Assembly: GCF_020740535.1 (NCBI RefSeq)
Contig: NZ_CP082362.1
Coordinates: 1,240,001 to 1,304,000, forward strand
DNA from: Streptomyces profundus
GTDB taxonomy: Bacteria; Actinomycetota; Actinomycetes; Streptomycetales; Streptomycetaceae
Reading direction: 5' to 3'
Length of the DNA: 64,000 bases
Position 1 is the first letter of the stretch, and every line of letters begins with the position of its first letter. The position numbers and the translations under genes were made by a program. Shown piece after piece: positions 1-64,000 of the stretch. The notes under the pieces are model-generated. The model did not search any database. It had not been told where the DNA came from and saw only the letters and a list, made by a program, of their open reading frames with translations.

Positions 1-447
1 GCGCTCCTCCTGGGCGCGTTGCGCCTCCTCGCCGGCGGCGGCGACCAGCTTGGTCCAGCCGACCGGGCGCAGCAGGAAGGCCGCCGCCGCCACCTCCACC
101 GGATCGGCCGCCGGCAGCGGGGCGCCCCGCTCCACGGCGTCCGCCAACTCCGGCTGCACGGCGCGCTGCACGGCCCCCACGCGGTGTCGGAAGAAGGTGT
201 CGCTCTCCAGCGCGGCGGCCATCGCCGAGCCGCCGAACTTCACCCGACGGGAGGGAGTGAAACGGGCATACTGCCGCAAGGTGGGCGGGAGATCAGCCAG
301 GGTGAGACCGTCGAACGCCTCACCGGCCAGCGCGATGACCCGGCCTCTCACCCGTTCGGGCAGCGGGCGGTCCAGGGTCTCGGCCGGCTCCGACGCTTCG
401 GGCTCGGCCTGTTCCCTGGCCTCCTCACCATCCGAGGGTTCCACCAC
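1..447 (-). CDS. NYN-domain family protein, N-terminal part (cut by window edge)
   Basis: The minus strand reads an open frame of 149 codons running off the left edge. It starts at GTG 445-447 (second residue from another GTG: V-E-P-S-D-G-E-E). An acidic N-terminus is followed by a conserved block with RQYARFTPSRR and then AAFLLRPVGWTKLVAAAGEEAQ. I recognise this arrangement from Streptomyces proteins annotated as NYN/YacP-like RNA-binding or nuclease proteins, where the NYN domain follows in the C-terminal half. That half lies outside the window, so the nuclease assignment is from family memory only. The ribosome site is weak (GGATGG). It is divergent from the Lrp-type gene at 678. Confidence 0.65.
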   Translation of the reverse strand, partial: MVEPSDGEEAREQAEPEASEPAETLDRPLPERVRGRVIALAGEAFDGLTLADLPPTLRQYARFTPSRRVKFGGSAMAAALESDTFFRHRVGAVQRAVQPELADAVERGAPLPAADPVEVAAAAFLLRPVGWTKLVAAAGEEAQRAQEER

Positions 448-677
448 CGCTGCACACCATCCATCGAGTCGAGCGCCGGCCTGCCGGCCGGGCACCCCCC
501 GTCACTGCGTATGTCCATCGCCCCGCGGGTTCACCCTACGGCTTGGTACGCGCCACGTCTGCGGGCCCCGGCCGCTCGGCGCCCCCATGTCGCGCTCGGG
601 CTAGGGTGTGCCCTGGTATGAGACCACCGGTTTCCGGAAGGCCGGACGACAGGCCGGACGACAAGAGGGGCCAAGCC

Positions 678-959
678 GTGATCACTTCGATCGTGCTCAT
701 CAAGACCGCCGTGGACCGGGTCCCTGAGGTCGCGGAGCGGATCGCGGCGCTCGAAGGGGTCAGCGAGGTGTACTCGGTGACCGGCCCGCACGATCTGATC
801 GCCCTGGTCCGGGTGCGGCAACACGAGGACCTGGCCGAGGTGATCCCCGCGCGGATCAGCAAGATCCCCGGCGTGACGTCCACCGAGACCCATATCGCCT
901 TCCGCACCTACTCCCAGCACGACCTTGAGGCCGCGTTCGCCATCGGCCTGGACTCCTAG
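678..959 (+). CDS. Stand-alone Lrp/AsnC ligand-binding (RAM) domain protein
   Basis: A 93-residue protein starting at GTG 678 behind AGAGGGG. It consists only of the C-terminal effector-binding fold of Lrp/AsnC regulators: an alpha-beta pattern opening ITSIVLIKTAVDRVPEVAE with the typical TGPHDLIALVRV strand-turn. There is no helix-turn-helix. Stand-alone RAM proteins form ring oligomers and bind amino acids or partner with full-length Lrp proteins; what this one binds cannot be told from sequence. It is convergent with trpD, and its last codons form one arm of a 16-bp inverted repeat. Confidence 0.85.
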   Translation: MITSIVLIKTAVDRVPEVAERIAALEGVSEVYSVTGPHDLIALVRVRQHEDLAEVIPARISKIPGVTSTETHIAFRTYSQHDLEAAFAIGLDS

Positions 960-990
960 CGCGCCAAGGCCCGCTGGCGAACGCGGCCTC
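927..990. terminator. Bidirectional terminator-like inverted repeat at Lrp/trpD junction
   Basis: Arms 927-942 and 975-990 are perfect 16-bp complements (GAGGCCGCGTTCGCCA and its reverse complement) around a 32-nt loop. The left arm lies in the 3' coding end of the Lrp-type gene. The right arm is in the gap before the trpD stop. There is no U-tract, which is usual for Streptomyces terminators. Confidence 0.6.
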
Positions 991-999
991 CTCCCGGCC

Positions 1000-2082
1000 T
1001 CAGCCCTGGGCGCCGGCGACGTGCCGGGTGGTCGCGACCCACCGCTCCAGCGCCGCCCGGGCCGCGCCCGAGTCGATGGACTCGGCGGCGCGGGCCATCC
1101 CGGCCGCGATCCGCCGCTCCAGCGGCGCGTCGTCCGCCTCCAACGCGGCAAGCCCCGCCGCCGAGTTCAGCAGCACCGCGTCCCGCACCGGGCCGGGCTC
1201 ACCGGCGAGCACCTTCCGCGCCACCTCCGCGTTGTAGCCGGGGTCGGCCCCGCGCAACGCCTCGACGGGCGCCAGCGCCACCCCGACCGAACGCGGGTCG
1301 AAGGACTCCTCGGTGACCTTGCCCTCGCGGACCACCCACACCGTGGACGTGGCGGTGACGGTCAACTCGTCCAGGCCGTCGTCGCCCCGGAAGACCAGCG
1401 CCGAACTCCCCCGCTCGGCCAGCACCCCGGCGAGGATCGGCGCCATCCTGGCGTCGGCGACGCCGGTGGCCTGCGCGGTGACCCGGGCCGGATTGGTCAG
1501 CGGGCCGAGGAAGTTGAAGACGGTGGCCACCCCCAACGCCTTGCGCGCGGCGCCCGCGTGCCGCAGCGCCGGGTGGAACCGCACCGCGGGACAGAAGGTG
1601 ATGCCGGCCTCGACGGCCACCTCGGCGACCCGTTCCGGCGACAGGTCCAGGTTCACCCCGAGCCGCTCCAGCACGTCGGTCGAGCCGCTGGCACTCGACG
1701 CCGCCCGGTTGCCGTGCTTCACCACCCGGGTGCCGGTGCCGGCCACCACGATCGCCGACATGGTCGAGACGTTCACCGTGCGGGCCCGGTCGCCGCCGGT
1801 GCCCACGATGTCGACCGAGGGCCCCGGCACCTCGATCAGGTTGGCGTGCGCGTACATCGCCTCGACGAGACCCGTCATCTCGGCGACCGTCTCGCCCTTG
1901 GCGCGCAACGCCACCGCGAAGCCTGCGATCTGGGCCTCGCCCGCGTCGCCGCTCATGATCCGGTCCATCGCCCAGGCGGTGTCGCCGCTGGACAGGTCCC
2001 GGCCGGCGAGCAGCGTGTTCAGCACGTCCGGCCAGGTGCGTGCCGCCCCGGTGTCGCCTCCGGCGGGGGTCACAACGCTCAT
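1000..2082 (-). CDS. trpD: Anthranilate phosphoribosyltransferase
   Basis: A 360-residue enzyme that transfers phosphoribose from PRPP to anthranilate, the second step of tryptophan synthesis. The PRPP-binding glycine motif ([15 protein letters not shown]) and the second loop [17 protein letters not shown] are both present. Length is normal for the family. The ATG at 2082 has AGGAG (2091-2095) upstream; the longer open frame above it is low-complexity and unlikely to be translated. It is a single gene, separated from other trp genes and placed downstream of the qcr operon, as in other Streptomyces. Confidence 0.96.
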
Positions 2083-2386
2083 GGGAATCACTCCTGGCGA
2101 GATAGCTGAACGAGACGGAACGAGAGCAACAGCAAAAGCGACAGCAAAAGCAACGACGAAGGCGAGAACGGGCAGCCCGCACGGTCCCGCGCCCGACCGG
2201 CGCCGGGGACGGAGCCGTGGCACCGAAGCCTAGCGGCGCGCCCCGCCCAGGCCGCCACCTGTTCGGTCCTCGGACGGGCGGCGCCCCGACGGACGCACAG
2301 ACGGCCGTGGGGCCCCCCCCCCCCGGGGGGGGGCCCCCCCCGCCCCCCCACGGCCGTTCGCCGCACGGGGCGCCGGGGGCGTCGAC
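2083..2386. other. trpD upstream region with purine-rich repeat and qcr terminator
   Basis: No gene is seen. Next to trpD there is a purine-rich stretch with a near-direct repeat of ACAGCAAAAGC (about 2129-2152, minus-strand leader of trpD). The far half holds the G/C homopolymer hairpin at 2301-2357. Nothing else is recognisable. Confidence 0.6.
2301..2357. terminator. Terminator-like hairpin with long C and G homopolymers
   Basis: Outer arms ACGGCCGTGGGG (2301-2312) and its complement (2346-2357) enclose runs of C12, G9, C8 and C7 (2313-2349), which can extend the stem. It lies 30 bp past the qcrB stop, so it probably ends the qcr operon transcript. Run lengths in such tracts are prone to both biological slippage and sequencing error. 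Confidence 0.65.
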
Positions 2387-4030
2387 TCAGTGGTGGTCGC
2401 CGTGTCCCTCGGTGAGCTCCCTGTACTCCTCGACGGTCGGCTTGTAGATCTGCGCCTGCTCGCCGTAGTACGACTTGTTGAGCCGGACCCGTACCCGCTC
2501 GACGGGGTTGATCGGACGACGCACCCCGTTCTCGTCGGTCGCCGGGCCGATCTCGGCCGGCTTGTGCTGCTCGTGGGCGACCAGCGTGTACAGCCGGTCC
2601 TGCGGCAGCGGCTCGTGCACCTCGATGAACTCGCCGTGCGGCAGCCGCTTGATGATGCCGGACTCCCGCCCGTGCAGCACCTTCTCCAGGTCCCTGCGTT
2701 GGAGACCCAGACAGACACGGCGGGTGGCGAAGAAGACCAGCACCGGCAGCACGAAGAAGCCGATCCGGCAGAACCAGGTGATGGCGTTGATCGAAAGGTG
2801 GAAGTTGATCGCCCACAGGTCGTTGCCGCCGGCCACCATCGCGATGAAGAAGGCCGTCAGCCACGCCATGCCGATCCCGGTCCTGGTCGGGTTGTTCCGC
2901 GGACGCTGCGCGATGTGGTGCTCGCGCTGGTCCTTGGTGACCCAGGACTCGAAGAACGGATAGATCCCGATGACCGCCAGCATCGCCGGGAACACCGCCA
3001 ACGGCACCAGCAGGCCGAAGTTCAGCGTGTAGCCGCCGGGGATCACCCACTCCCAGCCAGGCATCATCCGGACGAGGCCCTCGGAGAAGCCCAGATACCA
3101 GTCCGGTTGCGCGTTGGTGGAGATCTGGTCGGGTCGATAGGGGCCCAGCACCCACACCGGGTTGATGGTGACCGTCGCCGCGATCATGGCGATCACGCCG
3201 AAGATCATGAACATGAAGCCGCCGGCCTTGGCCATGTAGACCGGCAGGAACGGCATCCCCACCACGTTGTCGTTGTGGCGCCCCGGAGCGGCGTACTGGG
3301 TGTGCTTGTGGTAGACGATCAGGATCAGGTGGCCCACCACCAGCGCCACCATCAGCCCGGGTAGCAGCAGCACATGCGCGATGAAGAATCTCGGGATGAT
3401 GTCGTGGCCGGGGAACTCGCCGCCGAACAGGAACATCTGGAGATAGGTGCCGACCACCGGCACGGCCAGGATCGCGCCCTCCATGAACCTGATGCCGACA
3501 CCGGAGAGCAGGTCGTCGGGGAGGGAGTAGCCGGTGAGTCCGGTGAAGATCGCCAGGACCAGCAGCAGGAAGCCGAAGACCCAGTTGATCTCGCGCGGCT
3601 TGCGGAAGGCGCCGGTGAAGAACACCCGCATCATGTGGACGAAGATGCCGACCACGAAGAGCAGCGCGCCCCAGTGGTGGATCTGCCGCACCAGCAGGCC
3701 ACCGCGCACGTCGAAGCTGATGTCCAGCGTCGACGCGTACGCCTCCGACATCATCACGCCCTGCATGGGCGCGAACGAGCCGGTGTACTCCACCTCGCCC
3801 ATGCTCGGCACGAAGAAGAGCGTCAGATAGACGCCGGACAGCAGGACGATGATGAAGCTGAAGAGCGCGATCTCACCCAGCAGGAACGACCAGTGGTCCG
3901 GGAAGACCTTGCGCATGTTGGCCTTGGCCAGGGTGTAGAGGCCCACCCGGCCGTCCGCCCAGTCGGCGAGCTTCTCGCCCGCCGGGGCTTTCCCCCTGGT
4001 GCTCTTCCGGGGTTCCGTTGCCGTACTCAT
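2387..4030 (-). CDS. qcrB: Cytochrome bc1 complex cytochrome b subunit
   Basis: A 547-residue, multi-spanning membrane protein that carries two b hemes and the quinone sites of the actinobacterial bc1 complex. The heme-ligand helices are visible in QIHHWGALLFVVGIFVHMMR and in RFFIAHVLLLPGLMVALVVGH; the family PEWY-type segment appears as AQPDWYL. The soluble C-terminal extension after the last membrane helix is typical of actinobacterial QcrB. The start ATG 4030 overlaps the qcrA stop by 4 bp (ATGA), so the two genes are translationally coupled. Last gene of qcrCAB. Confidence 0.97.
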   Translation of the reverse strand: MSTATEPRKSTRGKAPAGEKLADWADGRVGLYTLAKANMRKVFPDHWSFLLGEIALFSFIIVLLSGVYLTLFFVPSMGEVEYTGSFAPMQGVMMSEAYASTLDISFDVRGGLLVRQIHHWGALLFVVGIFVHMMRVFFTGAFRKPREINWVFGFLLLVLAIFTGLTGYSLPDDLLSGVGIRFMEGAILAVPVVGTYLQMFLFGGEFPGHDIIPRFFIAHVLLLPGLMVALVVGHLILIVYHKHTQYAAPGRHNDNVVGMPFLPVYMAKAGGFMFMIFGVIAMIAATVTINPVWVLGPYRPDQISTNAQPDWYLGFSEGLVRMMPGWEWVIPGGYTLNFGLLVPLAVFPAMLAVIGIYPFFESWVTKDQREHHIAQRPRNNPTRTGIGMAWLTAFFIAMVAGGNDLWAINFHLSINAITWFCRIGFFVLPVLVFFATRRVCLGLQRRDLEKVLHGRESGIIKRLPHGEFIEVHEPLPQDRLYTLVAHEQHKPAEIGPATDENGVRRPINPVERVRVRLNKSYYGEQAQIYKPTVEEYRELTEGHGDHH

Positions 4031-5118
4031 CCGCGCTCCCAGAAGCTCGGGCCGGGGGGCTCCTCGAAGTCGCCGAGCGCCTGGAGGAAGCCTTCGTCGT
4101 TCACCGTGATCCGCAGCTGCGGCAGGGGGTGCCCCGCCGGGCCGAAGAGCACCCGCGCACCGTCCGAGAGGTCGAAGGTGGACTGGTGACAGGGGCAGAG
4201 CGCGTGGTGCGTCTGCTGCTCGTAGAGCGTCGCGGGGCAACCGATGTGGGTGCAGATCTTGGAGAAGCAGAGGATGCCCTCGTGCCCCCACTCCGCTGAC
4301 CGCTCGTCCTTGATGTCCTCGGGCTCCAGACGGACCAGCATCACCGACGCCTTGGCGATCTGCGCGTGGAAGTCGTGGTCGTGCCGGTCGAGGTCGCTCG
4401 GCATCGCCTGCGTGAGCGAGCCCACCGTGATGTCCTCGGGCCGCAGCGGTTCGCCGGTGCTCTCGTTGACGATGAGCGAACCGTCGCGCCACTTGGTGTG
4501 CCGCAGCTTGTCGCCCGGCATCGGGCCCATGTCCCGCAGCAGCACCACGCCGGAGAGCGGCACCAGGGCCATCGCGCCGAACAGGGTGTTCCGCACCAGC
4601 TTGCGGCGGCCCAGCTGCGACTCCTCGGCGCCCTTCTTGAAGTCCGCGAGGACGCGCTCCTTGACCTCGGGGGAGGCGGACACGGCGTGCCGGTCCTCCG
4701 ACAGCTCCTCGTCCGACATCAGGGTGCGCGCCCAGTGGATGGCGCCGGCACCGATGCCGAAGAGCGCGAGACCGAGCGTCATGCCCAGCGCGAGGTTCAG
4801 CGCGCCGATGTGCCCCAGCGGCCAGATGTAGACGATCCGGTCGATCGGGATCGTCACATAGGAGACGATGAAGCCGATCGTCGCCAGCATGGAGACCGTG
4901 AACAGCAGCGCCACGGTGCGCTCGGAGCGCTTGGCGGCTCGTTCGTCGATGTCCTGCCGCCGGGGTTCGTGCGGGGGCAGGCCCGGGTCGGCGAACGGAT
5001 CGTCCGGCACGGCCAGTTCGCCGGGCCGCCGCTCACCCGGGAGGTGATCGTCGGACACGTCTTTTCGCGTTTCCGTTTCTTGGGGGTCTGGGGAGGTGTC
5101 TTGGTCGCGGTCGCTCAT
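4027..5118 (-). CDS. qcrA: Cytochrome bc1 complex Rieske iron-sulfur subunit
   Basis: A 363-residue protein with an acidic, charged N-terminus (about 1-65), three membrane helices (about 68-190) and a C-terminal Rieske domain. The [2Fe-2S] motif is complete: CTHIGC (Cys289, His291, Cys294) and CPCH (Cys308, Cys310, His311). Ligands by family knowledge are Cys289, His291, Cys308 and His311, with a disulfide between the other two cysteines. Three N-terminal helices, rather than one, are the actinobacterial form. It overlaps qcrC by 4 bp upstream and qcrB by 4 bp downstream. Confidence 0.97.
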   Translation of the reverse strand: MSDRDQDTSPDPQETETRKDVSDDHLPGERRPGELAVPDDPFADPGLPPHEPRRQDIDERAAKRSERTVALLFTVSMLATIGFIVSYVTIPIDRIVYIWPLGHIGALNLALGMTLGLALFGIGAGAIHWARTLMSDEELSEDRHAVSASPEVKERVLADFKKGAEESQLGRRKLVRNTLFGAMALVPLSGVVLLRDMGPMPGDKLRHTKWRDGSLIVNESTGEPLRPEDITVGSLTQAMPSDLDRHDHDFHAQIAKASVMLVRLEPEDIKDERSAEWGHEGILCFSKICTHIGCPATLYEQQTHHALCPCHQSTFDLSDGARVLFGPAGHPLPQLRITVNDEGFLQALGDFEEPPGPSFWERG

Positions 5119-5924
5119 GACTTCCTGGCCTTAGCGCTCCTGGCCCCGATCCACACCGTCAGGGAGACCAGCGCGCCGATGCCGATGGTCCAGGCGAAGA
5201 GGCCCTCGCTCACCGGGCCGAAGCCGCCCAGCGTGAGCCCACCGGGGTTGGGGGACTCGGAGGTGTTGACCGCGTCCAGCCAAGCGATGATGTCGCGCTT
5301 CTCCTGCTCGGGCAGCGTGGTGTCCGGGAAGGAGGGCATGTTCTGAGGGCCCGTCAGCATCGCCTCGTAGATGTAGATCGGATCCACGTCGTTGAGGTCG
5401 GGCGCGAACTTGCCGTGCGTCAGGGCACCGCCCTGGCCGGTGAAGTTGTGGCACTGCGAGCAGTTGGTGCGGAAGAGTTCGCCGCCTCGGGCCGCGTCGC
5501 CCTCCGCGGGGTCGTAGGCCGACGCCTCGGGGATGGCCGGGCCCGGGCCGAGCGCGCCGATGAAGGCGGCGAGTTGCTCGATCTCGGCCTGGGTGTAGAC
5601 CCTCGGCTTCTCGTCGGCCTGCTGCGAGGGCGAGGCCATGGGCATCCGGCCGGTGCCGACCTGGAAGTGGACGGCTGCCGGGCCCACGCCCACCAGGCTG
5701 GGGCCGTCGCTGCCGCCCTCACCGCCCCGGCCGTGGCAACTGGAGCAGCCGACCTGGTAGAGCGTCGCACCTTCCTCGATGGCAAGGGACTGGGCCGAGT
5801 TCCCGGCCTGTGCCTCGTCTGCGGGCGCGAACGCGGCATACAGCCCCCCGGTGGCCGCCAGCGCGAGGATGAGGACGACGAACACCGCCAGTGGATGGCG
5901 CCGTCGTGCGGAGAGCTTTTTCAC
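5115..5924 (-). CDS. qcrC: Cytochrome bc1 complex diheme cytochrome c subunit
   Basis: A 269-residue membrane-anchored diheme cytochrome cc that links the bc1 complex directly to the aa3 oxidase, since actinobacteria lack soluble cytochrome c. An N-terminal signal-anchor (about 11-32) precedes two heme c sites, CSSCH (60-64) and CSQCH (155-159). A C-terminal helix (about 243-262) holds it in the membrane. The start is GTG 5924. First gene of qcrCAB, 66 bp after ctaE. Confidence 0.97.
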   Translation of the reverse strand: MKKLSARRRHPLAVFVVLILALAATGGLYAAFAPADEAQAGNSAQSLAIEEGATLYQVGCSSCHGRGGEGGSDGPSLVGVGPAAVHFQVGTGRMPMASPSQQADEKPRVYTQAEIEQLAAFIGALGPGPAIPEASAYDPAEGDAARGGELFRTNCSQCHNFTGQGGALTHGKFAPDLNDVDPIYIYEAMLTGPQNMPSFPDTTLPEQEKRDIIAWLDAVNTSESPNPGGLTLGGFGPVSEGLFAWTIGIGALVSLTVWIGARSAKARKS

Positions 5925-5989
5925 GGATTACCCCGGTGTCAGGATCTTCTGCGTCGGTGCTTGGGACAAACGCCCGGTGCGGCGATGGG

Positions 5990-6610
5990 CTACTTGATCA
6001 GGTAGATCGTGGCGAAGAGTCCGATCCACACGACGTCCACGAAGTGCCAGTAGTAGGACACCACGATCGCCGTGGTGGCCTGCTCGTGCGTGAACCGTCG
6101 GGCGGCGTAGGTCCTGCCGAGTACGAACAGGAAGGCGAACAGCCCGCCGACCACATGAAGGCCGTGGAAGCCGGTCGTCAGGTAGAAGGCCGAGCCGTAG
6201 GGGCCCGAGGCCAACGTCACGCCCTCGTGGGCCACCAGCTCCACGTACTCGGTGACCTGACCGCCGACAAAGATGGCGCCCATCACGAAGGTGACGATGA
6301 ACCAGCGGCGCAACCGCTTCACATCGCCCCGCTCCGCGGCGAACACACCGAGCTGGCATGCCACCGAGGAGAGCACCAGGATCGTGGTGTTGGTCATCGA
6401 GAACGGCAGGTTGAGCGCGTCGGCGCTCTCCTGCCAGTAATCGCTGCCCATCACCGATCGCAAGGTGAAGTACATCGCGAAGAGGGCCGCGAAGAACATC
6501 AGCTCGGAACTCAGCCAGATGACCGTCCCCACACTGGTGACGTTCGGCCGGTTGACCGAGGGGATCGCATGCCCGGTGTCTACTGCTGTTGCTGTCGCCA
6601 CGCCCGTCAT
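5990..6610 (-). CDS. ctaE: Cytochrome c oxidase subunit III
   Basis: A 206-residue membrane protein with five predicted helices, the short actinobacterial form of subunit III. Recognisable segments are [29 protein letters not shown] and the C-terminal [14 protein letters not shown]. Subunit III stabilises the oxidase core. The ATG at 6610 matches the start of Streptomyces homologues as I remember them; the upstream codons do not look coding. It heads the ctaE-qcrCAB cluster, apart from the other cta genes. Confidence 0.96.
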
Positions 6611-6743
6611 TATGTCGGTCGCTTTTCCGGGGCTTGTCTCGGGGGTGGGGTTCGGTGTGTTGAGGGCCCGTGCCCCTGCCTTAAGTCCCGCCGGACGGAG
6701 TAGCATCCGCGCAACGAACAACCACCCAGCGGGCGGAGGAACG

Positions 6744-7145
6744 ATGCAGCGCAGCGCCACGGTGCTGGTCTACAGCGACGATGTCAACACCAGGGAGCAG
6801 GTGCGGCTCGCCGCGGGACGGCGCCCGGCGACGGATCTGCCGGCCGTCGAGTACATCGAGTGCGCGACCCTGCCGGCGCTCCTGTCCATCCTGGAACGGG
6901 GCGGTGTCGACGTCTGCGTGCTGGACGGGGAGGCGGCCCCGGCCGGCGGCATGGGGGCCTGCCGGCAGATCAAGGACGAGATCTTCGAATGCCCCCCGGT
7001 GCTCCTGCTGATCGGGCGGGCCCAGGACGCCTGGCTGGCCTCCTGGAGCCGTGCCGAGGCGGCGGTGGCCCACCCGCTCGACCCGGCGGAGCTGACCGCG
7101 GCCCTGACGGGCCTGCTGCGGGAGCGGCTGCCCTCGGCGGCCTGA
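6744..7145 (+). CDS. Small receiver-like (response-regulator fold) protein
   Basis: A 133-residue protein that reads like a degenerate receiver domain: a first strand [13 protein letters not shown] with an acidic pair, a DVCVLDG strand at the position of the phospho-acceptor Asp, and no output domain. Whether it is phosphorylated is unknown. ATG 6744 follows GGAGGA (6735-6740). It lies between ctaE and the L,D-transpeptidase gene and points away from ctaE. The same gene sits in this place in other Streptomyces, which suggests a link to the respiratory cluster, but no function is known to me. Confidence 0.8.
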
Positions 7146-7183
7146 GGGCCGTCGGCACCGCCCCGAGGCGGCGCGGCCGGGCC

Positions 7184-8446
7184 TCAGACGCTCGGACGCG
7201 CCCGCCCCGAGGCGGGCTGGGCGTGGTCGTCGCCCTCCTGCTGGAGCGCGCTGCCCGCCAGCCACTCGTCCCAGGAGAGGTTCCAGTCCCCGAAGCCGTT
7301 GCCGAACGCCGCCATGTCCTCGCCGTCGCCGTTGACGTGCTCCACCACGTCACCCGGCTTGAGCAGGTCGAAGAGCCACTGGGCGTTCTCGGTGCTCATC
7401 CCCGTGCAGCCGTGGCTGACGTTGGCCGAGCCGTGCGAGGCCGCCGACCAGGGCGCACCGTGCACGTACTCGCCGCTCCAGGTGAGCCTGGTGGCCCACT
7501 GCACGTCCATGTCGTAGGACTCGGCGCTGCCGGCCGGGATGCCGATGCTGGTGCCGGTCATCCGCACGTTGGGCTCCTGGCCCAGCACGACCTTCTTGCC
7601 GTTGCGGGTGCGGAAGCCCTCCTTGCCCGTGGTGATGGGCAGGGTGCGGACCTCCTCGCCGTCCTGGTAGACGGTCATGGTGTGGGTGCTGATGTCCGCC
7701 ACCGCCTCCAGCCGCTCGCCGGTGCGCAGCTCGACGGCGTCGGCCCTTCCACCGCGTAGGCCGTCAGCTATGGCCATGCCCTCCAGCTGGGAGCTGACCG
7801 TGATCCTGGTGTCGGCCGGCCAGTAGTCCTTCGGCCGGTAGTGCAGTTCCTTGTCGTCGACCCAGTGCCAGGCGCCGGTCACCTCGGGTTCGCTGGTGAC
7901 CCGCAACGCCGCCTCCACCAGGGCCCGTTCGCGCTGCCCGGACACCTCCTCGCTCAGCTCGGCCGTGATCGGCTGGCCGACGCCGTAGGTGCCCTGGTCC
8001 GGGCCGAAGGTGACGTCGACGCGGTCCGCCTGGGAGCCGGCCGTCCGGAATGCGTGCTCGCCCCTGCCCGGCTCCCCGTCGCCGTTCTCCGTGCTCACCC
8101 GGACGGTGTAGTCGGCGCCGGCGGTCAGCAGGTCGCTGCTGGCCCAGGCGCGGCCGTCGGCGGACAGTTCGCCGGCCAGCGGGCGCCCGGCCGCGTCGAC
8201 GGCCTCCACGTCCGTGATGCGGGCGCCGGCGGCCTTGGCACTGATCTTCAGCGGGGCGTCGGGGTCGACCTCGGCGACGCCGCCGGCGCCGCCGAAGGAG
8301 AGATGTTCGAGGGCGTCGTAGGGCTGGTCGCTCAGCGACTTGGCGTTGGCACCGCACGCGGTGACGCCGGCCAGCAGCGGGGCGAGTATCAGCGTGCACC
8401 GGAACTTAGTCCGCGCGGTCCGCGCGGTCCACGTCGAGAGGCTCAT
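7184..8446 (-). CDS. L,D-transpeptidase lipoprotein (Ig-like plus YkuD)
   Basis: A 420-residue cell-wall enzyme that forms 3-3 peptidoglycan cross-links. The signal peptide ends in a lipobox (VTAC, Cys31). Two Ig-like domains (about 60-270) precede the catalytic YkuD domain. The active-site signature is clear: HG at the start of HGAPWSAASHGSANVSHGCTGM, with Cys347 as nucleophile. The start is ATG 8446; the open frame upstream overlaps the terminator at 8497-8540 and is rejected. A related enzyme sits in the same place in other streptomycetes. Confidence 0.93.
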   Translation of the reverse strand: MSLSTWTARTARTKFRCTLILAPLLAGVTACGANAKSLSDQPYDALEHLSFGGAGGVAEVDPDAPLKISAKAAGARITDVEAVDAAGRPLAGELSADGRAWASSDLLTAGADYTVRVSTENGDGEPGRGEHAFRTAGSQADRVDVTFGPDQGTYGVGQPITAELSEEVSGQRERALVEAALRVTSEPEVTGAWHWVDDKELHYRPKDYWPADTRITVSSQLEGMAIADGLRGGRADAVELRTGERLEAVADISTHTMTVYQDGEEVRTLPITTGKEGFRTRNGKKVVLGQEPNVRMTGTSIGIPAGSAESYDMDVQWATRLTWSGEYVHGAPWSAASHGSANVSHGCTGMSTENAQWLFDLLKPGDVVEHVNGDGEDMAAFGNGFGDWNLSWDEWLAGSALQQEGDDHAQPASGRARPSV

Positions 8447-8496
8447 AGCCACAAAATACGAAGATTGCCCCGAAAGGGCCCGGCGGCTGCCTGCAA

Positions 8497-8540
8497 ACGG
8501 GTGGGCCCCCGGAACACGCGCGTTCCGGGGGCCCACCCGT
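8497..8540. terminator. Perfect 19-bp terminator hairpin after ctaF
   Basis: Arms 8497-8515 and 8522-8540 are perfectly complementary (ACGGGTGGGCCCCCGGAAC) with a 6-nt loop. It lies 52 bp past the ctaF stop and before the L,D-transpeptidase start, so it probably ends the ctaCDF transcript. Confidence 0.85.
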
Positions 8541-8592
8541 CAAGGACAGACGGGCAGCGGACGAGGGGGCCGGCCGATGGCCGGACGCCGGG

Positions 8593-8991
8593 TCACTGCG
8601 TCTGGTTCTCGCCCCGGTAGTACTCGAAGACCCACAGCCAGAGGCCGACGGCCAGCACCGGGAGGGTGAAGAAGAGGAACCACCAGCCGAAGACCGGGCC
8701 GAGGAACGCCAGCGCGGCACCGCCGGCCAGAACCAGCGGCGCCCAGCTGTGCGGGCTGAAGAAGCCCAGCTCGCCGGCGTCGTCGGCGACGTCCGCCTCC
8801 TTGTTGTCCTGCGCGCCCACATCCACCCTGCGGGCGGTGAACAGCAGGTAGAAGCCGACCATCGCGGCCAGCGAGAAGGAGAGGAAGAGCGCGGTGGTGC
8901 CCACCGGCTCCTTCGACCAGACGCCGTAGACGACGGCGACAGCCAGCAAAAAGACCGCGAGCCAGCTGAAGAGATGTCCCTGGATCCTCAC
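8593..8991 (-). CDS. ctaF: Cytochrome c oxidase subunit IV, actinobacterial type
   Basis: A 132-residue membrane protein with four hydrophobic segments, ending [11 protein letters not shown]. This small subunit is specific to actinobacterial aa3 oxidases. It starts at GTG 8991, overlapping the ctaD stop by 4 bp. It is the last gene of ctaC-ctaD-ctaF and is followed by a strong hairpin. Confidence 0.95.
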
Positions 8992-10721
8992 TCGCCGGCC
9001 TCCTTTCCGGTGAGCGCCTCGGCCTCGTGGCGGGCCTCGTTCTCCAACTGGTCGAGCGCCGCAACCTCGGGGTGGTGCAGGTCGAACGCCGGCGACTCGG
9101 AGCGAATCCTGGGCAGGGTGGTGAAGTTGTGCCGTGGCGGGGGCGAGGAGGTCGCCCACTCCAGGGACCGCCCGTAGCCCCACGGGTCGTCCGCGTTGAC
9201 GTACTCGCCGTACTTCCAGGTCTTCCACACGTTGTAGAAGAACGGCAGCATCGACAGGCCGAGCAGGAACGAACTGACGGTGGAGATGGTGTTCAACGTG
9301 GTGAACCCGTCCGCCGCGAGGTAGTCGGCGTACCGCCTGGGCATGCCCTCGGCGCCGAGCCAGTGCTGCACCAGGAAGGTGCCGTGGAAGCCGATGAAGA
9401 GCGTCCAGAAGGTGATCTTGCCGAGCCGCTCGTCCAGCATCTTGCCGGTCCACTTGGGCCACCAGAAATGGAATCCGGCGAACATCGCGAACACGACGGT
9501 GCCGAAGACCACGTAGTGGAAGTGGGCCACCACGAAGTAGCTGTCGGAGACATGGAAGTCCAGCGGCGGCGAGGCCAGGATGACGCCCGTCAGGCCACCG
9601 AAGAGGAAGGTGATCAGGAAGCCGACCGACCAGAGCATCGGCGTCTCGAAACTCAGCGATCCCTTCCACATGGTGCCGATCCAGTTGAAGAACTTCACCC
9701 CGGTTGGCACCGCGATGAGGAACGTCATAAAGGAGAAGAACGGCAGCAACACCGCTCCGGTGACATACATGTGGTGCGCCCAGACCGTCACCGAGAGACC
9801 GGCGATGGTGATCGTCGCGGCCACCAGGCCGATATAGCCGAAGATCGGCTTCCGGCTGAACACCGGAATGATCTCGGAGACGATCCCGAAGAAGGGCAGG
9901 GCGATGATGTACACCTCTGGATGTCCGAAGAACCAGAAGAGGTGTTGCCAGAGAATGGCTCCGCCGTTCGCCGCGTCAAAGATATGTGCGTCGAACAATC
10001 GGTCGGCTGCCAGCCCGAACAGCGCGGCGGCCAGGACCGGGAAGGCCAGCAGCACCAGCACACCGGTGAGCAGCACGTTCCAGGTGAAGATCGGCATCCG
10101 GAACATCGTCATGCCGGGGGCGCGCATGCAGATGATGGTGGTGATGAAGTTGACCGCGCCCAGGATGGTGCCGAAGCCGGAGAGCGCGAGGCCCATCACC
10201 CACATGTCGGCGCCGACTCCGGGCGAACGGATCGCGTCGGAGAGCGGCGAGTAGGCGAACCAGCCGAAGCTGGCCGCGCCCTGCGGGGTGAAGAAGCCGC
10301 CAACCGCGATCAGGCCGCCGAACAGGTACAGCCAGTAGGCCAGCATGTTCAGACGCGGGAACGCCACGTCGGGCGCGCCGATCTGGAGCGGCATGATCCA
10401 GTTGGCGAACCCGGCGAACAGCGGGGTCGCGAAGAGCAGCAGCATCACCGTGCCGTGCATGGTGAACAGCTGGTTGAACTGCTCGTTCGACACCACCTGG
10501 GTGCCCGGCCTGGCCAGCTCGGCCCGCATGATCAGCGCCATGGCGCCGGCCGCGATGAAGAAGAAGAACGACGTCAGCAGATACATCGTGCCGATCGTCT
10601 TGTGGTCAGTGGTCGTCAGCCACTTGATCACCATGGAGCCGGCTGTGCCCGGCTTCTTCGGGCGCTGCGGTGGGGTCGCCTCCGCGCTCACCGAAGCGTT
10701 GGATTCCTCGACGGAAGTCAC
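8988..10721 (-). CDS. ctaD: Cytochrome c oxidase subunit I
   Basis: A 577-residue heme-copper oxidase core subunit with twelve membrane helices. The N-terminal block [14 protein letters not shown], the CuB/tyrosine motif [11 protein letters not shown] and the HHMY histidine pair are all present. It reduces O2 to water with proton pumping at the membrane. It starts at GTG 10721 and overlaps ctaC by 4 bp and ctaF by 4 bp, so the three genes are likely coupled. Confidence 0.98.
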
Positions 10722-11683
10722 GAGCGCCCCTCGTTCGTCTCGGCGTTCACGGCGGCGTCGGTCTGCTCGATGCCCGCCGGGGCGAAGCCGGTCTGGCCCC
10801 TGTCCGCCAGGTCCTGGAGGTAGGCGTCGTACTCATCGGGCGACACCACCCTGACGTTGAAGAGCATGCGGGAATGGTCGGTGCCGCACATCTCGGCGCA
10901 CTTGCCCAGGAACGTGCCCTCCCGGTCCGGGGTCACCTCGAAGGTGTTGGTGTGGCCCGGGATCGCGTCAAGCTTCATCAGGAACGGAACCACCCAGAAG
11001 GAGTGCACCACGTCGCGGGACGTGATGATGAACTGGACGGTCTCGCCCCGGGGCAGCACCAGGGTGGGGCCGGGGTTGCCGGTGTTCGGGTCACGGTCGG
11101 CGGGGGTGCCGATGTCGTAGACGCCGTCCGCGTTCTCCGGCACACGCTCCATCATGCGGTCGGGGATGGACTCCAACTCCGGTGCGTCATGGGCGTAGTC
11201 GTTGGAGGCGCCCACGGGCTCCAGGTAGTTGAAGGCCCAACTCCACTGGAAGCCGACCACGTTGATCACATGGTCGGGTTCGTCGGAGGTCTTGAGCAGC
11301 TCCGTCTGGTCTCGCGCGGTGAAGTAGAACAGCACCGACACGATGATCAGCGGAACGAGCGTGTAGAGCGCCTCGATGGGCAGGTTGTACCGGTTCTGCG
11401 GAGGAACCTCGACCTTGGTCCTGGACCGCCGGTGGAAGAAGACACTCCACAGGATCAGACCCCAGACCAGTACCCCGGTCACCAGTGCGGCGGCCCAGGA
11501 CCCCTGCCACAGAGCCAGGATGCGGGGCGCCTCCTCCGTGACCGGGGTGGGCATACCGAGACGGGGGAAGTCCTCGGATGTGCAACCTGTCGCGGTTGCC
11601 AGGACCAGGCCCGCGATCAGCGCCTGCGGCAGAACCCGCCGCATCGGGCGCCGCGACGAGCGGTCGGAGCCGTTGGGACTCAC
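10718..11683 (-). CDS. ctaC: Cytochrome c oxidase subunit II
   Basis: A 321-residue lipoprotein with a lipobox ending at Cys34 (TATGC), two membrane helices (about 55-75 and 103-120) and a cupredoxin domain. The CuA motif [14 protein letters not shown] and the upstream HSFWVV histidine are intact. GTG 11683 is preferred because GGGAAGG lies upstream and the product begins like Streptomyces CtaC; further in-frame codons above it have no support. First gene of ctaCDF, divergent from the cysteine desulfurase gene. Confidence 0.96.
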
Positions 11684-11757
11684 GTAGCGCCTTCCCGAGA
11701 GTCTCGCCCATGGTCCGGGCTGCCTTCGCACGGAGCGGGGCCGGCCCTGGCACGGGC

Positions 11758-11788
11758 AGGGTTTGGATGTTTATGCGGTCCAAACCCT
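11758..11788. promoter_or_regulatory. 10-bp inverted repeat between ctaC and cysteine desulfurase
   Basis: AGGGTTTGGA-N11-TCCAAACCCT, perfect arms (11758-11767 and 11779-11788), centred in the 177-bp divergent intergenic space. Arm length and 11-nt spacing suit a dimeric regulator on one DNA face. No regulator is assigned. Confidence 0.5.
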
Positions 11789-11860
11789 ACTGGACGCCTA
11801 TGGGCGTCACGCGGGGAGGGTGCCCAACGCGCCGAGGCGGGCCTCTAAGGGGTTGTTAGC

Positions 11861-13258
11861 GTGTCGAACGTGGCTTATTTCGACGCGGCGTCGGCGCTGC
11901 CCCTTCACCCGGTTGCCCAACAGGCCCTGGTGGCCGCCATGGAGGACGGGTGGGCCGACCCCGCTCGCCCCCACCGGGAGGGCAGGCGCGCGCGCCTGCT
12001 GTTGGACGCGGCCAGGGAGACCGCCGCGGACGCGGTCGGCTGCCGGCCCGACGAGTTGGTCTTCACCTCTTCGGGGACCGACGCCCTGCACCGGGGTGTC
12101 GCCGGCGCCCTGGCCGGTCGGGCCAGGGCCGGTCGCCATCTGCTGGTCTCGGCGGTCGAGCACTCCGCGGTGCTGCACGCCGCCGAGGCGCACGGCGCGG
12201 CGGGCGGCGGCGTGGCCGAGATCCCGGTGGACCGGGCCGGGCGGGTGGCTCCCGAGGCCGTGACGGCCGCGCTCGACGCGGCGCCCGGTCCCACCGCGCT
12301 GGTCTGCGTCCAGTCCGCCAACCACGAGGTGGGCACCGTCCAGCCGGTGGCCGAGATCGCCGAACGGTGCCGGGCGGCGGGGGTGCCGCTGCTGGTCGAC
12401 GCGGCGCAGTCGCTCGGCTGGGGCCGGGTGCCGGGCGACTGGTCGCTGCTCGCGGCCAGCGCGCACAAGTGGGGAGGCCCGGGCGGCGTCGGCCTGTTGG
12501 CGGTGCGCAAGGGCACCAGGTTCGCGCCGGCGGCCCCGGTGGACGAACGGGAGTCGGGGCGGGTGCCGGGCTTCGAGAACATCCCGGGGATCGTGGCGGC
12601 GGCGGCCTCGCTGCGCGCCTTCCGCCAGGAGGCCGACGCGGAGGCGGCCCGGCTGACGGAGTTGGTCGAGCTGATCAGGCGGCGGGTCCCGGAGCTGGTC
12701 CCCGACGTGCAGGTGGTCGGCGACCCGGTCCGGCGGCTGCCGCACCTGGTGACCTTCTCCTGTCTCTATGTCGATGGGGAGACACTGCTGCACGCGCTGG
12801 ACCGGGCGGAGTTCTCCGTCTCCTCCGGCTCCTCCTGCACCTCCAGCACGCTGACCCCCAGCCATGTGCTGCACGCGATGGGCGTGCTCTCTGAGGGCAA
12901 CGTCCGCGTGTCGCTGCCGCCGGGCACCGGCGGGGACGAGGTCGAGCGGCTGCTCGACGTGCTGCCGGGGGTGGTGTCCGAGGTCCGCTCCCAACTGGTC
13001 CCGCCCACCGAGGAGACGGCGGCTCCCGCCGGCGGGGGGCCGGGGCTGGTGGTGGACTCGCTGGGGCGGCTCTGTCCGATCCCGGTGATCGAACTGGCCA
13101 GGGCGATCGGCCGGGTGCCGGTCGACGGCATCATCACGGTCCTCGCCGACGACGTCGCGGCCCGCCTCGACATCCCCGCCTGGTGCGAACTCCGCGGCCA
13201 CGCGTACCTGGGCGAAGTAACAGCACCCTTCGCCCACCAGATCCGCCGCCTCCACTAG
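11861..13258 (+). CDS. Cysteine desulfurase-like PLP enzyme fused to TusA-like domain
   Basis: A 465-residue fusion. Residues 1-375 form an aminotransferase class V / NifS-type domain: the PLP lysine is Lys203 in SAHKWGGPGG and the persulfide cysteine is probably Cys326 in SSGSSCTSS. Residues about 393-465 form a TusA-like sulfur-carrier domain with the CPxP motif (LCPIPV, Cys405). The fusion would pass sulfur from cysteine to the carrier within one chain. It starts at GTG 11861 and is divergent from ctaC. Similar genes occupy this place in other streptomycetes. The sulfur acceptor cannot be told from sequence. Confidence 0.9.
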   Translation: MSNVAYFDAASALPLHPVAQQALVAAMEDGWADPARPHREGRRARLLLDAARETAADAVGCRPDELVFTSSGTDALHRGVAGALAGRARAGRHLLVSAVEHSAVLHAAEAHGAAGGGVAEIPVDRAGRVAPEAVTAALDAAPGPTALVCVQSANHEVGTVQPVAEIAERCRAAGVPLLVDAAQSLGWGRVPGDWSLLAASAHKWGGPGGVGLLAVRKGTRFAPAAPVDERESGRVPGFENIPGIVAAAASLRAFRQEADAEAARLTELVELIRRRVPELVPDVQVVGDPVRRLPHLVTFSCLYVDGETLLHALDRAEFSVSSGSSCTSSTLTPSHVLHAMGVLSEGNVRVSLPPGTGGDEVERLLDVLPGVVSEVRSQLVPPTEETAAPAGGGPGLVVDSLGRLCPIPVIELARAIGRVPVDGIITVLADDVAARLDIPAWCELRGHAYLGEVTAPFAHQIRRLH

Positions 13259-14502
13259 CCCCTCCGGGGGCGGGGCGGACACGGAGCGCGCACCGCCCTG
13301 CGAGCGGGGCCGGCCAGTATGGCCGGCGCCGGCTGACGGCCACGCGACAGAAAGCGGCCGAAGGGCCCCGGGCACTGGCCATCCCGGCGGCCGACCGCAC
13401 CGGGGCGGGGAGTGCCGGCGGGGCGGGGAAGCCGCACAACGTGAACCGGCACCGACCACATGGCCCTGCGGGCAGGGGGCGGCGTCAGAGGGGCCGACAC
13501 ATATGACCAGCGCCGGCGGACGGCCAAGGGCCCCCGGGCCCTGGCCCACTCCGGCGGGGCGGGGAACGCCGGACCGCGCGGGCGGCGCGGAGCGCGGCCG
13601 GCAGGACGGCCGGGCAACGACGCCGACACATACGACCACGCACAGACACCGGCCCACGGCCCCGGCGGGCGCGGAGCCGGTACCGCACCGGCGGCGGGCA
13701 GCGCCGGCCGGCAAGCCCGCCACTATGACCGGCGCCGACTGACGACCACGCCGCAGATCTACGGCCCACGGCCTCCAGGGCGGGGAACGGCCAACGGCGC
13801 ACGGAACGCTGGCCGCGCGGGCGGCACGGACAACCAAGCCTGCCAACAGGACCAGCGCCGTGTCCGCCCTGCCGGCGAGGCCGGCCAGGGTGACCGGTGC
13901 CGGCTGATGACCACGCCGCAGATCCACGGCCCACAGCCTCCAAGGCGGGGAACGGCCGGACGGCCGACCGCATCGGGGCACGGAGCGCTGGCCGCGCGGG
14001 CGGGCGCGGAACGCCGTGTCCGCAGATCCACGGCCCACGGCCTCCAGGGCGGGGAACGACCAAGGGCGCACGGAACGCTGGCCACGCGGGCGGGCCGGGC
14101 CGGCAGACACGGCGGCCAGGGTGACCGGCGCCGGCTGATGGCCACGCGACAGAAAACGGCCGAAGGGCCCCCGGCACTGGCCATCCCGGCGGCCGACCGC
14201 ACCGGGGCGGGGAGTGCCGGCGAGGCGGGGAAGCCGCACAACGTGAACCGGCACCGACCACATGGCCCTGCGGGCAGGGGGCGGTGTCAGAGGTGCCGAC
14301 ACATATGACCAGCGCCGGCGGACGGCCAAGGGCCCCCGGGCCCTGGCCCACTCCGGCGGGGCGGGGAGTGCCGGCGGGGCGGGGACAAGGCCCCCTGGTC
14401 GTTGCCCGCCAGCGGGCGGGGAGTGCCGGGCCGCGCGGGCCGGTCGTATCGCCGCCCCGGCCCGGCCGCGGGGCGGCCGGGGCGGGGGTGGCGTGACCCC
14501 GG
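13259..14502. repeat. 1.24-kb gene-free block of long direct repeats
   Basis: No gene is credible here: open frames on both strands are long only because of extreme GC content, and none resembles a protein. Two copies of a 250-bp sequence lie at 13323-13572 and 14125-14374, offset by exactly 802 bp with no indels and about 8 differences. Between them a second unit containing CGCAGATCYACGGCCCA recurs near 13752, 13915 and 14020. The block separates the convergent desulfurase and PfkB genes. The function is unknown. Confidence 0.85.
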
Positions 14503-15480
14503 CTAGGGGACGACGTGGGGGAGGACCTCGTCGGCCGCGTCCTGGCCGTAGGCCTTCGCGAAACGTTCGATGAACGAGCCCCGGTTGAGGGTGTACTCCT
14601 GGGTGCCGACGGTCTCGATGACCAGGGTGGCGAGCATGCAGCCGAGCTGGGCGGAGCGCTCCAGGGAGGCGCCCCAGCTGAGGCCGGAGAGGAAGCCGGC
14701 GCGGAACGCGTCGCCGACGCCCGTGGGGTCGGCCTTGGCCTCCTCCTGCGCGCAGCCGACCTCGATCGGCGACTCGCCGGTGCGCTCCACCCGCACGCCG
14801 CGCGCGCCGAGGGTGGTGACCCGGGTGCCGACCTTGGCCAGGACCTCCTCGTCGCTCCAGCCGGTCTTGCTCTCGATGAGCGCCTTCTCGTACTCGTTGC
14901 TGAAGAGGTAGGCGGCGCCCTCGGTCAGCAGCCTGATCTCGTCGCCCGGCATCCGGGCCAGCTGCTGGGAGAAGTCCGCGGCGAAGGGGATGTTCCTGGC
15001 GCGGCACTCCTCGGTGTGCCGCAGCATCGCCTCGGGGTCGTCGGCGCCGATGTGGGCGAGGTCGATGCCGCCGACCCGGTCGGCAACCGCCTTCAGCTCG
15101 ATCGCACGCGCCTCACTCATCGCCCCGGTATAGAAGGAACCAATCTGATTGTGATCCGCATCGGTCGTACAGACGAAGCGCGCGGTGTGCAGCACCTCGG
15201 AGATCCGGACCGACTGGGTGTCCACGCCGTGCCGGTCGAGCCAGGCGCGGTACTCGTCGAAGTCCTGCCCCGCCGCGCCCACCAGAATGGGCTTGGCGCC
15301 CAACTGGCCCATGCCGAAGGCGATGTTGGCGCCGACCCCGCCACGCCGTACCTCAAGCGCGTCGACCAGGAAGGAGAGCGAGACGGTGTGCAGCTGGTCC
15401 CCCACCAGCTGGTCGGCGAACCGACCTGGGAAAGTCATCAGATGGTCATTAGCGATCGAGCCTGAGACAGCAATACGCAT
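14503..15480 (-). CDS. PfkB-family carbohydrate/adenosine-type kinase
   Basis: A 325-residue ribokinase-fold kinase. The N-terminal PfkB signature RRGGVGANIAFGMGQLG and the C-terminal signature ADPTGVGDAFRAGFLSG (with the catalytic Asp) are complete. In mycobacteria an adenosine kinase of this type lies near ctaC, so adenosine kinase is a plausible role, but substrate cannot be read from motifs alone. ATG 15480 is followed by the typical MRIAVSGSIANDHL start. It is convergent with the desulfurase gene across the repeat block. Confidence 0.9.
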   Translation of the reverse strand: MRIAVSGSIANDHLMTFPGRFADQLVGDQLHTVSLSFLVDALEVRRGGVGANIAFGMGQLGAKPILVGAAGQDFDEYRAWLDRHGVDTQSVRISEVLHTARFVCTTDADHNQIGSFYTGAMSEARAIELKAVADRVGGIDLAHIGADDPEAMLRHTEECRARNIPFAADFSQQLARMPGDEIRLLTEGAAYLFSNEYEKALIESKTGWSDEEVLAKVGTRVTTLGARGVRVERTGESPIEVGCAQEEAKADPTGVGDAFRAGFLSGLSWGASLERSAQLGCMLATLVIETVGTQEYTLNRGSFIERFAKAYGQDAADEVLPHVVP

Positions 15481-15598
15481 GACGAGGTCACTCCCAGGAA
15501 GGGTCAGCGGACGACCGGTCCAGGCTATCGCGCGGGGAACCGACGGTGATCAGACATCGTCAAACGGCTGTACGCGGTGATCGAGCCAGGGAGACAGC

Positions 15599-17251
15599 GT
15601 GACGGACGACGTGACGGACGAGGAGAGCCAGGAGGGGGCGCGTCGGCGTTGGCCGGCCGTGACCGCGGTGGCCGCGACGGTCGTTCTGCTCGCCGGTGGC
15701 GTCTACGGCGTGGGGGCGCTCAGGGGCGACGACGCCCAGGACGCGGCGGGGCGGGCCGGCGGGCCGTTGCCGCTTGACACCGTGGAGGAGTTCGCCGTCG
15801 CGGAGGACGGCGCGCTGACCCACGCCGCGCGGCCGAGCGGGCCCCTGGTCGTGGCGGGCGAGTTGCCCGAGGGGCCGGAGAGCGCCTCGGTGTACCGGTT
15901 CGACGAGCCCGCCGTGACGGCCGACGAGGTCGCCGAACTCGCCGCCGGACTGGGCCTGGACGGGCAGGCCGAGCAGGTCGAGGGCGGCAGCTGGACGGTG
16001 GTCGGCGCGCCGGAGGGCGAGCGGGCCGGCGCGCTGCTGGTCGCCGAGGAGGCGCCCGGCCACTGGTTCTACACCGTGCACGACGCGGACATCATCGCGG
16101 ACGGCGGCGACCCCTTGACGGAGCCGGGCCTCATGCCCGGTGAGACGGCGAGCGATCCCGTGGGCGAGGCGGCGAGCGATCCGGACTCCTCGGTCTCCTC
16201 GGACGAGATGCCGGCGGCCGACGGCACGCCCGCCCCCTCCGTCGAGGACGCGCTCGCCGCGGCCGAACCGCTGCTGGCGGCGCTCGGCCTGACCGACGGC
16301 CGGGTCGACGCCTCGGCGACGGCCGGCCCCCAGCGGCTGGTGCGCGCGGAGCCCGTGGTGGACGGGCTGCCGGTGGCCGGTATGGACATGGAGTTCGGCG
16401 TCGGCCCCGACGGCACGTTGGAGTCCGCGAGCGGCGTCCTCGGCCTGCCGGCGGCCGACGAGGAGCGCGCGGTGACGGACGCCCAGCGAGCGCTCGACCG
16501 GGTGAACGCGGGCACCGCCGTCGGGGACGACGCGGCGGCGGCGCGCGATATCGGGCAGCCGTGCCTGCTGCCCGAGCCGGCGGACGCGCCCGAGCCCGGG
16601 GAGCTGCCGAGCGAGCCGGTGGAGGAGCCCGCGATCGGCATGGCCGAGCCGGCCCTGCCCGACCTGCCCTGCGGAGAGCCCGTGGCCGCCGAACCCGCCT
16701 CGGCCACGGTGGAGTTCGGGCTCTCGCTCCAGCGGTCCGAGGGCGCGCCGCTGCTGGTCCCGTCCTGGCTCTTCCGCGTCGGCGGCGAGGACGGCTACGG
16801 CCACACCGTCGCCGAGCCGGCGGTCGAGCACGATGTGCGGCCCAGCTCGGACGCGGCCGAGCGTCCCGGCACCGGCGCGGACGAGCCGGCCGACGACGGC
16901 GAGACGGGGGACGAGGGCCAGTCCGAGCCCGCCTCGCCCGGTGACAACGGCGCGGAGGTCGCCCCCCAGGAGCCGACCGAGCTGCCGACCGGCGGCATGC
17001 GGGTGGCGGGCCACTCCCCCGACGACCGCACGCTGACGGTGCACTTCTGGGGCGGCGTCTGCGACGAGTACGAGATCGTCGCCGAGGAGTCGGAGGAGCG
17101 GGTCGCCCTCTCCGTCTCCGTGGTCGACCCGGATCCGGAACGGGCCTGCATCATGCTGGCCGAGGAGCACAGCGCCGAGGTGACGCTGGACTCCCCGGTG
17201 GGAGAGCGCGCGCTGGTCGACGGCCAGGGCGCGGCGCTCGCCGTCCGCTGA
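15599..17251 (+). CDS. Large membrane-anchored, acidic exported protein
   Basis: A 550-residue protein with a short cytoplasmic start, one membrane helix (about 18-40) and a long Ala/Glu/Asp/Pro-rich outer part. The extracellular part has low-complexity linkers (about 180-210 and 418-465) between more ordered segments, and two close cysteines near 322 and 350 as well as two near the C-terminus. I recognise no domain; a similar uncharacterised large secreted protein sits in this place in S. coelicolor. GTG 15599 follows GGGAGA; GTG 15611 is an alternative. Confidence 0.8.
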   Translation: MTDDVTDEESQEGARRRWPAVTAVAATVVLLAGGVYGVGALRGDDAQDAAGRAGGPLPLDTVEEFAVAEDGALTHAARPSGPLVVAGELPEGPESASVYRFDEPAVTADEVAELAAGLGLDGQAEQVEGGSWTVVGAPEGERAGALLVAEEAPGHWFYTVHDADIIADGGDPLTEPGLMPGETASDPVGEAASDPDSSVSSDEMPAADGTPAPSVEDALAAAEPLLAALGLTDGRVDASATAGPQRLVRAEPVVDGLPVAGMDMEFGVGPDGTLESASGVLGLPAADEERAVTDAQRALDRVNAGTAVGDDAAAARDIGQPCLLPEPADAPEPGELPSEPVEEPAIGMAEPALPDLPCGEPVAAEPASATVEFGLSLQRSEGAPLLVPSWLFRVGGEDGYGHTVAEPAVEHDVRPSSDAAERPGTGADEPADDGETGDEGQSEPASPGDNGAEVAPQEPTELPTGGMRVAGHSPDDRTLTVHFWGGVCDEYEIVAEESEERVALSVSVVDPDPERACIMLAEEHSAEVTLDSPVGERALVDGQGAALAVR

Positions 17252-17279
17252 GGGGGCGGTCGACGAGCGCCGAACGGGG

Positions 17280-17320
17280 CGAGGGGCGGCGCACCGGGGT
17301 GACCCGGGCGCCGCCCCTCG
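17280..17320. terminator. Bidirectional terminator between exported protein and erpA
   Basis: Arms 17281-17292 (GAGGGGCGGCGC) and 17308-17319 are perfect complements, with an inner CCGGG/CCCGG stem. It sits between convergent genes. Confidence 0.75.
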
Positions 17321-17347
17321 CGTCATGCGCGCGGTGACGGGGTTCCG

Positions 17348-17701
17348 TCAGCTGAACGAGTCGCCACAGGCGCAGGAGCCGGTGGCGTTGGGGTTGTCGA
17401 TGGTGAAGCCCTGCTTCTCGATGGTGTCCACGAAGTCGATGGAGGCACCGCCGAGATAGGGGGCGCTCATCCGGTCGGTGACCACCTTGACCCCGTCGAA
17501 GTCCTTCAACACATCGCCGTCGAGCGAACGCTCGTCGAAGAAGAGCTGGTAGCGCAGACCGGAGCAACCGCCCGGCTGAACCGCCACGCGCAGCGCCAGA
17601 TCGTCGCGCCCCTCCTGCTCCAGCAGGCCCCTGACCTTGGCCACGGCCGTGTCGGAAAGGATGATGCCGTCGTTCACAGCGGTCGTTTCCGTTACGGACA
17701 T
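17348..17701 (-). CDS. erpA: Iron-sulfur cluster insertion protein (HesB/IscA/ErpA type)
   Basis: A 117-residue A-type carrier that passes Fe-S clusters to apo-enzymes. The three invariant cysteines are Cys46 (GGCSG), Cys110 and Cys112 (SCACG). It is divergent from nadA, whose product is itself an Fe-S enzyme, and near the cysteine desulfurase, which fits a sulfur/Fe-S neighbourhood. ATG 17701. Confidence 0.95.
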   Translation of the reverse strand: MSVTETTAVNDGIILSDTAVAKVRGLLEQEGRDDLALRVAVQPGGCSGLRYQLFFDERSLDGDVLKDFDGVKVVTDRMSAPYLGGASIDFVDTIEKQGFTIDNPNATGSCACGDSFS

Positions 17702-17899
17702 CTGCGTCTCTCCCGGGTAGTACGGAATGCTCTGCTGAGTGCGGGAACGGACGGCCCACCGTGCTTATTCCCGGCTCGCCGTGCTCTTTCTCCCCGTTCT
17801 GCCTGTCCCCTTCATGCTCGCACACCGCGCGGCATCGGAACATGGCTCCCGGCTCCAGGGCCCGGGGCGGGAGTGACGCGATCGGCGGGCAAGCGGCAT

Positions 17900-17934
17900 C
17901 GTCAAACTGACGCGAAGGAGTTATGCTCCATAAC
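17900..17934. promoter_or_regulatory. Two palindromes in the nadA promoter region
   Basis: CGTCA-AAC-TGACG (17900-17912) and GTTATG-CTC-CATAAC (17920-17934) lie 66-108 bp before the nadA start. Perfect arms in otherwise GC-rich DNA suggest operators, possibly for an NAD-responsive repressor; that identification is inference. Confidence 0.5.
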
Positions 17935-18007
17935 GTCAATACGACGAAAAGACCGTCTAAGAAACCGGACGATGATGGCCGGAACCGCAACAGAAAGGGT
18001 GTCTGTC

Positions 18008-19195
18008 GTGACCAGCGCCCAGCCCCTTGACGTCAAGCCGACCCCGTTGGCCCTGCTGCTCCTCGGACGTGAGTCCGACCCGGCGAGCGAGCGCGGTGTG
18101 GACTGTCCGGGGGACCTGCCGGCCCCCTCCGACCCTGACCTCGTGGAGCGGGCCCGTGCCGCCAAGGCCAGCCTGGGCGACCGGGTGTTCGTGCTGGGGC
18201 ACCACTACCAGCGCGACGAGGTCATCCAGTTCGCCGATGTCACGGGCGACTCGTTCAAGCTGGCCAGGGACGCCGCCGCCCGGCCCGAGGCCGAGTTCAT
18301 CGTCTTCTGCGGCGTGCACTTCATGGCCGAGTCGGCGGACATCCTCACCTCGGACGCCCAGCGGGTGATCCTCCCCGACCTGGCCGCCGGCTGCTCCATG
18401 GCGGACATGGCCAGCGCCGAGCAGGTCGCCGAGGCGTGGGACGTGCTGACGGAGGCCGGCGTGGCGGATGTCACGGTGCCGGTCAGCTACATGAACTCCT
18501 CGGCCGACATCAAGGCGTTCACCGGCCGCAACGGCGGGGTGATCTGCACCTCGTCCAACGCCAGGCGCGCCCTGGACTGGGCCTACGAGCAGGCGGGGCC
18601 CGACGGCAAGGTGCTCTTCCTGCCGGACCAGCACCTGGGCCGCAACACGGCGGTCAGGGAGCTGGGCCTCTCCCTGGACGACTGCGTGGTCTACAACCCG
18701 CACCGCCCGGGCGGCGGGCTCACCGCCGACCAGCTGCGCCGGGCCCGGATGATCCTGTGGCGGGGGCACTGCTCGGTGCACGGCCGCTTCACGCTCGACT
18801 CCGTCAAGGAGGTCCGCGAGCGGATCCCGGGCGTCAACGTGCTGGTGCACCCCGAGTGCCAGTACGAGGTGGTGGAGGCCGCCGACCAGGTGGGCTCGAC
18901 CGAGCACATCATCGCCACCCTGGACGCGGCGCCGGCCGGCAGCCGCTGGGCGATCGGCACGGAACTCAACCTGGTGCGCCGGCTGGCCAACCGCTACGCG
19001 GACCAGGGCAAGGAGATCGTCTTCCTGGACCGCACGGTCTGCTTCTGCTCCACCATGAACCGCATCGACCTGCCGCATCTGGTCTGGTCCCTTGAGTCCC
19101 TGGCGGCGGGCAAGGTCGTCAACCGCATCGAGGTCGACCGGGAGACCGAGCACTTCGCGAAGCTGGCCCTGGAGCGGATGCTGGCACTGCCCTGA
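18008..19195 (+). CDS. nadA: Quinolinate synthase A
   Basis: A 395-residue [4Fe-4S] enzyme that condenses iminoaspartate with dihydroxyacetone phosphate in NAD synthesis. Family blocks VFVLGHHYQRDEVIQFAD, FCGVHFMAESADIL and the C-terminal CFCSTMNRIDL are present; conserved cysteines lie in FCGVHFM, VHPECQYE and CFCSTMN. Length and motif set match the long NadA form of actinobacteria. GTG 18008 has GAAAGGG at a proper distance; GTG 17999 would put the site inside the gene. nadB and nadC are not adjacent. Confidence 0.96.
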   Translation: MTSAQPLDVKPTPLALLLLGRESDPASERGVDCPGDLPAPSDPDLVERARAAKASLGDRVFVLGHHYQRDEVIQFADVTGDSFKLARDAAARPEAEFIVFCGVHFMAESADILTSDAQRVILPDLAAGCSMADMASAEQVAEAWDVLTEAGVADVTVPVSYMNSSADIKAFTGRNGGVICTSSNARRALDWAYEQAGPDGKVLFLPDQHLGRNTAVRELGLSLDDCVVYNPHRPGGGLTADQLRRARMILWRGHCSVHGRFTLDSVKEVRERIPGVNVLVHPECQYEVVEAADQVGSTEHIIATLDAAPAGSRWAIGTELNLVRRLANRYADQGKEIVFLDRTVCFCSTMNRIDLPHLVWSLESLAAGKVVNRIEVDRETEHFAKLALERMLALP

Positions 19196-19230
19196 GCAGG
19201 CCAGACCTACCCAAGCCGCCAGAAGAGTGA

Positions 19231-19261
19231 AACGGCCGGCGCGCGACGCGCGCCGGCCGTT
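19231..19261. terminator. Terminator hairpin between nadA and pspAA
   Basis: A 31-nt near-perfect palindrome with 15-nt arms (19231-19245 and 19247-19261), the real loop being a few bases. It lies between convergent genes and can act both ways. Confidence 0.8.
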
Positions 19262-19267
19262 CTCGGC

Positions 19268-19546
19268 TCAGTCCGGGATCAGCCCGTCCTCCGTCAGCAT
19301 GGCCCGCACCTCGTCGATGGTGGCCTCCGGCGCCGGCAGAATCAGCTCGGAGGGCTCAAGGGAGTCCTCCGGCAGCGGCGCACCCAACGTCCTGACGGCC
19401 TCCAACAAGGCGGTCAGCGTGCGACGAAAGCCAGCCTCGTCGCCCGACTCCACCTCGGCGAGCAGCTCGTCGTCCAGTCCGTTGAGCGTGGGGAAGTGGC
19501 TGTCGTCCAGCTTCACCTGCCCCTCCCCCATGATCCGCACGATCAC
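19268..19546 (-). CDS. pspAA: PspA-associated protein PspAA
   Basis: A 92-residue protein opening MIVRIMGEGQVKLDD, the signature of the PspAA family found beside pspA in actinobacteria. It starts at GTG 19546 with GGGAGAA upstream. It follows pspA by 70 bp on the same strand and is probably co-transcribed. Role in the envelope-stress response is inferred from linkage. Confidence 0.88.
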   Translation of the reverse strand: MIVRIMGEGQVKLDDSHFPTLNGLDDELLAEVESGDEAGFRRTLTALLEAVRTLGAPLPEDSLEPSELILPAPEATIDEVRAMLTEDGLIPD

Positions 19547-19616
19547 GATGTTCTCCCGGCTCTTTCGGTGATTCCGACCATCCCGCGATCCCCGTCGTCC
19601 GCAGTGACCCCCGTGA

Positions 19617-20411
19617 TCACTGCTTGTCGAACTTCGGGCTCTCCTGCTGCTGCTCCTGCTGCGGCGTCGCCGCTCCGCCCTCGATGGCCTGCCGGTCCGA
19701 CGAGGAACCGCCGGCCAGCTCGGCCTTCATCCGCTCCAGCTCGAACTCGACGTCCGCGTTGCCGGAGATGCGGTCCAGCTCGGCGGACAGATCGTCCTTG
19801 GTGGTGCCGGTCTGGTCGTCCAGCGCGCCGGACGCCAGCAGCTCGTCGATGGCGCCGGAGCGGGCCTGGAGCTGGGCCGTCTTGTCCTCGGCCCGCTGGA
19901 TGGCCATCCCGACGTCGCCCATCTCCTCGGAGATGCCGGAGAACGCCTCGCCGATCCGCGTCTGCGCCTGGGCCGCCGTGTAGGTGGCCTTGATGGTCTC
20001 CTTGCGGGTGCGGAAGGCGTCGACCTTGGCCTGGAGCCGCTGGGCGGCCAGGGTGAGCTTGTTCTCCTCCGTCTGAAGCGTCTCGTGCTGCTGCTGGAGA
20101 TCGCTGATCTGCTGCGTCAGCGCGGACCGCCGGGTGAGGGCCTCGCGGGCCAGATCCTCCCGGCCGAGCGCCAGCGCCTTCTTGCCCTGGTCCTCAAGCC
20201 GCCCCGACTGGGTGTTCAGCTGGTTGAGCTGAAGTTCGAGCCGCTTGCGGGAGGTGGCGACGTCGGCGACGCCTCGCCGCACCTTCTGCAACAGCTCCAA
20301 CTGCTTCTGGTACGAGTAGTCGAGCGTCTCGCGCGGGTCCTCGGCCCGGTCCAGGGCCTTGTTAGCTTTCGCGCGGAAGATCATCCCCATCCGCTTCATG
20401 ACACCGCTCAT
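19617..20411 (-). CDS. pspA: Phage shock protein A (PspA/IM30 family)
   Basis: A 264-residue, almost entirely helical coiled-coil protein beginning MSGVMKRMGMIFRAKANKALDRAEDP, typical of PspA/IM30. Members bind damaged inner membrane and form ESCRT-III-like assemblies. The C-terminus is a low-complexity Gln/Glu tail (about 240-264). First gene of pspA-pspAA. ATG 20411. Confidence 0.95.
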   Translation of the reverse strand: MSGVMKRMGMIFRAKANKALDRAEDPRETLDYSYQKQLELLQKVRRGVADVATSRKRLELQLNQLNTQSGRLEDQGKKALALGREDLAREALTRRSALTQQISDLQQQHETLQTEENKLTLAAQRLQAKVDAFRTRKETIKATYTAAQAQTRIGEAFSGISEEMGDVGMAIQRAEDKTAQLQARSGAIDELLASGALDDQTGTTKDDLSAELDRISGNADVEFELERMKAELAGGSSSDRQAIEGGAATPQQEQQQESPKFDKQ

Positions 20412-20666
20412 GGGCTTCGCGCGCCCCCTTCATGCCGGGCTCGAACCAATGGCCATTTCCTGCTGATCCCCTACTACCCTACGGGGCCGGTATCCATTAG
20501 CGCACCGCTCGGCCGGGAATGACTCCTCCCCAAGGACGATCACTGTCCACGGCTCTCCCGCCCTGGGAGTAGGCGGGACGCCATGCGGCGCCCCACCGGG
20601 GACGTTGCAGGATCGTTCCCCGGGGCCCCGGCCGAGACGCGCCGAACAGACCGTAGGCTGGTGAAC

Positions 20667-21263
20667 GTGTTCCGAAGTCGTGCCAAAGAAGACGCCAAGA
20701 CGGAGTCGCGGAGCGAGCCCGAGGCTCCGTCGGGCCGTGACCCACAGGCGCCCAAGGGTCGTCCCACGCCCAAGCGCAGCGAGGCCGAGGCCCTGCGCAA
20801 GGCTGTCGCCAAGCCGGCGACCAGCCGCAAGGAGGCCGCCCAGCGCACCAAGAAGCTGCGCCGCGAGGCACTGGACAAGCAGCGCCAGGCGCTGCTGACC
20901 GGCGAGGAGCGGCACCTCCCGGTGCGCGACCGGGGCCCGGTCCGCCGCTACGCGCGGGACTATGTGGACGGCAAGTGGCACATCGCCGAGTACTTCCTGC
21001 CCATCGCCGTGCTGATCCTGGTGATGAGCATGGTGCCGTCCATCGCGGCCAAGAACATCGCCCTGCTGCTGTGGATGGGCGTCATCCTGGGCATCGTCTT
21101 CGACTCGATCCTGCTCACCAGGAAGTTGAAGCGGCAGCTGACGGAGCGCTTCCCCGACGAGAGCCTGCGCGGCGCCAAGGCCTACGCCCTGATGCGCACC
21201 CTGCAGATGCGGCGGATGCGGCTGCCCAGGGCCCAGGTCAAGCGCGGCGAGCCGCCGCGCTGA
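20667..21263 (+). CDS. DUF3043 membrane protein
   Basis: A 198-residue protein with a highly charged N-terminal half (Lys/Arg/Glu-rich, 1-100) and two membrane helices (about 113-130 and 135-153), then a basic C-terminus with LMRTLQMRRMRLP. I recognise it as the conserved actinobacterial DUF3043 family, function unknown. GTG 20667 (VFRSRAKE) matches homologue starts; GTG 20661 is the alternative. Divergent from pspA. Confidence 0.88.
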   Translation: MFRSRAKEDAKTESRSEPEAPSGRDPQAPKGRPTPKRSEAEALRKAVAKPATSRKEAAQRTKKLRREALDKQRQALLTGEERHLPVRDRGPVRRYARDYVDGKWHIAEYFLPIAVLILVMSMVPSIAAKNIALLLWMGVILGIVFDSILLTRKLKRQLTERFPDESLRGAKAYALMRTLQMRRMRLPRAQVKRGEPPR

Positions 21264-21300
21264 CGCGGGCCGCGGGCGGAGGACAGTGGCCCCGAACGGC

Positions 21301-21358
21301 CTAGGGCACGTCGTTTGGATCTTCGCGGGCTCGCGAAGATCCAAACGACGCACCCTAG
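21301..21358. terminator. Long two-part hairpin after the DUF3043 gene
   Basis: Arms 21309-21327 and 21332-21350 are perfect 19-bp complements with loop GGCT. An outer CTAGGG/CCCTAG pair (21301-21306 and 21353-21358) extends it beyond a 2-nt mismatch. Position fits a terminator, but length, symmetry and a shared 19-mer elsewhere in the window also fit a small mobile-repeat remnant. Confidence 0.7.
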
Positions 21359-21394
21359 CTGCCCTCCGCCGCCGGCGGCGGGGCAGCGGCCACA

Positions 21395-22438
21395 ATGCCC
21401 GTTATGGCCACCCCGCACCCGTTTCGTCCCACCGTTGTCCTTCTCTGCGCACTGATCGCCGGCTGCACCGGCGACGCCGCCGGCTCGGGCCCCGAGCAGC
21501 GGGTGGAGGCGCCCGAGCCCACCGTGACCGGGGAGCTGGAGCGCACCTACCAGGACGTGGTCAACGAGGTGCTGCCGTCCGTCGTGCAGATCACCACCTC
21601 GGACCAGCAGGGCTCGGGGGTGCTCTACGACGACGCGGGCCATATCGTCACCAACGCGCATGTGGTCGGCCGCGAGGACGCGTTCCAGGTCACCCTGGCG
21701 ACCGGTCGACAGCCCCTGGACGCGGTGCTGGTGAGTTCCTACCCGGAGCAGGACCTCGCGGTGATCGAGCTGTCCGACCCGCCGGACAGGCTGCGTCCCG
21801 CCACCTTCGGCGACTCGTCCAAGGTGGCGGTCGGCCAGATCGTGCTGGCGATGGGCAACCCGCTGGGGCTGGCCTCAAGCGTCACCCAGGGCATCGTCTC
21901 CGCGGTCGGCCGCGCGGTCAGCGAGGGCGAGGGCGAGGCGACGCTGGGCAACATGGTGCAGACCTCGGCCGCGATCAACCCGGGGAACAGCGGCGGCGCG
22001 CTGGTCAACCTCTCGGGGCAGGTGGTGGGCATCCCCACGCTCGCCGCCCGCGACCCGGGGATGGGCGGCGGGCAGGCGCCCGGCATCGGCTTCGCGATCC
22101 CGGCCTCCACGGTGACCTTTCTGGCGGACCAGATGATCGAGCACGGCCGGGTGGTGGACTCGGGCCGGGCCGCGCTGGGGATCTCGGTGCGCACCGTGCT
22201 GGGCGACGGCTTCCAGCCGGCCGGGGCCGCCGTCGTGGAGGTCACCGAGGGCGGCCCAGCCGACCGCGCGGGGCTGCGGGCCGGCGATGTGCTGGTGGAG
22301 TTGGCGGGCGAGGAGGTGACCGATGTGGTCTCGCTGGCCGAGGCGCTGGCCACGCAGCGCCCCGGGCGCGACGTGGAGGTGCGGTATCTGCGCAACGACG
22401 AGCGGCGGGGCGCCGAGGTCACGCTGGGCGAGGCGTGA
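21395..22438 (+). CDS. HtrA-like trypsin/PDZ serine protease lipoprotein
   Basis: A 347-residue protease. The signal peptide ends in a lipobox (LIAGC), so it is probably anchored outside the membrane. The trypsin-like triad is complete: His in TNAHVVG, Asp in YPEQDLAVIEL and Ser in NPGNSGGAL. One PDZ domain follows (about 255-340, with GPADRAGLRAGDVLVEL). It is likely to act in envelope protein quality control. There is no clear ribosome site; ATG 21404 is an alternative start. Confidence 0.92.
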   Translation: MPVMATPHPFRPTVVLLCALIAGCTGDAAGSGPEQRVEAPEPTVTGELERTYQDVVNEVLPSVVQITTSDQQGSGVLYDDAGHIVTNAHVVGREDAFQVTLATGRQPLDAVLVSSYPEQDLAVIELSDPPDRLRPATFGDSSKVAVGQIVLAMGNPLGLASSVTQGIVSAVGRAVSEGEGEATLGNMVQTSAAINPGNSGGALVNLSGQVVGIPTLAARDPGMGGGQAPGIGFAIPASTVTFLADQMIEHGRVVDSGRAALGISVRTVLGDGFQPAGAAVVEVTEGGPADRAGLRAGDVLVELAGEEVTDVVSLAEALATQRPGRDVEVRYLRNDERRGAEVTLGEA

Positions 22439-22487
22439 CCTCCCCGGGCGGCCCCGCCGCCGAGTCGGTGGATCGGTCGCCGACCGG

Positions 22488-22700
22488 TCAGTCGTCGGCG
22501 GCGCCGTGCAGGCTCATCGGCCCGTACACCTTGCTGCCGTCCTCCAGCAGGGTCACCTGGTCGATGCCCCCGTCGATCAGTTCCGGCCAGATCTCGCCGA
22601 TCCAGGACTCCGCGTCGCCCTGGGTGCCGAAGTCCCCCGGATCCTGCGGCGGTTCGGTCGTCGAGCCGTCCGCCCTCTCGAAGCGCCACTCCCAGGCCAT
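22488..22700 (-). CDS. Small conserved hypothetical protein
   Basis: A 70-residue acidic protein starting MAWEWRFERADGS and containing TQGDAESWIGEIWPEL and YGPMSLH. I recognise this pattern as a widely conserved small Streptomyces protein of unknown function. ATG 22700 is preceded by GGAGG, which decides the start against the longer frame. It is convergent with the HtrA-like protease gene. Confidence 0.88.
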   Translation of the reverse strand: MAWEWRFERADGSTTEPPQDPGDFGTQGDAESWIGEIWPELIDGGIDQVTLLEDGSKVYGPMSLHGAADD

Positions 22701-22936
22701 GCGAAGCCTCCACTCACCGCCGTGACTGCCTTGCTCGCAGACTAAATCACGCCTCGCGCCAGGACGCACCACCGCGCGCGATGCGAACAGGCGCACCCCG
22801 CGTGCTTCCGCACCACCCCGACCACGCGGGCGAACGAGGCCGCCCCCCGGCGCGAACTCCTCGTGCGCGCCGGGCAGATGGTCGCACGCCCCGTGCGGGC
22901 GCCGGACGCGGCGGGCACGGCGGTAGTCTCGTGCGC

Positions 22937-24046
22937 ATGAGTGAGGGTGGTCTGCGACTCGACGACTTCGGCGAACTGATCGAACGTCCCAGCTCACGCC
23001 TGCGCCGCCTGGCGGAGCGGCACCGGGCCACGTTGACGGTGCCGCCCAAGGCGCTCGGCCGGCTGGACGAGGTCGGCGCCTGGCTGGCCGCGGCCCAGGG
23101 CCAGGTGCCGGTGCGGCCGATCGAGCAGCCCAGGGCGCTGCTGTTCGCCGGCGATCACGGCGTCGCCGAGCTCGGCGTGTCAGGGCGGCGGCCCGGCGGG
23201 ACGGCCGACCTGGTGCGGGCGGTCCTGGACGGCGTCAGCCCGGCGGCCGTGTTGGCCCGTCAGGCGGGCGTGCCGCTGCGGGTGGTCGACATGTCCGTCG
23301 ACTGCCCAGAGGACGCGTTCCCCACCGAGGTCACGCGGCACCGGGTGCGGCGCGGCTCGGGGCGTCTCGACATCGAGGACACGCTCACCGAGGAGGAGAC
23401 GGAGGCCGCGTTCCGCGCCGGGATGGCCATCGCGGACGAGGAGGCGGACTCGGGCACCGATCTGCTGGTCCTCGGCGATCTCTCGGTCGGTGGCACCACG
23501 GCGGCCGGCGCGCTGATCGCCGCTCTCTGCGGCACGGACGCCTCGGTGGTCACCGGGCGCGGCGCGGTGCGGATCGACGATCTGACCTGGATGCGCAAGT
23601 GCGCCGCGATCAGGGACGGGCTGCGGCGCGCCCGCCCCGTGCTGGGGGACCAGCTCCGGCTGCTCGGCGCGCTGGGCGGGGCCGATCTGACGGCGATGAC
23701 GGGCTTCCTGTTGCAGTGCGCGGTGCGCCGCACCCCGGTCGTCCTGGACGGCGTGGTGTCGGTGGCCTGCGCGCTGGTCGGCCAGCGGGTGGCGTTCCGC
23801 GCGCCCGACTGGTGGCTGGCCGGGCAGGTGAGCGGCGAGCCGGCGCAGGCCAAGGCGTTGGACCGGATGACCCTGGTGCCGCTGCTCGACCACGGCGTGA
23901 CGGCCGGCGAGGGCAGCGGCGCGCTGCTGGCGTTCCCCCTGGTCCGCGCGGCTGCCGCGCTGGCGGCGGAGCTGCCGGTGCGCGAGGAGCCGGCCGACGA
24001 GCCGGAGGGCGAGCCGGAGACGGTCGCCGGCGGTGCGGCCGGCTGA
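22937..24046 (+). CDS. cobT: Nicotinate-nucleotide-dimethylbenzimidazole phosphoribosyltransferase
   Basis: A 369-residue enzyme that activates the lower ligand base of cobalamin. CobT blocks are visible: LLFAGDHGVAELGVS, VLGDLSVGGTTAAGALIAALCG and the catalytic region AGEGSGALLAFPLVRAA with its conserved Glu. The acidic C-terminal tail (about 350-369) is dispensable-looking. ATG 22937 is chosen as the first credible codon; upstream open frame is not coding. It belongs with cobS, one gene further on. Confidence 0.94.
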   Translation: MSEGGLRLDDFGELIERPSSRLRRLAERHRATLTVPPKALGRLDEVGAWLAAAQGQVPVRPIEQPRALLFAGDHGVAELGVSGRRPGGTADLVRAVLDGVSPAAVLARQAGVPLRVVDMSVDCPEDAFPTEVTRHRVRRGSGRLDIEDTLTEEETEAAFRAGMAIADEEADSGTDLLVLGDLSVGGTTAAGALIAALCGTDASVVTGRGAVRIDDLTWMRKCAAIRDGLRRARPVLGDQLRLLGALGGADLTAMTGFLLQCAVRRTPVVLDGVVSVACALVGQRVAFRAPDWWLAGQVSGEPAQAKALDRMTLVPLLDHGVTAGEGSGALLAFPLVRAAAALAAELPVREEPADEPEGEPETVAGGAAG

Positions 24047-24073
24047 CGTTCCGTCAGCCGGTCGGGCCGCGTC

Positions 24074-24826
24074 TCACGTTCCCTCCCGTTCGCCGGTGGG
24101 GGTGCCGCCCACCAGGTCCTGGAGGCGGCGGGTGGGGCCGGCCCAGCGGGCGTCGTGCCGCCGCGCGCGCCGCTCCGCGCGGCGTACGGTGCGCGGGCGG
24201 CGGCGGTAGAGCCGTTTCGCCCAGGGCGAGTCGGGCCTGGCCAGGCGCAGCGCGCCGACGATCGAGATCACCGGCACCAGCACGCCGAACACGGCCAGTT
24301 TGGGCTTGCCCTTGACGAGGCAGACCAGCGCGCAGACGAAGTGCAGCAGCAGCGTGCCGATCAGGTTGCCCCGGTCGTCCCTGTCGTCCGGCGAGAGGCC
24401 GTCGACGCCCAGCGGCAGGAAGCCGACCAGCAGCATCCCGCCCAGGGCGGTGGTCAGCAGCACGACCTCGACGCTCTGCCGGCCGCGTTCGGACCAGTAC
24501 ACGTCCTGCATGTAGAGGAGCAGCGCGAACTCGTCCAGTACGAGCCCAGCGCCGATGCCGAAGACCGCGGCCAGCAGGAAGGCCGCCCAGCCGCGCCCGC
24601 CGGTGGCCACCCCGCCGAAGCCGCCCACCAGCATCAGCACCACCCCGGGCACCACATGGTGCACATGGTGGCCGCCGGCCGAGATGTCGTGGAACGGGCC
24701 CTTGCCCGCCCGGATCAGCCTGGTCACGCAGCGGGTGATCAGAAAGGTCAGCACGAAGGCCAACAGGGCGAGCAGCAGCGGCAGCTTGCCCGGTTCCACG
24801 ATGTTGCGATACCACCAGTCGCCCAT
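24074..24826 (-). CDS. Integral membrane protein
   Basis: A 250-residue protein with about seven hydrophobic segments and a basic Arg-rich C-terminal tail (about 212-240). A conserved-looking HHVHHVVPG motif (about residues 53-61), DEFALLLYMQDVYW and GHHVHH histidines lie at membrane edges. I do not recognise an enzymatic family. It is inserted between cobT and cobS on the opposite strand, as I recall from other streptomycetes, so a cobalamin link is possible but unproven. Confidence 0.85.
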   Translation of the reverse strand: MGDWWYRNIVEPGKLPLLLALLAFVLTFLITRCVTRLIRAGKGPFHDISAGGHHVHHVVPGVVLMLVGGFGGVATGGRGWAAFLLAAVFGIGAGLVLDEFALLLYMQDVYWSERGRQSVEVVLLTTALGGMLLVGFLPLGVDGLSPDDRDDRGNLIGTLLLHFVCALVCLVKGKPKLAVFGVLVPVISIVGALRLARPDSPWAKRLYRRRPRTVRRAERRARRHDARWAGPTRRLQDLVGGTPTGEREGT

Positions 24827-24861
24827 GACCGATCAGCGTTCCGGCGCTACGCTGCGGACTG

Positions 24862-25719
24862 ATGAACGCCACGCCGCCGCTACCTCCCCTGCCGCCGCCA
24901 GGACCACCGCCGACCACCGGGATGGCGGCACCCCGCGAGGGGCTGCGCTTCGCCTTCGGCACCATGACGGCGCTGCCGGTCGGCGCCCCGCTCCGCGAGC
25001 GGGCGGTGGCCGCGCTGGGGATGCGGCTGGCGCCGCTGGTCGGTCTCGCCCTGGGCCTGGCGGCCGGCGGGCTGTGCTGGGTGCTGCTGGTCCTCAAGGC
25101 CGGCTGGCTGCTCACGGCCGTGCTGACTCTCGCCGTGTTGGCGCTGCTGACCCGGGGTGTCGCGCTCGAAGGGCTGGCCGGGGTCGCCGACGCGCTCGCC
25201 GGCGATCGGCCGGCGGACGAGGCGCGGCGGATCGCGCGCGGCCCCGGCGTGGGCCGGCTCGGGGTGCTGGCGCTGCTGTTCGCCGTGCTGACCCAGATCG
25301 CCGCCGTGCACGAACTGGCGGGCGAGGGCCGGGACTACGCGGCGATGTCGGTCGTCGTCGCCGTGTTCACCTCGCGCACCGCGGTGGCCTGGGCCTGTCG
25401 CGAGCTGCCGCCGGCGGGGTCGGGCGGGCCGGCGGAGCTGGGTGCGCTGGTGGCCCGTTCCGTGTCGACGGGGGCGGCGGTGCTGCTGGCCGCGCTGGCG
25501 GTCGTCGTCGCCGGCGCGGCCGGCGCGTGGACGGCGGGGGAGCCGGGCGCGGGCGCGGTGGTCGGGGCGAGCGCGGTGGTGTTGGGGCTGACCGCCGCCG
25601 AGTTGGTGCTCTGGCAGGCGCGCGGCCGGCTGGGTGGGCTGACCGGCGAGGTGTTGGGCGCGGTGAGCGAGACGGCGACGGCCGTGGTCCTGGTCACCCT
25701 CGTGGTGGGCGCGACCTGA
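24862..25719 (+). CDS. cobS: Adenosylcobinamide-GDP ribazoletransferase
   Basis: A 285-residue membrane enzyme that joins adenosylcobinamide-GDP with alpha-ribazole (product of the CobT route) to complete cobalamin. CobS signature FAFGTMTALPVG and the acidic VALEGLAGVADALAGD region are present, with six or so membrane helices. The start carries an unusual proline-rich leader (PPLPPLPPPGPPPTTG). Divergent from the preceding membrane-protein gene by only 35 bp. Confidence 0.94.
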   Translation: MNATPPLPPLPPPGPPPTTGMAAPREGLRFAFGTMTALPVGAPLRERAVAALGMRLAPLVGLALGLAAGGLCWVLLVLKAGWLLTAVLTLAVLALLTRGVALEGLAGVADALAGDRPADEARRIARGPGVGRLGVLALLFAVLTQIAAVHELAGEGRDYAAMSVVVAVFTSRTAVAWACRELPPAGSGGPAELGALVARSVSTGAAVLLAALAVVVAGAAGAWTAGEPGAGAVVGASAVVLGLTAAELVLWQARGRLGGLTGEVLGAVSETATAVVLVTLVVGAT

Positions 25720-25861
25720 TCCCCTGGCCCCCGGCGGGCGCGGCGTAGTCTTCTGTGCCGGATGGCCGGGCGCCGGCCCCCTTTTGGGGTCCTTCCAGCC
25801 GTTCTCCGGTCACACCGACCCCACCAGCACACCACGTACACGAGGACGGAACCCCATCACC

Positions 25862-27385
25862 GTGACTGCACTGACGCTCAGCAACCTCTCCGCGGCGACC
25901 GTCCCGGCGGACGCCGTCGTCATCGGCGTCGCCAAGGGCGAGTCGGGGCCCGTGTTGGCCGCCGGCTCGGCGCCGGCCGCCGCCGTGGACGCCGCCGCCG
26001 GCGGGACGCTGGCAGCGACCCTGAAGACCCTCGGCGCGAAGGGCGGTGCGAACGAGGTCACCAAGGTCGCCTCGCCCGAAGGCGTGGCCGCCCCGCTGGT
26101 GCTCGCCGTCGGCCTGGGCGCCGTCCCCGACGAGGGGGGCGCGTTCGACCCCGAGACGTTGCGCCGCGCGGCGGGCGCCGCGGCCAGGGCGCTGGCCGGC
26201 ACCACGCACGCGGCGTTCGCGCTGCCGGTGGCGGACGTCGCCGCGGTGGCGGCGGTCTCCGAGGGCGCGCTGCTGGGCGCGTACGCGTTCACGGCGTTCC
26301 GCGGCCGGGAGTTCGACGGCGCCGACAGCGCGCCGCTGAGCCAGGTGACCGTGCTGGACGAGGGCGCGGCCGACGACGCCCACACCACGGCAGCGCAGCG
26401 GGCGTTGGTGCTGGCCGAGGAGGTGGGCAGGGCGCGCGACCTGATCAACACCCCGCCCAACGCGCTGAATCCCACGGTCTTCGCCGACGCGGTGGTGGCG
26501 GCGGCGCCGGGCTTCGGCGTGGAGGTCGAGGTGTGGGACGAGGAGGCGCTGGCCGAGGGCGGCTTCGGCGGGCTGCTGGGCGTGGGCCAGGGCTCGGGGA
26601 ACCCGCCCCGGCTGGTGCGGATCGCCTACCGCGCCCCCGGGGCCACCAGGACGCTGGCGCTGGTCGGCAAGGGCATCACCTATGACTCGGGCGGCATCTC
26701 GCTGAAGCCGGCCGGCCACAACGAGACGATGAAGTGCGACATGAGCGGCGCCGCCGCCGTGTACGCGGCGGTGCTGGCGGCGGCCCGGCTGGGGCTCGCG
26801 GTCCATGTGACCGGCTGGCTGGCGCTGGCGGAGAACATGCCGTCGGGCACGGCGGCCCGTCCTGGCGACGTGCTCACCATGTACGGCGGGAAGACGGTCG
26901 AGGTGCTGAACACCGACGCCGAGGGCCGGCTGGTGCTGGGCGACGCGTTGGTGAAGGCGTGCGAGGAGAGCCCCGACGCGCTGGTCGACGTGGCCACGTT
27001 GACGGGCGCGATGGTGGTGGCGCTCGGCGAGCGCACCATGGGGGTGCTGGGCACGGACGAGTTCCGCGACCTGGTGCACGAGACGGCGACCGAGGTCGGC
27101 GAGGCGTCCTGGCCGATGCCGATGCCGGCCGAGCTCGCCGATGGCCTGAAGTCGCCGGTCGCCGACCTCCAGAACGTCGCAGGCCGGATGGGCGGCGGGC
27201 TGTTCGCCGGCCACTTCCTGCGGGAGTTCGTCACGGACGACGTGCGCTGGGCACACCTCGACATCGCGGGCCCGGCGTTCAACGACGGTTCCCCGCACGG
27301 CTACACGCCCAAGGGCGGCACGGGCGTGGCGATCCGCACCCTGTTGCGGCTCGCTGAGCGCGCCGAGGACGGTGACCTGGGCTGA
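25862..27385 (+). CDS. pepA: Leucyl aminopeptidase (M17 family)
   Basis: A 507-residue cytosolic di-metal aminopeptidase that removes N-terminal residues. Metal/catalytic signatures GKGITYDSGGISLKPAG and NTDAEGRLVLGDAL are intact. The N-terminal domain is divergent, as is usual. GTG 25862 gives VTALTLSNLSAATVP, like other Streptomyces PepA; the upstream frame is not coding. It precedes lpdA by 257 bp, probably with a separate promoter. Confidence 0.96.
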   Translation: MTALTLSNLSAATVPADAVVIGVAKGESGPVLAAGSAPAAAVDAAAGGTLAATLKTLGAKGGANEVTKVASPEGVAAPLVLAVGLGAVPDEGGAFDPETLRRAAGAAARALAGTTHAAFALPVADVAAVAAVSEGALLGAYAFTAFRGREFDGADSAPLSQVTVLDEGAADDAHTTAAQRALVLAEEVGRARDLINTPPNALNPTVFADAVVAAAPGFGVEVEVWDEEALAEGGFGGLLGVGQGSGNPPRLVRIAYRAPGATRTLALVGKGITYDSGGISLKPAGHNETMKCDMSGAAAVYAAVLAAARLGLAVHVTGWLALAENMPSGTAARPGDVLTMYGGKTVEVLNTDAEGRLVLGDALVKACEESPDALVDVATLTGAMVVALGERTMGVLGTDEFRDLVHETATEVGEASWPMPMPAELADGLKSPVADLQNVAGRMGGGLFAGHFLREFVTDDVRWAHLDIAGPAFNDGSPHGYTPKGGTGVAIRTLLRLAERAEDGDLG

Positions 27386-27642
27386 CGTGCCCACCGGCCC
27401 GGAGCGGGCCGGGACGGGACGCGGGCTGGAGCGGCCGTCACGACGGGCGCCAGGTGTGGCGGTCGTCACCAGCCCGCCGTCCCACCACCGTCCGGCAGGT
27501 GCGAAGATGGTGTTCCGGCAGGACAGGGCCAGGCTCAACCACCCAGGCGAGCCACAACAAGCCGCACTACCCGCGGCCCACAGACGACACCGACCGGTCG
27601 GCGCGGACCGGCAGGTGTACCCCATCCATGGAGGAACGTGAC

Positions 27643-29031
27643 GTGGCGAACGACGCCGGCACCGTTTTCGACCTAGTGATCCTCGGAGGCGGCAGCGGTG
27701 GTTACGCCGCGGCCCTGCGCGCCTCCCAGCTGGGTCTGGACGTGGCCCTGATCGAGAAGAACAAGCTGGGCGGCACCTGTCTGCACCAGGGTTGTATTCC
27801 CACCAAAGCCCTGCTGCACGCCGGCGAGATCGCGGACGCGGCCCGTGAGGGCGCCGAGTTCGGCGTGCGGTCGACCTTCGACGGCATCGACATCGCGGGC
27901 GTCCACAAGTACAAGGACGGCGTGGTCTCCGGCCTCTACAAGGGGCTTCAGGGGCTGGTCGCCTCCCGCAAGATCACCTATGTGGAGGGCGAGGGCCGGC
28001 TCTCCTCCCCCACCTCGGTCGATGTGAACGGACAGCGTTACACCGGCCGGCACGTGCTGCTGGCCACGGGCTCGGTGCCCAGGTCCCTGCCGGGCCTGAC
28101 GATAGACGGCGACCGGATCATCTCCTCCGACCACGCCCTGGTCCTGGACCGGGTGCCCAAGTCGGCCATCGTGCTGGGCGGCGGCGTGATCGGCGTCGAG
28201 TTCGCCTCGGTCTGGAAGTCCTTCGGCGCCGACGTGACCATCGTCGAGGGCATGAAGCACCTGGTGCCCGTTGAGGACGAGAACAGCTCCAAGCTGCTGG
28301 AGCGCGCCTTCCGCAAGCGCGGTATCGCGTTCTCGCTCGGCTCCTTCTTCAAGAACGCCGAGTACACCGACAGTGGTGTGCGGGTCACCCTGGAGAACGG
28401 GAAGACCTACGAGGCCGAGGTGCTGCTGGTGGCCATCGGCCGCGGCCCGGTCTCGCAGGGCCTCGGCTACGAGGAGGCCGGGGTCGCGACGGACCGCGGC
28501 TTCGTCCAGGTCGACGAGTACTGCCGGACGAACGTCCCCACCATCTCCGCCGTGGGGGATCTGATCCCCACCCTCCAGCTGGCCCATGTGGGCTTCGCCG
28601 AGGGCATCCTGGTGGCGGAGCGGCTGGCGGGGCTCTCCCCCGTCCCGATCGACTACGACGGGGTGCCCCGGGTGACGTACTGCCACCCGGAGGTGGCCTC
28701 GGTGGGGGTCACCGAGGCGCGCGCCAAGGAGCTGTACGGTGCCGACCAGGTGGTCACCCTGAAGTACAACCTCGCGGGCAACGGCAAGAGCAAGATCCTG
28801 AAGACGGCGGGCGAGATCAAGCTCGTGCGGGTCAGGGACGGAGCCGTCGTCGGCGTGCACATGGTGGGTGACCGGCTCGGCGAGCAGGTGGGCGAGGCCC
28901 AGCTGATCTACAACTGGGAGGCGCTGCCCGCCGAGGTGGCGCAGCTCATCCACGCACACCCGACTCAGAACGAGGCGCTGGGCGAGGCCCATCTGGCCCT
29001 GGCCGGCAAGCCGCTGCATTCCCACGACTGA
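27643..29031 (+). CDS. lpdA: Dihydrolipoyl dehydrogenase (E3)
   Basis: A 462-residue FAD enzyme that re-oxidises dihydrolipoyl groups of 2-oxo acid dehydrogenases with NAD. FAD-binding GGGSGGYAAALRA, the redox-active disulfide GGTCLHQGCIPTK, the NAD Rossmann GGGVIGVEFA and the C-terminal HAHPTQNE catalytic His-Glu are all present. GTG 27643 follows GGAGG (27630-27634). It pairs with sucB 64 bp downstream. Confidence 0.97.
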   Translation: MANDAGTVFDLVILGGGSGGYAAALRASQLGLDVALIEKNKLGGTCLHQGCIPTKALLHAGEIADAAREGAEFGVRSTFDGIDIAGVHKYKDGVVSGLYKGLQGLVASRKITYVEGEGRLSSPTSVDVNGQRYTGRHVLLATGSVPRSLPGLTIDGDRIISSDHALVLDRVPKSAIVLGGGVIGVEFASVWKSFGADVTIVEGMKHLVPVEDENSSKLLERAFRKRGIAFSLGSFFKNAEYTDSGVRVTLENGKTYEAEVLLVAIGRGPVSQGLGYEEAGVATDRGFVQVDEYCRTNVPTISAVGDLIPTLQLAHVGFAEGILVAERLAGLSPVPIDYDGVPRVTYCHPEVASVGVTEARAKELYGADQVVTLKYNLAGNGKSKILKTAGEIKLVRVRDGAVVGVHMVGDRLGEQVGEAQLIYNWEALPAEVAQLIHAHPTQNEALGEAHLALAGKPLHSHD

Positions 29032-29095
29032 CCTGGCCGCGTACCCCAGAGCGCGCGTAACCCACTGCCACATTTCGTAAGGAGCAACAGAAACC

Positions 29096-30823
29096 ATGGC
29101 GGTTTCCGTAACCCTTCCGGCGCTCGGCGAGAGCGTGACCGAGGGCACCGTCACCCGCTGGCTGAAGGCCGAAGGCGACCATGTCGAGGCCGACGAGCCG
29201 CTGCTGGAGGTCTCGACCGACAAGGTCGACACCGAGATCCCCGCACCGACCGCCGGTGTTCTGTCGGCCATCAAGGTGGCCGAGGACGAGACAGTCGAGG
29301 TCGGCGCCGAGCTGGCCGTGATCGACGACGGCTCGGGCGCCCCGGCGGCCACGCCGGCGCCCGCGGCCGAGTCCGCCCCCGAGGCCGCGCCGGCGCCCGA
29401 GCCGGCCCAGGCCGAGGCCCCGGCCGCGCCGGCGGCTCCCGCGCCGGCGAGCGCCCCCTCGGGCGGCGCGGCCGAGGGCACCGAGGTGCTGCTCCCCGCG
29501 CTCGGCGAGAGCGTCACCGAGGGCACCGTCACCCGCTGGCTGAAGGAGGTCGGCGAGGAGGTCGAGGCCGACGAGCCGCTGCTGGAGGTCTCGACCGACA
29601 AGGTCGACACCGAGATCCCGGCACCGACCGCCGGCACCCTGCTGGAGATCACGGTCGGCGAGGACGAGACGGCCGAGGTCGGCGCGAAGCTCGGCGTGAT
29701 CGGTGCCGCCGGCGCCGCCGCCGCCGCTCCCGCCCCGCCCGAGCCCGCACCCGAGCCCGCCCCGGCGCCCAAGCCGGCGCAGGCCGAGGCGCCCAAGCCC
29801 CCGCCCGCCCCGGCGCCGCCGAAGCCGCAGGCGGCCCCCGCCCCGGCCCCGGCCCCGGCTCCCGCCGTCGCCCCCAGGGCCACGGCCGCGCCGAGCGCTG
29901 ACGGCGCCTATGTCACCCCGCTGGTGCGCAAGTTGGCCAGCGAGAACGGCGTCGACCTGGCCCAGGTCAAGGGCTCGGGCGTCGGCGGTCGCATCCGCAA
30001 GCAGGATGTGCTCGCCGCCGCCGAGGCCGCGAAGGCCGCAGCCGCCAAGGCTCCGTCGGCGGCCCCGGCCGCCAAGGCGCCCGCCCCGGCCCAGCCCTCG
30101 CCGCTGCGCGGCCAGACGGTCAAGATGCCGCGCATCCGCAAGGTGATCGGCGAGAACATGATCCGCGCCCTACAGAACCAGGCGCAGCTGTCCTCGGTGG
30201 TCGAGGTCGACGTCACCCGGGTGATGCGGCTCCGCGCGCAGGCCAAGGAGTCCTTCCTGGCCCGCGAGGGGGTCAAGCTCTCCCCCATGCCGTTCTTCGT
30301 GAAGGCGGCGGCCGAGGCGCTCAAGGTGCACCCGGTGATCAACGCCAAGATCAACGACGACGGCACCATCACCTACCACGATGTCGAGAACGTGGGCATC
30401 GCGGTGGACTCCGAGAAGGGCCTGATGGTCCCGGTGATCAAGAACGCCGGGGATCTGAGCCTGGCCGGGATCGCCAAGAAGACCGCCGAGTTGGCGGGCA
30501 AGGTCCGCAAGGGCGGGCTGGCCCCCGACGACATGGCGGGCGGCACGTTCACGATCAGCAACACCGGTTCGCGCGGTGCGCTGTTCGACACGATCATCGT
30601 GAACTACCCGCAGGTCGCCGAGTTGGGCATCGGGGCCACCGTGCGCCGGCCCGTGGTGGTCGACCACCCGGATCTGGGCGAGACGATCGCGATCCGCGAC
30701 ATGGTGTACCTGACGCTGTCCTACGACCACCAGTTGGTGGACGGCGCCGACGCGGCCCGCTATCTGACGGAGATCAAGGTCCGGCTGGAAGCCGGCGCCT
30801 TCGAGGGTGAACTCGGCCTCTGA
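29096..30823 (+). CDS. sucB: 2-oxoglutarate dehydrogenase E2 (dihydrolipoyl succinyltransferase)
   Basis: A 575-residue E2 protein with two lipoyl domains (about 2-78 and 130-203; the DKVD lysine motif appears in both as STDKVDTEI), Ala/Pro-rich linkers, a peripheral subunit-binding domain ([15 protein letters not shown], about 278-315) and a C-terminal acyltransferase domain with [16 protein letters not shown]. Twin lipoyl domains are also found in acetyltransferase E2 proteins, so PDH function is possible. It follows lpdA, and LipA/LipB encoded later in the window supply its lipoyl groups. Confidence 0.93.
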
Positions 30824-30832
30824 GCCGACGCA

Positions 30833-30872
30833 GGCCGCGCCCCGCCCGAAGCAGTTCGGGCGGGGCGCGGCC
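30833..30872. terminator. Strong 18-bp terminator after sucB
   Basis: Arms 30833-30850 and 30855-30872 are perfect complements with loop GCAG, 10 bp after the sucB stop. Confidence 0.9.
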
Positions 30873-30940
30873 CGTTGTCCCGGGGGGTCAAGAAAAGGTC
30901 AACAGCGGTGCGGCCCCCGAGGGCCGGACAGGAGCATGCC

Positions 30941-31564
30941 ATGAGCCGGCCCATCGTCCCCTCGCTGCGGCAGCGCATCCGCGAGCACATCGTGGAGGGC
31001 ATCGTCAGCGGGCGCTGGCAGCCGGGCGAGCGGATCGTGGAGCGCAGGATCGCGGTCGAGCTGGAGGTGAGCCAGACGCCGGTGCGGGAGGCCCTGCGCG
31101 AGCTGGAGACGCTCCGGCTGATCGAATCGGCCCCCAACAAGGGCGTTCGGGTGCGGAAGCTGACCGCGGCCGATCTGGAGGAGATCTACCCGGTGCGCGC
31201 CGGTCTTGAGCAGATCGCGGCGGAGCTGGCGGCCGAGCGGTTGGCCGACGACGCCTCCGCGCTGCTGCCCGAGGTGGCCGCGCTCGCCGAGGCGGACCTG
31301 AGGGGAGACGCGGAGGCCCAGGTGGGGCACACCGTGGCCTTCCACCACACGCTGGTGCGCGCCTCGGGGAACAGCGTGCTCCTGCACACCTGGGAGTCGT
31401 TGGGCATCGAGATCTGGACGGCGCTCTCCATCCGCTGGCTCGGCACCCGCCAGCGCTCCTACGCCGAGGAGCACCAGGAGCTGATCGACGCCTTCCTGCG
31501 CCGCGACCCACATATCGGCCAACTGGTCAAGGATCATGTCCTGAACTGTGCACCCCGTGCCTGA
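30941..31564 (+). CDS. GntR-family regulator, FadR/FCD subgroup
   Basis: A 207-residue repressor-type protein: winged helix (about 8-72, with LEVSQTPVREALRELE as recognition region) and an all-helical FCD ligand domain with the metal-binding histidines in VAFHHTLVRASGN. FCD regulators sense carboxylic acids. ATG 30941 follows AGGAG. It lies directly downstream of lpdA-sucB; in S. coelicolor I recall pyruvate dehydrogenase aceE nearby, but here no aceE follows. The palindrome at 31623-31639 could be its operator. Confidence 0.9.
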   Translation: MSRPIVPSLRQRIREHIVEGIVSGRWQPGERIVERRIAVELEVSQTPVREALRELETLRLIESAPNKGVRVRKLTAADLEEIYPVRAGLEQIAAELAAERLADDASALLPEVAALAEADLRGDAEAQVGHTVAFHHTLVRASGNSVLLHTWESLGIEIWTALSIRWLGTRQRSYAEEHQELIDAFLRRDPHIGQLVKDHVLNCAPRA

Positions 31565-31940
31565 TCTCCCCCGGTTCGTCCCGCTATGCCCTGGCACAGG
31601 GTGTCAATTTCGCCGAAAGCTTTGATCGATCATCGATCAGAGGCTTAGAGTTCCGGAGAAGACAGAGCCGCGCCACACAAGCACCTGTCCTGCCCAGTGG
31701 CGCGGCTCTACCCGAGGCCCGGGTCCCCAACGTCGCGCCAACGATCCCAGGGACCCGGCCCTCACGGTCAGGGCCGGCTTCCTCGATCTTCGCGGGCTCG
31801 CGACGACCCGGGAAGCAGGCACTGGCCCAACCTGCCAGAACCCGTCCGCCCCGCGCGCCGTTCCGACGAACCGCCCTCGCGCGTCCCGCCTGCCGGGACC
31901 CGGCGTGGACGGTCGTGCCCCACTCCGCGAGAGTAGGGGG
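31565..31940. other. Gene-free region with palindrome and a run of hairpins
   Basis: No gene is seen. In order it holds a 17-bp palindrome (31623-31639), a 13-bp stem with 20-nt loop (31664-31676 with 31697-31709), a GGGTCCC/GGGACCC stem (31721-31727 with 31750-31756), an 8-bp stem (31755-31762 with 31770-31777, sharing two bases with the former) and a 19-mer that also occurs in the hairpin at 21301. This looks like a structured transcript or a remnant of a lost gene. Confidence 0.5.
31623..31639. promoter_or_regulatory. Perfect palindrome downstream of the GntR gene
   Basis: TGATCGAT-C-ATCGATCA, 8-bp arms, followed by CTTAGAGT, which resembles a -10 element. GntR/FCD regulators bind palindromes of about this size, so it may be the operator of the neighbouring regulator; that is inference. 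Confidence 0.5.
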
Positions 31941-32933
31941 ATGCGCGCGGCCCGGGTGATCAGATTGTTGCTGTTGTTGCAGTCGCGACGGTCGATGACC
32001 GCCGGGGAGTTGGCGGCTGAGCTGGAGGTCTCGGAGCGGACCGTGGCCAGGGACGTGGCCGCGCTCTCCGAGGCCGGCGTCCCGGTCTACGCGGACCGGG
32101 GCCGCGCGGGCGGCTACCGGCTGGTCGGCGGCTACCGCACCCGGCTCACCGGTCTCGGCCGCCACGAGGCGGAGGCCCTCTTCCTCTCCGGGGTCCCGTC
32201 AGCGCTGCGGGACATGGGCCTGGCGGACACCGCTTCGGCCGCCAGGCTCAAGGTCTCGGCGGCGCTGCTGCCCGAGCTGCGGGACGCCGAGCAAAGCGCC
32301 GCCCAGCGCTTCCATCTGGACGCCCCGCACTGGTGGCAGGCCCCCGAGACGCCGGAGCAACTGCCGCTGATCGCCGAGGCCATCTGGGGTGACCTGCGGT
32401 TTCGGGGACGCTACCGCAGGGGCGACGGTTCGGGGGTGGAGCGGGAGTGGGAGCCCTACGGCCTGGTGCTCAAGGCCGGCGCCTGGTATCTGGCCGCGCG
32501 CCCGTCGGGGGACGACGGCCACGGGCACCGGATCTACCGGGTGGCGCGGTTCTCCGAAGTGGCGCTCGGCGGTGGCCCGTTCGACCGCGATCCGGGGTTC
32601 GACCTGCCGGCGTTCTGGGCGGGACAGGCCGCCGCCTTCGCACGCGCGATCCTGCGCGAACATGTCCGGCTGCGGCTCACGGAGGCCGGCGTCCGGCGGC
32701 TGCGCCACCACACCGACCGGACGGCGGCCGATGAGGCCGTCGCCCACGCGGAGGGGCCGGACGCGGACGGCCGGATGACCGTCACGCTGGCCGTCGAGTC
32801 CCTGAACGTCGCCTTCGAGCAGCTGTTGGCGCTGGGCGCGGACGCCGAGGTGCTCGAACCGCCCGGGCTGCGCGGCCGGTTCGCCCGGGCCACGGCGGAG
32901 GCGGCGGCGCTCTACCTGCGGCGGGGCGATTGA
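31941..32933 (+). CDS. HTH plus WYL-domain transcriptional regulator
   Basis: A 330-residue regulator with an N-terminal DeoR-like winged helix (about 1-60: MTAGELAAELEVSERTVARDVAAL) and a central WYL domain whose signature appears as REWEPYGLVLKAGAWYLAARP, followed by the usual WCX extension. WYL domains bind small ligands or nucleic acid ends. ATG 31941 has GAGAGTAGGGGG before it. The downstream SnoaL gene starts 35 bp after the stop but has its own MerR-type promoter. Confidence 0.93.
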   Translation: MRAARVIRLLLLLQSRRSMTAGELAAELEVSERTVARDVAALSEAGVPVYADRGRAGGYRLVGGYRTRLTGLGRHEAEALFLSGVPSALRDMGLADTASAARLKVSAALLPELRDAEQSAAQRFHLDAPHWWQAPETPEQLPLIAEAIWGDLRFRGRYRRGDGSGVEREWEPYGLVLKAGAWYLAARPSGDDGHGHRIYRVARFSEVALGGGPFDRDPGFDLPAFWAGQAAAFARAILREHVRLRLTEAGVRRLRHHTDRTAADEAVAHAEGPDADGRMTVTLAVESLNVAFEQLLALGADAEVLEPPGLRGRFARATAEAAALYLRRGD

Positions 32934-32960
32934 CCTCAACCGTGGTTGAGGTAGCACGAT
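32930..32960 (+). promoter_or_regulatory. MerR/SoxR-type promoter-operator before the SnoaL gene
   Basis: ACCTCAACC-GT-GGTTGAGGT (32933-32952) lies between TTGACC (32930-32935, -35) and CACGAT (32955-32960, -10), a 19-bp spacing. A long-spaced promoter filled by a dyad is the hallmark of MerR-family activation. The -10 ends 7 bp before the ATG, so the transcript is probably leaderless. Confidence 0.7.
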
Positions 32961-32967
32961 CGCTCCC

Positions 32968-33444
32968 ATGACCACAGCGGAGGCAGCACACCAGGACCCT
33001 CGGGACCGCCAGGAGATCGCCGATCTCGTCAGCCGGATGTTCCGTTCGTACGACCAACGGGAGCTCGACGAGGAGGCGACCGCCCGGTTCATCGCCGACG
33101 ACGTCCACCTCACCACCCCCGTCGGCGCCGCGCGGGGCAGGGCCGAGGTGGCACGGCTGAACGCGGAGGCGCTGGGCCGCTTCGACCGCACCCAGCACCA
33201 GGCCACCGATCTGCTGGTCGAGGTGGCCCCGGACGGGGCGACGGCACGGGCCGGATGGAACGCGCTGATGACCCACGCGCACCACGCTTCGACGCTGCGC
33301 GAGCGGCGCCCGGACGCCAACCCGCTCTTCGTGGTGGGCGGTTACTGGCGGGGGACGCTGGTGCGGACGGCCGGGGGCTGGCGGTTCGACTCGCTCGCGA
33401 TCGAGCCGATCTGGCACACCGGCGACCCGCCGCCGCTGGGTTGA
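32968..33444 (+). CDS. SnoaL-like/NTF2-fold protein
   Basis: A 158-residue protein with the SnoaL-like pattern: helix RQEIADLVSRMFRSYDQRE, then FIADDVHLTTPVG and a beta-sheet with GGYWRGTLVRTAGGWRFDSLAIEPIW. Members are polyketide cyclases, hydratases or scavenging proteins; the reaction here is unknown. No ribosome site precedes ATG 32968, in agreement with a leaderless mRNA from the MerR-type promoter. No MerR gene lies in the window. Confidence 0.85.
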   Translation: MTTAEAAHQDPRDRQEIADLVSRMFRSYDQRELDEEATARFIADDVHLTTPVGAARGRAEVARLNAEALGRFDRTQHQATDLLVEVAPDGATARAGWNALMTHAHHASTLRERRPDANPLFVVGGYWRGTLVRTAGGWRFDSLAIEPIWHTGDPPPLG

Positions 33445-33453
33445 CCGGGGCGG

Positions 33454-34413
33454 TCAGTCCCGCCCGGCGGCGACGCCGACCAACGCCGGGGCCAACTCCC
33501 GCCACTCGGGCAGCGGAAGAGCCGTCGGATCGGCGGTCAGCACCTGGAGACAGACATGATCCGCGCCAGCCGCGAGATGCCCACGCACCCGCCGTTCGAC
33601 GGCGTCCGAGTCCCCGTACGCGACGATGGCGTCCACCAGCCGCCGGCTGGGTCCCGGCGCGAGATCGGCGTCGGTGAAGCCCAACCCGCGCAGGTTGCGC
33701 AGGTGGTGCGGCGCCGCCAGATAGCCGGCGACATGGGCCGTCGCCACCTCGCGCGCCCGGCCCGGGTCGCGGTCGAGCACCACCGCCTGCTCCACGGCGA
33801 GGAACGCGTCGGGGCCCATCACCTCCCGCGCGCGCCGGGTGTGCTCGACGGGCACGAAGTAGGGGTGCGCCCCCAGCGTGCGTTCGGCGGCGAGCGCCAG
33901 CATCTTCGGCCCGAGCCCGGCGAGCACCCGCCGGGGCGGGGTCACCGGGGGCGGCCCGTGCGCGGGCACGGCGTCCATGGCGTCGAGGTAGGCGCGCAGG
34001 GTGGCGATCGCGTGGCCCTTGGCCGGCATGGGGTAGCCGTCCAGCGGACGCACCGTGTCGTCCACCCGGTGGCCCCCGAGGCCCAGCAGATAGCGGCCGG
34101 GGAAGGCGTCGGCCAGCGCCCGCTCCGCGCCGGCCAGGGCGATCGGGTCGCGCAGCGTGATGTTGGCGATCCCGGAGGCGACCGCGAGCCGTCGGGTCGC
34201 GGACAGCAGCAGCCACGCCTGGCTCACCGAGTCACGCCCGAACCCCTCCCCGAACCACAGCGCTCCCCACCCCAGCTCCTCCACCTCGGCCGCCGCCTCG
34301 CGCACCCGGCCCGCCGGCTGGGCGTCGAGGGCGAACGTCCAGAGACCCACCGAGCCGAACCCGCCGGGCGACCGCCAGGACGCCGTCCCCGTCTCCGCTG
34401 ACCCCACCGTCAT
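33454..34413 (-). CDS. LLM-class (luciferase-like) flavin/F420 oxidoreductase
   Basis: A 319-residue TIM-barrel oxidoreductase. The LLM pattern is seen in VGLWTFALDAQPAGRVREAAAEVEELGWGALWFGEGFGRD, LAVASGIANITLRDP and FPGRYLLGLGGHRVDD. F420 is the probable cofactor in this actinobacterial subgroup; the substrate is unknown. ATG 34413 has AAGGAG upstream. It is divergent from a TetR gene, and the space between them carries two matching palindromes, so it is probably the regulated target. Confidence 0.9.
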   Translation of the reverse strand: MTVGSAETGTASWRSPGGFGSVGLWTFALDAQPAGRVREAAAEVEELGWGALWFGEGFGRDSVSQAWLLLSATRRLAVASGIANITLRDPIALAGAERALADAFPGRYLLGLGGHRVDDTVRPLDGYPMPAKGHAIATLRAYLDAMDAVPAHGPPPVTPPRRVLAGLGPKMLALAAERTLGAHPYFVPVEHTRRAREVMGPDAFLAVEQAVVLDRDPGRAREVATAHVAGYLAAPHHLRNLRGLGFTDADLAPGPSRRLVDAIVAYGDSDAVERRVRGHLAAGADHVCLQVLTADPTALPLPEWRELAPALVGVAAGRD

Positions 34414-34438
34414 ACCCCGCTCCTTCGTGAACAGAAAA

Positions 34439-34453
34439 CGGAGAACCTCTCCG
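34439..34453. promoter_or_regulatory. TetR-type operator 1
   Basis: CGGAGA-ACC-TCTCCG, a perfect 6-3-6 palindrome 26 bp upstream of the LLM oxidoreductase start. The core CGGAGA-N3-TCTCCG is repeated in operator 2, 55 bp away centre to centre. Confidence 0.65.
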
Positions 34454-34483
34454 ATTCTCTGTCGCGCCACCCTACATCCGAAG

Positions 34484-34518
34484 GCCGCCCATCCGGAGAC
34501 CCTCTCCGGATGGGCGGC
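34484..34518. promoter_or_regulatory. TetR-type operator 2 (long palindrome)
   Basis: Sixteen-base arms around CCC; the inner core is CGGAGA-CCC-TCTCCG, identical to operator 1 outside the spacer. It lies 62 bp before the TetR start. A shared core between divergent genes is good evidence for autoregulation. Confidence 0.65.
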
Positions 34519-34579
34519 GCTGAGCACCCCCCGGTCCTTCCCCGCGCGCGCCCGTCCGTCGGCGGTGCAGGATGGGCGC

Positions 34580-35230
34580 ATGGACGAGGCAGTGACGGAG
34601 CAGGCCCCCGAGGGAGCGTCGGCCGCCGGCCGCCGCTCGGACGCGCGGCGCAACCGCGCCCGCATCCTCCTCGCCGCCGGCGAGACCTTCGCGGCGGACG
34701 GGCCCGACGCCTCCCTCAACGAGATCGCCCGCCGCGCCGGCGTGGGGCCGGGGACGCTCTACCGCCACTTCCCCGGCCGCACGGAGCTGCTGGCCGCCGT
34801 CCTCACCGACCGGATCGAGACACTCTGCCGCCACGCCGAAACGCTGCGGGACGAGCCCGACGCCGACCGGGCACTCGCCGACTGGCTGCGCGCCTTCCTC
34901 GACCACGCGCGCAACCAACAGGGCCTGGGCAGCGCCCTGTTGCTGGCCGAGGCCGGCGGGCTCGGCTTCGACTGCCACCAGCGGCTGCGGGACGCAGCCG
35001 ACGCCGTCCTCACCCGGGCCCAACGGGACGGCACCGCCCGCCCCGACCTCACCGTCGACGAGCTGCTGACCCTGGTGGTCGGCGTCGCCCTGGTGACCGC
35101 GAGAGACGCCGAGGGCGGCGTGCGGCAGCCGCCCCCCGCGCGGCTGCTCGCGCTGGTCCTCGACGCGGTCCGCTCGCCCCGGGGCGAGCCGGCGGCGCGA
35201 CGGCCCGCCCCGGGGGAGGCTCAGCGGTAG
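34580..35230 (+). CDS. TetR-family regulator
   Basis: A 216-residue regulator. The N-terminal TetR HTH (about 22-70) is clear: RRNRARILLAAGETFAADGPDASLNEIARRAGVGPGTLYRHFPGR. The ligand domain resembles TetR proteins of the kind annotated with SbtR-like C-terminal domains. ATG 34580 is the first codon of the conserved part. It overlaps the SDR gene tail to tail by 10 bp and is divergent from the LLM oxidoreductase. Confidence 0.93.
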   Translation: MDEAVTEQAPEGASAAGRRSDARRNRARILLAAGETFAADGPDASLNEIARRAGVGPGTLYRHFPGRTELLAAVLTDRIETLCRHAETLRDEPDADRALADWLRAFLDHARNQQGLGSALLLAEAGGLGFDCHQRLRDAADAVLTRAQRDGTARPDLTVDELLTLVVGVALVTARDAEGGVRQPPPARLLALVLDAVRSPRGEPAARRPAPGEAQR

Positions 35231-36156
35231 TCCGCCGCGTCGGCCTCCTCGCCCGCCGTCACCCTGCCGATGTAGGCCCAGCTGTCCGGCTGCGAACCGT
35301 CCACATCCGTCACGCCGTACTCCTTGGCCAGCCCGCCGCTGTCCAGCGAGCGACCGTTCCACCGGTGCCGCTCCGGGTCGGCGGCCAGCGCGGCGACGCA
35401 GCGCCCGAGGTAGGTCGGCGTCTCCGAGATCGCGAAGTGCGGGTCCTTGGCGATCCCGTCGCGCCAGTTCTCCTCCGTGACCTCGAAGTGGGTGTCCAAC
35501 ATCGCCTCGGAGCGCAGAAAGCCGGGCGAGACGCAGACCGCCGTGCAGTCGGACCCCTTCAGCTCCTCGGCGAGCCCCAGCGCCATCCGCAGCGGCGCGT
35601 ACTTCGCGAGGTCGTAGAAGAACTGCTCGCGGTACGCGCTGTTGGTCTCCGCCGTGCCGTCCGTCACCTCGACGACCAGCCCGCCCGGGTTCCTGATCAG
35701 CAGCGGGAGGGCGAAGTAGCTGGTGACGACGTGCGTCTCCACACCGAGCCTGAGCATCCGCAGGCCCTCCTTCAGATCCAGCTCCCAGAGCTTCCTGGCG
35801 AAGGCGACATCCAGCAGATGGTCCGCCCCCCAGACGTCGTTCACCAGGATGTCGAGCCGCCCACGCTCCCGGTCGATCCGGTCCACCAGCGCCCGCACCT
35901 GGTCCTGCTCCAGATGGTCGGTCGGCACGGCGACGCCCTCGCCACCGGCCGCCGTGACCAGCTCCCCCGTCTCCTCGATGGTCTCGGTGGTCCGCCCCAC
36001 CTCGCTCACCCGGGAGCGGGTGGTGCGACCGGTGACATAGACGGTCGCCCCCGCCCGGCCCAGCTCCACCGCCATCGCACGGCCCGCGCCCCGCGTCGCC
36101 CCCGCCACCAGGGCGATCCGTCCGGCCAGCGGCCTGTCCTGCTCCGTCACGCGCAT
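35221..36156 (-). CDS. Short-chain dehydrogenase/reductase
   Basis: A 311-residue Rossmann oxidoreductase. Cofactor motif AGATRGAGRAMA (TGxxxGxG type) and NDVWG (NNAG-like) are present. The active-site YxxxK is replaced by FYDLAKYAP, with Tyr-Asp-Leu-Ala-Lys spacing retained. It is longer than classic SDRs and resembles the large actinobacterial SDR group with an extra C-terminal part. ATG 36156 lies just after GGAGG; GTG 36165 is an alternative start. Confidence 0.9.
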   Translation of the reverse strand: MRVTEQDRPLAGRIALVAGATRGAGRAMAVELGRAGATVYVTGRTTRSRVSEVGRTTETIEETGELVTAAGGEGVAVPTDHLEQDQVRALVDRIDRERGRLDILVNDVWGADHLLDVAFARKLWELDLKEGLRMLRLGVETHVVTSYFALPLLIRNPGGLVVEVTDGTAETNSAYREQFFYDLAKYAPLRMALGLAEELKGSDCTAVCVSPGFLRSEAMLDTHFEVTEENWRDGIAKDPHFAISETPTYLGRCVAALAADPERHRWNGRSLDSGGLAKEYGVTDVDGSQPDSWAYIGRVTAGEEADAADYR

Positions 36157-36173
36157 GTCCTCCACAGTCGGTT

Positions 36174-36189
36174 GATCGACTTGTCGATC
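36174..36189. promoter_or_regulatory. Palindrome in the SDR promoter
   Basis: GATCGAC-TT-GTCGATC, perfect 7-bp arms, 17 bp before the SDR start. Likely an operator; it differs from the CGGAGA palindromes of the adjacent TetR gene, so another regulator would be needed. Confidence 0.5.
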
Positions 36190-36353
36190 CGTTCGAAGCC
36201 TCGCTCGGCCCCATGGATGCGACCCTGACAGCCAATCCCGACACCTTCTGTCCGGCTTTCCGGGAACCCTCGCCCCTTTCGCGCCCCGACCGGCGGCCGA
36301 ACGGGTGAACCCGGCGTGCGGCGGGGCGCCCCGGCACCGATCCTGTTTCCGTG

Positions 36354-36914
36354 ATGGACGAGACGGAGTTCTGGGCGCTGATCGACCGCACCCGGGTCGC
36401 GGCCGGCGGCGACCCGGACACGCACGCCGAGCTGCTGGTGGAACGACTCGTCGAGCTGGACCCCGAGACGGTCCACGACTTCGCGCGGCACTTCGAGACC
36501 AGGTTCAGCCGCGCCTACCGCTGGGACCTCAGGGGAGCCGCCCTGGTGCTGCTGGGCGGCGCCGACGAGGACACCTTCGAGAACTTCCGCTGCTGGCTGA
36601 TCGCCCAGGGCCGGCGCGTCTTCGAGGGCGCGCTGGCCGACGCGGACGCGCTCGCCGAGCTGCTCCCCACGTTCGACGAACGCGTCGACGGCGAGGCCGA
36701 GGAGATCGGCTACGCCGCGTTCGACGCCTACGAGCAGCTCACCGGCCTCGAACTCCCCGACCCGGGACTGCCCGAGCCCGGCGTCGAGCCAGGGGGCGAG
36801 CCCGTCGACCTGGCGGACGAGCCCGGGCTGGCCGACGCCTACCCGCGGCTGTGGGCGCGGTTTCGCGCCAGGCCCGACATCCCGGGCGTCCCGGGTGGCC
36901 CGGCCACCGTCTGA
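36354..36914 (+). CDS. DUF4240 protein
   Basis: A 186-residue protein opening MDETEFWALIDRTRVAAGGD and containing ENFRCWLIAQGRRVFEGAL and FDAYEQLTG, the pattern of DUF4240 proteins found in many streptomycetes. The middle of the C-terminus is Pro/Glu-rich. Function unknown. GTG 36351 directly precedes ATG 36354 and could be the start. It lies 17 bp before the TIGR01777 gene and may share its transcript. Confidence 0.85.
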   Translation: MDETEFWALIDRTRVAAGGDPDTHAELLVERLVELDPETVHDFARHFETRFSRAYRWDLRGAALVLLGGADEDTFENFRCWLIAQGRRVFEGALADADALAELLPTFDERVDGEAEEIGYAAFDAYEQLTGLELPDPGLPEPGVEPGGEPVDLADEPGLADAYPRLWARFRARPDIPGVPGGPATV

Positions 36915-36931
36915 TCGGCCAGGATGACGCC

Positions 36932-37882
36932 ATGGCAGCTGACACCCCGTACACCTCCCGGCTCCCCCAACACGTCGCGGTCACCGGCGCCTCGGGGCTG
37001 ATCGGCGGCGCGCTCGTCGCCTCCCTCCGCGCCCAGGGCGGCACGGAGGTGCGCCGCCTGGTCCGCCGCGCGCCCCGGGACGACCAGGAGGCCCGCTGGG
37101 ACCCGAGCGGCCAGGACCGGGCGGCGAACGTCGCCGCGCTCCAGGGCTGCGACGCCGTGGTGCACCTGGCCGGCGCCGGCGTCTCCGACCGCCGTTGGAC
37201 CAAGGGCTACAAGCGGCGGATCAGGGACAGCCGGGTGCTGGGCACCACCGCGATCGCCGACGCCATCGCCGCCCAGCCCACGCCGCCGCGCGTCTTCCTG
37301 TGCGGCAGCGCCATCGGCTACTACGGCTACACCGGGGACCGCGCGGTGGACGAGGACGCGGGCCCAGGCACCGGCTTCCTCGCCGACCTCTCGCAGGAGT
37401 GGGAGGCCGCGGCCGAGCCCGCGCGGCGCGCCGGCGTCCGCACGGTCCAGCTGAGGACCGGCCTGGTGGTCGCCCGCAAGGGCGGCGCCTGGGGCAAGTT
37501 GTTCCCGATCTTCCGCGCCGGCCTGGGCGGCCGGCTCGGCAACGGGCGACAGTACTGGAGCGCGATCTCCCTCACCGACCATGTGGCGGCGCTGCGCTTC
37601 CTGCTCCAGGCGGACAACGAGCTGGCCGGGCCCGTCAACCTCACGGGCCCCCACCCGGCCACCAACCGTGAGGTCACCAAGGTCATGGGCCGGGTGCTGC
37701 ACCGTCCGACGCTCTTCCCCGTGCCCGCTGCCGCGCTGCGCCTGGTGCTCGGCGAGTTCGCCCAGGACGTCACGGGCAGCCAACGGGTGCTGCCCGCGAG
37801 GCTCCAGTCCGCCGGCTTCACCTTCCAGCACCCGACCGTGGCGGACGCGGTCACCGCCGCCCTGGCGGAACCGTCGCGCTGA
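36932..37882 (+). CDS. TIGR01777-family epimerase/SDR protein
   Basis: A 316-residue extended-SDR protein. It shows VTGASGLIGGAL, the TIGR01777 blocks DAVVHLAGAGVSDRRWTKGYKRRIRDSRV, SAIGYYGYTGDRAVDEDAGPGTGFLADLSQEWE and the C-terminal DUF1731 region with GSQRVLPARLQSAGF. The family is related to plant SulA-like proteins; the substrate is unknown. It lies between pyruvate/lipoate genes in Streptomyces order. ATG 36932 has AGGA at a good distance. Confidence 0.92.
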   Translation: MAADTPYTSRLPQHVAVTGASGLIGGALVASLRAQGGTEVRRLVRRAPRDDQEARWDPSGQDRAANVAALQGCDAVVHLAGAGVSDRRWTKGYKRRIRDSRVLGTTAIADAIAAQPTPPRVFLCGSAIGYYGYTGDRAVDEDAGPGTGFLADLSQEWEAAAEPARRAGVRTVQLRTGLVVARKGGAWGKLFPIFRAGLGGRLGNGRQYWSAISLTDHVAALRFLLQADNELAGPVNLTGPHPATNREVTKVMGRVLHRPTLFPVPAAALRLVLGEFAQDVTGSQRVLPARLQSAGFTFQHPTVADAVTAALAEPSR

Positions 37883-38099
37883 GCTCCGAGGCGCCGCGGG
37901 ACGCTGGGGGCGGCAACCGTGCCACCCCCGTGCGCCCATGCCCGGTCCATGCGCTCTGTCGGTTTCGGTACGGCGTGAGAGGGTCGGCTCCGGTTCGGAA
38001 CGCATTGCTCGCCCCTCAGTGGGCATCAGGTACGAAGGCCGACCGGTCACTCGCCTGAACAGCCGCTCCGACGCACCGACCACCTCACCAGGAGGCCCA

Positions 38100-39356
38100 G
38101 TGCTCAGCAGCCGAACGCGACGCACGGACACCGACGTTGTCATCATCGGAGGCGGCCCGGCCGGGCTGGCCACGGCCCACCGCCTGAGCGCCGCCGGGCT
38201 CGCGGTGACCGTCCTCGAAGCGGCCCCCCGGATCGGCGGCCGGCTGGTCACCGACCACAGGGACGGCTTCCGCCTGGACCGCACCAGCCAGCTCGCCTTC
38301 CCCGACTCCCCCGCGCTGGCCGAGCTGCCGCGTCAGGTCCCGCTGCGCAGACTGACCGGCGGCGTCCAGCTGCACGGCGCCGGCCCCACCACGCGGCTCG
38401 GAGCCACCGCCGACACCCAGGAAGCGGCCCCCGCCTCGTTCGACCAGCTGTGGCTGCGCGCCAACCTCGCGCGTCTCGGCCAGCTGCCGGACGAACAGCT
38501 CGACGCACGTCCGGAGGTCACCGCCGCCGAGGCCCTGACCAGCCGGGACATCCCCGCCAGGATCGCGGAGGAGATCCTGCGGCCACTGCTGGCCGCGCTG
38601 CTGCACGACCCCGAGCTGGCCACGTCGAGCCGCCTGGGCGACGCCGTGCTCCGCGCCTTCGCGCGGCGCGGGCTGGCCCTCGCCGAGGGCGGCGCCGCCG
38701 CGCTGCCCGAGGCCCTCGCGGCCCAACTGCCGCCCGGCTCGGTCCGCACCGGCACCAGGGTCACCTCGGCGGCGACCACGGTGGTGGAGACGGAGTCCCA
38801 CGGGGAGTTCCGCTGCCGCGCCGTGGTGGTCGCCACCGGCGCGGCGACCGCGGCGCGGCTGCTGCCCGGGCTGCGGATACCGAGCTTCCACCAGATGACC
38901 GTCCTCCACCACGCGGCGCCGGCCCTGCCGGTGGCCAGGCCGGCGCTGCTGGTCGAGGCGGGCGCGCGGGGGCCGGTGGCCCACACGATGGCGGCCTCGG
39001 CGGCCGACCCCACCCGGGCACCCGCCGGCTTCACCCTGCTGACCTCCGTGATCCTCGGCCCCCAGGCGGCCGAGCCAGCCGATCTGCTGGACAAGGCCGC
39101 GCGGCCCCAACTGGGCGAGCTGTACGGCGTGTCCGCCGACGACTGGCGGCTCCTGGCGGCCCACCACGACCCCTGGGCCGTCCCCGCCCTCCCCCCGCCC
39201 CACCCCGGCCGCCGCCCGGTCCGGCTGCTGGACGGCCTGTACGTCTGCGGCGACCACCGCGACACCCCCGGCATCACCGGCGACCTCGCCTCCGCCCGCC
39301 GCACCACCGAGGCCCTCCTCACCGACCTCGGCCTCCCCACCACCCACGCGGCGTAG
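38100..39356 (+). CDS. FAD-dependent amine-oxidase-like flavoprotein
   Basis: A 418-residue flavoprotein. The N-terminal FAD dinucleotide motif VVIIGGGPAGLATAHRLSAAGLAVTVLEAAPRIGGR is complete; the C-terminal FAD contact GLYVCGDHRDTPGITGDLASARRT is typical of amine oxidase/phytoene desaturase relatives. The substrate is unknown. GTG 38100 follows AGGAGG (38090-38095), which decides the start. It is followed by a gene-free region with a minisatellite. Confidence 0.92.
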   Translation: MLSSRTRRTDTDVVIIGGGPAGLATAHRLSAAGLAVTVLEAAPRIGGRLVTDHRDGFRLDRTSQLAFPDSPALAELPRQVPLRRLTGGVQLHGAGPTTRLGATADTQEAAPASFDQLWLRANLARLGQLPDEQLDARPEVTAAEALTSRDIPARIAEEILRPLLAALLHDPELATSSRLGDAVLRAFARRGLALAEGGAAALPEALAAQLPPGSVRTGTRVTSAATTVVETESHGEFRCRAVVVATGAATAARLLPGLRIPSFHQMTVLHHAAPALPVARPALLVEAGARGPVAHTMAASAADPTRAPAGFTLLTSVILGPQAAEPADLLDKAARPQLGELYGVSADDWRLLAAHHDPWAVPALPPPHPGRRPVRLLDGLYVCGDHRDTPGITGDLASARRTTEALLTDLGLPTTHAA

Positions 39357-40158
39357 CCGGAGCCCGGCTGCCAAGCAACCACGCCCCCGGCCGGGACCGG
39401 GCCAAGGGGGGCGGCGGGGCGGCCTGGGGGAAGGGAGAGAACTCGCCGGGGCAACAGCCCACGTCACGGAACGGGCCCGCCCGGCAGCCGGAGCCCCGAG
39501 CGTCGGCGCTCACCCGCGCTCCGCCTCGCCGCCACCACCACCCCGGGACCGGTCACCCCGGTGCGGCGACGCCGGCCGACATGCCGCGCTCAGCCCGCCC
39601 CGGACCAGGGAAGCCCAACGCACCCGGCACGCCCCAACCACCGGCCGGTGGACCACGCACAGCCCGCCCCGGACCAGGGAAGCCCAACGCACCCGGCACG
39701 CCCCGACCGCCGGCTGGCGTACCCGTGCTCACCACGGCATGCCCGGCACCACCCCGGGCGCATCCCGTCCGCACGACCCCTGCCGCGACCAGGGAAGCCC
39801 GACGCACCCGGCACGCCCCAACCACCGGTTGGTATACCGCGCACAGCCCGCCCCGGGGCAGGGACGTCCGGCGTACCTGGCGTGCCGTGCTCAGCCCGCC
39901 CGGGCCCGGGCACGGCGCCCCCGGCGGGTGGGGGCACCTCCCAGGCCCCAGGCGGCCACCGGATCGCGCGAGGGCTCCCCCGGACCTCGTCCGGGCCCCA
40001 CCCGTACGAGCAACGATCGGGCCCCAGTCCCTCGGGGCCTTGCGACGCACCCGCGTCACGAGAGCTGTCCACGAGGATCCAGACGAACGCACCCCGGCCC
40101 CCCGGACGGCGGCCAGAGCCAGGGCCGGGGGCGCTGCTGAGGCCGCCGGGCCCCCGGC
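39357..40158. repeat. Gene-free region with a 69-bp minisatellite
   Basis: No gene is credible. Copies of a roughly 69-bp unit with core GACCAGGGAAGCCC-ACGCACC start at 39603, 39672 and 39787, with a diverged fourth near 39857; the leading CAGCCCGCCC recurs at 39591, 39660, 39844 and 39892. Each unit carries a small dyad such as CCACCGGCCGGTGG. The rest (39930-40158) shows no structure beyond high GC. Confidence 0.8.
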
Positions 40159-41703
40159 CTAGCGGAGGACCGACGTCTTCTCGCGGTAGGTGCGGACCGC
40201 TGCGGCGTCGCGGAAGGGCTCCAGGCGGCGTTCGAACTCCTGTACGTACTCGTGGGCGCGGGCGGAGCGCATCTCGTTGGCCTGTTGGGCCGCCTCGGCG
40301 GCCAGCACGCAGGCCTGTTCGACGTCGCCGAGGCCGAGCCGGGCCGAGGCCAGGACGACCCGGCAGAAGAGCCGGCTGCGCGCGTACTCGGGAGGACGCA
40401 GCTGGAGGGAGCGTTCGGCGTGCCGGGCCGCGGCCCGATACTGCTTGAGGTCGCGGTTGCAGTGCCCGAACTCGTCGGCCAGCTGCGCCTCGTCGAAGAA
40501 CCGCGCCCAGCGGGGAACGTCCTCGCCCGGTCGCGCCGCCTCCAGGGCCCGTTCCGCTCTGGCCATGGCGGCGGTGCAGGATCTGACCTCGCCGAGCAGG
40601 CTGTGCCCGCGCGCCTCGGCCGAGTGCAGCAGCGCCTGCACCACGGGCGCGACCGAGCTGGCGATGCCCTGCTGGGCGACCCGCGCCAGCTGGACGGCCT
40701 CGCGGCCATGGCCGAGATAGACCGCCTGCCGACTCATGGAGACCAGCACATAGCTGCCGTAGCCGCGGTCGCCCGCCGCCTGGGCCAGCCGGAGGGCCTG
40801 CACGAAGTACCGCTGGGCGAGCCCGTGGGCGGCGATGTCGTAGGCCGTCCAGCCGGCCAGCCGGGTCAACTCCGCCGCCGCGGAGAACAGTTTTCGGCCG
40901 GTCTGCTCGCCGTAGCCGCCGCGCAGTATCGGCTCCAGCTCGTGCTCCAGATAGCGCACCAGCGCCTGACGGGCGTGGCCGCCGCCGTAGGACTGGTCGA
41001 GGCCGCGGAAGAGGTCGGCGACCGAGCGCAGCGCGGCGATGTCCCCCGCGGTGACCCGCTGGCCCGGGCCGCGTTCCACCCGGTCGATGCGGTTGGGGCG
41101 GCCCACCCTGGCCGTCGGCCGGCCGCCGGGGGCCAACGGGCCGTGGCCACGGAGCTGTTCGGGGACGCGGATGGTGGGTGGCGGGGGGTCGTGCGCGGTG
41201 CCGCCGTCGAGGGTCTCGCCCCTGGCGACCCGTTCGTCGGGGCGGCCGATCAGCCAGTCCCGGCTGGGGACCACGAGGCCGGCGGGGGTGAACGCGATCT
41301 TGCGCAGCTCCGCGTAGCCGCCGGTGTCCTTGCGCCAGAGGCCGGCGACGATGTCCACCGCCTCGGCCGGGCTGCCGGCGAACTCCAGACCCGCGTAGAC
41401 GGGGGCGCACGCCTCAAGGCCCAGGTCCTGGGCGGAGAGACGTCGGCCGAGCCGTCGGGTGAACACCTCGGCGATCAGCGCCGGGGTGGTGCCGCGCGGG
41501 CGCTGACCGCGTAGCCAGCGGGTGACCGAGGTCTTGTCGTACCGGAGGTCGAGGCCGTGTTCAAGGCCGAGCTGGTCGACTCGTCTGGCCAGCCCCGCGT
41601 GGGAGAAGCCGGCTTCGGCGATCAGGGCGGCCAGCTGGCGGTTCGGGTTGCGCGGCGTGGCGGACTGCGGGGAGGCCGGGCCTCCGGGTCGTTCCGTAGA
41701 CAT
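40159..41703 (-). CDS. Large HTH regulator with helical-repeat C-terminus
   Basis: A 514-residue protein with an N-terminal helix-turn-helix (about 22-80: AALIAEAGFSHAGLARRVDQLG and DKTSVTRWLRGQRPRG) and a long, helical, TPR-like C-terminal region (about 240-500). I recognise the type as an NsdA/NsdB-like Streptomyces regulator, whose studied members affect antibiotic production and sporulation; this one is not specifically identified. ATG 41703 is preferred. Divergent from lipB. Confidence 0.88.
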   Translation of the reverse strand: MSTERPGGPASPQSATPRNPNRQLAALIAEAGFSHAGLARRVDQLGLEHGLDLRYDKTSVTRWLRGQRPRGTTPALIAEVFTRRLGRRLSAQDLGLEACAPVYAGLEFAGSPAEAVDIVAGLWRKDTGGYAELRKIAFTPAGLVVPSRDWLIGRPDERVARGETLDGGTAHDPPPPTIRVPEQLRGHGPLAPGGRPTARVGRPNRIDRVERGPGQRVTAGDIAALRSVADLFRGLDQSYGGGHARQALVRYLEHELEPILRGGYGEQTGRKLFSAAAELTRLAGWTAYDIAAHGLAQRYFVQALRLAQAAGDRGYGSYVLVSMSRQAVYLGHGREAVQLARVAQQGIASSVAPVVQALLHSAEARGHSLLGEVRSCTAAMARAERALEAARPGEDVPRWARFFDEAQLADEFGHCNRDLKQYRAAARHAERSLQLRPPEYARSRLFCRVVLASARLGLGDVEQACVLAAEAAQQANEMRSARAHEYVQEFERRLEPFRDAAAVRTYREKTSVLR

Positions 41704-41925
41704 CGGCGATGCGGTCTCCTGCCTTACGGCTGTGCGGCTGGAACGGCGTGAACGTACCGGTCCTGCCAGGTCGCAACGCCGCAGCGGCCGATGATTCATC
41801 CGTATGTGTGAGCCGGAGGCCACCCCCATCGTCGCCTCGGGACGGGCTTAGAGTTGATTCCGGGACGCCAGTGCGTCTCACCAGAACGTGTATGCCAAGC
41901 ACGTGTACGGAAAGAGAGAGTTGCA

Positions 41926-42714
41926 GTGGACGAGCTGCGCTTTGTCCATCTGGGGTTCGGAGCCGAGGCGGTGGATTACCACACCGCCTGGCAGGAGCAG
42001 CGCCGGGTGCACACCGCCCGGTTCGCCGAGGAGATCCCCGACACCTGTCTGCTCCTGGAGCACCAGCCGGTGTACACCGCCGGCCGGCGCACGGAGGAGA
42101 ACGAGCGCCCCCTCGATGGAACCCCGGTGATCGATGTCGATCGCGGCGGAAAGATCACCTGGCACGGGCCTGGCCAGTTGGTGGGCTATCCGATCATGAA
42201 GTTGCCACGTCCGGTCGATGTGGTGGCCCATGTCCGCCGTCTGGAGGACGCCCTGATCCGGGTCTGCGCCGAGTTCGGTCTGGCGACCACGCGGATCGAG
42301 GGGCGCAGCGGCGTCTGGGTGCTGGGCGAGGAGATGCCGGGCGGGGCGCGGCCCGAGCTGGGCGGTCTCGCGTTGGACTTCGATCCCCGCCTCAACGACG
42401 AGGAGTTCGACCCGCGGCTGAACGGGCCCGAGTACGCGCCGTCCAACGCGGGCCAGCGGCACGAGGACCGCAAGTTGGCCGCGATCGGCATCAGGGTGGC
42501 CAAGGGCGTCACGATGCACGGCTTCTCGTTGAACTGCGATCCGGACAACACGTGGTTCGACCGGATCGTGCCGTGCGGCATCAGGGACGCCGGAGTGACG
42601 TCGCTCTCACAGGAGTTGGGGCGGGATATCGGGGTGACCGAGGTGCTGCCCGTGGTCGAGCGGCAGCTGCGGGAGGTATGGGCGGGCGCCACCCTGCTGC
42701 CCCGGGCCGTGTGA
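41926..42714 (+). CDS. lipB: Lipoyl(octanoyl) transferase
   Basis: A 262-residue enzyme moving octanoyl from acyl carrier protein to lipoyl-domain lysines. Signature [17 protein letters not shown] (about 73-89), catalytic Lys183 (DRKLAAIG) and Cys217 (IVPCGI) are present. Residues 148-175 are an insertion containing FDPRLN twice (152-157 and 161-166). GTG 41926 follows AGAGAG. It precedes lipA by 72 bp. Confidence 0.96.
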
Positions 42715-42786
42715 CCCGAATCACCCACATATCCAGAGGCGTAGGCTGTAGATCGCATCAGAATCGAAAGTGGTAGGGAGCCGGAC

Positions 42787-43728
42787 GTGTCCGCTGTCGC
42801 GCCTGACGGCCGCAAGATGCTGCGTCTTGAGGTCCGGAACAGTCAGACCCCGATCGAACGTAAGCCGGAGTGGATCAAGACCCGGGCCAAGATGGGCCCC
42901 GAATATCAGGCGCTGCACGGCCTGGTGAAGCGCGAGGGTCTGCACACGGTCTGCCAGGAGGCCGGCTGCCCGAACATCTTCGAATGTTGGGAGGACCGGG
43001 AGGCCACGTTCCTGATCGGCGGGGAACAGTGCACCCGGCGCTGCGACTTCTGTCAGATCGACACGGGCAAGCCCGCCGATCTGGACCGTGACGAGCCGCG
43101 CCGGGTGGCCGACTCGGTGCGTCAGATGGGTCTCAAGTACGCCACGGTCACCGGCGTCGCCCGGGACGATCTTGAGGACGGCGGCGCCTGGCTGTACGCC
43201 GAGACGGTGCGGCAGATCCACGCGGCGATGCCCGGCATCGGCGTCGAGCTGCTGATCCCGGACTTCAACGCGGTCCCCGAGCAGCTCGCCGAGGTCTTCG
43301 CCGCCCGCCCCGAGGTGCTGGCCCACAACGTGGAGACGGTGCCCCGGATCTTCAAGCGCATCCGGCCGGCGTTCCGCTACGAGCGGTCGCTCGGGGTGCT
43401 GACCAGCTCCCGGGAGGCGGGCCTTGTCACCAAGTCCAACCTGATCCTGGGGCTTGGCGAGACCAGGGACGAGGTCAGCCAGGCGCTGCGCGATCTGCAC
43501 GAGGCCGGCTGCGAGTTGATCACCATCACGCAGTACCTGCGGCCGACCCCGAGGCACCACCCGGTGGAGCGCTGGGTGAAGCCGGAGGAGTTCGTGGAGC
43601 TGCAACAGGAGGCGGAGGAGATCGGTTTCGCCGGAGTGCTCTCCGGTCCGCTGGTCCGTTCGTCCTACCGCGCCGGTCGGCTCTACCGGCAGGCGATGGA
43701 GCGGCGTGCGGCGGCGCGGGCGGCCTGA
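42787..43728 (+). CDS. lipA: Lipoyl synthase
   Basis: A 313-residue radical-SAM enzyme that inserts two sulfurs into octanoyl groups. The SAM cluster motif is CTRRCDFC (Cys82, Cys86, Cys89) and the auxiliary cluster cysteines are Cys56, Cys61 and Cys67 in [12 protein letters not shown]. The C-terminal RSSYRAG is also typical. GTG 42787 follows GGGAG. Works with LipB to modify SucB. Confidence 0.97.
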
Positions 43729-43872
43729 TGTCGGGGGTCGGCAAGGCGGCGGCAGCCCGTTGTTGACCCCGGGGTCATGGGGTGGAAACACCGTTCGAGG
43801 ACGATGAGGGGGAAAGTGTTGTCCAGGCAGTCCTGGCAGTCCGATCGGCTGGGTGGGGGCGCGGTGGTGGGA

Positions 43873-44139
43873 ATGGTGCGGCACATTCATCAGGTTCACC
43901 GCGAGCGGCCCACGGTGGGCGGGGCGCTGCGGGCGCTGGAACAACGGCTGCTGGCCGGCGGTCAGCGCACGGCGCTGCGCAATGCCTGGTCCGCGGTGCG
44001 GGAGGACCAGGAGCGGGCGGCGGCGCACCGGGACGCGGAGCGCGCGCTGCGCGCGACGGGGGCCGTCCCCGCCGCGCCGGCGGCGGCGCCCGCCCCCCAG
44101 CCGACGCCCCGGGCGTCCACAGGCCCTGCGGCGCCGTAG
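43873..44139 (+). CDS. Small conserved Arg/Ala-rich protein
   Basis: An 88-residue protein containing GGALRALEQRLLAGGQRTALRNAWSAVREDQERAAAHRDAERAL and a Pro/Ala-rich tail. I recall similar small proteins in this slot after lipA in other streptomycetes; function unknown. The start is uncertain: ATG 43873 follows GGTGGGA, but ATG 43777 in the same frame gives 32 more residues. Confidence 0.6.
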   Translation: MVRHIHQVHRERPTVGGALRALEQRLLAGGQRTALRNAWSAVREDQERAAAHRDAERALRATGAVPAAPAAAPAPQPTPRASTGPAAP

Positions 44140-44149
44140 ACTTGCCCGC

Positions 44150-44866
44150 ATGGCGCGGAAGGAAAAAAAGGAACAGGATTCCGAGAACCCGGGGCGATTG
44201 AAGCAGATCGGCCTGACATACAAGATGGCCAAGCGGGTCGATCGATGGATCGGCCTGTGGCTGATTCTGGTCTTCCTGGGCACGTTCGGGATCATTCTTG
44301 GCATTGGCATTCTCTGGGGACACCCGATCTACCTGGGCATCCTCGGCTTCCTGGTCGCGCTGCTGACCACGGCGATCGTCTTCGGCCGCCGAGCCGAGCG
44401 GGCGGCGTTCAGCCAGATGGAGGGGCAGCCGGGCGCGGCGGCGGCCGTCCTGGAGAACATGAAGCGGGGCGTCGTCTTCACTCCGGCCGTCGCGGTCAAC
44501 CGCCAGCAGGACGTGGTGCACCGCGCCGTCAGCAAGGTCGGGGTGGTGCTGGTCGCCGAGGGCAACCCCAACCGGGTCAAGGGCCTGATCGCGGCGGAGA
44601 AGCGCCGGATGAACCGCGTGGTCTCCGACGTTCCGGTGCATGACGTGGTGGTGGGCACCGGCGAGGGCCAGGTGGAGTTGAAGAACCTGCGCAAGAAGAT
44701 CGTCAAGTACCCCAAGGTGCTGGCCGGCCCCCGGGTCACCGAGGTCAACGACCGGCTGCGCGCCATGGGCGATCTGATGAACAACATGCCGATCCCGAAG
44801 GGCCCGTTGCCCAAGGGCGGGATGCGGCTCAAGGGCAACAACCAGGCACCCCGCCGGGGCCGCTGA
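44150..44866 (+). CDS. DUF4191 membrane protein
   Basis: A 238-residue protein with a charged start (MARKEKKEQDS), two membrane helices (about 36-55 and 60-80) and a soluble C-terminal domain including RGVVFTPAVAVNRQQDVVHRAVSKVGVVLVAEG. This is the DUF4191 family next to lipA in actinobacteria; no function is known to me. It starts 10 bp after the preceding gene. Confidence 0.88.
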   Translation: MARKEKKEQDSENPGRLKQIGLTYKMAKRVDRWIGLWLILVFLGTFGIILGIGILWGHPIYLGILGFLVALLTTAIVFGRRAERAAFSQMEGQPGAAAAVLENMKRGVVFTPAVAVNRQQDVVHRAVSKVGVVLVAEGNPNRVKGLIAAEKRRMNRVVSDVPVHDVVVGTGEGQVELKNLRKKIVKYPKVLAGPRVTEVNDRLRAMGDLMNNMPIPKGPLPKGGMRLKGNNQAPRRGR

Positions 44867-44889
44867 GCCCGCCGGCGACGAATCGCACG

Positions 44890-44944
44890 CGGCCGTTGGC
44901 CGTGGTGCCGGACCTCAGGGGTCCGGGACCACGGCCAACGGCCG
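44890..44944. terminator. Terminator hairpin after the DUF4191 gene
   Basis: Arms 44890-44906 and 44928-44944 are perfect 17-bp complements (CGGCCGTTGGCCGTGGT) and an inner CCGGACC/GGTCCGG stem closes the loop. It sits 24 bp after the DUF4191 stop. Confidence 0.85.
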
Positions 44945-45027
44945 TTTGGTGCCTCCCGAGGGGGTTGTCTTTGTCGTTGAATCCGCAACAATCATGGGGT
45001 CCCGTAGGTGACTCAGGAGGGAACCCC

Positions 45028-45381
45028 ATGTCCGGAAACGTCCCGCGCAACGCCCTGGGCCTTGTCGCCGCCGCCACCGCTGCCGCCGCGCTGTGGTTCG
45101 CGGCCTCCCCCGCCTCGGCCTCCCCCGCCTCGGCGTCCGCTCCCGCGGACGCGTCCGGTCTCGTCTTCTATGCCGGCGACACCGGCTCGCCGGTCGCGCA
45201 CTTCCCCGACCCGTCGGGCGAGTGCACCGCGTTCCCGGCCACCGCCACGCTGCTGATCGGCTGGAGCGGTGTCACCGATGTGACCGCGTACCGGACCGCC
45301 GACTGCTCGGGACAGGCCACCGGGCTTGGCACCCTGCGGACCTTCGCGGCTGGCGAGTTCGTGAGCTTCCGCGCCTCCTGA
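45028..45381 (+). CDS. Small secreted protein
   Basis: A 117-residue exported protein. A signal peptide with Ala-rich core (about 9-40, AAATAAAALWFAASPASA) is followed by a short mature domain containing two cysteines (in GECTAF and DCSGQ) that could form a disulfide. It is similar in size and look to beta-sandwich secreted proteins of Streptomyces, but no family is assigned. ATG 45028 has AGGAGG (45015-45020). Confidence 0.85.
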   Translation: MSGNVPRNALGLVAAATAAAALWFAASPASASPASASAPADASGLVFYAGDTGSPVAHFPDPSGECTAFPATATLLIGWSGVTDVTAYRTADCSGQATGLGTLRTFAAGEFVSFRAS

Positions 45382-45400
45382 GCGGCGGCGCGCTCCGCCC

Positions 45401-45648
45401 GGGCCGAACGGGTCAGCCGGCGGCCTCCGCTGTCCCAGGGAGACGATCGTTCTCGACCAGGCTCCCGCCGGGCCTCAGCGCCCGGAATGATCGGAGTCGA
45501 TCACCTCGCGCCGAACCGGGCCGAACCGGTCCACCGGCAGGCTTTCGCTGGTGCGCAGAGGTGATCGTTCTTCCCCGGGCTCCCACCGGGACGCGGTCGC
45601 CGGAATGATCGGAGTCGACCGCCCCATGACTGAACCGGGGCGAACCGG
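45401..45648. repeat. Tandem repeat of about 118 bp
   Basis: Two diverged tandem copies: matching blocks GATCGTTCT (45445, 45563), GGAATGATCGGAGTCGA (45483, 45602) and GGGCCGAACCGGTC-like (45401, 45518, 45638) are spaced 117-120 bp apart. The last copy runs into the 3' end of the RDD gene. No gene is seen in the interval. Confidence 0.75.
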
Positions 45649-46155
45649 TCAGGCCGCCGCTTCCGGCGGCCGTGCCGCCACCGTGCCGCCGAGCCGCACC
45701 TGGACGGAGCCCACCGCGCGGTCGTGGAGGCCGCGTCCGTCGCGGTCCCAGATCAGCGCGGGGATGGCGAGCGCCAGCAGCGCGGTGCGGAGGACGGCGC
45801 GGGGGAAGGTCAGCCGCTGCCCGCTGAGGTGCACCAGGCGCACCCCCAACAGGCGCTTGCCCGGTGTCATGCCCACCGTTCCCACGGTCGACATGGCCAT
45901 CAGGGTGAAGACGACCAGCGTCCAGTTGTTGGTGGCGGTGACGGAGCCGTCGGCGATGAGACCGTATGCGATCAGCGCGCTGAGCCCCCAGTCCACACAG
46001 ATCGCCGCGAGGCGGCGGCCGAGCGAGGCGGCGGAGCCGGGGCCCTCCTGGGGCAACCCCAGCCGCTCACCTCGATAGTCGAGGTCGTTTCCCACTCCTT
46101 CGGCCGCCGCACGGGGGTCGGAGGGCCGCGATCCCATTGCCTGCCCGTTGTCCAC
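45649..46155 (-). CDS. RDD-family membrane protein
   Basis: A 168-residue membrane protein with the RDD pattern: LGRRLAAICVDWGLSALIAY in helix one, TPGKRLLGVRLVH loop and the final helix with the conserved ALIWDRDGRGLHDRAVG. Some RDD proteins move ions or solutes; role here unknown. It is divergent from glnA and starts at GTG 46155. Confidence 0.9.
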   Translation of the reverse strand: MDNGQAMGSRPSDPRAAAEGVGNDLDYRGERLGLPQEGPGSAASLGRRLAAICVDWGLSALIAYGLIADGSVTATNNWTLVVFTLMAMSTVGTVGMTPGKRLLGVRLVHLSGQRLTFPRAVLRTALLALAIPALIWDRDGRGLHDRAVGSVQVRLGGTVAARPPEAAA

Positions 46156-46215
46156 ACCCCCACCGTAGCGCGCGCCGCCTCCCGGCGTGCCGCCGGTATC
46201 CGGCGAGAAGTCCGG

Positions 46216-46253
46216 TTAACACTGGGGAAACAAGTGGGTCATGCCCGAGAAAT
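46216..46253 (+). promoter_or_regulatory. GlnR box in front of glnA
   Basis: TTAAC-N6-GAAAC-N6-GTCAT-N6-GAAAT: four half-sites at exact 11-bp steps (46216, 46227, 46238, 46249), matching the Streptomyces GlnR consensus pattern gTnAC-n6-GaAAC twice. It lies about 100 bp before the glnA start. Confidence 0.85.
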
Positions 46254-46352
46254 GGCCTGTCCTTAGGGTCGGCCCCGGCAGGCCCGCGCGACGGGCCATT
46301 CCCGAGCTGCACATCCCCCGCCTTCCCGGGTCGGGGCTAGGAGGACATCCGG

Positions 46353-47768
46353 ATGTTCCGAAACGCCGACGAGATCAAGAAGTACATCGCGGACAACGAC
46401 GTCAAGTTCATCGACGTCCGCTTCTGCGACCTGCCGGGCATCATGCAGCATGTGACCGTCCCGGCCGAGGCTTTCGACCCGACGGCCAGCCTGATGTTCG
46501 ACGGATCGTCGATCCGTGGCTTCCAGGCCATCCACGAGTCCGACATGGCGCTCGTTCCCGATCTTTCGACGTCGCGGGTTGACCCTTTCCGCAAGGACAA
46601 GACGGTCAACATCAACTTCTTTATTCACGACCCGATCACGGGCGAGGCATACAGCCGCGACCCGCGGAACGTGGCGAAGAAGGCCGAGGCGTACCTGGCC
46701 TCCTCCGGTATCGCCGACACGGCCTACTTCGGCCCCGAGGCGGAGTTCTACGTCTTCGACGACGTGCGCTTCGAGACCAGGTCGAACGCCGGTTACTACT
46801 ACATCGACTCCGAGGCCGGCGCCTGGAACACCGGCGCCATCGAGGAGGGCGGCAACCGGGGTTACAAGGTCCGTTACAAGGGCGGCTACTTCCCGGCCCC
46901 GCCGGTGGACCACTTCGCCGACCTGCGGGCCGAGATCTCCCTCGAACTGGCCGCCGCCGGCCTTGAGGTCGAGCGCCAGCACCACGAGGTGGGCACGGCC
47001 GGCCAGGCGGAGATCAACTACAAGTACAACACCCTGCTGGCCGCCGCCGACGACCTGATGCTCTTCAAGTACATCGTGAAGAACGTCGCCTGGCGCAACG
47101 GGAAGACCGCCACCTTCATGCCGAAGCCGATCTTCGGCGACAACGGCTCAGGGATGCACGTCCACCAGTCGCTCTGGCAGGGCGAGACCCCGCTCTTCTA
47201 CGACGAGCAGGGCTACGCCGGTCTTTCGGACACCGCGCGCTTCTACATCGGCGGCGTCCTCAAGCACGCGCCGTCGCTGCTGGCGTTCACCAACCCGACG
47301 GTCAACTCGTACCACCGGCTGGTCCCCGGCTTCGAGGCCCCGGTCAACCTGGTCTACTCGCAGCGCAACCGCTCCGCGGCGATGCGGATCCCGATCACCG
47401 GCTCCAACCCGAAGGCCAAGCGCGTCGAGTTCCGCGCGCCCGACCCCTCGTCGAACCCGTATCTCGCCTTCTCGGCGCTGATGCTGGCGGGTCTGGACGG
47501 CATCAAGAACAAGATCGAGCCGGCCGAGCCGATCGACAAGGACCTCTACGAGCTGGCCCCCGAGGAGCACGCCGGGGTCCCGCAGGTGCCGACCTCGCTG
47601 CCGGCCGTCCTGGAGGCCCTGGAGCAGGACAACGAGTACCTCCAGGCCGGCGGCGTCTTCACCTCCGACCTGATCGAGACCTGGATCGACTTCAAGCGCG
47701 AGAAGGAGATCGCGCCGATGCAGCTGCGCCCGCACCCGCACGAGTTCGAGCTGTACTTCGACGTGTGA
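46353..47768 (+). CDS. glnA: Glutamine synthetase type I
   Basis: A 471-residue GSI-beta enzyme making glutamine from glutamate and ammonia. Motifs present: FDGSSIRGF, the glutamate/metal region [21 protein letters not shown], the adenylylation loop [13 protein letters not shown] context and KPRR-like region, with the Tyr site in [20 protein letters not shown] (adenylylated tyrosine DLYEL). ATG 46353 follows AGGAGG. Control by GlnR and adenylylation is expected. Confidence 0.98.
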
Positions 47769-47788
47769 GCCGCGCACGGCGCCGAACG

Positions 47789-47829
47789 GCGAGGGCCGCC
47801 ACCCCACGGCTGGGGGTGGCGGCCCTCGC
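47789..47829. terminator. Terminator after glnA
   Basis: A 17-bp stem (47789-47805 with 47813-47829) with a 7-nt loop, between convergent glnA and the transglutaminase gene. Confidence 0.9.
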
Positions 47830-47833
47830 GGCG

Positions 47834-48739
47834 TCATCTGAGGGTGACCAGGGACGGGCCGTTGTAGGGGGCGCGCGAGAGGACGGTCCTCGGGGTGCGG
47901 AGGCCGTCGTGGGTGGTGTACAGCTCCCGGGCGGCGGCGAACGGGACGGCGTCGTGGGTGAGTTCGGCGACGCGGTCGTAGAGGACGCGGATCTCGTCCG
48001 TCATCGACGCGTCGTCGTCCGCGCCCTCGCCCCAGATGTCCCAGAGCAGGGTCTCGGCGCGGTTGAGCGCCGCGAGGTCGAGGCGGACGTTGCCGCAGAC
48101 GAACCACTCCCCCACCAGGGAGAGGTCCGGGAGCCGCAGGCCGAAGGCGGCCGGGTCGGCCCGGCCCTCGCGGATGGCGCGCCAGGCCGCGCCGGCGACC
48201 ACGAAGCGGTCGCGGGGGACGTCCAGCGGGTCGACGCCGTCCGGCGGCGAGGCCACGACGTTCGGGTCGGCCAGCAGCCAGCCCCTGGCCCCGTCCCAGT
48301 ACTCCGTGACCACGTGGTCGGCGTGGAAGCCGTCGTCGGCGAAGTAGTCGGCGAAGCCGGAGCGCAGCCGGGCCGGGATGCCGACATGGCGCAGGAACGA
48401 ACAGAACAGCAGCGCGAAGTCGCGGCAGATGCCCACGAAGCGGTCGGAGTACGGGCGTTCCCGATCCAGTGGCGCATCGTCGCGTTCCACGATGATCCGC
48501 AGGATGTCGTCGACGTACCGCGTCTCGGCGTCGTGGTGCAGCCGTTCGGTCGGTATGGCGTGGTCGAGGTGGTCCCCCTCCAGCCGGTGGATCACCAACC
48601 CCCGCGCGATATGGGCGAGTCGGGTCGGATCGGCCGGCAGGTCCGCGTAGCGCGCGACCAGCGCGCCGGGGTCGGAGAAGACGCTCTGGGCGGTGTAGAA
48701 GGCGGCGGCCTCGGGGTCGAGGCGAACGGCTGACGGCAC
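47834..48739 (-). CDS. Transglutaminase-like protein
   Basis: A 301-residue protein with the transglutaminase-core triad in order: Cys in FVGICRDFALLFCSFLRHVGIPAR, His in FHADHVVTEYWD and Asp in WLLADPNVV. Such proteins are usually peptidases or amidases in bacteria. GTG 48739 gives VPSAVRLDPEAAAFY; GTG 48799 is an upstream in-frame alternative without a clear ribosome site. Confidence 0.88.
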   Translation of the reverse strand: MPSAVRLDPEAAAFYTAQSVFSDPGALVARYADLPADPTRLAHIARGLVIHRLEGDHLDHAIPTERLHHDAETRYVDDILRIIVERDDAPLDRERPYSDRFVGICRDFALLFCSFLRHVGIPARLRSGFADYFADDGFHADHVVTEYWDGARGWLLADPNVVASPPDGVDPLDVPRDRFVVAGAAWRAIREGRADPAAFGLRLPDLSLVGEWFVCGNVRLDLAALNRAETLLWDIWGEGADDDASMTDEIRVLYDRVAELTHDAVPFAAARELYTTHDGLRTPRTVLSRAPYNGPSLVTLR

Positions 48740-48870
48740 GGCGGCCCCCGGAGTCGAAGACGTGCGAGAAGCGCGAGTAGACCGGCAGACATCGCTCACA
48801 CGTTCGATATCGGACGGCGGCCCCACGGTGTCAAATCTCCCCGCGCGCTGTCCAGCCGCACGCCGAACGC

Positions 48871-48897
48871 CGCACGTCGCACGTCGCACGTCGCACG
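48871..48897. repeat. CGCACGT heptamer repeat
   Basis: Three perfect copies of CGCACGT plus six bases of a fourth, in the divergent interval between the transglutaminase and hydrolase genes. Confidence 0.8.
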
Positions 48898-49047
48898 GGA
48901 GCCGGACCCGCCCGCTACCGGCCGGTATCCCCGCTTTTGCGCCGAATGGCGGATGCTCCTACGTTCGAAGGGACGGCCCTTGCGCGCGGGACAGCGCGCG
49001 GTCCGTCGAACCGTACGACCGCCCGAACGGCGCTCAAGGAGGCACCG

Positions 49048-49875
49048 ATGAGCTTTGTGAAGGCCCGCGACGGGGCGCATCTCTACTACAAGGACTGGGG
49101 CATCGGCCCACCCGTGGTCTTCTCGCACGGCTGGCCGCTCCAGGCCGACGTGTGGGACGACCAGCTCAACCTGGTCGCCGAGAACGGCTACCGTGCCGTC
49201 GCCCACGACCGACGCGGACACGGCCGTTCCACCCAGACGTGGCACGGCAACAACATGGACACCTACGCCGACGACCTGGCCGAGGTGATCGAACAGCTCG
49301 ACCTGCGGGACATCACGCTGGTCGGCCACTCCACCGGCGGCGGCGAGGTCACCCGCTACATCGGCCGGCACGGCACCGACCGGGTCAGCCGGCTCCTGCT
49401 GCTGGGCGCGGTGCCCCCGCTGATGCTCAAGACCCCGCAGAACCCGGAGGGCACGCCGATCGACGTGTTCGACGGCATCAGGGACGGCATCCGCAACGAG
49501 CGGTCGCAGTTCTACATCGACCTGTCGGAGATGTTCTTCGGCGCCAACCGCCCGGGGAACAACGTCACCCAGGGCAACAGGGACGCGTTCTGGCGGATGT
49601 CCATGCAGCTGGGCGTCCGGGGCGCGCTGGACTGTGTGGCGGCCTTCTCGGAGACCGACTTCACCGAGGACCTGCGCCGGATCGACGTCCCGACGCTGGT
49701 GATCCACGGCGACGACGACCAGATCGTGCCGATCGACGCGTCCGCCCGCAAGTCGGCGGAGATCATCCCGGACGCGACCCTCAAGGTCTACCCGGGCGCA
49801 CCGCACGGGCTGGCCAGCGTGCCCGGCTTCAAGGAGAAGTTCAACGAGGACCTGCTGACGTTCCTCAAGCACTGA
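49048..49875 (+). CDS. Alpha/beta hydrolase, non-heme chloroperoxidase type
   Basis: A 275-residue alpha/beta hydrolase. Oxyanion motif SHGWPL, nucleophile elbow [17 protein letters not shown], the acid in [12 protein letters not shown] and the catalytic His in GAPHGLA fit the cofactor-free haloperoxidase/perhydrolase subgroup. In vivo it may be an esterase. ATG 49048 follows AAGGAGG. Confidence 0.93.
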
Positions 49876-49901
49876 GCGAGCACCGAGGTGCCCGGGACCG
49901 T

Positions 49902-49934
49902 GCCCCGCCCGCCCTTCGCCATGGGCGGCGGGGC
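49902..49934. terminator. Terminator-like hairpin after the hydrolase
   Basis: The GCCCCGCC-CGCCC run pairs with GGGCGGCGGGGC around a short TTCGCCAT loop, 27 bp after the hydrolase stop. Confidence 0.6.
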
Positions 49935-50010
49935 GCAGCGGTGGTAGATTTGCCCGGCACTGACGGCGGCGGCCCGCATGAGGGCGCCCTGAGGACGGGA
50001 GGTGAGGACT

Positions 50011-50079
50011 GTGACTGTGCTGATGACGGCTGCCCTGCGCAGCACCCGGAAAGTCCTCGTTTCCCGGGTCCCGGCCTGA
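50011..50079 (+). CDS. Short leader-peptide ORF before rsgA
   Basis: A 22-residue ORF, GTG start at 50011 with a near-ideal ribosome site (GGAGGTGAG), sequence MTVLMTAALRSTRKVLVSRV then Pro-Ala and TGA. It ends 46 bp before rsgA. A hairpin (about GACCCC-TT with AAGGGTC, 50098-50117) overlaps the rsgA ribosome site, so leader translation may control rsgA. This is inference from layout; the ORF could be fortuitous. Confidence 0.5.
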   Translation: MTVLMTAALRSTRKVLVSRVPA

Positions 50080-50125
50080 CGGACGTCGCCACGCGCGGGA
50101 CCCCTTTCCCAAGGGTCTCTCCTTC

Positions 50126-51187
50126 ATGACTTCTGATGTGCACTCCCCCGACTCCGGGCTGTCCGCCTACGGTTGGGACGAATCCCTGAACGGGGCGTTC
50201 GCCGCGCACCGGCGGGACGGGCTGGTGCCCGCCCGGGTGGTGCGGGTCGATCGCGGCCAGTGCGAGGTGCTCACCGCCGAGGGCGCGTCCCGCGCCGAGA
50301 GCGGCGCGGTGCCCGGCGCCTGCACCGGCGACTGGGCGGCGCTGCGTCCGGGCGCCGAACCCCGGCTGGTGGCGCTGCTGCCCCGCCGGACGGCGATCGT
50401 GCGGGCCTCGGCGGCCCGCGACTCCCGCGGCCAGGTGCTGGCCGCCAACGTGGACACCGTGGTGCTCGCGGTCTCCGCCGCCCAGCGCCTGGACGCCGGC
50501 CGGCTTGAACGCCTGCTGGCCCTGGCCTGGGAGAGCGGCGCCCACCCCGTGGTGGCGCTCACCAAGATGGATCAGGCCGTCGCCGGGCCCGAGTTGGCCG
50601 AGGAGGCCGGCGCGGTGGCGCCGGGCGCCGATGTGGTGGCCACCAGCGCCGTCAGCGGCGAGGGCATCGACGTTCTGTTGGCGCTGCTCACCGGGACGGT
50701 GGCCCTGCTCGGGGCCTCGGGCGCCGGCAAGTCGACGCTGGGGAACGCCCTGCTCGGCGAGGAGCTGCTCGCCACCGGCTCAGTGCGCCACCAGGACGGC
50801 AAGGGCCGGCACACCACGGTGCGCCGCGAGTTGGTGCCGCTGCCGAACGGCGGGGTGCTGATCGACACCCCGGGGCTGCGCGGTGTGGGCCCCTTCGACG
50901 CCGCCGAGGGCCTTGGGCAGGTCTTCGCCGACATCGAGGAGTTGGCGGCCGACTGCCGGTTCGCCGACTGCGCGCACGAGGCCGAACCCGGCTGCGCGGT
51001 GCTGGCCGCCATCGACGCCGGCGAGCTGCCGGAGCGGCGACTGGCCAGCTACCGCAAGCTGTTGCGGGAGAACGTCTGGTCCGCGTCCAGGACCGACGCG
51101 CGCCTGCGCGCCGAGCTGGCGCAGCGGCGGAAGGCCATCGTCCGGCACCAGCGGGCGACCTACCAGTTCCGCGACCGACAGCGCTGA
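50126..51187 (+). CDS. rsgA: Ribosome small-subunit-dependent GTPase A
   Basis: A 353-residue circularly permuted GTPase that helps 30S maturation. Order: an OB-fold N-terminus (about 30-110), G4 LTKMD, then P-loop GASGAGKSTLGNALLG, G3 DTPGLRG and the C-terminal zinc knuckle CRFADCAHEAEPGC. Length is normal. ATG 50126 follows AAGG. A short leader ORF and hairpin lie just upstream. Confidence 0.95.
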   Translation: MTSDVHSPDSGLSAYGWDESLNGAFAAHRRDGLVPARVVRVDRGQCEVLTAEGASRAESGAVPGACTGDWAALRPGAEPRLVALLPRRTAIVRASAARDSRGQVLAANVDTVVLAVSAAQRLDAGRLERLLALAWESGAHPVVALTKMDQAVAGPELAEEAGAVAPGADVVATSAVSGEGIDVLLALLTGTVALLGASGAGKSTLGNALLGEELLATGSVRHQDGKGRHTTVRRELVPLPNGGVLIDTPGLRGVGPFDAAEGLGQVFADIEELAADCRFADCAHEAEPGCAVLAAIDAGELPERRLASYRKLLRENVWSASRTDARLRAELAQRRKAIVRHQRATYQFRDRQR

Positions 51188-51301
51188 TCCCGCCGTCCCC
51201 GTGGGCGTTCGGCCAACTGCCGGGCGCTCACGGGGCGTTGGTACAAACCTGTGGCACCCCTGCCCCGGCTGCCGCACCGACGCTGGCGTAATATTGATTA
51301 C

Positions 51302-51871
51302 ATGATTACAGACAAGGGGCGGCAGGAGTTGCGTGGTTGGTTCGCCGGGCGGCTGCCGGAGTCCTGGTTCACCGAACTCGTGGAGGTCTCGGCCGACCGC
51401 GAGGAGATCACTCTCATCGGCCGGATACCTGAGCCACAGCTGCCCCCCGGGACCCCGACGACCGAGTTCGAGGCCGCCTGCGAGGGCCGCATCACGGAGT
51501 TCCGCGAGCGCACCAGGATGCAGCGCGTCGAGGTGGCGCGGGAGGCGCAACTCCGCTTCCGGCGGCAGCTCTCGTGGGGTGCGCGCTGCGGCCACAGCCA
51601 GGAGATGTTCACCCACATCTCGGCTCCGGTGATGACCCGGCTCAAGCAGCCCGAGCGGCTGGTCCTCGACACGCTGATCGCCGGGGGCGTGGCCCGCAGC
51701 CGCAGCGACGCGCTGGCCTGGTGCGTGCGCCTGGTGGAGCGGCACACGGACACCTGGCTCGCCGATCTGCGCGAGTCGTTGCACGGGGTGGAGCAGGTCC
51801 GCACGGAGGGCCCGGCGCCGGCCACGCTGGACGGCCTTGAGGGCAGCGCGTTGGAGAAGCAGGACCGTTAG
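51302..51871 (+). CDS. Conserved hypothetical protein with an AT-rich leaderless start
   Basis: A 189-residue, charged, helical protein starting MITDKGRQELRGWFAGRLPESWF. I recall similar Streptomyces hypotheticals but know no function. The AT-rich GTAATATTGATTAC palindrome (51286-51299) and TAATAT -10-like box lie directly before ATG 51302, with no ribosome site, which suggests a leaderless mRNA. Confidence 0.8.
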   Translation: MITDKGRQELRGWFAGRLPESWFTELVEVSADREEITLIGRIPEPQLPPGTPTTEFEAACEGRITEFRERTRMQRVEVAREAQLRFRRQLSWGARCGHSQEMFTHISAPVMTRLKQPERLVLDTLIAGGVARSRSDALAWCVRLVERHTDTWLADLRESLHGVEQVRTEGPAPATLDGLEGSALEKQDR

Positions 51872-51996
51872 TGCTCCGCCGCGAGGGGCCCGGCCGGGTC
51901 GCGCCCCTCGCGCCGTTCCCGGTGGTAGACATGCGGATATGCGGACAAACAGCCATACGCAACCGCATGGTTTTAACTTTACGTTACCTTTCTCCC

Positions 51997-52605
51997 ATGC
52001 CACAACGACGGGGAGACCGACGCCGTTTGACGGCTGCGGACTGGGCTGACGCGGCGCTCGAAGCGCTGCGGGACGAGGGAAGCCTCAACGCCATCGCCAT
52101 CGAGCCGCTGGCGGCGCGGCTCGGCGCGACCAAGGGCAGCTTCTACTGGCACTTCGCCAGCCGGGACGCGCTGATCGACGCCGCGCTCGCCGAGTGGGAG
52201 GCCCGCTCGGCCCGCGAGCTGAGCCAGACCCTGGACACCGACGGGATCGAACCAGCGGGGCGGGTAAGGGAGTTGCTCCGCACGATCACCGAACGGGCCA
52301 CCCTGGACCGGTCCGAGGTCGCCCTGCTCGCCGCCGCCGACCAGCCACGGGTGGCGGCCGTCCTGGAGCGGGTGATAGCGCTGCGCCTCGACGCGCTGAC
52401 CGGCCTGCTGCGCTCGGCACTCAACCTCTCGGACGAGGACGCCAGGCTGCGCGCGTCACGCGCCTACTGCGGCCAGCTGGGCCGGGCGCAGTTGGCCCGC
52501 GCCATACCGGGCGTCCTGCCGGACGCCGTGCTGGACGAGGACCGTTGCCTGGACTCGGAGTTGGCGTCCCTGCTGGGCGCCGGCACCGGACGCGGCGAGG
52601 ACTGA
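51997..52605 (+). CDS. TetR-family regulator
   Basis: A 202-residue regulator with an N-terminal TetR HTH: MPQRRGDRRRLTAADWADAALEALRDEGSLNAIAIEPLAARLGATKGSFYWHF split by normal helices, and a divergent ligand domain. ATG 51997 lacks a ribosome site and lies just after TTTAACTTTACGTTACC, an AT-rich likely promoter, so it may be leaderless. CATGCGG and CCGCATG (51930-51969) form a loose inverted repeat upstream. No target is apparent. Confidence 0.88.
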   Translation: MPQRRGDRRRLTAADWADAALEALRDEGSLNAIAIEPLAARLGATKGSFYWHFASRDALIDAALAEWEARSARELSQTLDTDGIEPAGRVRELLRTITERATLDRSEVALLAAADQPRVAAVLERVIALRLDALTGLLRSALNLSDEDARLRASRAYCGQLGRAQLARAIPGVLPDAVLDEDRCLDSELASLLGAGTGRGED

Positions 52606-52907
52606 ACCAGCGGCGGGTCCCGGCCGGAGGACGCGAGGCGCGGTGGGTGTCGCGTCCCCGGGGGACTTCGGACGGACCGGTGGCGGTTTCACGCGAGAAG
52701 CACTCCGGGAGGGGCCCCTGATTTCCCCGCCCCGGAGCCTCTTTCTCTTCTGCAAGGCCGCTCACCGACCCGGATTGATCGAGTTCCCCGCCCGGCGGCG
52801 GGGCAAACACCTCCGTGGTCCGACGGCCCGAGGGAGCGGGGCGCGAACCCGTGTGGAACGCGCCGCCCCGGGTACCCGGGGCGCTCCCGAACGGCTAGGA
52901 GGAAGCC
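52606..52907. other. Gene-free interval with one hairpin
   Basis: No gene or RNA is recognised. A hairpin, CTCCGGG (52703-52709) with CCCGGAG (52731-52737) and an inner GGGG/CCCC, probably ends the TetR transcript. The end carries the AGGAGG site of the next gene. Confidence 0.6.
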
Positions 52908-53309
52908 ATGCGACAGCGTGGTAGCGACCAGCACAGCCCGCGTCTCGACGACGAGATGAAGCATGAGCTTCAGGGCATGCTGCGGGGCGAGAAACCGACC
53001 AGGGCCGAGGAGTGGCACGACCCCGAACCGGCCGCGGACGACGATCCGCCGCTGGCCGCTGGCCCCGTGCGGCCCGGCACGGGCAACGACGCGCGGGAAC
53101 GGGACGACGAGGCGTTCCGCTTCGAACTCGCCCGCTATCTGCGGCGTACGGACTTTCCGGCCGACCGGCCCGAGGTGCTGGCCGCGCTCGACCAGAACCA
53201 CGCCCCGGAGCCGCTGGTCGAGACGGTGCGCCACGATCTGCCGAGCGAGCACGCCTACCACAACGTGCAGGAGGTGGCCGTCGCTCTCGGCCATCACCCC
53301 CGGGCCTGA
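52908..53309 (+). CDS. DUF2795 protein
   Basis: A 133-residue, very charged protein; the C-terminal part FELARYLRRTDFPADRPEVLAAL through VQEVAVALG is the DUF2795 pattern, and the first half is disordered and acidic. DUF2795 is a small helical domain of unknown role. AGGAGG precedes ATG 52908. Confidence 0.87.
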   Translation: MRQRGSDQHSPRLDDEMKHELQGMLRGEKPTRAEEWHDPEPAADDDPPLAAGPVRPGTGNDARERDDEAFRFELARYLRRTDFPADRPEVLAALDQNHAPEPLVETVRHDLPSEHAYHNVQEVAVALGHHPRA

Positions 53310-53321
53310 GGCCCCGGACGC

Positions 53322-53370
53322 GAGGGGCCGGCCGCCGGTCGGACACCCGCCGGCGGCCGGCCGGCCCCTC
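53322..53370. terminator. Terminator after the DUF2795 gene
   Basis: GAGGGGCCGGCCGCCGG (53322-53338) pairs with the CCGGCGGCCGG...CCCCTC run to 53370, with a small bulge. Confidence 0.65.
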
Positions 53371-53420
53371 GGTGACAGGCAGCGACCGCGGGGGCGTTGA
53401 CGAGGGTCCGCCGTATACGT

Positions 53421-53433
53421 TTGACTGAGTCAA
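53421..53433. promoter_or_regulatory. MarR-type palindrome overlapping the start codon
   Basis: TTGACT-G-AGTCAA ends on the A of the ATG at 53433, and TATACG (53414-53419) just before it resembles a -10. A repressor here would block transcription or initiation of the MarR gene itself. Confidence 0.6.
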
Positions 53434-54509
53434 TGAACGGTGAAGCACTTGCGGAGGCCATCGGTGCCCTCAGGGAGTTCAACCGGGACTACACCCGTCT
53501 GATCGGCGCCCTCGACTACCGGCACCGGCTGGACACGCCGTACTCGCTGCCCGAGGCGCGCGTGCTCTACGAGTTGGCCGCGGGCCGCCGGGTGCCGGTC
53601 GGCTCGCTGCGGGAGCGGCTGGACATGGACGCCGGCCAGCTCAGCCGGCTGCTGACGCGCGCCGAGGCGGCCGGCCTGCTGGTCAGGGAGCGGGACGCGG
53701 ACGACGGCCGTCGGCAGCTGATCGCGCTCAGCGGCGCGGGCCGGGAGGCGGCGGCGCTGCTGGACCGCAGGTCGGACGAGGTCACCGGCGCCCTGGTGCG
53801 GCGGCTCTCGCCCGCCGAGCGGGACAGCCTGCTGGCCGCGCTGCGCACCCTGTCGCGGCTGCTCGGCCTGGCCGGGCGCCCCGCCGGCCCCCTCCGGCTC
53901 CGGCCGCCGGCGCCCGGCGAGTTGGGCTGGGTGGTGCAGCGGCACGGCGCGCTCTACGCGGCGGAGTACGGCTGGAACGGCGCCTTCGAGGCGCTGGTCG
54001 CCGAGGTCGTCGCCCGCTACGCCAAGCACCGCGACCCGGCCAGGGAGGCCGCCTGGATCGCCGAGTCGGACGGAGAACCCGTCGGCTCGGTCCTCTGCGT
54101 CGCCGACCAGCCGGACCGCCGGGACCAGCCGGACCAGCCGGACCAGCCGGACCAGCCGGACCAGCCGGACCAGCCGGACGACGCGGACGGTCCCGGGCGC
54201 TCCCGGGGGACCGCCCGGCTGCGCCTGCTGCTGGTCGAGCCGCACGCCAGGGGCCTGGGCATCGGCGCGGCGCTGACCGAGCGGTGTGTCGACTTCGCCA
54301 GGACCGCCGGATACGCGCGGCTGACCCTGTGGACCAACGAGTCCCTCGCCCACGCCCGGAGCATCTATCTGGCCGCCGGCTTCACCCTGACCGACAGCGC
54401 CCCCCACACCGCCTTCGGCCGCCCCGAGATCGGCCAGAACTGGACCCTCGACCTCAGCCGTCGACCTCGCCGGGAAGGGCCAGCTCCACCGCCGCCAGGA
54501 TCTCCGTGA
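53433..54509 (+). CDS. MarR-HTH/GNAT acetyltransferase bifunctional protein
   Basis: A 358-residue fusion: MarR winged helix (about 25-145, with LRERLDMDAGQLSRLLTRAEAAGLL and RERDADDGRRQLIALSGAG) and a C-terminal GNAT acetyltransferase (about 155-345; acetyl-CoA loop LLVEPHARGLGIGAALTERC). Residues 225-250 are a DQP tandem expansion between two core strands. It overlaps the following gene by 56 bp tail to tail. The start is near-leaderless. Confidence 0.93.
   Translation: MNGEALAEAIGALREFNRDYTRLIGALDYRHRLDTPYSLPEARVLYELAAGRRVPVGSLRERLDMDAGQLSRLLTRAEAAGLLVRERDADDGRRQLIALSGAGREAAALLDRRSDEVTGALVRRLSPAERDSLLAALRTLSRLLGLAGRPAGPLRLRPPAPGELGWVVQRHGALYAAEYGWNGAFEALVAEVVARYAKHRDPAREAAWIAESDGEPVGSVLCVADQPDRRDQPDQPDQPDQPDQPDQPDDADGPGRSRGTARLRLLLVEPHARGLGIGAALTERCVDFARTAGYARLTLWTNESLAHARSIYLAAGFTLTDSAPHTAFGRPEIGQNWTLDLSRRPRREGPAPPPPGSP
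54123..54176 (+). repeat. Six tandem copies of a 9-bp DQP repeat
   Basis: GACCAGCCG repeated six times without change inside the GNAT domain. One related copy lies just upstream. Pure repeats with no silent variation suggest recent expansion. Confidence 0.9.
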
Positions 54510-55356
54510 TCCGCAGCCCGAACCGGACGTCGCACGGGTGGGCGGCGCCGCCGCCGGCCGACTCGATCAGCGCGTCCACGGCCCGCTGGAACGGGCGGAC
54601 CGGCCCGCCGTCCCCCCGTTCGGGAAGGGTCGAGACCCCAGCGGCGCCCCGCAGTTCGACGGTGACGCCGGCGGCCTGCGGGGGCACCGTGAGGCTCAGC
54701 GATATCGTGCTCGACGCCCCCGAGACATGCCGCAGGGTGGCGTGCACCATGTCGCCGGGGCCGTGCGCCGCGCGCACCGCCCCGAGGTCGGCCACATCGC
54801 CGAGCGGCGGAAGCAGCAGGGAGAGGGCGTGCGGCCCGATGTCCCAGAGCGCGCCGCGCTCCCGGCGCCAGACCGAGTCGGCATACGGCGAGTCCGCGCC
54901 GCCGAACGCCGCCGAGTACCAGTCGGCCCGCCCCGTCAGCCAGTCGTCTGAGCCACGCTGCGCGGCCACCCAGGCGGCCGTCTCCGGAGCGAACCGCAGC
55001 GTGCAGAAGACGACGGAGGCGCGTTCCGCCTCGGCGACCGCGTCCGCCACCTCGCGGGCGGCGGCGACCGAGGTGGCCACCGGCTTGTCCAGCAGCACAT
55101 GGCAGCCGGCCCGCGCGGCGCGCACCGCGAGCGGCGCCTGGACGTCCGGCGGCAGCGCGAAGCTGACCGCGTCGCAGTCGGCGAAGAGCGCGTCGGCGTC
55201 CGCGTAGGCACGGCTCCCCAGCGTCGTCGCCAGCTCGCCGGCCGCCTCGGGGCGGCGCCCCCAGACGCCGACCAGATCCACCTCGGGATGCCCGGCGAGC
55301 CCGGGGCCCTGCGTGCGCTGGGCCCATGGTCCGGTGCCGAGCAGGCCGATCCTCAT
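54454..55356 (-). CDS. Gfo/Idh/MocA-family oxidoreductase
   Basis: A 300-residue NAD(P)-dependent oxidoreductase. Rossmann GLLGTGPWAQRTQGPGLAGHPEVDLVGVWGRR, and the family ALPPDVQ...LDKPVA motif (catalytic Lys in DKP) are present; the substrate is probably a sugar or cyclitol. ATG 55356. It overlaps the MarR-GNAT gene convergently. Confidence 0.92.
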   Translation of the reverse strand: MRIGLLGTGPWAQRTQGPGLAGHPEVDLVGVWGRRPEAAGELATTLGSRAYADADALFADCDAVSFALPPDVQAPLAVRAARAGCHVLLDKPVATSVAAAREVADAVAEAERASVVFCTLRFAPETAAWVAAQRGSDDWLTGRADWYSAAFGGADSPYADSVWRRERGALWDIGPHALSLLLPPLGDVADLGAVRAAHGPGDMVHATLRHVSGASSTISLSLTVPPQAAGVTVELRGAAGVSTLPERGDGGPVRPFQRAVDALIESAGGGAAHPCDVRFGLRITEILAAVELALPGEVDG

Positions 55357-55377
55357 CCCGGTGTGCCCCTCTTCCTT

Positions 55378-55403
55378 GGTGTTCGTCGGTGTTGCTTGGT
55401 GTT
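55378..55403. repeat. Three GGTGTT elements at 10-bp spacing
   Basis: Identical hexamers at 55378, 55388 and 55398 (AACACC on the coding strand of the oxidoreductase), on one face of the helix, 22-47 bp upstream of its start. Confidence 0.6.
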
Positions 55404-55554
55404 CCTTGATCTTCCCGGGGTTCCCACGGCCGCCCCACGGGCGTCCCCCGGCCGTCTCCCCCTGAACGCGATCCTCCGTTTCGACCGCGGCCCCACCCTA
55501 ACCAGGCGGACGCCCGGCCCCGCACGGAGCCGCCCCGGGCAACCTGAGCCCTCG

Positions 55555-55592
55555 TTCACAACGCCTTAACAACCGGGCAACTGGAAGGCAAT
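55555..55592 (+). promoter_or_regulatory. GlnR-like box in front of glnII
   Basis: TTCAC-N6-TTAAC-N6-GCAAC-N6-GCAAT: four half-sites at exact 11-bp steps (55555, 55566, 55577, 55588). The spacing equals that of the glnA box, although the bases fit the consensus less well. Confidence 0.7.
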
Positions 55593-55644
55593 CGTCCCTG
55601 GCGAAGGTGGCGGCAGGCGTAGGACGCACCCGCGAAGACCTCCC

Positions 55645-55676
55645 CGTTGACCCGTTGACCCGTTGACCCGTTGACC
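55645..55676 (+). repeat. Four tandem CGTTGACC octamers
   Basis: Perfect 8-bp repeat with a fifth degenerate copy (55677-55685), in the glnII leader between the GlnR-like box and the ribosome site. Each copy contains TTGACC, a -35-like hexamer. Confidence 0.85.
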
Positions 55677-55702
55677 CCGTCGACCTCCCAAGGAGCAGGA
55701 CC

Positions 55703-56725
55703 GTGAGCTACAAGGCCGAGTACATCTGGATCGACGGCACGGAGCCGACCGCGAAGCTCCGCTCCAAGACCAAGATCCTGGCGGACGGCACGGAGCCGCC
55801 GGAGTGGGGCTTCGACGGGTCCAGCACCAACCAGGCCGAGGGCCACGCCTCGGACTGCGTCCTCAAGCCCGTCGCCAGCTACCCGGACCCGATCCGCGGC
55901 GGCGCGCACCGGCTGGTGCTGTGCGAGGTCTACAACACGGGCGACGACACGCCCCACGCCTCCAACACCCGTGCGCTGCTGCGCCCGTTGGCCGAGCGGT
56001 TCGCGGCCCAGGAGCCGGTCTTCGGCATAGAGCAGGAGTACACCTTCTTCAAGGGCTCCCGCCCGCTCGGCTTCCCCGAGAACGGCTTCCCCGCGCCGCA
56101 GGGCGGCTACTACTGCGGCGTCGGCGCGGACGAGATCTACGGCCGGGAGATCGTCGAGGCGCATCTGGAGAACTGTCTCAAGGCCGGTCTCGGCATCTCC
56201 GGCATCAACGCCGAGGTCATGCCGGGCCAGTGGGAGTTCCAGGTCGGCCCGCTCTCCCCGCTGGAGGTCTCCGACCAGCTGTGGGTGGCCCGCTGGCTGC
56301 TCTACCGCACCGCCGAGGACTACGGCGTCTCCGCCACCCTGGACCCCAAGCCGGCCAAGGGCGACTGGAACGGCGCCGGCGCGCACACCAACTTCTCCAC
56401 CAAGGCGATGCGCGAGGGCTATGACGCGATCATCGCCGCCTGCGACGCCCTGGGCCTTGAGGGCAAGCCGTTGGAGCATGTGACCAACTACGGCGTGGGC
56501 GTCGAGGACCGGCTGACCGGCGCGCACGAGACCGCCCCCTGGAACGAGTACAGCTACGGCGTCTCCAACCGGGGCGCCTCCGTCCGCATCCCGTGGCAGG
56601 TGGAGCGGGACAAGAAGGGCTACATCGAGGACCGTCGCCCCAACGCCAACTGTGACCCGTATGTGGTGACCAGGCTGATGGTGGACACCTGCTGCACCGA
56701 ACTGGACAGGGCGGGCCTGGTCTGA
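55703..56725 (+). CDS. glnII: Glutamine synthetase type II (eukaryotic-like)
   Basis: A 340-residue GSII enzyme, as found in Streptomyces and rhizobia besides GlnA. Signatures WGFDGSSTNQAEG, FGIEQEYTFFKG and the GAGAHTNFSTKAMR ATP-binding region are present, as is NRGASVRIP. It is not adenylylated in known systems. GTG 55703 follows AAGGAG. It shares GlnR-type control with glnA. Confidence 0.98.
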   Translation: MSYKAEYIWIDGTEPTAKLRSKTKILADGTEPPEWGFDGSSTNQAEGHASDCVLKPVASYPDPIRGGAHRLVLCEVYNTGDDTPHASNTRALLRPLAERFAAQEPVFGIEQEYTFFKGSRPLGFPENGFPAPQGGYYCGVGADEIYGREIVEAHLENCLKAGLGISGINAEVMPGQWEFQVGPLSPLEVSDQLWVARWLLYRTAEDYGVSATLDPKPAKGDWNGAGAHTNFSTKAMREGYDAIIAACDALGLEGKPLEHVTNYGVGVEDRLTGAHETAPWNEYSYGVSNRGASVRIPWQVERDKKGYIEDRRPNANCDPYVVTRLMVDTCCTELDRAGLV

Positions 56726-56806
56726 CCCTGCTCCCCCGGGGTTCCTGAGCAACCCCCGGACTCCCTTCGGCCCACGGTCGCAGCTCGGGCGTGGCATCGG
56801 AGGGAC

Positions 56807-56843
56807 ACCGAAGGCGCTCGCCGGCTCGGCGGGCGCCTTCGGT
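56807..56843. terminator. Terminator after glnII
   Basis: ACCGAAGGCGCTCGCCG pairs with CGGCGGGCGCCTTCGGT with a short loop and one mismatch. Confidence 0.85.
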
Positions 56844-57023
56844 ATGCCCGCGCGCCCCCTCACCCGGCGCACACGGCGCACACCGGGTGTACTCAGCACC
56901 ACCGCCCTCCCGGGGTCTCCCCCCGTTACGTTCGCATCGGGAACGCGACAGACTGTGGTCGCGGGTGGTCGCGGACGGAGCACCGCGCCGCACGGCGAGG
57001 TACGAAAGGGTTGGACAGGCACA

Positions 57024-58322
57024 ATGAACCGGTACCGGGCGCGAGACGGCCTGTTGGCGGCGGCACGCGGACTGCTGCTGATGGTGTTGACGATCGGCGC
57101 GTCGCTGCTGCTGTTCGTCCTGTTCGTGGTGTGCCTGGTCCTGGTGCCGCTGGGCGTCGGGCTGCTGGCCATGCCGGTGGTGATCGCCGCCATCCGGGCG
57201 CACGCCAACCTGCGCAGGAGGTACTCGGGCGACTGGTACGACATCACGATTCCGGTCGCCTACCGGCCGGTGCCGCACGATGCGCGCGGCGGGATCGCCG
57301 GCCAGGTCGACCGGGCGATCCGGCTGCTGAAGGACCCGGCCACCTGGCGCGACGGGCTGTGGCTGCTGCCCGACGCGGTCGTCGGCTTCACCCTGGCCAT
57401 GCTGCCGTTCATGCTGCTCGGCTACGGCCTCTGGGGTCCCGTCCTCGCGGCCGGCGTCTGGGTGCCCATCGTGAACGCGATGGGCACCTACTGGTGGGCC
57501 TTCGTCCCGGTGAGCAACCTGCTCACCGCCCTGCTGGCCGGCCTGATCGGCCTCCTGCTGCTGACCGCGGGGCTGCGGTACAACCCGCTCATCCTGCATG
57601 TGCACTTCCACTTCACCCGGGTGCTGATCGGCGCGCCGGAGAAGCAGCTGCTGGCGCAGCGGGTGGCCAGGCTCCAGGAGACCCGCCACGACGCGCTGGA
57701 CAACTCCGCGGCCGAACTCCGCCGCATCGAACGGGATCTGCACGACGGGGCGCAGGCCAGGCTGGTCGCGATGGGCATGAGCCTGGGCGCGGTCGAGGCG
57801 CTGATCGAGAAGGATCCCGACCAGGCCAAGAAGCTGCTGGCGCAGGCGCGTGCCAACTCGGCCGAGGCGCTCACCGAACTCCGCGACCTGGTGCGCGGCA
57901 TCCACCCGCCGGTGCTGGCCGAACGCGGCCTGGGCGACGCGGCCAGGGCGCTGGCGCTGCGGATGCAACTGCCGGTCGAGGTGGATGTGGAGCTGCCGGG
58001 GCGCCTCGACGAGTCGGTGGAGTCGGCCGCCTACTTCGCGATCAGCGAGGTGCTCACCAACGCGGCCAAGCACGCCCAGGCCGAACGCGCCTGGCTGGAC
58101 ATCTACTACAACCACAAGGAACACACCCTGCGGATCGCCGTCACCGACGACGGTCAGGGCGGGGCGACGCTGGAGGGCGGCAGCGGACTGCGTGGCCTCC
58201 AGCGCCGTCTGGGCGCCTTCGACGGGGTCCTCGCCGTCAGCAGCCCGGAGGGCGGCCCCACGCTGGTCACCATCGAGATCCCCTGCGCGCTGACCCAGCA
58301 GGGCCAGGTCAGGACGGACTGA
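57024..58322 (+). CDS. Sensor histidine kinase (HisKA_3 type)
   Basis: A 432-residue NarL-class sensor kinase. About four to five membrane helices in the first 190 residues, then DHp with phospho-acceptor His240 (ERDLHDGAQARL) and an ATPase domain with SEVLTNAAKHA and DDGQGG / GLRGLQRRL. The stimulus is unknown. ATG 57024. No response regulator gene lies next to it here; the next gene is a Ser/Thr kinase. Confidence 0.94.
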   Translation: MNRYRARDGLLAAARGLLLMVLTIGASLLLFVLFVVCLVLVPLGVGLLAMPVVIAAIRAHANLRRRYSGDWYDITIPVAYRPVPHDARGGIAGQVDRAIRLLKDPATWRDGLWLLPDAVVGFTLAMLPFMLLGYGLWGPVLAAGVWVPIVNAMGTYWWAFVPVSNLLTALLAGLIGLLLLTAGLRYNPLILHVHFHFTRVLIGAPEKQLLAQRVARLQETRHDALDNSAAELRRIERDLHDGAQARLVAMGMSLGAVEALIEKDPDQAKKLLAQARANSAEALTELRDLVRGIHPPVLAERGLGDAARALALRMQLPVEVDVELPGRLDESVESAAYFAISEVLTNAAKHAQAERAWLDIYYNHKEHTLRIAVTDDGQGGATLEGGSGLRGLQRRLGAFDGVLAVSSPEGGPTLVTIEIPCALTQQGQVRTD

Positions 58323-58496
58323 CGCCGGCCCTCCCCCGGACGAGGCGACGCACCCGGCCACCAGCGGAAGCCACCGACCGACCGGTCAACTGTGCCGGTA
58401 GCGGCGGGTTCTGTGGAGATTCCTCGCGCTGCGGAGTCGGACCGTTACCATCGCTTGGCGACGGACGGGCGCGGTGGCCGTCCAGGAGGAGGCGGC

Positions 58497-60428
58497 GTGG
58501 CCGAGACGCGACCGGGTGGCGCCTCAGGGCCCGCGCCCCTGGGCCCCGGGGACCCGAGGGACATCGGCCCCTACCGGCTGCTGGGGCGGCTGGGCGCCGG
58601 CGGGATGGGCCAGGTCTATCTGGGTCGGTCGATCGGCGGCCGGATGGTGGCGCTCAAGGTGGTGCGCGGCGATCTGGCGGCCGAGCCCGAGTTCCGCCGG
58701 CGGTTCCGGGCCGAGGTCGAGGCGGCGCGCCGGGTCGGCGGCCCGTGGACGGCGCCGGTGCTGGACAGCGACACCGAGTCGCCCGTGCCCTGGGTGGCCA
58801 CCGGCTATGTGGCCGGCCCGCCGCTCACCAGGGTCGTGGAGTCGCTGCACGGTCCCCTGCCCGAGGGTTCGCTGTGAGGGCTGGCATCGGGCCTGGCGCA
58901 GGCCCTGCGGGACATCCACGCGGTCGGGCTGATCCACCGCGATCTGAAGCCGTCGAACGTGATGGTGACGCTGGAGGGGCCGAAGGTCATCGACTTCGGG
59001 ATCGCCCGGGCCGTGGACGCCAGCGTGGTGACGCGCACCGGGTCGATGGTGGGCTCCCCCGGCTACATGCCGCCTGAGCAGATCAGGGGCGAGCCGCTGA
59101 GCGGCGCCAGCGACGTGTTCGCGCTGGGCGCGCTGCTGGCGTACGCGGCGACCGGACAGCACGCGTTCAGCTGGGACGGCGCGGCCACCCACACCGTGCT
59201 CTATCGCGTGCTCCACGAGGAGCCCGCCCTCGGGCCCGACGCTGGTCCGTTGACGGGGGAGCTGCGGGCGCTGGTGGCGCGCTGCCTGGCCAGGGACGCG
59301 GGGGCGCGGCCGACGCTGGCCGAGATCGGGCCGCTGGCCAGGGAGCGGGTCGGCGCGGACTTCTGGCTGCCGGCGTCGCTGACCGCGCGGCTGGGCCAGG
59401 ACGCCGCCGCCCTGCTGGAGTTCGACGAACCGCCGGCCGTCCCGCCCCCTGGCCCGGCCCCTTCGACCGGGCCCGCCCCCTCCGCCGCCCCCGTCACCGT
59501 TCCGGTTCCCGTCCCCGGGAAGCGGCGGCGCGCGGTGCTGGCGGCCGTGGCGGGGGCGGTGGCCGTCGGGGTCGCCCTACCGCTGATCGCGCTGGCCAAC
59601 TCCGGTGGTGACGACGGCGGTTCGGACGGCGCCGGCGGCGACCCCGCCGAGGCGCCACTGGCCGACCTGCTGCCGGCCGAGGTGCGGGCGGCCGGCGAGC
59701 TCACGGTCTGGGTCGCCGAACGGCACAACCCGGTGCTCTTCGAGGAGGAGGGTGCGCCGGTGGGTTTCGAGGTGGACCTCGCCGTGGCGATGGCCCAACG
59801 GCTGGGCGTCGAGCCGGTGTTCACCCTGGTCGACGACCGGCCGACCGCCGTCGACGGCGCACTGCGCAACAGCGCGGAGGCCCCGGGGCACGTGGTGATG
59901 TCGGGGTTCACCGACGCCCCGCAGCGGCGCGCGGAGTTGGGCCTCGACTTCGTCAACCACTTCGCCGACGGCTTCGCCGTGCTGAGCGACGATCCCGGCC
60001 GCTCCGGCGAGTTGGGCCTGCTCTGCGGGCTGCGGGTCACCTCCTACGACGACGAGTTCCTCCATGAGGTGATCGAGGAGAACACCGGGGGCTGCGCGGA
60101 GCCGCCCACGTGGCTGCCCGTCCCCAGCAGGGACGACATGGCGGAGGCCATCGCCTTGGACGAGGCGGACGTCGCGGTGCTGCTCTACTCGCAGGGCGCC
60201 CGCTACGCCCACGAACACGGCGACCTGGGGCTGTCCGTCGCGCTGGACTCCGCGGAGAAGGGATTCCGCGGCATCGGCGTCCCCCCGGACCAGCCGGCAC
60301 TGCGCGACGCCCTGGCCGCGGCCGTCGACCTGCTGATCCAGGACGGCACCTACGCCACCCTCCTCGACCGCTGGGGCATCCCCGAATCCGGCATCGGCAC
60401 CGCGTCCGTCAACGGCGGAAGCGGCTGA
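58497..60428 (+). pseudogene. Receptor-like Ser/Thr protein kinase with solute-binding ectodomain, split by in-frame TGA
   Basis: GTG 58497 with GGAGGAGG opens a Hanks-type kinase: glycine loop GAGGMGQV, Lys54 in VALKVV. Codon 127 is TGA (58875-58877). The same frame then continues without another stop to 60428 with the catalytic loop HRDLKPSN (Asp149), DFG, a Pro-rich linker, one membrane helix (about 341-363) and a C-terminal SBP_bac_3-like periplasmic-binding domain (about 395-630). Without read-through, neither half makes a working kinase. It may be a recent nonsense mutation, a sequencing error (for example TGG) or true read-through; the intact frame speaks for a very recent event. Confidence 0.85.
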
Positions 60429-60476
60429 CGCCGCCGGCGCCGGCGCCTCCTCAGGCGCCGGCTGGGGCGCCAACGT

Positions 60477-61173
60477 TCAGACCACCGCCCCCGGAAGGTC
60501 CACCACCGTGAACGTCTCCAGGCGAGTGATGAGTTGACTCGCCCTGAGCCAGCGGACACGAGTGTCGTCATACGCCACACCCGCCGCGTCAACCGCGACG
60601 GGCAACGGGAACCCCGGCCGGTAGAGCGCGGCCCACACGCCGACGATGGAGAACTGCCAGACTCGAAGCGCCACATACCGTCGGGCCAGATGGGGACAGA
60701 ACCGCACCGCCTTCACCGCACACGGGAGACAGACGGGCGGGTGCGAAGTGAGCAGCTCCTCGGGCCAGGACGCCGGGTCGTCAGGGTCCTCACCGAGCAG
60801 CCAGAGCACACCGTCCTCGCTCTCGTTCAGCCGGCTCGGCGCACACCTGACACAACACCTTGCGCATGGCCCTGCGCTGACGCAGGCCGTGAACCCTGCC
60901 GAACTCCGGCCGCCCCCGCCCCGGACGGGAACCGATGCGCGACCACAGAACGCCGTCCTCGTCACGGTCCTGAAGGATCTCGTCCGCGTACCCGATGCCC
61001 CCCGCCCGGCAGACGACCACCGCGTCCACGTCGCGCTCCTCGCTCCACTGGGCGATGTACGGCACGATGTCGGGCCGGGGAAGCGTGCCAAGGGGCGGCC
61101 CGTTCACGCCACCCCCTCCGGCGGTGCTTCGGCCCCGATCGGCGTACGACAGGTCGGCCCTCAACTCATGCAT
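60477..61173 (-). pseudogene. Accessory-region hypothetical protein, frameshifted
   Basis: Two overlapping frames join into one protein. ATG 61173 gives MHELRADLSYADRGRS through PRPDIVPYIAQWSEERD and RQRRAMRKVLCQVCAEPAE; near 60825-60835 a one-base shift is needed to continue into EDGVLWLLGEDPDDPASWPEELL and on to the TGA at 60477. The repaired product (about 230 residues) has Cys pairs (CQVC, CLPC) that may bind zinc. I recall similar proteins next to GntR genes in integrative elements; function unknown. Confidence 0.75.
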
Positions 61174-61300
61174 GATGGGGTCACCCCTTTCGAGGGATCA
61201 GGGGGCGCGGTGTTCGCTTTGGCCGGCAGTCACCGCGCCCCACTTGCGCGCGAGCGCGCAGCTTGGCTTGTCCCGGACTGTTCCTCCGCCGAACGCAGCT

Positions 61301-61348
61301 CTAGAGTGTTCTAGAGCACTACGCGAAGTCAAGACTGTGCTAGAGCAC
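61301..61348. promoter_or_regulatory. CTAGAG-based GntR operators
   Basis: CTAGAG occurs at 61301, 61311 and 61340. AGTGTTCTAGAGCACT (61305-61320) and GTGC-TAGA-GCAC (61337-61348) are near-perfect dyads that end just before ATG 61350. The placement indicates autoregulation of the GntR gene. Confidence 0.7.
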
Positions 61349-61349
61349 T

Positions 61350-62102
61350 ATGGAGCGGAGGGTCATGGTCGAGGAGGCTCAGGCGCTGGCGCCGTACAAG
61401 CGCATCGCCGCGAAGATCCGACGGCAGATCGAGCAGGGAGCGCTGCGTCCCGGCGACAAGGTGCCGTCAGTGCGGGAGATCGAGCGCACCGAAGGCGTCT
61501 CGACCGCCACTGCGACCCGAGTCGCGGCGGTGCTGCGGAGCGAGGGACTCGCGGAGTCGGTGCCCGGCATCGGCACCATCGTCACGGCACGGCCGAGGCA
61601 GACCACCGGCCCGGACCGGCTCGCCCTGCTCAGGTCCGGCGGGGACGGATTCCGGTCGGGCGAGGAGGCCAAGGTGCTGGGAGCGGAGTTGGTCCCGGCG
61701 CCCGACACCGTCGCGAAGGCTCTCGGCGTTCCCGAGGGCGTGGCCGTGGTGCAGCGCGAGCGGGTGTACACCGACGGCCAGGGTGTGGTCGCCCTCTCCG
61801 CCTCGTGGCTGCCGGGGCCGTTCGCCGAGTCGGCACCGGAGTTGTTGGATGTCACCCCGCTGCCGACGATGACCTTCGGCCTGATCGAGGAACGGACCGG
61901 GCGCCGCGCTGTCCGCCGCCGGGATGTGGTGGCGATCAGGCCCGCCCCGGATGACGTCGCCGAGATCCTCGAAGTACCCGCTGGCACGCCGGTGTTGACC
62001 ATGACGAACTGTTACTGGGATCAGCACGGGGACGTGACCGAGTACGCGATCGACTACTTGGGAAGCGGTCGCGAACTCACTGCCGACCACGAGTTGGCCT
62101 GA
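61350..62102 (+). CDS. GntR/UTRA-family regulator 1
   Basis: A 250-residue regulator: winged helix (about 15-80: YKRIAAKIRRQIEQGALRPGDKVPSVREIERTEGVSTATATRVAAVLRSEG split by normal loops) and UTRA ligand domain (about 105-245). This KorSA/HutC type controls transfer or integration in actinomycete elements. ATG 61350 lies on the operator; ATG 61365 is an alternative start. Followed 24 bp later by another GntR gene. Confidence 0.92.
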   Translation: MERRVMVEEAQALAPYKRIAAKIRRQIEQGALRPGDKVPSVREIERTEGVSTATATRVAAVLRSEGLAESVPGIGTIVTARPRQTTGPDRLALLRSGGDGFRSGEEAKVLGAELVPAPDTVAKALGVPEGVAVVQRERVYTDGQGVVALSASWLPGPFAESAPELLDVTPLPTMTFGLIEERTGRRAVRRRDVVAIRPAPDDVAEILEVPAGTPVLTMTNCYWDQHGDVTEYAIDYLGSGRELTADHELA

Positions 62103-62126
62103 CGCCCCGAGCCAAGGATGCCCTGA

Positions 62127-62894
62127 ATGCCGATGCCCGATGAGCGGGCCGCCGATCGGCGGCCTCTTCACGAACGGATCGCTGCCGACCTGCGCGACGA
62201 CATACTGTCGGGGACTCCCGCGCCCGGCGCGAGCCTGCCTTCCACGCTCCGCTTGCGCGAACGTTTCGGGGCCTCCAACGCCACGATCCAGAAGGCGTTG
62301 CAACTCCTGAAGGACGAGGGCCTGGTCGTGGGGCGAGCCGGAGCCGCCGTCACCGTTCGAGAGCACCGCCAAGGGACGGTGCGGCCCGCCGACTTCGGGA
62401 GGCCGGTCGAACAGGGCAAGCCCTATCGGTGGCTCACGGAGGCCAGCGGGAGAGGCAGGAAGGGCAGCGCCAAACTGCTGGCCGTCTCAGAGGTGCGCCC
62501 GCCTCGGGATGTGGCGGCCTGTCTCGAACTGCCCGACGACGGAACGGCGATCGTGCGCCGCCAGGTGCTCTCGCTCAACGGCGAACCCGTCGAGTTGGTG
62601 CACTCCTACTACCCGCTCTCCCTTGCCGCCGGCACTCCACTGGCGGGCTCACGCAAGATCCGTGGGGGAACCCCGACCCTGCTGTCGGAGCTGGGCCATC
62701 CCCCTCAGCTCACCGTCGATCGGGTATCGGCGCGGGTGCCGACCCAGGAGCAGTACGAGCTCCTCGAACTCCCCACCGACCTCCCCGTTCTACGTACGCT
62801 CCGCGTGGTCTACAGCGAGGGCGAGCGTCCGATCGAGGCCACTGTGATGGTGAAGGCGGGACATCTGTACGAGCTTCAGTACGAGTTCGAATAG
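62127..62894 (+). CDS. GntR/UTRA-family regulator 2
   Basis: A 255-residue GntR/UTRA protein: HTH at about 13-75 (LHERIAADLRDDILSGTPAPGASLPS, RFGASNATIQKALQLLKDEGLV) and a UTRA domain with VELVHSYYPLSLAAGTPLA. It is only distantly similar to regulator 1, so the pair is not a recent duplication. Probably co-transcribed with it. Confidence 0.92.
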   Translation: MPMPDERAADRRPLHERIAADLRDDILSGTPAPGASLPSTLRLRERFGASNATIQKALQLLKDEGLVVGRAGAAVTVREHRQGTVRPADFGRPVEQGKPYRWLTEASGRGRKGSAKLLAVSEVRPPRDVAACLELPDDGTAIVRRQVLSLNGEPVELVHSYYPLSLAAGTPLAGSRKIRGGTPTLLSELGHPPQLTVDRVSARVPTQEQYELLELPTDLPVLRTLRVVYSEGERPIEATVMVKAGHLYELQYEFE

Positions 62895-63034
62895 GCCCGA
62901 GTTGGGGCCGGGGGGTGTCCGACATCCGGTGTGTCCCGGGTGTTTGGCTCCGGATCATTTCGCGTGCATGCCAACTGTCCTACGCTGACGCCGTGTTGCG
63001 GCTCTCCCCCACCCACACAGCGAAGGCGGATTCG

Positions 63035-64000
63035 ATGCGGCGGACGACAAGGATGCGATGGGTCGGCGGAGCGGTGGCCGCCGGCGGTGTCGGGGTGCTC
63101 GTCGCGGCGAGCGGGGTGCACGCCGCCGAGCCGGGCCAGGCGGCCTACTCGGCGAGCACCTCGGTCGGCGTGCACAACGCCTATCTGCAGAGTGCCTTTC
63201 CCTACTTCGCCGACGCCCTGGACTCGGGCGCCGGCATGTTGGAGATCGACGTCTGGACCAACTTCTTCGGCTCCGGCTGGCGCGTCGGCCACGACAACCC
63301 GTTCGGCAACCAGAACAACTGCGTGGGCGCGACAAGCCCCGAGGACCTCAGGTCCGGCTCGCGGAACCAGAACCTGGCCGGCTGCCTGGCCGACATCAGG
63401 ACCTGGCACGACGCCAACCCGGGCCACCGCCCGATCCTGTTGAAGATCGAGATGAAGGACGGCTTCGCCGACAACCTCGGGCGCGGCCCCGCCGCCTTCG
63501 ACTCCCTGGTGAACGAGGCCCTCGGCGACGCGGTCTTCGGCCCTGGCGACCTGGCCGGCGGCCACCCGACGCTGGACGCGGCCGTGACCGCCGAAGGCTG
63601 GCCGACCAGGGACGAGCTGGCGGGCAGGTTCCTGATCCACCTGATACCCGGCACGGTCGAGGAGGGGAACCCGTTCGACAACCTCTGGACGGACGTGGAG
63701 TACGCCCGGCACCTGCGGGATCTGGCCGCCTCTGGTTCGTTGGCACAGGCCACGGCGTTCCCCGCGGTCCACCACGCGGAGGCGGGCGACCCCCGGGAGA
63801 CCCGTTACCCGGAGGAGTCCATCCGGCCGTGGTTCGTCGTCTTCGACGGCGACGCGAACGTCTTCCTCGGCCCCGACGTCGACACCGGCTGGTACACCGA
63901 GCGCGGCTATCTGCTGGTCATGACCAACGCGCACAACGTCGCGCCGCCGATCGACGCGACCAACCCGACCGAGGCCGAGGCGCTCGGCCGGGTGAACGAG
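63035..64000 (+). CDS. Secreted phosphatidylinositol-specific phospholipase C-like protein (cut by window edge)
   Basis: At least 322 residues, running off the right edge without a stop. A signal peptide (about 1-31, RRTTRMRWVGGAVAAGG, cleavage after VHA) precedes a PI-PLC-like TIM barrel: the first catalytic His in SVGVHNAYLQ, the acid region GAGMLEIDVW and the second His in VGHDNPFG. Such enzymes cleave glycerophosphodiester bonds of phosphoinositides or similar lipids outside the cell. ATG 63035 follows GAAGGCGG. Confidence 0.88.
   Translation, partial: MRRTTRMRWVGGAVAAGGVGVLVAASGVHAAEPGQAAYSASTSVGVHNAYLQSAFPYFADALDSGAGMLEIDVWTNFFGSGWRVGHDNPFGNQNNCVGATSPEDLRSGSRNQNLAGCLADIRTWHDANPGHRPILLKIEMKDGFADNLGRGPAAFDSLVNEALGDAVFGPGDLAGGHPTLDAAVTAEGWPTRDELAGRFLIHLIPGTVEEGNPFDNLWTDVEYARHLRDLAASGSLAQATAFPAVHHAEAGDPRETRYPEESIRPWFVVFDGDANVFLGPDVDTGWYTERGYLLVMTNAHNVAPPIDATNPTEAEALGRVNE

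Follow-up and report, generated by a model that had tools for sequence, protein, structure and literature searches.

A single in-frame TGA, probably a recent nonsense mutation, in a kinase-solute-binding receptor gene of Streptomyces profundus

Fusions of a Ser/Thr kinase with an extracellular solute-binding protein (SBP) domain are on record. One with a bacterial extracellular solute-binding domain of the Glu/Gln type was listed for S. coelicolor in 2005 (gi 21223285, PMC1262709), and SBP kinases such as MSMEG_1200 are named in a paper of 2018, according to which InterPro has a further 260 (PMC6069109). The gene that we discuss here is, going by the description of the S. coelicolor entry, which is listed as a protein, the same kind of fusion, and it has its kinase and SBP parts on one polypeptide as in the MSMEG_1200-type SBP kinases (PMC6069109). 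The GlnH-GlnX-PknG system of mycobacteria and corynebacteria is comparable in that a Ser/Thr kinase is under the control of an amino-acid-binding protein outside the cell (PMC6069109, PMC9769921), but there the components are three separate proteins and the kinase has no membrane helix (PMC6069109). An earlier note on this DNA had taken it to be uncommon for a Ser/Thr kinase to carry a solute-binding-like domain outside the cell. That view does not hold, as in addition to the 2005 listing there are three such frames in this genome, and 45 of the 119 best listed homologues carry PF00497.

With regard to named families, the two pieces of the gene were scored apart against the NCBIfam model StpK7MSMEG_1200 and gave 125 bits for the C-terminal piece and 39 for the N-lobe, far under the cut-off of 900, so the gene is not filed in that family. 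AfsK (NCBIfam NF053615) was considered and rejected, the pieces scored apart having 120.9 and 130.9 bits against an equivalog cut-off of 1300. As both models are so far from their cut-offs, we call the gene no more than a kinase-SBP fusion whose frame is broken. The S. triticirhizae orthologue has the same neighbours and architecture; unlike our query it has no internal stop, and has Trp at the column concerned. A database protein, P0003, is 89% identical to that orthologue.

In-frame stops in bacterial genes are reported by Belinky et al. (2021) to be common and short-lived (PMC7918605). The present stop is likewise in a gene under purifying selection and fits the short-lived stops of that paper, but it is known from one genome only and so falls outside the paper's filter for stops shared between species.

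The frame and its interruption

The window, by which we mean the whole stretch of 64,000 nucleotides analysed, has on its plus strand a frame of 643 codons plus terminal stop, from 58497 to 60428. Its translation has a single internal stop, a TGA at codon 127, between the kinase N-lobe and the catalytic loop, and on this point translation and Pfam bear out what the earlier note had described. The features of the frame and its conserved neighbours are given in Table 1.

Table 1. Features of the interrupted frame and of the surrounding locus (window positions)
Feature	Position	Strand	Remarks
Glutamine synthetase	55703..56725	+	conserved neighbourhood
Sensor histidine kinase (HisKA_3)	56844..58322	+	upstream; conserved neighbourhood
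Ribosome-binding site, purine-rich, AGGAGGAGG	58484..58492	+	4 bases 5' of GTG start; from reading the sequence
GTG start	58497	+	
Codons 1-126: N-terminal leader and kinase N-lobe (glycine loop, Lys54)	58497..58874	+	expected to be the sole product if ribosomes halt at the TGA
In-frame TGA, codon 127	58875..58877	+	Trp in 73/119 best listed homologues
Remaining kinase domain: HRD (codons 147-149), DFG (166-168), C-lobe	58878..59327	+	
Predicted hairpin, 7 bp, 3-base loop	58889..58905	+	18 nt 3' of TGA
Hydrophobic stretch, probable single transmembrane helix (codons 346-367)	59532..59597	+	from reading the translation
Predicted extracellular solute-binding domain, SBP_bac_3 (PF00497)	59700..60377	+	Pfam match
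Normal stop codon of frame	60426..60428	+	
PI-PLC-like gene (PF16670)	match from 63113		profile match; neighbourhood search

The glycine loop, the lysine (K54), HRD (H147-R148-D149) and DFG (D166-F167-G168) are all in frame. The Pfam kinase match, scored across the stop, has 123.3 bits over positions 1-257 of 263 with the flag '1 TGA', and passes the gathering score of 31.7; taken separately, the C-terminal piece has 89.6 bits, and the N-lobe piece has 19.2 and is under the gathering score. The SBP_bac_3 match (51.8 bits, gathering score 26.4) lies downstream of the putative membrane helix, which was placed by reading. The solute-binding part has a weak resemblance to amino-acid-binding proteins, and its best solved relative (E 1.8e-6) is an ancestral reconstruction. 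With the TGA at codon 127 the kinase-SBP_bac_3 fusion does not lie in one uninterrupted frame, and the protein database entry from this locus (P0002) covers only the 494-residue downstream piece. A chance open frame is ruled out by the uninterrupted S. triticirhizae relative (L026), which is 72% identical to the query over its full length.

The intact protein would be a receptor that crosses the membrane once. Its Hanks-type Ser/Thr kinase would lie in the cytoplasm and be joined by a Pro-rich linker to the single helix, with the family-3 solute-binding domain outside the cell. With the stop in place, ribosomes starting at the GTG at 58497 would end after 126 residues, and the product would be an N-lobe without catalytic loop, DFG, membrane anchor or sensor. 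Given the parts that are missing, and what is established of kinase anatomy, no kinase activity is to be expected of it, and the full receptor would not be made in meaningful amounts.

Codon 127 in relatives and paralogues

In a search with the read-through translation as query the best 120 of 7645 database proteins were listed, and 119 of them were aligned after leaving out P0002, the gene's own piece. The alignment of homologues at codon 127, which the earlier note had put forward as a check, was thus carried out, and an ordinary residue is found there: Trp in 73 of these 119 best listed homologues, Arg in 27, Leu in 10, His in 3, Val and Asn in 2 each, and Thr and Tyr in 1 each, with Cys in none of the 119. 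Trp is present in 57 of the 60 closest of the listed homologues, and in all 45 of those listed for which the precomputed domains include both the kinase and PF00497.

A protein database is incapable of showing an in-frame stop, and comparison at the DNA level therefore weighs more. The whole frame was searched against 61 genomes, and at E 1e-100 or better there were nine matching places in six genomes. Only the window's own has the stop, which is absent from the other eight (three paralogues in the same genome and five places in other genomes). Four relatives aligned codon by codon each have a sense codon at 127, and the 16 frames that were compared, two of them paralogues from the same genome, are all uninterrupted and have Trp opposite the window's stop. 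A DNA search of 392 genomes in the genus found a match of 1e-125 or better in 7, including the window's own; for 12 of its loci the check consisted solely of a BLAST of the open frames. The genome comparison had one genome per species. Matches were found in 93 plasmid records, none spanning 80% of the query; the 20 plasmid matches listed are 64-72% identical, and cover either the kinase part or under half of the query.

The order glutamine synthetase, histidine kinase, kinase-SBP gene and PI-PLC-like gene is the same by tblastn in S. sedi and S. zhaozhouensis. S. triticirhizae also has this order, the sequence taken from it including only part of the glutamine synthetase gene, at its edge. The shared neighbourhood makes the copies in these three species true orthologues, and that of S. 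sedi has its kinase part intact in the ORF list. The gene thus has a disabling stop where orthologues at the same locus are intact, as is found for pseudogenes.

The copy in Streptomyces specialis (L022, 3635-5565) has its kinase and solute-binding domain in two different frames, perhaps because of a frameshift in the linker or of a sequencing error.

The age of the stop and its possible explanations

The query agrees with all 76 of the kinase columns that are conserved at 97% or more in the 119 best listed homologues, and there is no other lesion at conserved kinase positions; the lesion is therefore either young or false. At the kinase columns conserved at 90% or more it departs at 3 of 114, and in a leave-one-out comparison 75 of the 119 homologues depart at 3 or fewer. 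The earlier note had described both sides of the stop as well conserved, which is correct for the kinase. It does not extend to the solute-binding part, where only 22 of 256 columns are conserved at 90% or more among the 45 PF00497 proteins; the query departs at 2 of these 22.

We estimate that ten neutral replacements would spare all 76 columns (of 290) with a probability of 0.048, so that most of the 30 kinase replacements on the query branch must predate the stop, if it is real. The ratio of replacement to silent changes in the kinase shows a borderline difference, being 30:22 on the query branch and 20:33 on that of S. triticirhizae (Fisher p 0.051, or 0.041 with one outgroup, uncorrected). 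For the N-lobe alone it is 11:13 against 5:12 (p 0.34, uncorrected), and for the kinase after the stop 19:9 against 15:21, with a p of 0.046 that is uncorrected and comes from several regions and outgroups tried. There is no excess in the solute-binding part (21:22 against 25:22, p 0.83), and this flat ratio is unlike what would be expected for long decay of the whole gene.

We consider it probable that the TGA is a recent nonsense mutation in one of the three kinase-SBP genes of the genome, and that the receptor is not made. The other two genes of this architecture are uninterrupted, with frames at 2666308 and 4609178 (kinase and SBP places at 2666365 and 2667652, and at 4610288 and 4609223), and the loss may be tolerated because these two remain. 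If the stop is real, one of the three receptors of this kind has been lost naturally, which hints at redundancy. The earlier note had named inactivation, base-calling error and programmed read-through as possible explanations. Recent inactivation fits best and error stands as an alternative. Programmed read-through of a conserved stop is not supported, as the stop is absent from every relative examined at the DNA level. The case is most likely ordinary in kind, with loss of function likelier than a new mechanism; an inactivated or mis-sequenced copy matters mainly for annotation, and makes the locus doubtful in counts of intact kinases.

The main rival is a base-calling or assembly error, in which case one base of the deposited sequence is wrong and the gene codes for an ordinary receptor kinase without interruption. 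We think this unlikely, but it has to be taken seriously, as the only lesion is one codon and the rest of the kinase is maintained, just as it would be if a single base of an intact gene had been misread; furthermore no same-species copy was seen in the searches made. However the assembly is a single contig of 7.65 Mb with a completeness of 100, and stops of this kind are rare in it. Of the 46 kinase places in the genome, 41 of which are over the cut-off, only the window's own has a stop, and there is none in its 150 scored ABC-ATPase places (332 candidates) or 8 SBP_bac_3 places. Codon usage was scanned over 864 kb, or 11% of the 7.65 Mb, of which 464 kb surround the window and 400 kb lie elsewhere. 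At 10 in-frame stops the sequence looked coding-like to either side. Nine of these have a start codon 2-19 codons downstream and look like ordinary gene junctions, and the window's TGA is the only one in the 864 kb with no start codon in the next 25 codons. (A cruder scan, which had placed the window's stop second of 5123, was swamped by TAG triplets that are probably antisense shadows, and is superseded.) These counts indicate that substitution errors that make stops are rare in the assembly. The scan also bears on the suggestion that the TGA is leaky. On this reading the near-cognate tRNA-Trp, or some other tRNA, would occasionally decode the UGA, so that small amounts of the complete kinase are made and expression is perhaps held down. 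That TGA is reassigned or suppressed throughout the genome is rejected, there being no other such start-less stop in the 864 kb. In favour of leakiness at this one site, dN/dS between the query and the S. triticirhizae orthologue is about 0.30 for kinase and SBP alike, indicating purifying selection, and bacterial in-frame stops are described as widespread and mostly in genes with dN/dS below 1 (PMC7918605). However the low dN/dS is dominated by the time before the lesion, the filter used in PMC7918605 calls for the same stop in orthologues of at least two species, and here the eight other places, the four codon-aligned relatives and the 16 compared frames are free of it; we regard leaky read-through as improbable. 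A literature search gave no paper with a title on UGA readthrough at tryptophan in Streptomyces. If a full-length product existed, the gene would lend itself well to testing UGA read-through, or misplaced selenocysteine insertion, in a Streptomyces. It is scarcely credible that the locus is two genes, one for a short N-lobe protein and one for a separately started membrane protein with a sensor domain. There are 516 open codons downstream, with the solute-binding domain preserved, but the stop splits one domain, as in none of the 16 compared relatives, and the two-gene reading was rejected because there is no ATG, GTG or TTG in the 25 codons after the TGA, the first being the GTG at 58959, before which no purine-rich ribosome-binding site is apparent by eye. 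For the same reasons re-initiation after the stop is unlikely.

Insertion of selenocysteine at the UGA is very improbable, although the genome probably has the means. It has a tRNA-Sec gene (selC; 69.8 bits against the Rfam gathering score of 47, ARAGORN anticodon TCA) and, 1.4 kb from it, SelB (252.2 against the NCBIfam cut-off of 242.25), the locus being at 7053783-7056312 of the genome contig, so UGA can probably be decoded as selenocysteine in this organism. The predicted hairpin, with G first in its loop, has the spacing and constraints given in PMC13188914. However nearly all selenoproteins are said in that source to have Cys homologues, and, as noted above, Cys is not found at this column in the best listed homologues. 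The hairpin is present in folds of 40, 56 and 60 nt but vanishes in the 50-nt fold, its loop lacks the usual G[G/U], its energy z-scores are only -1.0 to -0.2, and 30 of 200 shuffled sequences reach as good a fold at 40 nt. As a background we took 1240 ordinary Trp codons of the genome, with the printed limits (loop of 9 nt or less), and this SECIS-like geometry proved to be common. At 40 nt it follows 195 of the 1240, 25 of them with a stem of at least 7 bp, and in any of the four fold lengths it follows 416, of which 61 have a stem of at least 7 bp. A stem of at least 7 bp in the 40-, 56- and 60-nt folds together, as in the window, is found after 14 of the 1240; at about 1% this is mildly unusual, for a combination examined post hoc. 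The geometry is absent at 40 nt from all 18 sites in the loci of 16 relatives and paralogues, and present in two at 56 nt. When the genome was searched for formate dehydrogenase (TIGR01591), the 11 places found were all short of the cut-off and free of stops, so no natural selenoprotein came from this search. The hairpin controls and the missing Cys together make selenocysteine unlikely. It is equally far-fetched that a nonsense UGA at a Trp column has been rescued by a fortuitous SECIS-like hairpin to give a selenium-gated receptor kinase; if that were so, selenium would by accident control a gene that lies apart from the redox functions of selenoproteins.

Evolution of the solute-binding domain and of the locus

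By sequence comparison the solute-binding domain is evolving much faster than the kinase. By simple counting dN/dS is about 0.6-0.8 for this domain (59649-60416) in five of six pairs, the sixth being the query and S. triticirhizae with 0.30, against 0.16-0.30 for the kinase. When the query or the S. triticirhizae protein is compared with those of S. sedi and S. zhaozhouensis, identity is 49-52% in the solute-binding domain and 81-85% in the kinase.

The kinase and PI-PLC-like genes of the window are separated by about 2.5 kb (60480-62894), with two GntR/UTRA regulators and a minus-strand frame that has no Pfam match. None of the three was found in the S. triticirhizae, S. sedi and S. zhaozhouensis loci, and for this reason the segment looks like an insertion. 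Further upstream, at 53397-54509, the window has a gene for a MarR and GNAT acetyltransferase protein, with a short Asp-Gln-Pro repeat (DQPDQPDQP...) at 54123-54190, inside the acetyltransferase region.
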